IMG/VR virus record: IMGVR_UViG_3300037497_000050
Span: 1-32,068 of that record
Reading direction: 5' to 3' (one strand)
Source of the DNA: a virus
Length of the DNA stretch: 32,068 bases
Made by a program: the position numbers and the translations under genes. Position 1 is the stretch's first letter; each line of letters starts with the position of its first letter. Under the pieces are notes generated by a model. The model worked only from the letters and a program-made list of their open reading frames with translations, was not told the DNA's origin and made no database searches. Shown here piece by piece: positions 1 to 32,068 of this stretch.

Positions 1-943
1 TGCGGCTCGGTTCCGTAATCCCCAGCTCCATCTTCGTCCGCCGCACCATGAAGGGCTTCAACTCCCAGCGCAATAGCAGCGGACGTCGTGTCCCTAAGAT
101 CTCATAGCCACCGAAGTGCTTGGCCACGGCCTTCACATGCTGACCCCAGAAGCGCCAGAAGGATGTGTAGACGTTGGGATAGAGGAAGCGCAACAGCGAG
201 AACAGCTCGTCGGGACTGTTGGCGTAGGGATGTGCGGTAAGTGCGAGGCGGCAGTGGGCTTCAAGCTCGAACAAGGTGGCGGTACGTTGCGCCTTGCGGT
301 TCGTGTACCAATGCGCTTCATCGGCGATTACGACATCCCACGGTTGAGCGAGCATTCCGTCTGCCGCATGTACCATGGCCTCGTGATGGGCGATGACCCA
401 TCCGTTCCGTGTGCTGAGCTTGTGCACTTGCTCGGCGACGGTGCCGCGCACGATGCCGATCTTCATAGCGGCCGCATCCCACGTGCGTAATGCGCGACGC
501 CATTGGTACTTCGCCGAGTTGGGACAGAGCACGAGAATGCGTGCGCGAGTGATATCTCCTTCATGGTTGAGATGACGCAGCGCCCACTTAATCGCGATCG
601 CCGTCTTCCCAACGCCTGGTGGATCGGCGAGAAGGAAATGCTTGTGCCCACTCAACGCCATATAGTCGAGCGCCGTGCGCTGGCGTGGGAAGAGCGCGGG
701 GTCACCAGGTGCGTCTTCAAAGCGACGTTGTACGATCAGTTTCTCACGCAACGCGATCGCCTCGTTCAGGCGTTGCGTGCACGTACGATCCAATCGAATG
801 CCGACTCGCTGAACCGCGGCCTTGAGAATGGATTCTTGGATGGGTGCTTGTCGACGCTCGGCCATGGCTGGTCCAATGATGTCACCCATCGCGTACGTGT
901 CGCGTTCATCCCAGCGGAGACGATCGTGACGTTCGCGAATCAT
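1..943 (-). CDS. SNF2/DEAH-type helicase, 3' end cut by window edge
   Basis: This is an ATP-dependent superfamily 2 helicase or translocase of the SNF2/DEAH kind, as found in phage replication and early modules. The 314 visible residues contain a Walker A motif DPPGVGKT (residues 107-114), a Walker B/DEAH box VVIADEAH ending near 211, and a motif III-like LTAHP (235-239). The RecA-like C-terminal lobe (motifs IV-VI) must lie beyond position 1, so the gene is partial. The ATG at 943-941 forms an ATGA overlap with the stop of the upstream gene, implying translational coupling. About 100 residues precede the ATPase core and match nothing I recognise. The helicase fold is seen directly in the motifs. 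A role in replication or recombination is inferred from the family and from the PC4-like gene in the same block. Confidence 0.85.
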   Translation of the reverse strand, partial: MIRERHDRLRWDERDTYAMGDIIGPAMAERRQAPIQESILKAAVQRVGIRLDRTCTQRLNEAIALREKLIVQRRFEDAPGDPALFPRQRTALDYMALSGHKHFLLADPPGVGKTAIAIKWALRHLNHEGDITRARILVLCPNSAKYQWRRALRTWDAAAMKIGIVRGTVAEQVHKLSTRNGWVIAHHEAMVHAADGMLAQPWDVVIADEAHWYTNRKAQRTATLFELEAHCRLALTAHPYANSPDELFSLLRFLYPNVYTSFWRFWGQHVKAVAKHFGGYEILGTRRPLLLRWELKPFMVRRTKMELGITEPSR

Positions 944-1257
944 CGACCTAGCTCCTGCTTCAGCTGATCGATGCGTGCTTGGACCCGTTGGCGTGCGGCG
1001 AGGGTCTTCCGTCGTGTGAGCGCCCATTCCAACCGCCGCAACGTCTTGGGCACCAATGTGGCGGACGCTGCGTTGGATCCCGCTTTCGGACGGGAGCGAT
1101 TGGAATGGACGGCACGACGGGTGGCGCGTTCCGCTTCGTACGTGCGTACACGATCGGCAATGATATGCTCAGCGGTTTCACCACGCCAGAAAGGTGCCGT
1201 GCGGTCAAGCACCTTGGGATGTTGTGACACGATGCGGCGTTGCTGACCGTTGTGCAC
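940..1257 (-). CDS. Small basic hypothetical protein upstream of the helicase
   Basis: A 105-residue Arg-rich protein of unknown function. The GTG start at 1257 is preceded by GAGG about seven bases upstream, and the TGA stop overlaps the helicase start (ATGA at 943-940). That chain pattern recurs through the whole block and supports this frame over the overlapping 123-residue frame at 960-1331. The C-terminal third (ALTRRKTLAARQRVQARIDQ) looks like an amphipathic, possibly coiled-coil helix, and the middle is rich in Arg, Ser and Ala. The basic charge could suit nucleic-acid binding, but no family is recognised. It is probably co-translated with the helicase. Confidence 0.6.
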   Translation of the reverse strand: MHNGQQRRIVSQHPKVLDRTAPFWRGETAEHIIADRVRTYEAERATRRAVHSNRSRPKAGSNAASATLVPKTLRRLEWALTRRKTLAARQRVQARIDQLKQELGR

Positions 1258-1412
1258 GGTGAACCTCGAGAAGGACGGTGTGACTCAGCCCCAACTGAAC
1301 GGGGCCGACGCGAACAGGTAGTATATGTCACGGGGCAGGGCGCTGCTAGGGGCAGGCCCGAACGACGAGCGGCCAGGGTAGTTCGGGGTTACCCTGACCG
1401 TCGTTGGGTCCG

Positions 1413-1745
1413 TCAGGCCGCAGCGCGAGCCAGGCGGCGGATGAGGCGGTTGCAGCTGGACAGCCTGGCCGCGATGCTGTCCTTCCCATTCTCACGTGCC
1501 GTCGCGGCCACGTCGTTGATCGTGTCGCGGAACGCGGTGAGTTGCTTGGCGCTGAGCGCATCACCAGCCGCGAGGGACGCGGCCATCGCCTTGATCTTGC
1601 CGTTGCTGCTGCCCGACGCGAGCAACGCTGCGCTGGCGGACCTCGCCGCCGAACGGCCTTCGCCCTTCACCTTCTTGGTCTTCACCTTCTTGGAACCCTC
1701 GGCCGACTTGGCGGGTGCGGCGTCAGCCTTTGCGGACTTCGACAT
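1413..1745 (-). CDS. Nested in-frame start: Lys/Ala-rich 110-aa protein
   Basis: An internal ATG at 1745-1743, in the same frame as the 280-residue ORF, is preceded by AGGAGGT at 1759-1753 with a seven-base spacer, among the best ribosome-binding sites in the block. The product would start MSKSAKADAAPAKSAEG, then a Lys-rich stretch, then an Ala/Ser/Arg-rich probably helical region ending RRLARAAA. It would be strongly basic, and nucleoid-associated or DNA-binding behaviour is an inference from composition only. The SD bases encode the Gln-Glu-Val of HQEVPP in the long product. If this is the only real start for the segment, the long ORF is a lost-stop fusion. Confidence 0.55.
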   Translation of the reverse strand: MSKSAKADAAPAKSAEGSKKVKTKKVKGEGRSAARSASAALLASGSSNGKIKAMAASLAAGDALSAKQLTAFRDTINDVAATARENGKDSIAARLSSCNRLIRRLARAAA

Positions 1746-2255
1746 CGGTGGAACCTCCTGGTGGCTCGCGGTGAGCCGGATGAGTTGTTTCGCGAACGCC
1801 TGCGTGTCGTTGCCCTTCGGGCGTGTGGCGCCTAGTTCGCGGATGGCGTCACCGACGAGCGGAAGTTCCGCTTTCTTTAACCTACTGCAGAAATGCTGGA
1901 TCGTCCAGCCCCGGAGCGTGAGCTGTTCCCGGAGATCATCCCAGGCTCCAATAGGCTCACGGTCACCATCTCCGAAGCGTGCAGGGCCGAGGGCGTTCGC
2001 GTCCAGGGACGTTGACGCGGCGATCCATCCAGCATGTCGACCTCCCGTATGATCGGCGTACCAAATGGGCAGGTCACTCCTGATGCCGACGGGATGGGTG
2101 CCTGGGCCGTGCGGATCAAGGCCATCGGGCACCACGGTGACCACACTGTTAGCGGGAAGCACCAATGCGCTATGCTTGGCAGAGCCTTTCACGCGCCAGC
2201 TGCCAATCACGAGCGCCGGAAGTGGCAAGCGATACGAGCCGATGAGCTTCTTCAT
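1413..2255 (-). CDS. Hypothetical early protein with a Lys-rich C-terminal half (280 aa)
   Basis: Unknown function. Two parts are visible. Residues 1-170 look like a globular domain with Trp and Gly (for example WYADHTGG, GWTIQHF). Residues 171-280 are Lys/Ala/Ser-rich (KKVKTKKVKGEGR) followed by an Ala-rich helical tail that resembles small bacterial DNA-binding tails in composition only. The ATG at 2255 sits in an ATGA overlap with the upstream PC4-like gene and has GGAG about nine bases upstream. Oddly, a perfect AGGAGGT lies inside the gene seven bases before an in-frame ATG at 1745, so a second, shorter product is likely. An alternative reading is two ancestral genes fused in frame by loss of a stop. 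The next gene downstream begins after a 155-base gap in which I see no convincing gene. Confidence 0.7.
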   Translation of the reverse strand: MKKLIGSYRLPLPALVIGSWRVKGSAKHSALVLPANSVVTVVPDGLDPHGPGTHPVGIRSDLPIWYADHTGGRHAGWIAASTSLDANALGPARFGDGDREPIGAWDDLREQLTLRGWTIQHFCSRLKKAELPLVGDAIRELGATRPKGNDTQAFAKQLIRLTASHQEVPPMSKSAKADAAPAKSAEGSKKVKTKKVKGEGRSAARSASAALLASGSSNGKIKAMAASLAAGDALSAKQLTAFRDTINDVAATARENGKDSIAARLSSCNRLIRRLARAAA

Positions 2256-2602
2256 GGTAGCATCTCCGCCCCGAAGGGTCCAAGTGGATGTGCGCTTGCG
2301 AGAGAAAGGTTCGTGGATGCATGCTTCATGTGGACGATGTGTCGTGAAAGGGCTTCGACAATGCTTTCGATCTGCTCAGGTGGAATACGCAGCCCCTTGG
2401 CCGACGGACGCCAGGCGCGGGTGCTGCCGTCCGCGTCGTAGTCGAGGACAAAGCGCCGCACGTCCAGCACCCTGCGACCTTCATATGTGCTGATCGTGAT
2501 CAACCCTGCCTGGTGTTCGCCCAGCATGAACGAGTGCAGGAGAATCATATCGGCCGCGACCTGCACGATCGGATGGCCACGGAAGAAGTGCTTGAGTTTC
2601 AT
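2252..2602 (-). CDS. PC4-like (transcriptional coactivator p15/YdbC) ssDNA-binding protein
   Basis: A 116-residue protein whose middle matches the PC4/p15 fold in pattern. Beta-strand segments around LITISTYEGRRVLDVRRFV are followed by an acidic turn (DYDADGS). Then comes the lysine-glycine-isoleucine-like element SAKGLRIPPEQIESIVEAL, corresponding to the 'KKGI-L--EQW--L' helix of PC4. PC4 proteins bind single-stranded DNA as dimers and occur in phages and bacteria, where they assist replication, repair or transcription. The start used is the ATG at 2602, in an ATGA overlap with the upstream stop; a second ATG six bases earlier is possible. The longer open frame to 2872 overlaps a better-supported gene. 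Assignment is by motif pattern, without a search. Confidence 0.6.
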   Translation of the reverse strand: MKLKHFFRGHPIVQVAADMILLHSFMLGEHQAGLITISTYEGRRVLDVRRFVLDYDADGSTRAWRPSAKGLRIPPEQIESIVEALSRHIVHMKHASTNLSLASAHPLGPFGAEMLP

Positions 2603-3012
2603 GCGCATGCCTGGATGGTGGTGAGCCGACGTGGTGTCTCGCGTGAGGCGATGTTCTTCTTCATGTTCTTCCATACGTGCTGTGGTGGCTCGGTGGGTGG
2701 CCCGTGCCGTGACGCGAGCAGGAGTTCGCGATAGCAGATTGCGCCCACCTGTACGATCTTCATCTCCTTCTGCCAGCGCTTCTTCTTCTCGAGCTTGCGC
2801 CGCACGCGATCCATGAGGCGTTGCGATGGCCAGCGCTGCAGGCTCGTCTTCGTGAAGGTCACTAGCTCCCATTGCCGACGGGTGGTGTGCCAGTGATAGA
2901 CGGCGTAGATCGTCACGCGGTCATGGAGCGCCGTCGGGTCCACATACCGACGCTTACGCCGCCGGATGGCGCGGAGATCTTCCTGTGCCTTCTGGTGGAT
3001 GTGTTCAAGCAT
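2599..3012 (-). CDS. Basic hypothetical protein (137 aa)
   Basis: Unknown function. The ATG at 3012 has AGGAG about seven bases upstream and overlaps the upstream gene by eight bases; the stop is in an ATGA overlap with the PC4-like gene. The protein is strongly basic, with clusters IRRRKRRY near residue 20 and RRKLEKKKRWQKEMK around residue 75, and many aromatic residues between them (YAVYHWHTTRRQWELVTF). The pattern suggests a small nucleic-acid-binding protein, but no recognised domain supports this. A single Cys near the middle makes a zinc site unlikely. Confidence 0.65.
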   Translation of the reverse strand: MLEHIHQKAQEDLRAIRRRKRRYVDPTALHDRVTIYAVYHWHTTRRQWELVTFTKTSLQRWPSQRLMDRVRRKLEKKKRWQKEMKIVQVGAICYRELLLASRHGPPTEPPQHVWKNMKKNIASRETPRRLTTIQACA

Positions 3013-3208
3013 CGAGGTACTCCTGAGAACGAAGGACGAGAATGTGTGCGAGGGAATCGATCATGCGTTCAAGGTGTGTGATCTCAGCTGCCCTTTTGTC
3101 AGGAAACCGCTGCTTATTTTCTTTCAAGAGGGATTTCAGTCCACTGATGAGAAGCACCAGGTCCTCATGCCGCATGATAAATGAACTAGCAATGACTGTG
3201 CAACTCAT
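3005..3208 (-). CDS. Small helical hypothetical protein (67 aa)
   Basis: No recognised family. The protein is probably all-helical: a hydrophobic helix (DLVLLISGLKSLL) followed by charged heptad-like segments (KRAAEITHLERMIDSLAHIL), consistent with a small coiled-coil. The ATG at 3208 has GGAGAG close upstream and lies in an ATGA overlap with the stop of the membrane-protein gene. A later ATG (MRHEDLV) is possible but has a weaker site. It overlaps the following gene by eight bases. Confidence 0.6.
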   Translation of the reverse strand: MSCTVIASSFIMRHEDLVLLISGLKSLLKENKQRFPDKRAAEITHLERMIDSLAHILVLRSQEYLDA

Positions 3209-3435
3209 GGTGTCTCTCCTTCACGCCGCTGTTCCCGAACCCACGCCTCGGCCCTCGCCTTATCTTTCATGCGGACCCGCGCCTTTTCAAGATCGCGTTC
3301 ACACTGCGCCTTGGCCTTACGTTCGAGACTATGCACGGTGTGTAGTGGATCAGTGGCCCGGTGTGCCAAGATGAGGATCAACAGGAAGATGATGAAGATG
3401 ATCCCGGTGCCGACCCAGTATCCAAGGTATGCCAT
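3205..3435 (-). CDS. Small single-pass membrane protein (76 aa)
   Basis: One clear N-terminal transmembrane segment (roughly residues 7-25, GTGIIFIIFLLILILA) is followed by a highly charged, probably cytoplasmic helix of alternating Arg, Lys, Glu and Ala (ERKAKAQCERDLEKARVRMK). This resembles small phage membrane proteins of unknown role. A spanin or holin function is not supported, because it sits in the early-type block and has one TM segment and no lipobox. The ATG at 3435 lies two bases after the upstream stop with GAGG upstream; the stop is in an ATGA overlap with the next gene. Confidence 0.65.
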   Translation of the reverse strand: MAYLGYWVGTGIIFIIFLLILILAHRATDPLHTVHSLERKAKAQCERDLEKARVRMKDKARAEAWVREQRREGETP

Positions 3436-3437
3436 GA

Positions 3438-3608
3438 TCAGAAGCCTCGCTTGGTGGAAGGAAACACGATAGCTTCAACGGCAGCCTGTGCGTCGAAGAG
3501 GTTGGGCGTGAAGGCCGTGCCCAGCCCGTTCGGGAGGGTCACGTGCCAGGCGTTGTCACGGTACGTCAGGCGTGCGGCGATCTCTTCGAGCTTGCGGAGG
3601 GTGATCAT
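3438..3608 (-). CDS. Small hypothetical protein (56 aa)
   Basis: A complete short gene starting MITLRKLEEIAARLTYRD and ending STKRGF. The ATG at 3608 is in an ATGA overlap with the upstream gene's stop, and GGAG lies seven bases upstream. The stop is two bases before the next start. The predicted fold is a helix, then a short strand pair (AWHVTLPNGLGTAF), then a helix. No family is recognised. The coupling on both sides is the main support. Confidence 0.6.
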   Translation of the reverse strand: MITLRKLEEIAARLTYRDNAWHVTLPNGLGTAFTPNLFDAQAAVEAIVFPSTKRGF

Positions 3609-3856
3609 GACACTTCTCCGCTGCGCAGCAACTTCGCTGCGCAGAAGGCGAAGTCGAGCGAGCAGCGGAACTCGAGATGCTGAGCTCGCGTCATGCGGCG
3701 AGCGGGGCGTTGCTTACCGCGCTCAACCATCGCTCGCGCATGGCGAACGTTGTGAGAGATGACGTCGCGCAAGTACGCGGCGGGTGTTGCGGGCTTTCCG
3801 ATCGCGGTTGCGAAGCGCGGAAGGAAGAAGCGCAAGGTGCGTTCTGCTTCACTCAT
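3605..3856 (-). CDS. Basic hypothetical protein (83 aa)
   Basis: Unknown function. It is Arg/Ala-rich and mostly helical (TLRFFLPRFATAIG, RHARAMVERGKQRPARRMTR), with two Cys residues in the last 20 residues. The ATG at 3856 is in an ATGA overlap with the preceding gene and has GAGGG about eight bases upstream. The stop overlaps the next start in the same way. No domain is recognised; nucleic-acid binding would be a guess from charge alone. Confidence 0.6.
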   Translation of the reverse strand: MSEAERTLRFFLPRFATAIGKPATPAAYLRDVISHNVRHARAMVERGKQRPARRMTRAQHLEFRCSLDFAFCAAKLLRSGEVS

Positions 3857-4626
3857 GGCGTTACCCTCTGTGAGTTGTAGACCTGCTCCTGCACGAGCGC
3901 CTTGCGCGCCAGCCGCTTGGCCTTCTTGACGCTCCGTTCTTTCTTAAGAGCGACCGTCCCGCGCTTCATCTGCTCCTTCACCTCCTTCACCTCGCGCTTG
4001 ATCCGCTTGGCGCTCGCGCTGTCCTCATACCGCCGCAAGCGCCCGTCGGGAATCCCGAGCGGCATGCGGACCAGGAGATCAGCCCGTTCGGTGGGCTTGG
4101 CCTCAACGTACCGCTTGCCCGTCTTCGGTGACGTGTAGATCAGGAGCTTGGTCTCTCGCCAGCCCACGGTCTTCGGCTCCCCGTCCACCTTGATCCGTAC
4201 CGTGGCGGGGACGATGATGCGCTCCACGGGCCAGCCGCGGGTAGTCTTGATCCGCTTGGCCTTGGCGTCGAGATCGCGGGGGACGGCGGGTGCCCCTGGT
4301 TCTCGAGGCGTGGCCGACTTGCCGCCGAACGGTTGCGTGGACCCTCCCGCGCCTGTGGCTCGGAGCTCGCGGAACTTGGCCTTGCCGCCTGCCGCGTCCG
4401 TGAGGAGACGCCGGAGCTGTGAGCGCGTCATCTTGAACTCGGTCACCAGCTCGGCGATGCTCGTGCCGTTACGCCAGGCGGTGAACGCCTCAGGCTCCTT
4501 GCTGACCTTCTCGACCTTCGGCTTGACCTTGGCTTGCTTGATGCGCGTTAGCTCCTTCTTGATCTTCGGGTCTTTCAAGAGCTTGGTGACACGTTCCTGC
4601 TTGGTGTGCTTCTTGACCTTTTTCAT
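3853..4626 (-). CDS. Lys-rich basic protein with a possible HTH segment (257 aa)
   Basis: No recognised family. The N-terminal ~45 residues are almost entirely Lys-rich (MKKVKKHTKQERVTKLLKD). Residues about 54-80 (TSIAELVTEFKMTRSQLRRL) have the spacing of a helix-turn-helix. The region around 125-200 looks like a compact beta-rich domain (TVRIKVDGEPKTVGWRETK, LLIYTSPKTGKRYVEAKPTE). The C-terminus is again basic and helical. The ATG at 4626 has AGGAG about nine bases upstream. A DNA-binding, nucleoid-like or regulatory role is inferred from charge and the HTH-like pattern. The stop is in an ATGA overlap with the next gene. Confidence 0.65.
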   Translation of the reverse strand: MKKVKKHTKQERVTKLLKDPKIKKELTRIKQAKVKPKVEKVSKEPEAFTAWRNGTSIAELVTEFKMTRSQLRRLLTDAAGGKAKFRELRATGAGGSTQPFGGKSATPREPGAPAVPRDLDAKAKRIKTTRGWPVERIIVPATVRIKVDGEPKTVGWRETKLLIYTSPKTGKRYVEAKPTERADLLVRMPLGIPDGRLRRYEDSASAKRIKREVKEVKEQMKRGTVALKKERSVKKAKRLARKALVQEQVYNSQRVTP

Positions 4627-4654
4627 AACATGCTCTCCTGAGCAGTGAGTGGAC

Positions 4655-4819
4655 CTACGCCAACTTCTCGAGCCTGAACTTTACCTCTGGTGCCGACGCG
4701 GCACGGAGCGCGGACAACCGCCGCTTGGCCCGTCCAGGCCGTGTGGTCGCGAGCGGCACGTACTCCACCTTCACCGACTTGCCCTTGATGGGCGTGATCT
4801 TGATGATGCGAAAGCTCAC
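4655..4819 (-). CDS. Small basic hypothetical protein (54 aa), GTG start
   Basis: A short gene read as MSFRIIKITPIKGKSVKVEY and onward, ending RLEKLA. The GTG at 4819-4817 overlaps the upstream TGA (GTGA), and AGGAGG lies six bases upstream, which decides the start. The product is basic, with an N-terminal beta-hairpin-like pattern (alternating hydrophobic residues) and an Arg-rich middle. No family is recognised. Confidence 0.6.
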   Translation of the reverse strand: MSFRIIKITPIKGKSVKVEYVPLATTRPGRAKRRLSALRAASAPEVKFRLEKLA

Positions 4820-5193
4820 TGGGCCTCCTGGAGCTTGGTCGCGAAGATCACCGTCTGCTGACGGGTGCTCGGGACGATGACGCCCAGCTGGATGAGGTAC
4901 TGATCCAGCTCAGCCGTAGCCGTGGGCTGCGTCCGATCGGGAAAGCGGCCTTTCTGCTGCCCCTCCCAAGCCAGGGCGTAGTCCCATACGATGGCGCGGC
5001 CCACGCGCTCGGCCGTCAGTCTGGCCAAGGCCGCGTGTTGATGCATGCCGTTCTGCATGAACCGCAAGGCGGCCAGGCGCTTTGCGTTCTCGACGTCGGT
5101 CATGGCGCTGGTGGGTAGCCCAGCCAGGGCGAAGGCCCGTGCCACGAGGAGCGCGGCCAAGTTGACTTCGAGATTGTAGTTGATCCGTGGCAT
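4816..5193 (-). CDS. Hypothetical protein (125 aa)
   Basis: Unknown function. Composition is ordinary and largely helical, Ala-rich in the N-terminal half (LAALLVARAFALAGLP) with no clear membrane segment. The middle (QHAALARLTAERVGRAIVWD) and C-terminus (LDQYLIQLGVIVPSTRQQ) give no recognised motif. The ATG at 5193 lies two bases after the upstream stop; its ribosome-binding site is weak (a run of G), so it is probably translated by coupling. The stop overlaps the next GTG start. Confidence 0.6.
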   Translation of the reverse strand: MPRINYNLEVNLAALLVARAFALAGLPTSAMTDVENAKRLAALRFMQNGMHQHAALARLTAERVGRAIVWDYALAWEGQQKGRFPDRTQPTATAELDQYLIQLGVIVPSTRQQTVIFATKLQEAQ

Positions 5194-5195
5194 GT

Positions 5196-5345
5196 TCAGT
5201 TCCCCCAGAAGTGTGAGTGGAGCGTATCGAGAGCTTCGAGATACTCGGCGCGCGATGCCGACGTCAACGTCAGTCGGTCACACGACACCGCCCGGAGGGT
5301 CCATTCCCCCCGGACGGCCGACGCCAGTGCGATGATGACGCTCAC
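5196..5345 (-). CDS. Small hypothetical protein (49 aa), GTG start
   Basis: Read from the GTG at 5345, the protein begins MSVIIALASAVRGEWTLRAV and ends HSHFWGN. The GTG overlaps the stop of the preceding gene (GTGA), the arrangement used by its neighbours, with AAAGGT just upstream. The longer open frame to 5669 would cover both the next gene and the promoter at 5615-5643, so it is not accepted. No family is recognised. Confidence 0.5.
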   Translation of the reverse strand: MSVIIALASAVRGEWTLRAVSCDRLTLTSASRAEYLEALDTLHSHFWGN

Positions 5346-5551
5346 GAGACCTTTGATGCCGACTTCACGAGCTTGTAGCCTGGGACGCGGTTGAGCGCCT
5401 TCTCGACCGTGGCCAGAGTGGACGGCGTGACCGCTGCCGGATCGCAGGCGGCGATGAACGTGGTCCGGAGGTAGTTCCGGATGATACGGCGAGCGATGCG
5501 GGGATTGAACGTAGCGGCGGAAGCCGTGGCGACCTTCGAGACCTGCGACAT
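5342..5551 (-). CDS. Hypothetical protein (69 aa), first gene after the 5.6-kb promoter
   Basis: Unknown function. The ATG at 5551 has a perfect AGGAGG six bases upstream, the best start signal in this stretch. It is the first gene downstream of the promoter, with a leader of roughly 57 bases. The protein is basic and helical in the middle (PRIARRIIRNYLRTTFIAAC), followed by a second helix (STLATVEKALNRVPGYKLVK). Being first in the transcript and well initiated, it is probably abundant early, but that is inference. Confidence 0.65.
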   Translation of the reverse strand: MSQVSKVATASAATFNPRIARRIIRNYLRTTFIAACDPAAVTPSTLATVEKALNRVPGYKLVKSASKVS

Positions 5552-5614
5552 AGTTCCTCCTGGGAACTAGTGAGTGGTGCCGGACCGGAGCCGATTGCCC
5601 TGGCCGACGTGATA

Positions 5615-5643
5615 AACATAACACACCGTCCCTAGCTTGTAAA
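5615..5643 (-). promoter_or_regulatory. Sigma70-like promoter for the distal early block
   Basis: On the minus strand a -35 box TTTACA (5643-5638) and a -10 box TATGTT (5620-5615) are separated by exactly 17 bases. Transcription would start near 5608 and run leftward into the gene beginning at 5551. The surrounding stretch is AT-rich compared with the genes on both sides. This suggests a host-polymerase early promoter dividing the left block into two units. Confidence 0.65.
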
Positions 5644-5687
5644 GGACTTTTTTTGATCAGGTGGGGCAACGACTTACAGCGGAGGCA

Positions 5688-6158
5688 TCACAAATCTGAC
5701 TCGGCCTCCCCCGCCAGTTGCCATAGGCCGCGGATGATCCGTTCTCGACCGTCCGGCTTCAGCTGGAATACGCACACGCCACCCTGCAACAGGATAGCAA
5801 TCCCCGCGTGGACACGGTACGGCGTCCGATAGTACACCACGCTCACGCCACTATTGAGGACGGCCTTCGCACATGGGCTACACGGAGCCACCGTCGTGAA
5901 CAGCCGCTTCTCGGGGACCGTGCCTGGCGCTTTCAGCAAGGCGTTGATCTCGGCATGCACGCAGCCGCACGGTGGATCGGGCGTGTCGCATTGGTTGGGC
6001 AGGCCAGCCGCGTTGCCGTTGTAGCCAATCCCGAGGACTTGGAGAAGTCCCGCATCCGTCACGAGCGCTCCAACGGCCTTCCGGCTGCAGAGCGAGCGCA
6101 GGGCGAGGACTTCAGCCATTCGCATGAAGGCTTCGGCGCGGGAGATGCGCGTCATCAT
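5688..6158 (-). CDS. dCMP deaminase-like (cytidine/deoxycytidylate deaminase family)
   Basis: A zinc-dependent deaminase of the CDA fold, most like phage deoxycytidylate deaminases, which convert dCMP to dUMP for dTTP synthesis. The catalytic HAE motif is at residues 68-70 (CVHAEINALL) and the PCSPC zinc motif at 92-96. Both are intact, and the length (156 aa) is normal for the family. The GYNGN near residue 45 and the GCVHAE spacing also fit. The ATG at 6158 is in an ATGA overlap with the upstream HTH gene and has a purine-rich GGGGAGGGG before it. The last residues lie about 45 bases upstream of the next promoter. A role in phage nucleotide supply is inferred from the family; substrate specificity (dCMP versus another cytidine form) is not proven. 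Confidence 0.85.
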   Translation of the reverse strand: MMTRISRAEAFMRMAEVLALRSLCSRKAVGALVTDAGLLQVLGIGYNGNAAGLPNQCDTPDPPCGCVHAEINALLKAPGTVPEKRLFTTVAPCSPCAKAVLNSGVSVVYYRTPYRVHAGIAILLQGGVCVFQLKPDGRERIIRGLWQLAGEAESDL

Positions 6159-6370
6159 TTCTTACCCCTCCCCTTGGCGATCCACGCACGGACCTGCTTC
6201 TCCTCCACCAGATAGTGCGGTTCGTCGTAGTGCGTCGGGCCAAAGGCACCCGTAAACATCAGGTCACGCGCCTTGTGATAGCGCAACTTCGTGAGCGCTG
6301 CCACCTGCACCGGATTGATCCAGCCCACCAGCTCGGGCTTCGCCTCTTTGAGTATCTTCGTCGGAGGCAT
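6155..6370 (-). CDS. Small excisionase/MerR-like winged-HTH protein (71 aa)
   Basis: The pattern NPVQVAALTKLRYHKARDLM, then a Gly/Pro turn, then HYLVEEKQVRAWIAKGRGKK, matches the small winged helix-turn-helix proteins (excisionase/AlpA/MerR-like) that bind DNA and end in a basic tail. In phages such proteins act as directionality factors or small transcription regulators. No integrase is visible here, so a regulator is the likelier role. The start is in a TAATG overlap with the upstream gene and has GGAG five bases upstream. The stop overlaps the deaminase start. It is a candidate ligand for the operator-like repeats at 7466-7675, by inference only. Confidence 0.6.
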   Translation of the reverse strand: MPPTKILKEAKPELVGWINPVQVAALTKLRYHKARDLMFTGAFGPTHYDEPHYLVEEKQVRAWIAKGRGKK

Positions 6371-6798
6371 TACAGCTCCGCCGCAATCTGCGCCACGTCC
6401 GTACTATCAGCCACCGGACGTTCGGCCGGCTCATTTGGGAGCTGATTGGCGCTGACTGCCGCAGCCGCGGTACGTTCCTTGATGCGTTCCAATCGCTTCT
6501 TGTCCAAGGCGAGGTGCTCGGCTTCAATCTTCCCGAGGACGGGGTAGCTCCTCGCCCAGCGTCGGAGCACCTCGGTGTTGTAGTTCACTTGGGCGACCAG
6601 GGTACGGATCGTCACGTCGCGCTCCGTAATCCGGTCCATCAGGAAGCGATCGCTGGCACGGAGCTTGCCGATGGCGTGCGTCACCGTCAGCAGGTCGCAG
6701 GCGACGCGCACGAACCAGCCGTGGATCACGTTGAGCAGCCGTCGTGGGAGCGTGCGCAAGCGTGCCCAGCGCCAGGGCTGCAATGCAATTCCCGTCAA
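6370..6798 (-). CDS. Hypothetical helical protein (142 aa), TTG start
   Basis: Unknown function. The N-terminal half is Arg/Trp/Leu-rich and the second half forms long charged helices (HLALDKKRLERIKERTAAAA), likely a coiled coil, ending in an acidic tail. The open frame extends to 7026, but that extension covers a better gene in another frame and has low-complexity composition. I therefore place the start at the TTG (6798-6796), which overlaps the upstream TGA as TTGA, in line with the overlaps elsewhere in the block. Its ribosome-binding site is weak, so coupling is assumed. A later ATG (MDRITERD) is the alternative. Confidence 0.5.
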   Translation of the reverse strand: MTGIALQPWRWARLRTLPRRLLNVIHGWFVRVACDLLTVTHAIGKLRASDRFLMDRITERDVTIRTLVAQVNYNTEVLRRWARSYPVLGKIEAEHLALDKKRLERIKERTAAAAVSANQLPNEPAERPVADSTDVAQIAAEL

Positions 6799-7019
6799 CC
6801 GATCTTCGGGATCTGGACGATCAGCCCCTCGGGCTGCTCCCGACTCTTGCGGCTGGCGTGGATCCCCGCCCTGGCCATCGTCAGGGCCATCGCCTCCGCT
6901 GGCGTCACGCCCTGCCCCTGGTTCGCCGCCTTGTGCAGCAGCAGTTCCGCCGCTGGATGGAACTTCACCTCGATCTTCCCCGCTTCCTTGTCTGTTACCG
7001 TGATCACGACCTGTGCCAT
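6795..7019 (-). CDS. Small hypothetical protein (74 aa)
   Basis: The sequence MAQVVITVTDKEAGKIEVKF followed by HPAAELLLHKAA and a helix (GVTPAEAMALTMARAGIHAS) is a compact beta-then-alpha pattern that I have seen in small phage early proteins, but I cannot name the family. The ATG at 7019 has GAGGAG about ten bases upstream. A competing ATG at 7026 in another frame is closer to that site but leads to a low-complexity product, so it is rejected. The stop overlaps the next start (TTGA). Confidence 0.6.
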   Translation of the reverse strand: MAQVVITVTDKEAGKIEVKFHPAAELLLHKAANQGQGVTPAEAMALTMARAGIHASRKSREQPEGLIVQIPKIG

Positions 7020-7040
7020 TGGGCATATACTCCTCGGGTC

Positions 7041-7328
7041 CTACAGTGAACTACTGGGCCGAATGCCCAAGTAGGCAAACACCAACGTCACCTTCAGCAG
7101 TAGGACGGGCAGGAGCTGCAAGAGGCGAGCGATCAGCGCTTCGTTGTTGAGCGTCAGTCCCTTGCGCGTCTGCGCCTGAACCTGTCGCCGCGTGCGTCGC
7201 TCCGTCTGCCGCTGCATATTGGAGCCGTGCCCATGCGTGCCACCCCCGACGTCGGCGAGGGTTGGGGCGAGCTGTCGCAGGAGGCGACGGCGATCGGCGA
7301 TCAGGGCAAGTAGTTCGGGATCGTGCAT
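7041..7328 (-). CDS. Small protein with C-terminal membrane segment (95 aa)
   Basis: The first gene of the leftward block. The start chosen is the ATG at 7328 (MHDPELLALIADRRRLLRQL), with GGAG about ten bases upstream. The open frame continues to 7514, but that part runs into the operator-like repeats and looks non-coding. After a charged, Gln/Arg-rich middle (QRQTERRTRRQVQAQTRKGL), residues about 70-90 form one transmembrane helix (LLQLLPVLLLKVTLVFAYLG). It is probably tail-anchored in the inner membrane. No family is recognised. A holin is possible in form but unsupported. Confidence 0.55.
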   Translation of the reverse strand: MHDPELLALIADRRRLLRQLAPTLADVGGGTHGHGSNMQRQTERRTRRQVQAQTRKGLTLNNEALIARLLQLLPVLLLKVTLVFAYLGIRPSSSL

Positions 7329-7461
7329 AGAGGAAACGCTCCAGGCAGGGTACGAAAACAAATATAGCTCACTAGTGTTGTCGCTGGAATGGCAGGGGGA
7401 GGAAACGACTCGGCCCCACTTGCACACGCCTATACGTGCGCAAGGAGACGTGGGAGCTGAA

Positions 7462-7537
7462 ATAATGCTGTCACGCTGTAACGCATTGCAATGTAACATC
7501 TTAGCGCCTGTCAAACGCTCGTTGGTGACAGCATTAT
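7462..7537. repeat. Perfect 13-bp inverted repeat flanking a candidate promoter (operator pair)
   Basis: ATAATGCTGTCAC at 7462-7474 is matched exactly in reverse complement by GTGACAGCATTAT at 7525-7537. The arms enclose a leftward promoter-like sequence and a 10-bp palindrome CATTGCAATG (7484-7493). The core TGCTGTCACG recurs at 7656-7675. The arms are about 63 bp apart, roughly six helical turns, which would suit looping by a dimeric regulator. A regulatory role is inferred. Confidence 0.65.
7485..7514 (-). promoter_or_regulatory. Candidate leftward promoter inside the inverted repeat
   Basis: On the minus strand a consensus -35 TTGACA (7514-7509) is followed after 18 bases by TGCAAT (7490-7485; four of six -10 positions match). 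It would give a leader of about 150 bases before the ATG at 7328. The weak -10 and long spacer suggest a regulated promoter. The flanking inverted repeat could hold a repressor or activator. Confidence 0.4.
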
Positions 7538-7556
7538 GGCATTTCTAAACTCTTTC

Positions 7557-7632
7557 CCTAGCACCCGATTCCTGATCGGTTTATTACTGTATCGCGAGGA
7601 AAAAATAAACCGATGTAATATCGGGTGCTAGG
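7557..7632. repeat. 76-bp imperfect palindrome centred on TCGCGA
   Basis: Outer arms CCTAGCACCCGAT (7557-7569) and ATCGGGTGCTAGG (7620-7632) pair perfectly. After a 5-by-5 mismatch, inner arms ATCGGTTTATT (7575-7585) and AATAAACCGAT (7604-7614) also pair perfectly. The exact centre is the 6-bp palindrome TCGCGA (7592-7597). No T-run follows on either side, so it is not a normal terminator, and it lacks tRNA features. The two-tier symmetry suggests a binding or processing site for a dimeric protein (origin, resolution or recombination site). Confidence 0.75.
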
Positions 7633-7655
7633 CAAACTGTTCAAAATGGGCAAAA

Positions 7656-7675
7656 TGCTGTCACGTGCTGTCACG
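7656..7675 (+). repeat. Two tandem TGCTGTCACG repeats (operator/iteron-like)
   Basis: TGCTGTCACG occurs twice head to tail with a 10-bp period, about one helical turn. The same 10-mer is at 7466-7475, and a 9/10 match is in reverse orientation at 7524-7533. Four copies within 210 bp of non-coding DNA are unlikely by chance. They probably bind one regulator or a replication initiator. Confidence 0.65.
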
Positions 7676-7851
7676 GTCGTGTGTGTGTTGCGACTATTTT
7701 CCTCAGGATTTGGGAGGTATTCTTGCTCTTGTTCAGGAGGGAGGATCGTGTCTCTGTAGGAGGGAAATCGTCCGTGATCAAACCAGACAAGACAGGGGAA
7801 AAGGATGCAAGCGCGCAGCGTTTCCACAAAGGACGCAACGGTGGGGTGTTG

Positions 7852-8151
7852 ATGAGTGGCAATCCCAATCGGAAAGTCAATAGCGGAGGACGTCCACCCA
7901 AGCGGTTCCGCAACTGGTGTCGCAAGATGCTCGCGAAGGACTACACGACGCGGAACGTCCGCAAGATCCTCCGCGCTGGCGACGCCAAAGACATGAAGGG
8001 GATGATGGAGCTGCTGGCACGGTACGGCTACAACGACCTGACGAAGCAGAGTGACCTGAAGCTCAAAGCTGGTGGCGAGCTGCTCGACCTGCTGCATGAG
8101 GCAGCACTCACGACGCGCAAGGCCAAGACACCCACGCGCAAGGGGAAGTGA
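7852..8151 (+). CDS. Candidate small terminase subunit-like DNA-binding protein (99 aa)
   Basis: The start MSGNPNRKVNSGGRPPKRF is the 'NPN...GGRP' N-terminus common in phage proteins that precede the large terminase. It is followed by a helical, basic region (NVRKILRAGDAKDMKGMMEL). Its position two genes before the large terminase suggests the DNA-recognition subunit, which chooses the packaging site, but the protein is short for that family. The open frame begins at 7681. A GTG at 7774 with AGGAGG ten bases upstream is a serious alternative start and would add 26 residues. I chose 7852 for the N-terminal motif. Function is inferred from position and composition. Confidence 0.55.
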   Translation: MSGNPNRKVNSGGRPPKRFRNWCRKMLAKDYTTRNVRKILRAGDAKDMKGMMELLARYGYNDLTKQSDLKLKAGGELLDLLHEAALTTRKAKTPTRKGK

Positions 8152-8153
8152 CC

Positions 8154-8312
8154 ATGGATCGCCACACCTTTCTGTCACGCTTCCTCCTGGCGATCGCTGC
8201 CATGTTAGGAGTCTCCGCGTTCCTGCCGAAGCGTCCAACGTACACGGTGCAGATGCGAACGACGCTGCCTCCTGTCAAGTGGCGTAAGCTCAACGATGCA
8301 GATCGCGCATGA
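8154..8312 (+). CDS. Tiny membrane or exported protein (52 aa)
   Basis: A short gene encoding MDRHTFLSRFLLAIAAMLGV then SAFLPKRPTYT and a basic tail ending LNDADRA. Residues about 6-24 form a single hydrophobic helix, either a signal anchor or a signal peptide. The start two bases after the preceding stop has a GGGGAAG site, and its TGA overlaps the large-terminase ATG (ATGA), so it is translationally coupled to packaging. The function is unknown. Small membrane proteins beside terminase genes exist in some phages, but none matches clearly. Confidence 0.6.
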   Translation: MDRHTFLSRFLLAIAAMLGVSAFLPKRPTYTVQMRTTLPPVKWRKLNDADRA

Positions 8313-9790
8313 GCTTCGCCACCGTCCGGCGTGCTGAAGCGAAGCGCACCCTGATCAGGTGGCGTGAGCAACCCGCGCTGTTCGTGCGGGAGTGCTTCGG
8401 TATCAACCCTGATCGCTGGCAGCGCAAGGCACTCCGCGCGTTCGCCACGGATCAGCGCTTGGCAATGAAGGCGTGCAAAGGGCCAGGCAAGACGACCTGC
8501 CTCGCCTGGATGATCCTCAACTTCATGGCTACCCGTCCTGACTGCAACGTCGCCTGCACCTCAATCACGGGCGACAATCTGAGCGACGGCTTGTGGAAGG
8601 AGCTGGCCAAGTGGATGCACAAGTCGCCGTATCTGCAGGAGGCGTTCGAGTGGCAAAAGACGCGCATCGTCAGCCGTGTGCCAGGGCACGCCGCGACGTG
8701 GTGGTGCTCAGCACGTACCTGGCCCAAGGACGCCGACTCCAGTCAGCAGGCGGACGCACTCGCCGGACTGCACGCGGACTATATGCTCTTCGTGATTGAC
8801 GAAGCAGGCGGCGTCCCCCTTCCGGTCCTGGCCACAGCGGAGGCTGCGCTCGCAGGCGGGATTGAGACCAAGATCTGCATCGCAGGCAACCCGACGCATA
8901 CGGAAGGCCCGTTGTGGATGGCGTCAACACAGTTCGCGCATCTGTGGACCTTGTTCGAAGTCACGGCAGATCCCGACGATCCCGATCGCACGCCCCGCGT
9001 CTCCAAGGAGTGGGCCCAGCAGCAGATTGACATGTTCGGCCGTGACAATCCCTGGGTGCTCGTGAACGTGTTCGGGAAGTTTCCGCCAGCCTCCATCAAC
9101 GCCTTGCTCGGTCCTGACGAAGTACGGGAGTCCCAACGTCGCACCATGGACAAGAGCGAGTATCAGCACTGGCAGAAGCGGATCGGCATCGATGTGGCAC
9201 GCTTCGGTGACGATCGCACCGTCCTCGCGCCCCGTCAGGGACTGGTCGCGTTCCCCTTCGTGGAGATGCGCGGGGAGCGGACAACGCAGATCGCCGCCCG
9301 TGTCATGCTGGCGAAGGACCGCTGGGGCAGCGAGCTGGAGATCATTGACGACACGGGCCACTGGGGTCACGGCGTGATTGACAACCTGCTGGCCGCTGGG
9401 CACACGCCCGTGGGAGTGCAGTTCCACGCCAAGGCCATCGACAAGCGGTACAAGAACCGTCGTGTGGAAGGCTGGCTCCGGATGGCGGAGTGGGTGCGAC
9501 GCGGAGGGATACTGCCTCAGCACCCCGACCTGATGGGTGAGCTGACCACACCGACCTACACGTTCGTCAACGGCGTCTTCCACCTGGAGGAGAAGGATCA
9601 GGTCAAGGAGCGCCTGGGGCGGAGTCCCGATCTGGCGGATGCCTTGGCACTCACCTTCATGCTCCCTGAAGCGCCCAGCTCGCAGGACTTGCCCTTGTGG
9701 CTGGTGAAGAAGAAAGGCACGGTCGCCCACGAGTGGGATCCCTACGAGTTCACGGGGAAGCGGGACTACATGAACATTGGAGTGGACTGA
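8309..9790 (+). CDS. terL: Terminase large subunit (packaging ATPase/nuclease)
   Basis: This is the motor that threads DNA into the prohead and cuts it. The ATPase part has Walker A KACKGPGKTT (residues 54-63), Walker B MLFVIDEAGG (159-168, with D164 and the catalytic E165) and a coupling motif AGNP (about 192-195). The RNase-H-like nuclease part has IGIDVARFGDD (D295), EIIDDTG (D347/D348) and SPDLADALALTF (D441, D444), so all expected acidic residues are present. The length (493 aa) is normal. The ATG at 8309 overlaps the previous stop as ATGA. It heads the structural cassette, an order unlike T7, where terminase is last. The C-terminal ~45 residues after the nuclease probably contact the portal. 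Confidence 0.95.
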   Translation: MSFATVRRAEAKRTLIRWREQPALFVRECFGINPDRWQRKALRAFATDQRLAMKACKGPGKTTCLAWMILNFMATRPDCNVACTSITGDNLSDGLWKELAKWMHKSPYLQEAFEWQKTRIVSRVPGHAATWWCSARTWPKDADSSQQADALAGLHADYMLFVIDEAGGVPLPVLATAEAALAGGIETKICIAGNPTHTEGPLWMASTQFAHLWTLFEVTADPDDPDRTPRVSKEWAQQQIDMFGRDNPWVLVNVFGKFPPASINALLGPDEVRESQRRTMDKSEYQHWQKRIGIDVARFGDDRTVLAPRQGLVAFPFVEMRGERTTQIAARVMLAKDRWGSELEIIDDTGHWGHGVIDNLLAAGHTPVGVQFHAKAIDKRYKNRRVEGWLRMAEWVRRGGILPQHPDLMGELTTPTYTFVNGVFHLEEKDQVKERLGRSPDLADALALTFMLPEAPSSQDLPLWLVKKKGTVAHEWDPYEFTGKRDYMNIGVD

Positions 9791-9791
9791 C

Positions 9792-10559
9792 ATGTTCATG
9801 CAACGCGAGCACCTCACGCCGTATCTGGTGCGGGAGCTGCGGCCACTCCTCCAGCAGCACTGGCGGACGATCGCGCACTACCAGGACATCCCGCTGGATC
9901 CCGACTGGAATCGGTATGACCACGCGCAGGTGGACGATCAGCTCCGCGTCTACACGGTGCGGACTGTGACGGGGTACACGCTCGTGGGCTACGCGATCTT
10001 CATCGTCAACTTCAACGGACACTATCGCTCGTCACTCCAGGCGGTGCAGGACGTGCTGTATTTGGACCCGAGCGTCCGCAAGGGCTGGACCGCGCTGCAG
10101 TTCCTGAAGTGGTGTGACGCACAGCTCCAGGCGGACGGTGTCCAAGCCGTCTATCATCACAGCACGGCACAACACGACTTCGGCGTCCTGCTGAGGCGGA
10201 TGGGATATGAACAGGTGGATATCATCTACGCACGGAGGCTGGACCATGGCAGCAACAGCAGCGATCGTCACGGGAGTGGGCACGCTGATCAGCTCCGGCG
10301 TGGGAGCGATCGGGCAAGTCAAGAGCAACAAGCGGATGCTCAGGAAGCAGGACCTGGCGCTCGCCGAGCAGAAGCGCGAGACCGAGGAGTTGCTCGCGGC
10401 GGAGCGCACGGCAGCGGACCAGGCGGCACGGAATCTAGCGGCGTCACGCCAGCGACGACTGTTGGCCGAGGGGAAGAGCCAGTCGGTGGGGAAATCGGGA
10501 ACGCTGTTGACGGGAGCACGTGGCCTGGCGTCAAAATCGTTGCTGGGAGGCTAGCATGA
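9792..10559 (+). CDS. GNAT acetyltransferase-like protein with out-of-frame C-terminal extension
   Basis: Residues about 1-150 (MFMQREHLTPYLVRELRPLL to MGYEQVDIIYARRL) match small phage GNAT-like proteins located between terminase and portal. The core includes YTLVGYAIFIV strands, a region (VRKGWTALQFLKWCDAQLQA) in place of the acetyl-CoA loop, and a final FGVLLRRMGYE helix-strand. They are assumed to acetylate an unknown substrate. The ATG at 9792 has GGAG nine bases upstream. Unusually, no stop follows the domain. The frame continues for about 105 low-complexity Gly/Arg/Ala/Ser residues through the whole next gene and stops exactly in an ATGA overlap with the portal start. Either the stop was lost or the overlap is used. 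The GNAT call is by pattern only. Confidence 0.6.
   Translation: MFMQREHLTPYLVRELRPLLQQHWRTIAHYQDIPLDPDWNRYDHAQVDDQLRVYTVRTVTGYTLVGYAIFIVNFNGHYRSSLQAVQDVLYLDPSVRKGWTALQFLKWCDAQLQADGVQAVYHHSTAQHDFGVLLRRMGYEQVDIIYARRLDHGSNSSDRHGSGHADQLRRGSDRASQEQQADAQEAGPGARRAEARDRGVARGGAHGSGPGGTESSGVTPATTVGRGEEPVGGEIGNAVDGSTWPGVKIVAGRLA
10246..10554 (+). CDS. Small head-associated protein of unknown role (102 aa)
   Basis: A hydrophobic, Gly-rich N-terminus (MAATAAIVTGVGTLISSGVG) is followed by a long charged coiled-coil-like helix (RKQDLALAEQKRETEELLAA) and a short Gly/Leu-rich tail. Similar small proteins occur just before the portal in Bbp-like podoviruses. The ATG at 10246 has GGAGG seven bases upstream. 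The gene lies wholly inside the extended GNAT frame, one base offset. The strong start signal and ordinary composition make this frame the better-supported of the two. The stop is just before the portal start. Confidence 0.65.
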   Translation: MAATAAIVTGVGTLISSGVGAIGQVKSNKRMLRKQDLALAEQKRETEELLAAERTAADQAARNLAASRQRRLLAEGKSQSVGKSGTLLTGARGLASKSLLGG

Positions 10560-12322
10560 CCATCGTGTCCGCGATCACGGCGACGGGGCGTCCCGCCTCA
10601 CGTCGACAGTATTACGAACTGCAACGTGCGCAGGCCAAGAATGAGATCGGCTCCTTCACCAGTCACTGGCAGGAGCTGAACGACTTCATCCTGCCGCGGC
10701 GTGGGCGGTTCACCACGAGCGACACCAACAAGGGTGATCGGCGCTCACGCAACATCATTGACTCGTCGGGCACGTTCGCGGCCAACACCCTCCAAGCGGG
10801 GATGCACAGCGGCTTGACGTCGCCTGCGCGTCCATGGTTTCAGTTTGGTGTGGCTGACCCGACGCAGTCCGACCTGCCGGAAGTCCAGGAGTGGCTGCAC
10901 GACATTTCGGATATCGTGCTCTCCAGCTTCGCGCGGACGAACGTGTATCACAAGCTGCCACTCTTGTATCGCGATGCAGGCGTCTTCGCCACGGGGGTGA
11001 TGATCCACTTGGAAGACAAGGAGCGCACCGCGCACTTCGATGTCTATCCGGTGGGCAGCTACATGCTCACGACGGATGCCAAGGGCAAGGTCAACGGCTT
11101 CATCCGTGAGTACCGCTTGCAAGTGCACCAGCTCCTGACGGAGTTCGGACAGAAAAAGGCGGACGGCACGTTTAACTGGAGCAACTTCTCCATGCAGGTG
11201 AAGATGCTCGCCGAGAACGGACAGCTTCAGGAATGGGTTGACGTCGTGCACATTATCACTGAGAACTACCAGTACGACGCCAAGCGCGGTCCCATGGTGG
11301 AGTCGAAGCTCAAGAAGTATGTCCAGTGCTACTATGAGCCAGGGATGAACCTGACCTGGCCCACGCTGGCGATGGATATCTTCCTTGACGAGAGCGGCTT
11401 TGACGAGTTCCCCGTGTATGGCTTCCGGTGGGAAGTCACGGGTGAGGATGCCTACGGGACCAACTGCCCGGGCATGACCGCGCTCGGTGACATCAAGCAG
11501 TTGCAGCACGGTGAGAAGCGCGGTGGGCAGGCGCTCGACTTGCTCGTGAAGCCACCCATGAAGGGAACGACCGCGATGCGCAATGCCAAGGCATCCATCA
11601 TCCCTGGTGACATCACGTATGTGGATGAGACCAATGAGAAGGGCGGGTTCAAGCCCGTCTTTGAGATTCGTCCTGACCTGGACAAGCTCGAGGCCAAGCA
11701 GGAGCAGAAGCGGTTCCTCATTCGTCGCGCGTTCCACGAAGATCTCTTCCTTTCCATGATCAGCGACAATCGCCTGCAACGGGCGACGGCGCGTGAGGTG
11801 GAAGAGCGACATGAGGAGAAGCTGCTGGCCCTGGGCCCAACGGTGGAGCGTGCGTTTGAAGACGTGCTTGATCCCATGGTCACGCGGCAGTTCAATATCT
11901 GCCAACGGGCTGGCCTCATCCCTGAGCCACCTGAAGTGCTACGCGGCCGAGCGCTGAAGATCGAATACATCAGCATCATGGCATCGGCACAGAAGATGGT
12001 GGGCTTGGGGCAGCAGGATCGATTTGTCTCATCCGTCATTCAGCTGGCTACCGTGAGTCCCGATGCGTTGGACGGGTTGGACATTGATGAAGCCGTTCGG
12101 ACGTATCGCACGATGACGGGCGTGAGTCCCAAGCTCTTGCGCAATCCCAAGGAGATCGCGAAGATCCGTGAGGGACGCGCGAAGGCTGAGCAGGCCAAGG
12201 CACAAGCTGCCACCTTGAAGGACGTGGGATCAGCCGCGGCATCGCTCTCGAAGGCCGATACGCGGAAGCCCAGCGCGTTGAATGATCTGCTGTCACAACC
12301 CTCTATCCCCGTGGGGAGCTAA
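10556..12322 (+). CDS. Portal (head-to-tail connector) protein
   Basis: A 588-residue protein of the podovirus head-to-tail connecting family. It forms the dodecameric ring at the packaging vertex. Characteristic segments are the N-terminal helix with WQELNDFILPRRGRF, the RNIIDSSGTFAANTLQAGMH block, PARPWFQFGV, and the conserved LPLLYRDAGVFATGVMIHLE stretch. Later segments are YGTNCPGMTALGDIKQLQ, the basic RAFHEDLF and the C-terminal helices (ATAREVEERHEEKLLALGPT), the clip/wing-like tail region. The ATG at 10556 has GGGAGG five bases upstream, which decides it over an upstream in-frame start at 10520. The C-terminal ~100 residues are Ala/Lys/Gln-rich and probably flexible. Confidence 0.92.
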   Translation: MTIVSAITATGRPASRRQYYELQRAQAKNEIGSFTSHWQELNDFILPRRGRFTTSDTNKGDRRSRNIIDSSGTFAANTLQAGMHSGLTSPARPWFQFGVADPTQSDLPEVQEWLHDISDIVLSSFARTNVYHKLPLLYRDAGVFATGVMIHLEDKERTAHFDVYPVGSYMLTTDAKGKVNGFIREYRLQVHQLLTEFGQKKADGTFNWSNFSMQVKMLAENGQLQEWVDVVHIITENYQYDAKRGPMVESKLKKYVQCYYEPGMNLTWPTLAMDIFLDESGFDEFPVYGFRWEVTGEDAYGTNCPGMTALGDIKQLQHGEKRGGQALDLLVKPPMKGTTAMRNAKASIIPGDITYVDETNEKGGFKPVFEIRPDLDKLEAKQEQKRFLIRRAFHEDLFLSMISDNRLQRATAREVEERHEEKLLALGPTVERAFEDVLDPMVTRQFNICQRAGLIPEPPEVLRGRALKIEYISIMASAQKMVGLGQQDRFVSSVIQLATVSPDALDGLDIDEAVRTYRTMTGVSPKLLRNPKEIAKIREGRAKAEQAKAQAATLKDVGSAAASLSKADTRKPSALNDLLSQPSIPVGS

Positions 12323-12325
12323 CCG

Positions 12326-12700
12326 ATGGCCGGACGTCCTGAAGAACGAGTCGCCGTTCGCAACGCTGCCAGCCCAGGGCAGGTGCGACGGGCAAAGAAG
12401 GAAGACCGCTTCAACCGTGAGAACGAGCTCAAGGACATCCACGAGCTAATGCAACGCCCGTCCTTTCGACGCTTCATCTGGCGTGTCTTGACACAGTGCA
12501 AGGCTGAGGCCAGCGTGTTTGAGCAGTCATCCAAGATCTACTACAACTCTGGACAGCAGGACATCGGACACTTCATCAAGGGTGAGATCGTCCAGGGTGC
12601 TGAAGCGGAGTGGCTACAGTTGTTGCAAGAACGGTTCGCGGCTGCACGCACGCAGCTGGGTGCCGATGAGTTGGACACACCTTCAGAAGACGGAGAATAG
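12326..12700 (+). CDS. Bbp19-like phage head protein (124 aa)
   Basis: The pattern RPSFRRFIWRVLTQCKAEASVF followed by SSKIYYNSGQQDIGHFIKGEIVQ and AEWLQLLQERF fits the Bbp19-like family of small phage proteins encoded between portal and scaffold in Bordetella phage BPP-1 relatives. The exact role is unknown; location suggests a head-assembly factor. The N-terminal ~40 residues are basic and probably disordered, and the C-terminus is acidic. The ATG is three bases after the portal stop. Confidence 0.75.
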   Translation: MAGRPEERVAVRNAASPGQVRRAKKEDRFNRENELKDIHELMQRPSFRRFIWRVLTQCKAEASVFEQSSKIYYNSGQQDIGHFIKGEIVQGAEAEWLQLLQERFAAARTQLGADELDTPSEDGE

Positions 12701-12701
12701 T

Positions 12702-13424
12702 ATGGCCACGAAGGAGGAGACTGAAGCTGCTGCCGCTACCGCCAAGGCAGCTCAGGAGAAAGAGGCCGCTGAGAAGGCGGCAGCTGAGGCATTGCTTGTC
12801 GAGCAGAAGGCCAAGGATGATGCGGCTCGCGTAGCGCAAGAGCAACAGCAGAAGGAGAAAGAAGTTACCGACCGTGCCGCGGCAACTGAGAGGGCCAAGC
12901 TGGAGGCACAGGAGTACAACTTGACGCTTGGGAAGGACTCGGCCCTGGACAATGCGGTCCTCGAGAAGACAGTCGCCATTGCGCGCGGACTGGGACTCTC
13001 ACAGAACGCGGCCCAGCGTATGCTCGAGCACTTCGAGGGCGTGACGGCCGAACGACTCACTGCGCGGCAGACAGAGTATGCTCCGGGTGGATCGTTCTGG
13101 ACCGAACAGGTGAAGACCTGGGAGAAGGCAGCGCTCGCTGATCCTGATCTTGGCGGCACGCCCGAGGTGCTTGCGGCGAACGTCAAAGAAGCGCAGCGCG
13201 TCTTTGATACCTTCTTCGATCCTGAAGTGAAGGAGTTTTTGGATGTCACGGGCTTCGGCTCACATCCACAGTTCCTGAAGGGGTTCGTGAAGTTGGCCAA
13301 GGCGTTCAGTGAAGGAACGCTGCGTCGGCCAGGCAGTGGAGCACCCGAAGGCGGTCGACGGGATGGTCCCGTTGAAGACCGATTCTACAAGAAGAAGAAA
13401 GATCTCTCAACCCCAAAGGAGTAA
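12702..13424 (+). CDS. Capsid scaffolding protein
   Basis: A 240-residue protein whose position immediately before the major capsid gene, and whose composition, mark it as a scaffold that organises capsid assembly and is then lost. Residues 1-70 are an almost pure Ala/Glu/Lys/Gln coiled coil (TEAAAATAKAAQEKEAAEKA). The middle (GLSQNAAQRMLEHFEGVTAE, FDPEVKEFLDVTGFGSHPQF) is helical. The C-terminus is Gly-rich and then basic (DRFYKKKKDLSTPKE), the usual coat-binding tail. The ATG at 12702 has GGAG six bases upstream, and the open frame extending to 12519 is rejected because it overlaps the Bbp19-like gene. No maturation protease is visible next to it. Confidence 0.8.
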   Translation: MATKEETEAAAATAKAAQEKEAAEKAAAEALLVEQKAKDDAARVAQEQQQKEKEVTDRAAATERAKLEAQEYNLTLGKDSALDNAVLEKTVAIARGLGLSQNAAQRMLEHFEGVTAERLTARQTEYAPGGSFWTEQVKTWEKAALADPDLGGTPEVLAANVKEAQRVFDTFFDPEVKEFLDVTGFGSHPQFLKGFVKLAKAFSEGTLRRPGSGAPEGGRRDGPVEDRFYKKKKDLSTPKE

Positions 13425-13429
13425 TGCTC

Positions 13430-14554
13430 ATGCGAACGTTCTTCACCCGCTGCGCAGCGCTCGGCCTGCTCGCACTTGTTGCGATCATGGCGATCAGCGT
13501 GCCAGCAACCGCGCAGGTGGTGCTGCCAAATAGCGACGTACTGCTGTTCGGTGTCACCGTCGGCTCATCGGTGCTGTCGCTCATGGACTGGGCCAAGCGC
13601 CTGGACCCTGACGGCAACACACCCGACATCGTCGAGATGCTCGAACAGACCAACGAGATCTTGACCGATCAGCTGTGGATGCAGGGCAACCTGCCCACGG
13701 GACATCGGGCGCACATTCGTACGGGTCTGCCGACCGTGTACTTCCGGCAGCTCAATACGCCCGTCCCGACCAGCAAGTCGACGACAGCGCAGGTTGATGA
13801 GCAGGCCGCGATGATGGAAGCCTGGGCTGAGGTCGACGTGGAACTGGCAGATCTCAATGGCAACACCGCCGCGTTCCGACTTTCCGAAGCCCAGGCGTTC
13901 ATCGAAGCGATGAACCAGAAGCAGGCCACCACGCTCTTCTACGGCAACGCAGGCGTGTCGCCGGAGGAGTTCACGGGCCTGTCCGCACGGTACTCGTTGT
14001 CCACTGCCGTCAACGGCCAGAACATCATCAAGGCTGGTGGCGCGGGTTCGGACAACATGTCGATCTGGCTCGTGGTCTGGGGTCAGAACACCGTGTTTGG
14101 TCTGTTCCCGAAGGGCAGCAACGCCGGACTCAAGCACGTTGATCACGGTGAAGTGACCGTGACGGGCACCACCGGAATCGGCGGAACTCGCATGCGTGCC
14201 TATCAGGACCAGTGGACCTGGAAGACGGGTCTCATGGTCAAGGACTGGCGCTACGCTGCACGTATCGCGAACATTGATACATCGCTCTTGGTCGGCAACG
14301 ACGCCAGCAGCGCGAACCTCACCATCAACATGGTGAAGGCCATCCATCGCATCCCGTTCCTGGGCATGGGCAAGGCCGCGTTCTACATGAACCGCACGGC
14401 CTTCCAGTTCCTTGACATCCAGCGCATGGCTGGTGTCTCGTTGGGTGGCGGCATCACGTACGAAAACGTGGACGGCAAGATCCTCCCGACGTTCCGCGGG
14501 ATCCCGATCCGTACTTCCGATGCACTCCTCGAGACCGAAGCAACGGTCGCGTAA
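13430..14554 (+). CDS. Major capsid protein (Bbp17/P22-coat-like) with N-terminal signal-peptide-like leader
   Basis: From about residue 50 the protein matches the BPP-1-type major coat: LMDWAKRLDPDG near 51, TNEILTDQLWMQGNLPTGHR, RTGLPTVYFRQLN, STTAQVDEQAAM, AFRLSEAQAFIEAMNQKQA and TLFYGN. It forms the icosahedral shell with the HK97 fold. The unusual part is the start. The ATG at 13430 has AAGGAG at the right distance. The first 28 residues (MRTFFTR, then a hydrophobic CAALGLLALVAIM core, then PATA before Q29) form a classic Sec signal peptide with an A-X-A cleavage site. A neighbouring ATG at 13424 and a later ATG before VPATAQ lack better ribosome-binding sites. Normal coat proteins lack such a leader, so its cleavage or use is unknown. 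Confidence 0.9.
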   Translation: MRTFFTRCAALGLLALVAIMAISVPATAQVVLPNSDVLLFGVTVGSSVLSLMDWAKRLDPDGNTPDIVEMLEQTNEILTDQLWMQGNLPTGHRAHIRTGLPTVYFRQLNTPVPTSKSTTAQVDEQAAMMEAWAEVDVELADLNGNTAAFRLSEAQAFIEAMNQKQATTLFYGNAGVSPEEFTGLSARYSLSTAVNGQNIIKAGGAGSDNMSIWLVVWGQNTVFGLFPKGSNAGLKHVDHGEVTVTGTTGIGGTRMRAYQDQWTWKTGLMVKDWRYAARIANIDTSLLVGNDASSANLTINMVKAIHRIPFLGMGKAAFYMNRTAFQFLDIQRMAGVSLGGGITYENVDGKILPTFRGIPIRTSDALLETEATVA

Positions 14555-14585
14555 CCGTTCGTTCACCTCAGCACAGGATTTTACC

Positions 14586-15041
14586 ATGTACGTTGATGCA
14601 CAGACGACTCTGTGGGACGCAGCGGCGCTCACTGCCGATGCCGTTTCCACCAACGCCTATGACATGGGCGTCGACACCCGAGATGTCGGGATCGGCGAAC
14701 CACTGTCGGCGGTCATCACCGTGGACGTTGCAGCCGACGCCACCACGGGCGACGAGACCTACCGCTTTGACCTGATCCAGTCCACAGTGACTGCACTCAC
14801 TTCGCCTGACCTCCTCGCCAGTCACATCGTGACAGCGGCGCAGGCGACCGCGGGTGCATTGGCTGCTGGCACGATCGTGGTCATCCCGGTGCCCATGGGC
14901 CGCATCACCAAGCGGTACTTGGGTCTGCAGTTCGATGGTGGCGGCACCTCGCCCACCATCACCGTCACGGCTTGGATCACCCTGACCAGCATGGTCTCGG
15001 TGCCCAAGAAACACCCCGACGGCATCACGATCACGGGTTGA
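14586..15041 (+). CDS. Bbp16-like capsid cement/decoration protein
   Basis: A 151-residue beta-rich protein starting MYVDAQTTLWDAAALTADAV and continuing AVSTNAYDMGVDTRDVGIGE. It has alternating strands (LSAVITVDVAAD, YRFDLIQSTVTAL), a YLGLQF element and the final GITITG. This is the pattern of Bbp16-like proteins encoded just after the coat in BPP-1 relatives, thought to stabilise the capsid. The ATG has AGGA about eight bases upstream. It follows the coat gene by 31 bases, so expression is probably at similar levels. Confidence 0.8.
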   Translation: MYVDAQTTLWDAAALTADAVSTNAYDMGVDTRDVGIGEPLSAVITVDVAADATTGDETYRFDLIQSTVTALTSPDLLASHIVTAAQATAGALAAGTIVVIPVPMGRITKRYLGLQFDGGGTSPTITVTAWITLTSMVSVPKKHPDGITITG

Positions 15042-15053
15042 TCAGTATTGGGC

Positions 15054-15083
15054 TGCCTACATCACACTTCGGTGGTGTAGGCA
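15054..15083 (+). other. Strong hairpin between cement and next gene
   Basis: TGCCTACA (15054-15061) pairs with TGTAGGCA (15076-15083), with further pairs inside around an ACTTCG loop. No T-run follows, so it is not a typical terminator. It may protect the capsid-gene mRNA end or pause polymerase, which would set high expression of capsid and cement relative to downstream genes. Confidence 0.5.
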
Positions 15084-15113
15084 CGCTCGGTATCACGCTT
15101 GGAGGATTTTCTC

Positions 15114-15383
15114 ATGAGCACAAAGGCAGAGCGTCTCGCGGCCAAGAAGGCAGCCCGTCTCGCTGGCAAGAAGAAGGGCAAGGCCACCGTCAAGGTCACC
15201 GCCACACGGCGTGGCTACTATGGCGAACGGCTTCGCGAGCCTGGCGACACCTTCCGCTTTCCGGCGGATCAAGCGCTGGCGACGTGGATGGTGCTGGAGG
15301 AGAACTACATCCCGCCGAATGCTGAGGCGGATGACGAAGATGAAGAAGATGAATCGAAGGCGAGTTCTGAAGACGTGATCTAG
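15114..15383 (+). CDS. Small Lys-rich/acidic protein (89 aa)
   Basis: The protein starts MSTKAERLAAKKAARLAGKK (a very basic arm), then a compact segment (TRRGYYGERLREPGDTFRFP; YYG/GDTF-type strand turn) and an acidic tail (DDEDEEDESKASSED). Similar small proteins with a YYG..REPGD.F motif are common near head-tail connector genes in phages, but their function is not established. The ATG at 15114 has GGAGG eight bases upstream. It lies between two hairpins. Confidence 0.6.
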   Translation: MSTKAERLAAKKAARLAGKKKGKATVKVTATRRGYYGERLREPGDTFRFPADQALATWMVLEENYIPPNAEADDEDEEDESKASSEDVI

Positions 15384-15391
15384 TTGGCCAC

Positions 15392-15422
15392 GGTGTGGGG
15401 TCGCACTCCTGGGCCCCACACC
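15392..15422 (+). terminator. GC-rich hairpin before tail genes (weak or partial terminator)
   Basis: GGTGTGGGG (15392-15400) and CCCCACACC (15414-15422) form a perfect 9-bp stem with a 13-base loop, followed by a pyrimidine stretch (CTCCCTCTTTCTC) rather than a solid T-run. It sits between the head and tail modules, so partial termination there would lower tail-gene expression. Confidence is limited by the poor T-run. Confidence 0.45.
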
Positions 15423-15445
15423 CTCCCTCTTTCTCGGTATCACTC

Positions 15446-16225
15446 ATGCTAGTCACCACTGATACTGAAATCTGCAACTTGGCGTTAGCGCACTTGGGCA
15501 TCTCGAAGACGATTGCTGATGATGCCCTCCTCACCGAACGCTCGAAGAATGCTCAGGCATGCCGAGCCTTCATTGAGTCTGTTCGGCACGAGGTGCTGCG
15601 TGACTACCCGTGGCAGTTCGCGACGGCATTCGCTGAGTTGGTGCTGGTCGAAGAAGAGCCCACGATCGAGTGGCCCTACGCCTACCGTGGTCCTGAGAAC
15701 TCCATGTTCCTGCGTCGCATCCTCAATGGTGTTTCACGGCATGAGATCTCAAAGACGCGCGTGAAGTTCCGACAGGTCGCTGACCTGGTCTCCACCACGT
15801 ATGACGCTGCCACTGAGTACGCGACTGGCGATTATGTGCGCTCCGTTGATGCAGATGACGTAGTGACGTGGTACCGTTCGCTCGAGGATGTGAATGAAGG
15901 GAACACGCCTCTCACGAGTCCTGATGAGTGGGTAGCAATCACGGGTGGACCGCCCAAGATCATCTACACTGATCTCGAAGATCCCGTGGCTGAGTACACG
16001 GCGCTGATCACCGACCCGCGGCAATACACGGCCGACTTCGTGCAGGCGATGGCGCTGCTGCTCGCGGCATACATCGCACCGCGTTCCACGGGTGACAATG
16101 AGAAGCTCGGTATTCGTGCGGCCAACCTCTACATCTGGCGGATGGGGAAGGCACAGGCGAACGATAGCAACGAACGACAGGTGGATGCTGATCCTGAAAG
16201 CGACTTCATCAACTCGAGGAACTAG
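15446..16225 (+). CDS. Tail tubular protein A homologue (gp11-like)
   Basis: A 259-residue protein that by family would form the upper ring between portal and tail nozzle. The N-terminal pattern TEICNLALAHLGISKTIADD, RSKNAQACRAFIES, VRHEVLRDYPWQFATAFAEL is typical of the podovirus gp11 family, as is the C-terminal MALLLAAYIAPRSTGDNEKL helix. Unusually, residues about 119-168 (AATEYATGDYVRS, TWYRSLEDVNEG, PDEWV) look like an inserted small carbohydrate-binding-type (chitin-binding-3-like) module similar to the one in the next gene. It is the first gene after the hairpin at 15392. The ATG at 15446 was chosen because no upstream start has a better site. Confidence 0.85.
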   Translation: MLVTTDTEICNLALAHLGISKTIADDALLTERSKNAQACRAFIESVRHEVLRDYPWQFATAFAELVLVEEEPTIEWPYAYRGPENSMFLRRILNGVSRHEISKTRVKFRQVADLVSTTYDAATEYATGDYVRSVDADDVVTWYRSLEDVNEGNTPLTSPDEWVAITGGPPKIIYTDLEDPVAEYTALITDPRQYTADFVQAMALLLAAYIAPRSTGDNEKLGIRAANLYIWRMGKAQANDSNERQVDADPESDFINSRN

Positions 16226-16227
16226 CC

Positions 16228-19104
16228 GTGAGTGAGAAACCTCAGCGTTCCTTCACGGGTGGCGAGTTTGACCCCAAGTTGTGGGCGCGGACCGATACGT
16301 CAAAGTATCAGACCGCGGTGCGCACCTGCCGCAACTTTGAGATCATGCCACAAGGCGGCGTGCGCAACCGTGCCGGAACGCTGTGGGTGAATGCTCCTGT
16401 GCTTGAAACGCTCACACCTGCACAGCTCAATGCCAGCATTGTGGCTGGAACAGCCGAGAGTTACTTCCCACGATATCTCCCGTTCGTTTTCGATGATGAC
16501 GATGCCTACGCGCTGGAGTTCAGTGACAGCGCGTTGCGTTTCGTTCGTGGAGGGGCACCGCTCGATATCGTTGATGAGACGATTGCCGCGTGGGTGACGG
16601 CTACTGATTACTTGGTTGGTGATCTCGTGATGAATGGTGTCGTCTATTATTACTGCAAAGTCGCGCATGAATCAAGTGCCGCTGACGAGCCAGGCACGGG
16701 AGCTTCTTGGAATGCTTCTTGGCACGCCTTGACCGGAACCATCTTCGAGATTCCAAGTCCCTATGACATCAACGATGTGCGTCAGCTTGACTACGCGCAG
16801 TCAGCTGATGTCATGACCTTAACGCATCGTAGCTATCCGATCTACGAACTGCGTCGCTATGGTGAGTTTCGTTGGACCCTTGAACCCGCGGTCATTGCGT
16901 CAGGAATCGAAGCACCTCTTAACTTGGTGCTGAGTGGTGGTAATAGCGGAACCATTCGCTACTATGCCGTCACGGCGATTCGTGAAGAGACCTACGAAGA
17001 GAGCTTGTCTAGTGTAGCGGAGGGTGCTATCAACCGCGTTCCCTCGGTCGAGGTAGCTACCCTCCTCACCTTTGATTCGGTGGTCGGAGCTATCGACTAC
17101 AACGTTTATCGGTCCACAGACGGTACCACCTTTGGGTTGGTGGGTCGTGCAGCCCGAGGACTTCCTGAAGCGGCTGAAGCGGGTGGAGCAAGCTGGCTGG
17201 ATAGCGCCACCAGCATCACGACAGCTACTATCAATACATGGGTAGCCAACACCTCAACACCCGCTGAAATCGAGGTGCTTGATTCAGCGGCTGTCCCCAA
17301 CGATAAAGCGGTGGATTCAAAGTACACCGTCAAGGGACGTTCACGCGCCTCGCATACGGTGTCTTCGGGTTTCGCCATCACCTACACTCGCGCTAAAGTA
17401 CATTACAGTCGTGATGGCGAACCCTACGTGCTGGCAGGCACGTTTAACTTTGACGATTTCTCTGGAGCCATTTCAGGAAACTCTGGATGGCGAAACGAGG
17501 ATATGGAAATCACCGTACCTGATAATGGCTACGTTGCGTTGAACATCAAAATCGTTCCTGAAGTGAAGCGTTCATCCGTGGGTGGCACCAACGCTACGCA
17601 CGAACTTGATTTTACCTCCGATCCGCAGGATGAAGTCAACTGGACGCGCCAGAGTGATGCGCTGGGCTTCCAAGACTTTGATTACACCGCTGATTACACC
17701 ATTGCTCCTCCGGTGGCTCGACAGGTGTTTGATACGCCTTCAAACTATCCAGGGGTCACGCACTTCTATCGTCAGCGTCGTGTCTTCGCTAACTCCGTGA
17801 ATCAGCCCGAGAATCTCTGGGCTTCACGTGCTGGCGGACATGGCACGTTCGTGATCTCGACGCCCATTAAGGATGATGACGCCAACGTCTTCGCCCTTGC
17901 GGGTGAACGGGTCAATGAAGTTCGTGCCTTGTTGGATCTCGATAAGCTGATCATCTTTACGGCCGAGGCTGAGTACACAACGCCCACCTTGATTCCAGGC
18001 GGTGTCGACACGCGGCGGATTTCACGCAATGGCATTCAGCCACATCTGAAGCCACAGATCTTCGATAAGTCCACCTTGTACGTGCAAAGTGGTGGACGAC
18101 GGATTCGTGAGCTTTTCTTTAACGACCTTGACACTGCACAAAGCGCTGATCTGACGGTCATGGCTGAGCATCTCTTTCCACAGGATATCGTTGCTGTTGC
18201 TGCGCAACGGAAAACGAACATCCCCGTTTTGTGGGCGGTTCGGCGTGACGGCATTCTGCTGGGACTCACGTATTTGCGTGAGCATGAAGTGTGGGGCTGG
18301 CATCGACATGACACGCCCAGCGTCAACGGGCTGGGCACGGGTACAGGTTTTATCTTCGATGCTTGCGTGATTCCTGAAGATGGGGTTGACACATTGTACT
18401 TGGCTGTCGCGCGTCGTGTTGATTTGGTTTCTGACTACAGCCTTTCATTCGAGCGCGTGGCTAATCGCGCTGAAGCCGACATTGATCTGGATAATGAAGC
18501 CACAGCACTTCGTGGCGTTTTCAGTGACATGTCCTTTGTCGTCGGCGTCTCACCTGGCGTTGAATGGGCAGCTGATGAAGTCACCGGACTTGACGTGCTT
18601 GAAGGCTTTGCCGTTTGCGTGGCCGCTGGAGGAATCGTCGTGCACAGTCCATATCATCCGGATACCATCACGCCGCGTGTCGTAACAGGCGGAGCGATCG
18701 ACGTGTCGGCTGAAGAATACGCCCTAGCCACTGACAACGACGGTGTCATGGTGATTGGACTTCCGTACACCAGTGATCTACTCACACTCGATATTGATCG
18801 CGCTGATGCACGGAATCGTAAGCTCCTCGTGAACAAGGCCATGGTCGTACTTGATTCTTCGCGCTCGGTGTTCGTGGGTACGCGCTTGCCAGCAGACTTG
18901 GCGGCTGTCGACGATCTGTACGAAGAACGCCTGCTCGACGAAGACGGATATGATGATGACCGCTTTGTCTTGAACACCGGACAGCTTGAAATACAGTTGG
19001 ACGCTGATTGGGATACGAACGGGCGCGTCGCCATTCGGCACATCGATCCACAGCCTTGCACGATCTTGTCGATCACGCCGCAAGGCCACCTCCATCGGAG
19101 TTAG
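16228..19104 (+). CDS. Tail tubular protein B homologue (gp12-like nozzle)
   Basis: A 958-residue protein starting with a GTG at 16228 (GAGGA upstream). The N-terminus (RSFTGGEFDPKLWARTDTSK, then CRNFEIMPQGGVRNRAGT) is the hallmark of podovirus tail tubular B. The central VTHFYRQRRVFANSVNQPEN and later SDLTVMAEHLFP-type region (residues about 630-660) continue that family. It is larger than T7 gp12, with extra modules. A chitin-binding-like insert lies at about 121-171 (AWVTATDYLVGDLV, DEPGTGASWNASWHAL). A fibronectin-III-like beta domain lies around 228-315 (RYYAVTAIREETYEE, YNVYRSTDGTTF). Another beta-rich insert is at about 345-500. They probably decorate the nozzle and could touch host surface glycans. 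Confidence 0.88.
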   Translation: MSEKPQRSFTGGEFDPKLWARTDTSKYQTAVRTCRNFEIMPQGGVRNRAGTLWVNAPVLETLTPAQLNASIVAGTAESYFPRYLPFVFDDDDAYALEFSDSALRFVRGGAPLDIVDETIAAWVTATDYLVGDLVMNGVVYYYCKVAHESSAADEPGTGASWNASWHALTGTIFEIPSPYDINDVRQLDYAQSADVMTLTHRSYPIYELRRYGEFRWTLEPAVIASGIEAPLNLVLSGGNSGTIRYYAVTAIREETYEESLSSVAEGAINRVPSVEVATLLTFDSVVGAIDYNVYRSTDGTTFGLVGRAARGLPEAAEAGGASWLDSATSITTATINTWVANTSTPAEIEVLDSAAVPNDKAVDSKYTVKGRSRASHTVSSGFAITYTRAKVHYSRDGEPYVLAGTFNFDDFSGAISGNSGWRNEDMEITVPDNGYVALNIKIVPEVKRSSVGGTNATHELDFTSDPQDEVNWTRQSDALGFQDFDYTADYTIAPPVARQVFDTPSNYPGVTHFYRQRRVFANSVNQPENLWASRAGGHGTFVISTPIKDDDANVFALAGERVNEVRALLDLDKLIIFTAEAEYTTPTLIPGGVDTRRISRNGIQPHLKPQIFDKSTLYVQSGGRRIRELFFNDLDTAQSADLTVMAEHLFPQDIVAVAAQRKTNIPVLWAVRRDGILLGLTYLREHEVWGWHRHDTPSVNGLGTGTGFIFDACVIPEDGVDTLYLAVARRVDLVSDYSLSFERVANRAEADIDLDNEATALRGVFSDMSFVVGVSPGVEWAADEVTGLDVLEGFAVCVAAGGIVVHSPYHPDTITPRVVTGGAIDVSAEEYALATDNDGVMVIGLPYTSDLLTLDIDRADARNRKLLVNKAMVVLDSSRSVFVGTRLPADLAAVDDLYEERLLDEDGYDDDRFVLNTGQLEIQLDADWDTNGRVAIRHIDPQPCTILSITPQGHLHRS

Positions 19105-19106
19105 GT

Positions 19107-19607
19107 ATGGAATCACTACTGATGCTGTTGACGGGCGGATCGGCCTTCAATACGTTCTTGTCGCAGCAGATGCAGGCAGGTGCCTTTGCTGCGCAAGGAC
19201 AATACGAGAAGCGGATCTACGATAGCAACGCTGACATCGCTGATCTCAAGGCGTTGGATGCGCTTGAACGCGGACGGCAGTTGGCAGGACGGACACGACG
19301 TGACACAGGCACGTTCCTCGGCGCGCAGCGCGGTGCTATCGCTGAATCAGGCATCCAGCTTGATGTAGGCACCGCTTCTGATTTCTTGGATGAGACCGCC
19401 TTGATTGGTGAAGCCGAAGCTGTTCGCGTTGGCAATGATGCCGCGCGTGAAGCGTGGGGCTTCAAGGTCGAAAGTCGCAACCTTCGGATGCAAGGACTCT
19501 TGGCGCGTCGGGCCGGACGCAACGCCGCACGCGGTGCACGGCTTGGTAGCATCGGCACGTTACTGACAGGCGCGGCACGTACCACTGACATCTACCTGGA
19601 TCGCTAA
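19107..19607 (+). CDS. Internal virion/ejection protein, small (gp14-like)
   Basis: A 166-residue protein directly after tail tubular B, the position of the T7 gp14-type ejection protein. The N-terminus has a weak hydrophobic stretch (MESLLMLLTGGSAFNTFLSQ). The rest is a long helix-rich, Gly/Ala/Arg-rich region (AGAFAAQGQYEKRIYDSNAD, GAQRGAIAESGIQLDVGTAS) whose pattern occurs often in phage internal virion proteins. By family it would form part of a channel across the cell envelope. The ATG at 19107 has CGGAG eight bases upstream. Its stop overlaps the next start (TAATG). Confidence 0.7.
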   Translation: MESLLMLLTGGSAFNTFLSQQMQAGAFAAQGQYEKRIYDSNADIADLKALDALERGRQLAGRTRRDTGTFLGAQRGAIAESGIQLDVGTASDFLDETALIGEAEAVRVGNDAAREAWGFKVESRNLRMQGLLARRAGRNAARGARLGSIGTLLTGAARTTDIYLDR

Positions 19608-21394
19608 TGCCTCCCATGATTCCACGTCCTCGCCCATCGAGCACTACACAAGCACCTCTGCAGATTCCAGGTGCTTCACCCAACGCACCCACGGAAGCGT
19701 TCGGTGGCGGTGCCGCGGCCACGAACATTGATCTGCGTGACGTACAGCAAGTGGCTGAGCGTATCTGGGAGCGTCAACGGAACAAGGCCGATACAGCAGC
19801 CATCTTGGCGGGTGACAACGCGATTTGGGAAATCGAGAAAGAACTGTTCTACGATCCCGAGAAGGGTGCATTTTCCCGCCGTGGCCAAGACGCGCTGACC
19901 GCGTACGAAGAAGCGATGTCAGCCTACACCGAACGGGTGTCTGAAGTGCAGAGTGGCTTGACCACGCCACGGCAGCGTGAAGCGTTTGCACAACGTGTGG
20001 CATCGCGTCGGCAAAGCCTCGAAGGTCGCGCTGAGAACTACGTGGCTGGCGAAGTACAGAAGTACGTCGATGCTGAGACACAGTCGGCCCTTGATGCCAT
20101 CACCGAACGGGCTGCGCTTTCCTTCGATAATCCAACGGCGTTGAATGATCTGCTCAATGACAGTCGGGGGATCGTCCTCACCTATGGGCAGCAAAACGGG
20201 ATCAACGGGAAAGTGCTCGAGCGCAAGATGTTGGTCGAGACGAGTCGCTTCCATAGCGTGGTGCTCTCGCGCATGCTCGCACAAGGACAGGATCTCACGG
20301 CGGTTGATTATCTGAAGAACAACCGCGCTGAAATGACCGCGGCTGACAGCACCGAACTTGAACGGCAGATCGGCAAGACGAACATCGACAATGAAGCCCT
20401 GCGCGTCACGGCTGCGATCTGGACAACGCAGGGACCCAAGACGACGAACGATGCCATCAACACCAGTGACATGGAAGACGCTGTGCGCGAACGCTTTGAA
20501 GGACGTCCTGAACTGATCAGGGCAGCCATCAGTGACCTCCGCGTTCGGGCTGAAGCCTTCCGTGAGCAGACACGGCAACTCACTGCCACTAACGCTTCGG
20601 CCATCCTTGGACGTTTCAACAATGGCGAGAACCGCTTGGTCTTGATTCGCAGTCCTGAGTATCTGACGTTGAATGGCACCGATCAAGAACGCTTGAACTC
20701 CTACATGCTTGATCGTTTGACTTCGTTGACCGATCGCGCGAAGAAGGATCGCGAGAATAGCGGATTCCAAGCCTACTGGCGCTATTCGCGTCCTGAAGAA
20801 CTGAGTAAAATGTCTGAAGAACAGGTGCTGGCCCTTGAACCTGAGCTTGGACAAGAGCTGACTGCGGCACTGATGCGTCAGAAGCGTGCTGTCGTTGATG
20901 TTCGCGCTGCTTCCATTGACGCTGATCAGTTCAACTTCTTGGTGCGCGAAGCCGGATTCGATCCCACCGAGAAGAAGCAAGCGGTTGAACTGGGTGCCTT
21001 GAAGTATCACGTGGAGAACGCTATCGAACGCGCACAGCAAGCAGCAGGGCGTAATCTCAATCGTGAAGAGAAGAAGGTGCTCATGCAAGAAATCGTCAAC
21101 AACAAAGTGTGGGTTGATCGTTGGGGATTTGATCCAAACAAACCCTTGGCCACACTGTCAATTGATGAGGTTGGCAATGCGTACCTTCCGATGGCTGAGC
21201 TACAGCAACGTGACGCAGCCTTCGTGACGCAAGGACTGGCCTGGATGCGTACCGAAGGATTGCTCTACGCACACATCAATGATGCCAACGCACTACAGAC
21301 CGTAGCCGGACGTCGTCTCGAACGCGCATATGTGGCGCGGTTGCGCGGCGCGAGTACGGCTGAGACGCAAGCCATCCTCCGAGGCAACGAATGA
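19607..21394 (+). CDS. Internal virion/ejection protein, medium (gp15-like, 595 aa)
   Basis: The N-terminal ~40 residues are Pro-rich and flexible (MPPMIPRPRPSSTTQAPLQI). The rest is alpha-helical and charged, rich in Ala, Glu, Arg and Gln (ADTAAILAGDNAIWEIEKEL, RRQSLEGRAENYVAGEVQKY). This matches the middle ejection proteins of podoviruses, made before the giant one. No enzyme motif is seen. The start lies in TAATG and the stop in ATGA with the giant gene, so three proteins are coupled. By inference it helps build the channel through the envelope. Confidence 0.72.
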   Translation: MPPMIPRPRPSSTTQAPLQIPGASPNAPTEAFGGGAAATNIDLRDVQQVAERIWERQRNKADTAAILAGDNAIWEIEKELFYDPEKGAFSRRGQDALTAYEEAMSAYTERVSEVQSGLTTPRQREAFAQRVASRRQSLEGRAENYVAGEVQKYVDAETQSALDAITERAALSFDNPTALNDLLNDSRGIVLTYGQQNGINGKVLERKMLVETSRFHSVVLSRMLAQGQDLTAVDYLKNNRAEMTAADSTELERQIGKTNIDNEALRVTAAIWTTQGPKTTNDAINTSDMEDAVRERFEGRPELIRAAISDLRVRAEAFREQTRQLTATNASAILGRFNNGENRLVLIRSPEYLTLNGTDQERLNSYMLDRLTSLTDRAKKDRENSGFQAYWRYSRPEELSKMSEEQVLALEPELGQELTAALMRQKRAVVDVRAASIDADQFNFLVREAGFDPTEKKQAVELGALKYHVENAIERAQQAAGRNLNREEKKVLMQEIVNNKVWVDRWGFDPNKPLATLSIDEVGNAYLPMAELQQRDAAFVTQGLAWMRTEGLLYAHINDANALQTVAGRRLERAYVARLRGASTAETQAILRGNE

Positions 21395-24300
21395 GTCATC
21401 CCCCAGTTAGTCTCTTTCCTGATACGCCCACGTCGCCTATCAGTGACTCGTTGCGTCAGCCATCAGCCGCGCCTACACCACGTGGTCTGTCGCTCTTTCC
21501 AGATACGGTGCGTCAGCCCGAAGATGAAGCGTTGCGGCAAGCCCGACGCCTCAGCTTACAGACACCGCCCGATCAAGCGGCACGGGTGCGTCGGTTGCAA
21601 GCGGCCACGGGACTGCCACGTGAGCTGATCATGTCACGGATCGACGAAGTTGAATCGGCCCTTGAGATGGAGAACTTCGACGCCGCGAAGTATCGGCTCG
21701 CTGCTCCAGTGACGACAGCGTGGCTCAATGCAAATCCTGATAACATGTCCGTGGCCAGCGATGATCTCACGCAGCTACGCACGATTGAAGCCTACTTCAC
21801 CTCACTCCAACGTGGTGCCAGTCGCGGTCACCTCATGGGCGGCGAGTACACACAGCTCGGACAGAAACAACGTCGGCAAGCTGGCTACCTGTCTGCAGGC
21901 GAAGAACTTCGGCTGACCAACCTTGAACGACAGATCGCACGCCAGCCTGACGGTCGGAACTTCTTGCAAGATGTGCTGTACCATGGTGGTGAGTTCGCCG
22001 GACAGATGGTGCATATTGCCCCTGATGTCGCCACTGGATACATGGCGGGTGCTTCAGTAGGTGCAGCCATCGGACTCTTGGGCGGACCCATTAGCATTGC
22101 CACCGTGCCTATCACCTCACAGGTGGGCGGAGCCGTTGGAACCGCCTTTGGCGCTGCCAAGGGCACCTTCCGACTTGAAGCCGCGTTGGCATATCGTGAG
22201 TTGAAGCAGGTCACTGATGACAACGGCTTCGTGCTTCCCGAAAGCATTGCACGGAATGCCGCACGCGCCATTGGAACACTCAACGCATCACTCGAAGTCT
22301 TGTCACTCACTGTCGTTGCCGCGCCGTTCGTACAAATGGGGCAACGGTTCCTGCGCAGTGCCACGCGCGATGCGTTGACTTCAGCGACGGTGCGTCGCGC
22401 GTTGATGCGCATGGGCGTGTACTATGCCAAGGCGGCAGGTGCTGAAAGTGTCACTGAGATTGCGCAGGAACTGAACAACGTCGTGATTGGCGATCTGATG
22501 AAGGCCACTTCACAAGGTGATTTCCAAACAGTGTTCAATAGTCCAGCCGCTCGCGAAGCTATGGTGGAACGGTTGGCTGAAACGGCTGAGGCAACGGCCC
22601 AGGGCATGCTCTTGATTGGCTTGCCAGGGGCCAGTGTCACGTTGGCACACAACGTCTCTTTGGCGCGGCAGGCGCAACGACGGGTGGACTTCTTCACGGC
22701 GCTGGGTGAAGACATGGCTGAATCGAAATCCTTCCAGCGCTTGCCCGAAGGATTGCAGGAACTCGTCAAGCAGAAGACGCAGGGTACGGCGATTGAAGAT
22801 GTGTACGTGGATACGCAACCACTGATTGAATACTTTCAAGCACAGAAGATCAATCCCTTTGAAGTCATGGCACAAGTCCTTGAAGATCCGGCCGAGTTCC
22901 AAGCAGCCATTGATCAAGGACTGCCCGTGCGTATTCCAATGCATATTTACGCCACGAAGTTGGCGCCCACCGAGCACAATGCGTTCTTGGTCGAAGAGAT
23001 TCGCCTGGGCGGACCCGACGTCATGAACGCACGCATCGCCAAGGAAGCCTTGGAAGAAGCGGAGAGCTTGGCGCAGGACATTCCTGATGAAGAGTTGGTT
23101 GAAGAAGCCGAGTTTGAGCAGCAGACGAATCTGATCACTGAGCAGCTCGTGGCCACGGGCATGTCGCCCGAGAACGCTCGCGTGCAAGCACAGCAGCAAG
23201 CTGCCTTCTACATGACCCTGCAACAGCGCACGGGAATCGATCCGCGTACCTTGTATGAGGTGTCCATTGGTAGCCCCACCGCGGCACAAGACGTAGTGAC
23301 GGAGACGGCACGGACCCTTGCACAAGAGCAAGGGGCGATCCCGACGTTCGAACCCTCCGATCCACGCGCCTGGCCGTCACCACGACACAAAGAAGCGTTG
23401 CGTGAATACGTGCTGCGACTCGAGCAAGAGGCTGATCAGCCTGCCACGCAGAAGATGTTTCAGTGGGTGAAAGAAGTGGCGGATGCGGTTGAGCAAGCGG
23501 ACCATCCTGCTGCCGTCGCGGCCTGGGCCAAGGTGCCAGCTAACCTGCAGCGTTGGATTCGCGAAGCCTCACAAGCCTCGGGGGTGTGGCGCTGGGTGGA
23601 ACGTGGTGATGCCATGACCTTCTGGCAACGCACACGTTCCGCGCCCACGGCGTTCTTACCTGGCTTCTACTCCAAGGCTGAGGCGTTGGTGAACAAGGAG
23701 ATGGGTGGTCGTGCTTCACGGCAGCAGCTTGAACGACTCTTCGAGAAGACCAAGGCTGAAGAGCGTGAATGGCTGGGCATTGCCAACTTCTTGTCCACAC
23801 AAGAGACGTTCACCAAAGACGAGGTGTTGGCGCATCTGTATGCCAATCGTCTTTACATCAAGCATATCCATCCTGAAGCTGGACGCGATGAGCATCAGAC
23901 TGCCCTTTATCTCTATGATGCAGAACAACGTATCCGAGAAGAGCTGGCGGTTGAGTACGAGAATAAGTACATCAGTGAGCATGAAGGTGAAGATGAAGAT
24001 GGCAATGAACAACTTGAGCCACATAACTACTACAAGGTCAGTCGATTGGGACGCGAGCATCCTGAGAAAACCTTCCCGACCTACAGAGATGCTCAAGAAT
24101 ACGTGATGGACTTCGTCGAGAATGATCCCGATTTGGCGGATCGCGTGAGTGATCAGGCCCACGAAGAGGTCGAACCGCCGGATCATGTTAGCTACGAAGA
24201 TTACACGCTGCCTGGTGGCACCAACTACCAAGAGAGCGTGTTCACGTTGCCCAACAACGATAATGTCTTCGAAGATGGGCACTTCAGCGAGCGCGTCGAT

Positions 24301-27300
24301 GGCAATGACTTTGCCCACGCTCGAACGAAGGACCGTCTGGTGCAAGTCAGTCCATCCGAGTCGCTGTCTGTCTTGTTCGTGGAAGAGATCCAAAGTGACT
24401 GGCATCAGCAAGGACGCGACCGCGGCTATGAACAACCTGGTGATGCTAAGAAGTTGGAGTTGATGCAACGGATTGAACATTTTAGGTCGTCAGAACGCGA
24501 TCAAGCAGTGCATATGACGGCGCTACGGCTGGCAGGATGGGACTTCGATTGGAGCGAAGCGGAAGGGGAACAATGGCTGAATCTGTTTGCCGACAAGGTG
24601 TCGGTGGCCGGCAACTTCGCTGATGCGTTGCAACGTGATCGAGACAATCCAAGGCTGAGGCGTTGGTGGGATCAATTTGATTCCATGCCAAAAGAGTTGC
24701 AGGATCGGGTCGAAGAGACGGTGAGTACGATATTGGCGTATCGTGCCTTGGTCGCTGAACGTACACGCATCAGTCGTCTGCTTCCCAACGCGCCCTTCAA
24801 GAAGACCTGGCATGAGTTCGTCTTCAAGGCGATGTTGCGTGAAGCGGTGCAACTCGGCAAGGACGCCATCGGGTGGACAACGGGTGGTCAGCAGAATGCG
24901 CGATATTCTAAGAGTCTTCGTGGTAACAGATTTATTTACACTCAAGATGGACGATTAACATCGTACAGTGGTGTAGAGTCGTTTGTTTCTACGGGTGAAA
25001 ACAATGTGGGGTGGAGTCGAGGTCGCCTTGGAATCGAAGAAGACTTTGGTAAGGAGTTTGCTGATAAGCTCTTTGCTGATGCTCCTGCAGATTACTTTAA
25101 ACTAGACATGGATGTTATTCGTCCTGACTTAACCTTAAACTTACCCGAATCCATTGAGATTGGCGGTTCGGGCATGCGTGGCTTCTACGATAAGATCCTC
25201 GTCGATTACGCCAACAAACTCGGCAAGAAGTATAGCGTCAAGGTTGAGTCGTTGCCAGTCAATACCTCAACTTCAACTCTTGAGCATCCTGATCTAACCG
25301 AACAGGTCCACGTCCTGCGCATTCCTAAGGAAATGCAGGCTGCTATCATGGAGCAGGGGTTTGAGCTGTATCAGCGTCGGAAGCCACCCATCAATGTACC
25401 CATCAGGACGATTGGTCCTACACGCCTGATTGAAGGCTTTTTCTCGAAGGCTGAAGTCTTAACGCAGAAAGAGATGGGTGGGAAAGCTAGTCGTGAGCAA
25501 CTCAAGGCCATGTTCGACAAGATCAAGACCGATGAGCGCGAGTGGCTCAGCATCCCGTCCTTGCTCGAATCACAGGAGGTCTTCACCAAAGCTGAGGTGA
25601 TGGATCATCTGCGTCAGCATCGGCCACGCATGGATTGGGTAGAAGAGCTGGAGCCTGATCAAGAGAGGGGCGATGAGGAGACAGCCGTAGAAATAGTACA
25701 AGAAGAAGCGTTCGACAAGTTCTTGAAAATAAACCCAGCCCGAACGGTCTTCACGGTAGCTAAGATGGGTCCAGGATTTCCAGCCAGGACCTTTGCGAGG
25801 CCCGATGATGCTTACAAATACATCGAAGATGCCATTGATGTCTTACCCGAGTTTCAAGAACGGATACAATCAGAGATGGGTCCATCAAACTTTGAAGAGC
25901 ATACGTTAGAAGGATCACGCAAAACGTATCGCGAAGTCGGGATTACGTTGCCTGATCTGCCCAACGACTTCTTCGCTGAAGGACATTTCGTAGATCATAA
26001 TCTGATGGTGCACGCGCGTGTGACTGAACGTACCGTGCGAGGGACAGAGGTCTTGTTGATCGAAGAGTTGCAAAGTGACTGGCATCAGCAAGGTCGAGAG
26101 CAAGGATACGAGACAGGTGAACCTACTTCACCTGAAGAAAAGGTTAAGCGTCAAGCCTTATTGCGTGAACGGCGGAAACTCGAGGTACAGATCGCAGCCA
26201 TCAACAAGGAACAAAATAAGCTATATAAAGAGCTGTTCAAGCGCAAGGTCCTTCTAAAGACCATTCAAGAGCGTAGCTATCACGCAACAGTGCAGGTTGA
26301 TAACTATGAGCAGCTGATCATTGACACTGGATCAAATGGCTTTAATCTGAAAAGAACCACTGGATGGGCCTCTTTGTCTAAAGAAATGAAAGATCGGGTG
26401 CAGGAAGGCATTGAGCGCGAAAAGGTAGTACGTCCATTAGGGGATCGAATATACAAGATCAATAGAATACTTGAAGAGCATCGTCGGGTGTCATCTGTGC
26501 CCAACGCGCCCTTCAAGAAGACCTGGCATGAACTGATGTTCAAGGCGTTGCTAACCCGTGCCGTGCAGCAGAACAAAGAGGTGCTGGCGTGGACGACGGG
26601 GACACAGCAAGAAGAACGGTGGGGGGAGAGGGGACTGAAGACGTTCTACGACACGATCCTCACCGGATACGCGAACAAGTTGGGTAAGCGATATGGCGTG
26701 CAAGTTGAGAAGTTGCATGTTGGACGCTACTCGGTACACAGCCTGAAGTTGACGCCCGAGTTGAAGACAGCGATTGCTGGTGAAGGACTCGAATTGTTCC
26801 AACCTGAACAAGAAGGAGCGGCTGAGACACCACGCGGCAAGATCAGCTTCAAGGGACAAGCCGTCAACATCCAGCTCTTGGAACAGGCGAACTTCAGCAC
26901 CTTCCTCCATGAGTCAGGACATCTCTACTTGTCGATGCTCACGAAGCTCGTGCATGAAGGCGGAACGTCGGGGCAAGTGGCGAACGATCTCCGTCGCTTG
27001 CAACGCGCGATTGGTGCTGAACCAGGGGCGACAGACTACACGGAAGAGCAACATGAACATATGGCACGATTGACTGAAGCCTACTTCCGCCAGGGTAGGG
27101 CACCGTCGGCACGCTTGAAGGCTGCGTTCTTCCGCTTCCGGACGTGGCTGCACGCGCTCTATCGGAGCCTGACCGAACTAGGCGTCACGTTGACACCCGA
27201 AGTGAGCGACGTCTTTGATCGCATGTTCGCCACCGATCAAGAGATCGCGGCACAGCAACAGGAAGCTGAGGCCACGCCCATCTTTACCACAGCGGCTGAT

Positions 27301-30300
27301 GCAGGCATGACCGATGCAGAGTTTGCCGTGTACAAGAAGTCGATTGAGAAAGGACATCAGCGTGCGGTCGAGCAACTGCAGACCAAGCTGATGCGTGATG
27401 CTGAGAAGCAGTTCAAGGCTGAGTATCGCGAGGCCAAGCAAGAGATCATGGCCGAAGTCACGGCTGAGATCAACGCCCTGTCAGGGTATCGCGCACTCAT
27501 GGCGTTGCAGCTGGGATTGCAGTCTGATGGCACGCCACTGGAGACGCCGATCAAGTTGGATCGCGCTGCTATCGTGGCTGAGCGTGGTGAAGACTTCTTG
27601 TCCGAACTCCCATCGCCACGGGTCCACGCCGATGAAGGTGGCGTCAGCTTGCAAGAGGCCACCGAGCTACTGGGCTTCACATCGCCTGACGCGCTCTTGA
27701 TCGCCATCAGCACATTGCCGCCACGCAAGGCGGCGATCCGCGACGAAGTACAGAAGCGATTGAAGGACAAGTTTGGCGATCTCCTCACTGATGGGCGGTT
27801 GCCCGAGGCAGGCAAGGCCGCGGTCTTGAACGCCCATCGCGAAGACATCATCCAAGCCGAGTTGCGCGCCCTACGGTCCAAGCAGCGGCAAGTCGAGAAG
27901 GCCGTGAAGCAGAAGGAAAAGGTCTTGACCAAGGCAGCGAAGAAAGAGGCCGACGTCAACAAGCGCTGGGCGGATGCCGAACAGAAGATGGCCGTTGCCG
28001 TCGAGCGCGGGGCCAAGCAAGCCGAGATCGATGCCTTGCAGGAAGCTCTGCAGAGCCTGGAGACGGAGAAGGAGAAGGCGTTGAAGGACGCACAGCGTGA
28101 GCGTGAGTATGAGCGTCGCTTCCTTGACGCCGAAGCCAAGCGTGCTGAGGCCGAAGGCGGAGCACTCGTGGCGGGAACGCTCGATGGCTCAGTCGGACGG
28201 CGTGAGGCACGCGAGCAGGCGCGCATCCGCATCAGTCATCTGAAGATCATGGATATCAAGCCACATCGGTATTGGACCGCGGCACGCAAGGCATCGCAGG
28301 CCGCGATCGTGGCCACAGCGAAGAAGGACTATGTGACCGCGGCCAACGCCAAGCAGGCTGAGCTGCTGGCCGTGGCGTTGTATCGTGAGGCCACGCGCGT
28401 GAAGGAGAAGGCCGAGTTGGTGCGTCGTCGGACACAGCGGCTCCAGTCCAAGGGTGTCCAAGAACGGCTGGGCAAGTCGGGGCAAGAGTATCGTGAACAG
28501 ATCAACGCGATGTTGGAGCGTTTCAGTTTTGCACCCATCTCGAACAAGGCGGTCAAGCGTCGGGCCAGCCTTGCGGCCTTTGTCAAGTCACAGACTGAGA
28601 AGCACTTGCCCGTCAATATCCCTGAAGAGCTGTTGGCCGATGCGTTCGTCACGCCATGGAAGGACATGACGATTGATGAACTGACGATGGTGGATGAAAC
28701 CCTGCAGCACATCGATCATCTGTCCAAGCTCAAGATACGCATGCTCCGCCGTGACACGGCGAAGAGCTTCGCGCAGGCCCGTGATGAGATCACAGCACGG
28801 ATTAAGGAAAAGGCGACGCAGACGATCGCACCTGAGTTGGAAACGCGCCGTCCATCCGACGCTGTCAAGCGGATGATCAAGGGCTTCTTCGCGGCACACC
28901 GGAAGTATGCGCATATCGTGCGTGAGATGGACGGATGGGAAGACGGTGGCCCACTTTGGGAACTGTTGGTGCGTCCGCTCAATGCGATGACGGATGAGAA
29001 GACGACCCTGACGATTGACATGACGGAGAAGTTGTTCAACATCTTCCACTCGGCCTTCCCTGATACGTCGATGAGCGGGATGCATAAGCGCGTGGCGATG
29101 CCGTCGTTGGATAACATGCCCCTGTCACGGCAGGGCAAGCTGATGATGGCGTTGAACTGGGGCACGCTCGACAATCGTGAGAAGCTGCTGAGTGGCTTGT
29201 CGTTGTCGCTGAAGCGTCCCGTCAGTGAGAATGATGTCTGGGCGGTGCTGGACACGCTCACCGCGCCTGACTGGGATTTTGTGGAGCAGGTCTGGGCCTA
29301 CGCGGATTCGCACTGGAAGCCCATGAAGGCGTTGGCTGAACGTTTGGATGGCGTGGCACCCGAGAAGCTCGCGGCGGCACCCGTCAACACGCGCTTCGGA
29401 ACCAAGACGGGCGGGTACATGCACATCAAGTATGACGACCGACAATCCACGCGCGTGCGACAGAACGTCCTGGATCGGCAGGCGAGCAAGACGCTTCGCG
29501 CAGGCACGACACGCGCGAGCACCAAGGCCGGATCACGCAATGAGCGCGTCACTGATGTGCAGTTGCCGTTGCGGTTGGACTTTGGCGTGCTCTTCGAGCA
29601 TCTCGAAGAAGTGGCCCTGGACTTGACACACACTGAAGGCTTGATCGATCTCAACCGCCTGTTGCGCAGTGATGAAGTTGAAGACGCCATTCGCAGTCAC
29701 TATGGCGAGGCCAAATACACGGCTTTGCTCGACGCCCTGCGCGATGTCGCCGCTGGTGAGGTGCCAGCGCATAACTGGTTTGATCACTCACTCAACTGGG
29801 TCCGACGCGGCTCCAGCCTCGCGGCCCTGGCCTGGAATATGGGCACCGCGGTGCTGCAGCCCCTGGGGCTCTTCAACTCCATCGTGCGCCTCGGCGGTCC
29901 CATCAAAGGGACCTACTGGATCGCGAAGGGCATCAAGCGGTGGCTCAGCGATGCCACGACGATGGAAGATGGTGCGGCCTGGGTCCAAGAAGTCTCGTCC
30001 TTCATGAAGCATCGCCATCGCACGTTCATGCGCGAGATTGATGAAATCCGCAATCGCGTCGGCGTAGCGAGTAATAACATCCATGTCTATGTCAGTTTCG
30101 GGATTGAGAAGGTGACCCTGGAGAAAATGAATCTGCAGGACCTCCAGGATTCCTTCTTCTGGATCATCGCCAAGATGCAGGTGGTGGCTGATATGCCCAC
30201 CTGGCTGGGCGCGTACGAGAAGGCGATGGCTGACAACAGTGACGAAGCACGCGCCATTGCCTTGGCCGACCAAGTGGTCATCGATTCACAGTCCACAGGG

Positions 30301-30864
30301 CAGCTCAAGGATTTGGCCGCGGTGCAGCGCGGCAATCCCGCCCTGAAGCTCTGGGCCAACTTCTACACCTTCTTCAGCGCGGCTTGGCAGCTGCACGTGG
30401 AAGCCGTCAAGAAGACCGACTTCAAGTCCCCCGTCAGCATGGGACGCCTCGCGGGTGACCTGCTCCTCCTCTCCGTGATTCCCGCAATCATGGGCAAGCT
30501 CATGCGCGATGCGCTCCGTGGTGACGAAGAAGAAGACGATCTCGCGAAGGCGCTCGCGGCGGAAGTCGCCTCGTATCTCGCCAACATGCTCGTGGGCGTT
30601 CGCGAACTCACGGGCGTCCTCAACGGGTTCTATGGCTACGGAGGTCCTGCCGGAGGACGTATATTTAACGAAGCAGGAAAGCTCATTCAGCAAGTGCAGC
30701 AGGGTGTTGTGGATTTGGCGCTCTGGAAGGCGTTGAATCAAGCGGGTGGGATTCTCTTGCATTATCCAGCAGCACAGATTCAACGCTCGGTACTTGGATT
30801 TCACTCGTTCATGGAAGGTGAAGCCTCACCGTTGGCGCTACTCTTTGGACCTCCGAGGAACTAA
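21391..30864 (+). CDS. Giant polyvalent ejection-type protein (3157 aa) with duplicated module and zinc-peptidase motif
   Basis: It occupies the place of T7 gp16 but is far longer. In order: a Ser/Pro-rich N-terminus; a Gly/Ala-rich hydrophobic segment, residues about 213-262; more helices; two copies of a module starting FYSKAEALVNKEMGG (about 759) and FFSKAEVLTQKEMGG (about 1350). Each copy contains E-E-x-Q-S-D-W-H-Q-Q-G-R (998 on; 1558 on) and later NAPFKKTWHE. A HESGH motif (1840-1844; HExxH zinc-peptidase signature) follows in FSTFLHESGHLYLSML. Then come a long Lys/Glu/Ala coiled coil (about 1970-2380), and a C-terminal polyvalent-type domain (ALADQVVIDSQSTGQLKDLA near 2957) ending in hydrophobic and acidic patches. 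Such polyvalent proteins travel with phage DNA and act in the new host; exact activities here are inferred. Confidence 0.85.
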   Translation: MSHPPVSLFPDTPTSPISDSLRQPSAAPTPRGLSLFPDTVRQPEDEALRQARRLSLQTPPDQAARVRRLQAATGLPRELIMSRIDEVESALEMENFDAAKYRLAAPVTTAWLNANPDNMSVASDDLTQLRTIEAYFTSLQRGASRGHLMGGEYTQLGQKQRRQAGYLSAGEELRLTNLERQIARQPDGRNFLQDVLYHGGEFAGQMVHIAPDVATGYMAGASVGAAIGLLGGPISIATVPITSQVGGAVGTAFGAAKGTFRLEAALAYRELKQVTDDNGFVLPESIARNAARAIGTLNASLEVLSLTVVAAPFVQMGQRFLRSATRDALTSATVRRALMRMGVYYAKAAGAESVTEIAQELNNVVIGDLMKATSQGDFQTVFNSPAAREAMVERLAETAEATAQGMLLIGLPGASVTLAHNVSLARQAQRRVDFFTALGEDMAESKSFQRLPEGLQELVKQKTQGTAIEDVYVDTQPLIEYFQAQKINPFEVMAQVLEDPAEFQAAIDQGLPVRIPMHIYATKLAPTEHNAFLVEEIRLGGPDVMNARIAKEALEEAESLAQDIPDEELVEEAEFEQQTNLITEQLVATGMSPENARVQAQQQAAFYMTLQQRTGIDPRTLYEVSIGSPTAAQDVVTETARTLAQEQGAIPTFEPSDPRAWPSPRHKEALREYVLRLEQEADQPATQKMFQWVKEVADAVEQADHPAAVAAWAKVPANLQRWIREASQASGVWRWVERGDAMTFWQRTRSAPTAFLPGFYSKAEALVNKEMGGRASRQQLERLFEKTKAEEREWLGIANFLSTQETFTKDEVLAHLYANRLYIKHIHPEAGRDEHQTALYLYDAEQRIREELAVEYENKYISEHEGEDEDGNEQLEPHNYYKVSRLGREHPEKTFPTYRDAQEYVMDFVENDPDLADRVSDQAHEEVEPPDHVSYEDYTLPGGTNYQESVFTLPNNDNVFEDGHFSERVDGNDFAHARTKDRLVQVSPSESLSVLFVEEIQSDWHQQGRDRGYEQPGDAKKLELMQRIEHFRSSERDQAVHMTALRLAGWDFDWSEAEGEQWLNLFADKVSVAGNFADALQRDRDNPRLRRWWDQFDSMPKELQDRVEETVSTILAYRALVAERTRISRLLPNAPFKKTWHEFVFKAMLREAVQLGKDAIGWTTGGQQNARYSKSLRGNRFIYTQDGRLTSYSGVESFVSTGENNVGWSRGRLGIEEDFGKEFADKLFADAPADYFKLDMDVIRPDLTLNLPESIEIGGSGMRGFYDKILVDYANKLGKKYSVKVESLPVNTSTSTLEHPDLTEQVHVLRIPKEMQAAIMEQGFELYQRRKPPINVPIRTIGPTRLIEGFFSKAEVLTQKEMGGKASREQLKAMFDKIKTDEREWLSIPSLLESQEVFTKAEVMDHLRQHRPRMDWVEELEPDQERGDEETAVEIVQEEAFDKFLKINPARTVFTVAKMGPGFPARTFARPDDAYKYIEDAIDVLPEFQERIQSEMGPSNFEEHTLEGSRKTYREVGITLPDLPNDFFAEGHFVDHNLMVHARVTERTVRGTEVLLIEELQSDWHQQGREQGYETGEPTSPEEKVKRQALLRERRKLEVQIAAINKEQNKLYKELFKRKVLLKTIQERSYHATVQVDNYEQLIIDTGSNGFNLKRTTGWASLSKEMKDRVQEGIEREKVVRPLGDRIYKINRILEEHRRVSSVPNAPFKKTWHELMFKALLTRAVQQNKEVLAWTTGTQQEERWGERGLKTFYDTILTGYANKLGKRYGVQVEKLHVGRYSVHSLKLTPELKTAIAGEGLELFQPEQEGAAETPRGKISFKGQAVNIQLLEQANFSTFLHESGHLYLSMLTKLVHEGGTSGQVANDLRRLQRAIGAEPGATDYTEEQHEHMARLTEAYFRQGRAPSARLKAAFFRFRTWLHALYRSLTELGVTLTPEVSDVFDRMFATDQEIAAQQQEAEATPIFTTAADAGMTDAEFAVYKKSIEKGHQRAVEQLQTKLMRDAEKQFKAEYREAKQEIMAEVTAEINALSGYRALMALQLGLQSDGTPLETPIKLDRAAIVAERGEDFLSELPSPRVHADEGGVSLQEATELLGFTSPDALLIAISTLPPRKAAIRDEVQKRLKDKFGDLLTDGRLPEAGKAAVLNAHREDIIQAELRALRSKQRQVEKAVKQKEKVLTKAAKKEADVNKRWADAEQKMAVAVERGAKQAEIDALQEALQSLETEKEKALKDAQREREYERRFLDAEAKRAEAEGGALVAGTLDGSVGRREAREQARIRISHLKIMDIKPHRYWTAARKASQAAIVATAKKDYVTAANAKQAELLAVALYREATRVKEKAELVRRRTQRLQSKGVQERLGKSGQEYREQINAMLERFSFAPISNKAVKRRASLAAFVKSQTEKHLPVNIPEELLADAFVTPWKDMTIDELTMVDETLQHIDHLSKLKIRMLRRDTAKSFAQARDEITARIKEKATQTIAPELETRRPSDAVKRMIKGFFAAHRKYAHIVREMDGWEDGGPLWELLVRPLNAMTDEKTTLTIDMTEKLFNIFHSAFPDTSMSGMHKRVAMPSLDNMPLSRQGKLMMALNWGTLDNREKLLSGLSLSLKRPVSENDVWAVLDTLTAPDWDFVEQVWAYADSHWKPMKALAERLDGVAPEKLAAAPVNTRFGTKTGGYMHIKYDDRQSTRVRQNVLDRQASKTLRAGTTRASTKAGSRNERVTDVQLPLRLDFGVLFEHLEEVALDLTHTEGLIDLNRLLRSDEVEDAIRSHYGEAKYTALLDALRDVAAGEVPAHNWFDHSLNWVRRGSSLAALAWNMGTAVLQPLGLFNSIVRLGGPIKGTYWIAKGIKRWLSDATTMEDGAAWVQEVSSFMKHRHRTFMREIDEIRNRVGVASNNIHVYVSFGIEKVTLEKMNLQDLQDSFFWIIAKMQVVADMPTWLGAYEKAMADNSDEARAIALADQVVIDSQSTGQLKDLAAVQRGNPALKLWANFYTFFSAAWQLHVEAVKKTDFKSPVSMGRLAGDLLLLSVIPAIMGKLMRDALRGDEEEDDLAKALAAEVASYLANMLVGVRELTGVLNGFYGYGGPAGGRIFNEAGKLIQQVQQGVVDLALWKALNQAGGILLHYPAAQIQRSVLGFHSFMEGEASPLALLFGPPRN
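23641..26811 (+). repeat. Tandem-duplicated coding module inside the giant gene
   Basis: Module copy 1 spans about residues 751-1330 and copy 2 about 1343-1807. Both contain, in order, the SKAE..V.KEMGG segment, DEREWL/EEREWL, QE.FTK.EV, V.EE.QSDWHQQGR, NAPFKKTWHE and a YANKLGKKY/YANKLGKRY strand. Two stretches are identical at the DNA level (24391-24413 with 26071-26093, and 24784-24815 with 26500-26531). Elsewhere they have diverged, so the duplication is old or is maintained in patches by selection or conversion. Copy 1 carries an extra ~85-residue insert. Confidence 0.8.
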
Positions 30865-32068
30865 TGGCTACTGGTACACGTTCGCCATCAGATCGTCAAG
30901 AACGGGAACGCACCGTGATTGAAGCCCTGCGACGGATGCGACAGGAGTTGAACCAGAAGCTGAAACAGCTGACGATAGGCCTCGGCATCATCACGACACT
31001 GACGGTGACGACCATCACAGCTGCAACGGGCACTTTTGGAGATCTGACGGTAACGGGTGATCTATCGGTGCAAGGCAACACGACGCTCGGTAACGCAACG
31101 GGAGATGCGTTGACCGTTGCCTCCAACGCGGTGACGTGGAGTGGAAACCCAACGCACAGTGGAAACCATACGTTCTCGGGTGATCTATCGGTGCAAGGCA
31201 ACACGACGCTCGGCAACCTCGCCACAGCCGACACCATCACCGCGACCGCCCGGTTTGCCAGTGTCCTGACGCCTAGCACGACCAACGCGCGGGACTTGGG
31301 CGATACGAGCTTGTCGTGGCGCACGGGGTACTTCGGCACGTCGTTGACCGTCGGGTTCACGGGGGCCATCAGCGCTGGCGTCAACCTCGACGTGGTGAGC
31401 GTGTTCGGCGTCCGTCCGTCCACGGCATACACCTACCCCACCATCGCGGACAACCTCTCCGCGCGGTTCTATACCGTGGCGAACTCAGACCCCGTCTTCG
31501 GGTGGGCGCTGGTGCGGTCCAGTGCTGATGTGTACGCCCCGGACATCTCGTTCTACAAGACGCGCGGCACGACGGGGAACCGGTCGGCGGTCGCGGACGG
31601 GGACCAGCTCGGTGTCATTCTCTGGCAGGGTGCGACGAGTGCGACGGCAGCGGCCGATACGGTCCGGGTGGGCGCGTCCATCTACGGCATCGTCATGGGC
31701 GCGGTCTCGCAGGGTGTGTTGCCCGTGGATCTCATCATCGCGCTGGACGCGACCGCGAACCCGTATCCGCACCTCGCGACGGGGCGGCGGTGGCGGTTCA
31801 AGAGCACTGGCCACCTGTTCGCGGAGACCGACAACGCCATAGACATCGGGGCGAGTGGGGCGTCACGGCCTCGGACGGGCTACTTCGGGACGAGCGTGCT
31901 TGCGCCGACCGGGACATTTACCAGCGTCGGCGGCACCCTGACGACCGTGACACAGAACAACGTGACCACGATGACCGCGCTGACCACGATTGGCACCCTT
32001 GTCGCGGGGGCGGTGCCAGCCTCGTTGGTGACGGCGGGGACGTTCGGGGCGGGGGACTATGTGTTTCC
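30864..32068 (+). CDS. Tail fibre protein, 3' end cut by window edge
   Basis: About 401 residues are visible and the frame is open at the edge. A charged helix (RQERERTVIEALRRMRQELN) and a hydrophobic stretch (LTIGLGIITTLTVTTITAAT) are followed by Thr/Gly/Ser-rich beta-repeats, typical of trimeric receptor-binding fibres. A 37-base exact repeat encodes GDLSVQGNTTLG twice. The motif RTGYFGTS occurs twice (near residues 155 and 338). The start is a TAATG overlap with the giant gene. The receptor-binding C-terminus is not in the window, so specificity and any diversity-generating element cannot be judged. Confidence 0.85.
   Translation, partial: MATGTRSPSDRQERERTVIEALRRMRQELNQKLKQLTIGLGIITTLTVTTITAATGTFGDLTVTGDLSVQGNTTLGNATGDALTVASNAVTWSGNPTHSGNHTFSGDLSVQGNTTLGNLATADTITATARFASVLTPSTTNARDLGDTSLSWRTGYFGTSLTVGFTGAISAGVNLDVVSVFGVRPSTAYTYPTIADNLSARFYTVANSDPVFGWALVRSSADVYAPDISFYKTRGTTGNRSAVADGDQLGVILWQGATSATAAADTVRVGASIYGIVMGAVSQGVLPVDLIIALDATANPYPHLATGRRWRFKSTGHLFAETDNAIDIGASGASRPRTGYFGTSVLAPTGTFTSVGGTLTTVTQNNVTTMTALTTIGTLVAGAVPASLVTAGTFGAGDYVF
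31054..31213 (+). repeat. 37-bp exact direct repeat in the tail fibre gene
   Basis: Copies at 31054-31090 and 31177-31213, spaced 123 bases (41 codons), keep the reading frame and encode the same G-D-L-S-V-Q-G-N-T-T-L-G block. Identity at silent positions suggests a recent duplication or ongoing exchange, a common way for fibres to lengthen. Confidence 0.85.

Follow-up and report, generated by a model that had tools for sequence, protein, structure and literature searches.

A recurrent signal-peptide-like leader on the major coat protein of BPP-1/epsilon15-type phages

The shells of tailed phages and herpesviruses are taken to assemble from soluble coat subunits. A membrane-inserted coat precursor is found in M13, whose procoat (the pVIII precursor) carries a signal peptide that can be cleaved off, then a short loop on the outside and a further hydrophobic segment, with its C-terminal part in the cytoplasm. 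Procapsids of SPP1 and T4 start to form at the cytoplasmic membrane, on its inner face. In SPP1 this needs the portal protein through a mechanism that is not known, and the way in which some heads form at the membrane is described as unresolved (PMC13212656). A signal peptide has also been placed on a coat by design: T7::PhoE, in which the PhoE signal peptide is fused to gp10A, shows normal growth and burst and carries lipid (PMC5157022). The closest described coats to the one analysed here are Bbp17 of BPP-1 and gp7 of epsilon15 (PF20911; PDB 3J4U and 3J40), both of which start directly at the coat domain. In BPP-1, the N- and C-termini of the coat both lie on the outer shell surface, and the coat is not cleaved (PMC3863775).

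Here we describe a coat gene of this family in an uncultivated virus contig of 32,068 bases, the whole of which we call the window, from a short-tailed phage of the BPP-1/epsilon15 kind. Unlike Bbp17 and gp7, its product begins with a leader. The coat family is already known and the leader is the new part; in the open-access literature we found no description of a tailed-phage coat with a natural signal peptide.

The coat gene of the window and its leader

The coat open reading frame spans positions 13430-14554 on the plus strand and encodes 374 residues. Pfam GP7 (PF20911) covers residues 59-373 (E 8.6e-124), BPP-1 Bbp17 (PDB 3J4U) matches from residue 48 (E 1.8e-91) with 48% identity over the coat domain, and epsilon15 gp7 (3J40) and 8CJZ are further PDB matches. 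The AlphaFold2 model has a mean pLDDT of 84.5, mostly above 90 in the coat part, and its best Foldseek match is a viral major capsid protein (TM 0.65/0.74). The model, this match and the solved homologues all indicate an HK97-type fold. The product is a Bbp17/gp7-type major capsid protein. It lies in a gene order of terminase (PHROG 2), portal (PF12236), scaffold-type protein (PHROG 458), coat (PF20911), cement (PF21190) and tail proteins, of which the order portal, scaffold, coat and Bbp16-type cement is shared with BPP-1 and epsilon15. Elsewhere in the window, positions 21391-30864 (plus strand) form one open frame of 3157 residues, nearly one third of the contig, with an LPD22 domain (Large polyvalent protein domain) near the N-terminus; it probably encodes an internal virion protein that is injected. 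At 5688-6158 on the minus strand, opposite to the structural genes, lies a dCMP/cytidine deaminase-like gene (PF00383, E 7.7e-15).

Ahead of the usual family start, the window coat has an extension of 41 residues. Residues 1-28 read MRTFFTRCAALGLLALVAIMAISVPATA and are followed by Q29 (Table 1). The sequence-only reading had proposed that this is a Sec-type signal peptide, preceded by a well-spaced ribosome-binding site and followed by coat homology that begins well inside the frame. The n-region, the core and the A-T-A/Q29 junction are all present where it placed them, the ribosome site AAAGGAG lies at a suitable distance from ATG 13430, and the homology begins between about residue 43 (by tblastn) and residue 48 (in PDB 3J4U). 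A start at the alternative ATG 13424 would still carry the leader and adds Met-Leu only. Read directly, the window leader has no lipoprotein (SPase II) signal, as Cys8 precedes the core and no lipobox Cys follows it, and no Tat signal, as it has no RR motif.

Table 1 Features around the start of the window coat gene.
Feature	Position	Strand	Basis or remark
Scaffolding-type protein gene, 240 aa, highly charged, no signal peptide	12702..13424	+	PHROG 458 E 2.3e-29; position corresponds to Bbp18 in BPP-1
Ribosome-binding site AAAGGAG, serves leader start	13415..13421	+	Sequence; 8 nt 5' of ATG 13430
Alternative in-frame ATG, overlaps scaffold stop (TAATG)	13424..13426	+	Sequence; 2 nt from ribosome site
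Putative signal-peptide leader M1-A28	13430-13513	+	Q29 = 13514-13516
n-region MRTFFTR, net +2	13430..13450	+	Translation; Arg/Lys among the two best-conserved leader columns family-wide
Hydrophobic core C8-S23	13451..13498	+	Best 15-mer Kyte-Doolittle mean 2.76; AlphaFold2 helix 3-22
c-region V24-A28 with signal-peptidase-I-type site A26-T27-A28/Q29	13499..13513	+	Sequence; -1 Ala in 29/35 non-redundant leaders aligned there
Linker Q29-D36, no Lys/Arg	13514..13537	+	Structure model of low confidence here
Weaker second hydrophobic stretch V37-L51, runs into coat start; candidate return membrane segment	13538..13582	+	Best 17-mer Kyte-Doolittle mean 1.72
Bbp17/gp7-type HK97-fold coat domain, from about residue 42, including stop	13553..14554	+	PF20911, PHROG 212, PDB 3J4U and 3J40
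Bbp16-type cement (decoration) protein gene, no signal peptide	14586..15041	+	PF21190 E 4.7e-15; PHROG 427

In the AlphaFold2 model, the N-terminal helix is followed by a disordered linker (pLDDT below 50 at residues 27-29 and 38-44). A helix and flexible linker ahead of the coat would also suit an assembly prodomain that acts like the delta domain of HK97 and is removed by a phage head protease instead of the host signal peptidase, and the upstream gene of relatives is often annotated as a protease or endoprotease. We consider this reading very unlikely. The HK97 delta domain lies inside the shell, whereas the N-terminus of the BPP-1 coat, which is uncleaved, lies outside. The upstream protein of the window reads as a charged helical scaffold, and the anatomy of the leader is that of a signal peptide. 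For a system of the delta-domain type one would expect a head protease and a coat prodomain in place of a scaffold; the window has a separate scaffold-type gene, which PHROG labels as a protease and for which Pfam gives no protease match. The name "protease" or "endoprotease" is given to the gene at 12702-13424 by PHROGs and by several GenBank records of relatives. This label looks doubtful, because the protein is highly charged and a Pfam search of it gave no protease match.

Leader-bearing and leaderless relatives

Relatives were gathered by searches seeded with the window, with its closest relative L008, and then with further matches. A first compilation held 149 distinct coats, 33 with a leader; the final set holds 206 distinct coats and the window (207), of which 47 including the window carry a leader, a ratio that is not a prevalence, as leader-bearing coats served as seeds in several searches. 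Apparent full-length matches in L044, L062, SPN1S and MZH0603 were false, since tblastn had run into the upstream gene or the stretch before the annotated start, and were rejected.

L008, the closest relative, is 73% identical to the window, and MRTFLSRAWPIVLLIPLLLITNMLVAQGAPAG precedes its coat. The same architecture of leader and coat is found on independent contigs, so that the leader is recurrent and not an accident of one contig. Within the 149-coat set, the N-terminal extension is bimodal, with about 0 or 32-57 residues and no intermediates, and it is bimodal among the 207 coats too. Ordinary relatives start at the coat itself with the pattern M-A-T/A-L-x-x-x-x-L-T-L-x-D-W-A-K-R and have their own ribosome site; the aligned Met is their start and is mostly Gly in leader-bearing coats. 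A leaderless M-A-(T/A)-L start is the norm of the family and no condition of homology, and the window departs from this norm.

Signal-peptide prediction was run by a fixed rule that asks for an uncharged hydrophobic 10-mer, a net positive n-region and a small-x-small motif after the core. This rule passes 34/34 leader-bearing coats, 0/113 leaderless coats and 26/625 other open frames with a ribosome site; 13 leaders found later were judged by eye. The proposal of a Sec-type signal peptide on the coat is strengthened by these results and by the 46 further leader-bearing homologues, their start sites and the selection on their leaders. The comparison with other Bbp17-like N-termini that the sequence-only reading had called for gave a divided answer, as these 46 relatives have the leader and the others start at the coat.

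The two classes are mixed on the coat phylogeny. On a quick maximum-likelihood tree of 143 coats with the leader columns removed, leader presence or absence changes at least 15 times, 11 of them forced by well-supported branches; an earlier coat tree gave 11 changes, 10 of them so forced. Sister coats can differ in the leader: L175, with a leader, and L180, without one, are 89% identical, and the pairs L011/L160 and L171/L174 differ likewise at 87% and 83% identity. Before the start of the leaderless sisters we found no leader remnant. The scattered pattern, the differing sisters and the lack of remnants point to the leader as an optional module that is gained and lost repeatedly or exchanged by recombination. 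As sisters with 87-89% identical coats do without it, the leader is not needed for assembly as such.

All 16 complete or near-complete relatives have one coat gene per genome, and the leader therefore sits on the only source of coat. This bears on a further explanation, in which the whole coat is truly exported to the periplasm, or an abundant, fast-folding protein with a signal deliberately jams the host secretion channel. Taken by itself, the leader should direct export through Sec, but full export would leave no coat for heads because the coat comes from a single gene. In addition, the scaffold and cement proteins read as lacking signal peptides, and packaging requires cytoplasmic ATP. Export or jamming is, in our judgment, highly improbable.

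Leader-bearing members all come from uncultivated contigs. Among isolate phages we saw no leader in 91 matching records, with starts inspected in 12, and these 12/12 annotated reference records start directly at the coat domain. No leader-bearing prophage was present in samples of 385 and 398 proteobacterial genomes, where the prophage coat matches lie in open frames that, at 332-353 aa, cannot hold both a leader and a coat. A comparison of whole genomes (8 leader-bearing against 7 leaderless) gave no leader-specific partner gene; the best candidate was present in 4/8 against 0/7, with open-frame calling being rough at high G+C. G+C is at least 60% in 42/45 leader-bearing contigs and in 34/128 leaderless ones. 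This bias may be a lineage or host effect, and G+C alone makes neither a ribosome site nor a signal peptide. Limnohabitans phage DC33 (L224, PQ492659.1) is filed in its record as Inoviridae yet encodes a Bbp17-type coat, which marks it as a tailed phage.

Start codon use and selection on the leader

A GGAG-type site is present at the leader start in 40/47 leader-bearing genes and at the coat start in 132/146 leaderless relatives. In contrast, within 6 codons of where the coat ordinarily starts, none of the 47 leader-bearing genes (0/47) offers a start codon preceded by such a site. Because the ribosome-site score entered into the choice of leader starts, the 40/47 is somewhat too favourable, and the 0/47 is unaffected. 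The earlier observation that no good ribosome site precedes a later start holds near the ordinary start of these 47 genes, and the option left open with it, that only an internal start is used, is disfavoured. That option would have the virion coat made from an internal start, with the leader start silent or yielding a minor form. An ATG does occur within 6 codons of the ordinary start in 9/47 leader-bearing genes, for example in L008 and L069, and leaderless relatives start exactly there, but at the exact position most leader-bearing genes, the window included, have no ATG. Together with the missing ribosome sites and the selection on the leader at the protein level, this makes an unused leader quite unlikely. 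The sequence-only reading had named relatives with no leader and a strong ribosome site at the coat start as evidence against it. Such relatives are literally present in numbers, but their genomes carry no leader at all, which makes the module optional and not unused where present.

For close pairs with usable synonymous signal (L078/L079, L068/L069, L068/L093, L069/L112, L093/L112, L175/L179 and L175/L196), dN/dS is 0.10-0.43 in the leader and 0.05-0.14 in the coat; more distant leader pairs were too diverged for this measure. Judged from these codon comparisons, the leader is translated and constrained, but loosely, like signal peptides, which shows purifying selection on it as a protein with signal-peptide anatomy.

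Across 37 aligned non-redundant leaders, conservation is highest in two columns, an n-region Arg (27/37) and the -1 Ala (29/35), the latter being the most conserved of the core and c-region columns; position -3 is mostly Leu, Val or Ile. We note that a permissive A-x-A scan found sites in 35/37 leaders against a mean of 34.7 for shuffled c-regions. As it did not discriminate, the scan was dropped as evidence, and the cleavage-site argument is drawn from column conservation only. This conservation suggests cleavage of the leader by signal peptidase. A good site is missing in a few leaders (the L068 group and L273). The leaders of L068, L069, L093 and L112 have an extended basic n-region (MFTDPKRRLSWG...), lack a clear signal-peptidase site and appear more like an uncleaved signal anchor.

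A possible membrane-inserted coat precursor

The linker between leader core and coat has 3-28 residues and contains 1.9% Lys/Arg (16/848) against about 10% in the coat, and the leader n-regions hold 59 Lys/Arg and 3 Asp/Glu in total. Residues 2-12 of leaderless coats are also poor in Lys/Arg (0.3%), so part of this pattern is generic. The linker often leads to a second hydrophobic stretch, which passes into the start of the coat, with a best 17-mer Kyte-Doolittle mean of 1.63 in the family against 0.36 in leaderless coats. This stretch is weak: the mean is at least 1.6 in 21/37 leaders and about 1.04 in the L068/L069 group, and a hairpin is therefore not universal. A basic n-region, an uncharged linker and, past the second stretch, Asp-Trp-Ala-Lys-Arg agree with the positive-inside rule for a hairpin with a cytoplasmic coat domain. 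Given the external N-terminus of the BPP-1 coat, the leader would stick out from the shell, so that a membrane could hold the shell from outside as it grows, and a membrane tether at this end is geometrically possible.

The existence of the leader, its frame, its start and the selection on it are shown by the sequences; from these features we infer how the leader would act, including its insertion, topology, cleavage and assembly site. During coat synthesis it would insert the coat N-terminus into the cytoplasmic membrane, with the basic n-region remaining inside, the core spanning the membrane and the short Lys/Arg-poor linker with its A-x-A site looping outside. The second hydrophobic stretch would return through the membrane, which would leave the HK97-type coat domain to fold on the cytoplasmic face together with scaffold, portal and terminase. 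Subunits attached in this way could be built into the procapsid from outside, because the N-terminus of this coat family is on the outer shell face. The particle would be freed by signal peptidase trimming or by simply leaving the membrane. Trimming of the leader and membrane-anchored assembly, both raised by the sequence-only reading, would fit the data; capture of the leader from a secreted protein, which it raised too, may or may not be its origin. We give a probability of about 0.5 to this main reading, namely that the leader is real, is translated and serves as an optional membrane-targeting module of the phage's only major coat, which probably inserts the N-terminus as a procoat-like hairpin with the coat domain in the cytoplasm and is later trimmed or released.

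Insertion of this kind would work like that of M13 procoat, and the membrane-associated head assembly would resemble that of T4 and SPP1, but the proposed mechanism is homologous to neither. The window coat has an HK97-type domain and no homology to pVIII, which is a 50-residue helix extruded through the membrane and not a shell protein of HK97 fold. In SPP1 the membrane link depends on the portal protein and not on a signal borne by the coat. T7::PhoE is likewise a short-tailed phage whose major coat bears a signal peptide; it is man-made, whereas the arrangement of the window is natural, recurrent and equipped with a linker and a second hydrophobic stretch. We favour N-terminal membrane insertion because the BPP-1 coat termini are external, SPP1 procapsids start at the membrane and T7::PhoE makes phage.

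The main rival to hairpin insertion is that the leader is retained uncleaved on the outer shell as a decoration that does not serve export but binds membrane lipid or forms a hydrophobic layer, perhaps aiding persistence in soil or water. T7 remains viable when its coat bears the PhoE signal peptide, and it then acquires phospholipid and withstands low pH better (PMC5157022); the BPP-1 coat N-terminus is external, and optional presence suits an accessory trait. However, few leader positions are conserved as well as the -1 Ala, for which a mere lipid binder has no need, and one would expect hydrophobic helices on several hundred subunits to aggregate unless they are shielded. We regard a retained decoration as doubtful. 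Extending hairpin insertion further, we propose tentatively, as a picture that may well prove wrong, that some tailed dsDNA phages make their only HK97-fold coat as a membrane protein precursor: it would form a procoat-like hairpin trimmed by host signal peptidase, heads would be assembled on or wrapped by the cytoplasmic membrane and possibly lipid-coated, and the module would switch between close relatives.

For annotation, these genes are a warning that a signal peptide on a coat gene need not mean a wrong start. Phages with this natural, optional and putative membrane signal on the coat, and close relatives without it, form matched pairs for testing membrane templating of a capsid. The same pairs bear on whether a tailed phage can carry lipid and what benefit it gains. 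Read from the genomes, an optional signal-like tag on the coat suggests that some shells may be built at, or coated by, the cell membrane.
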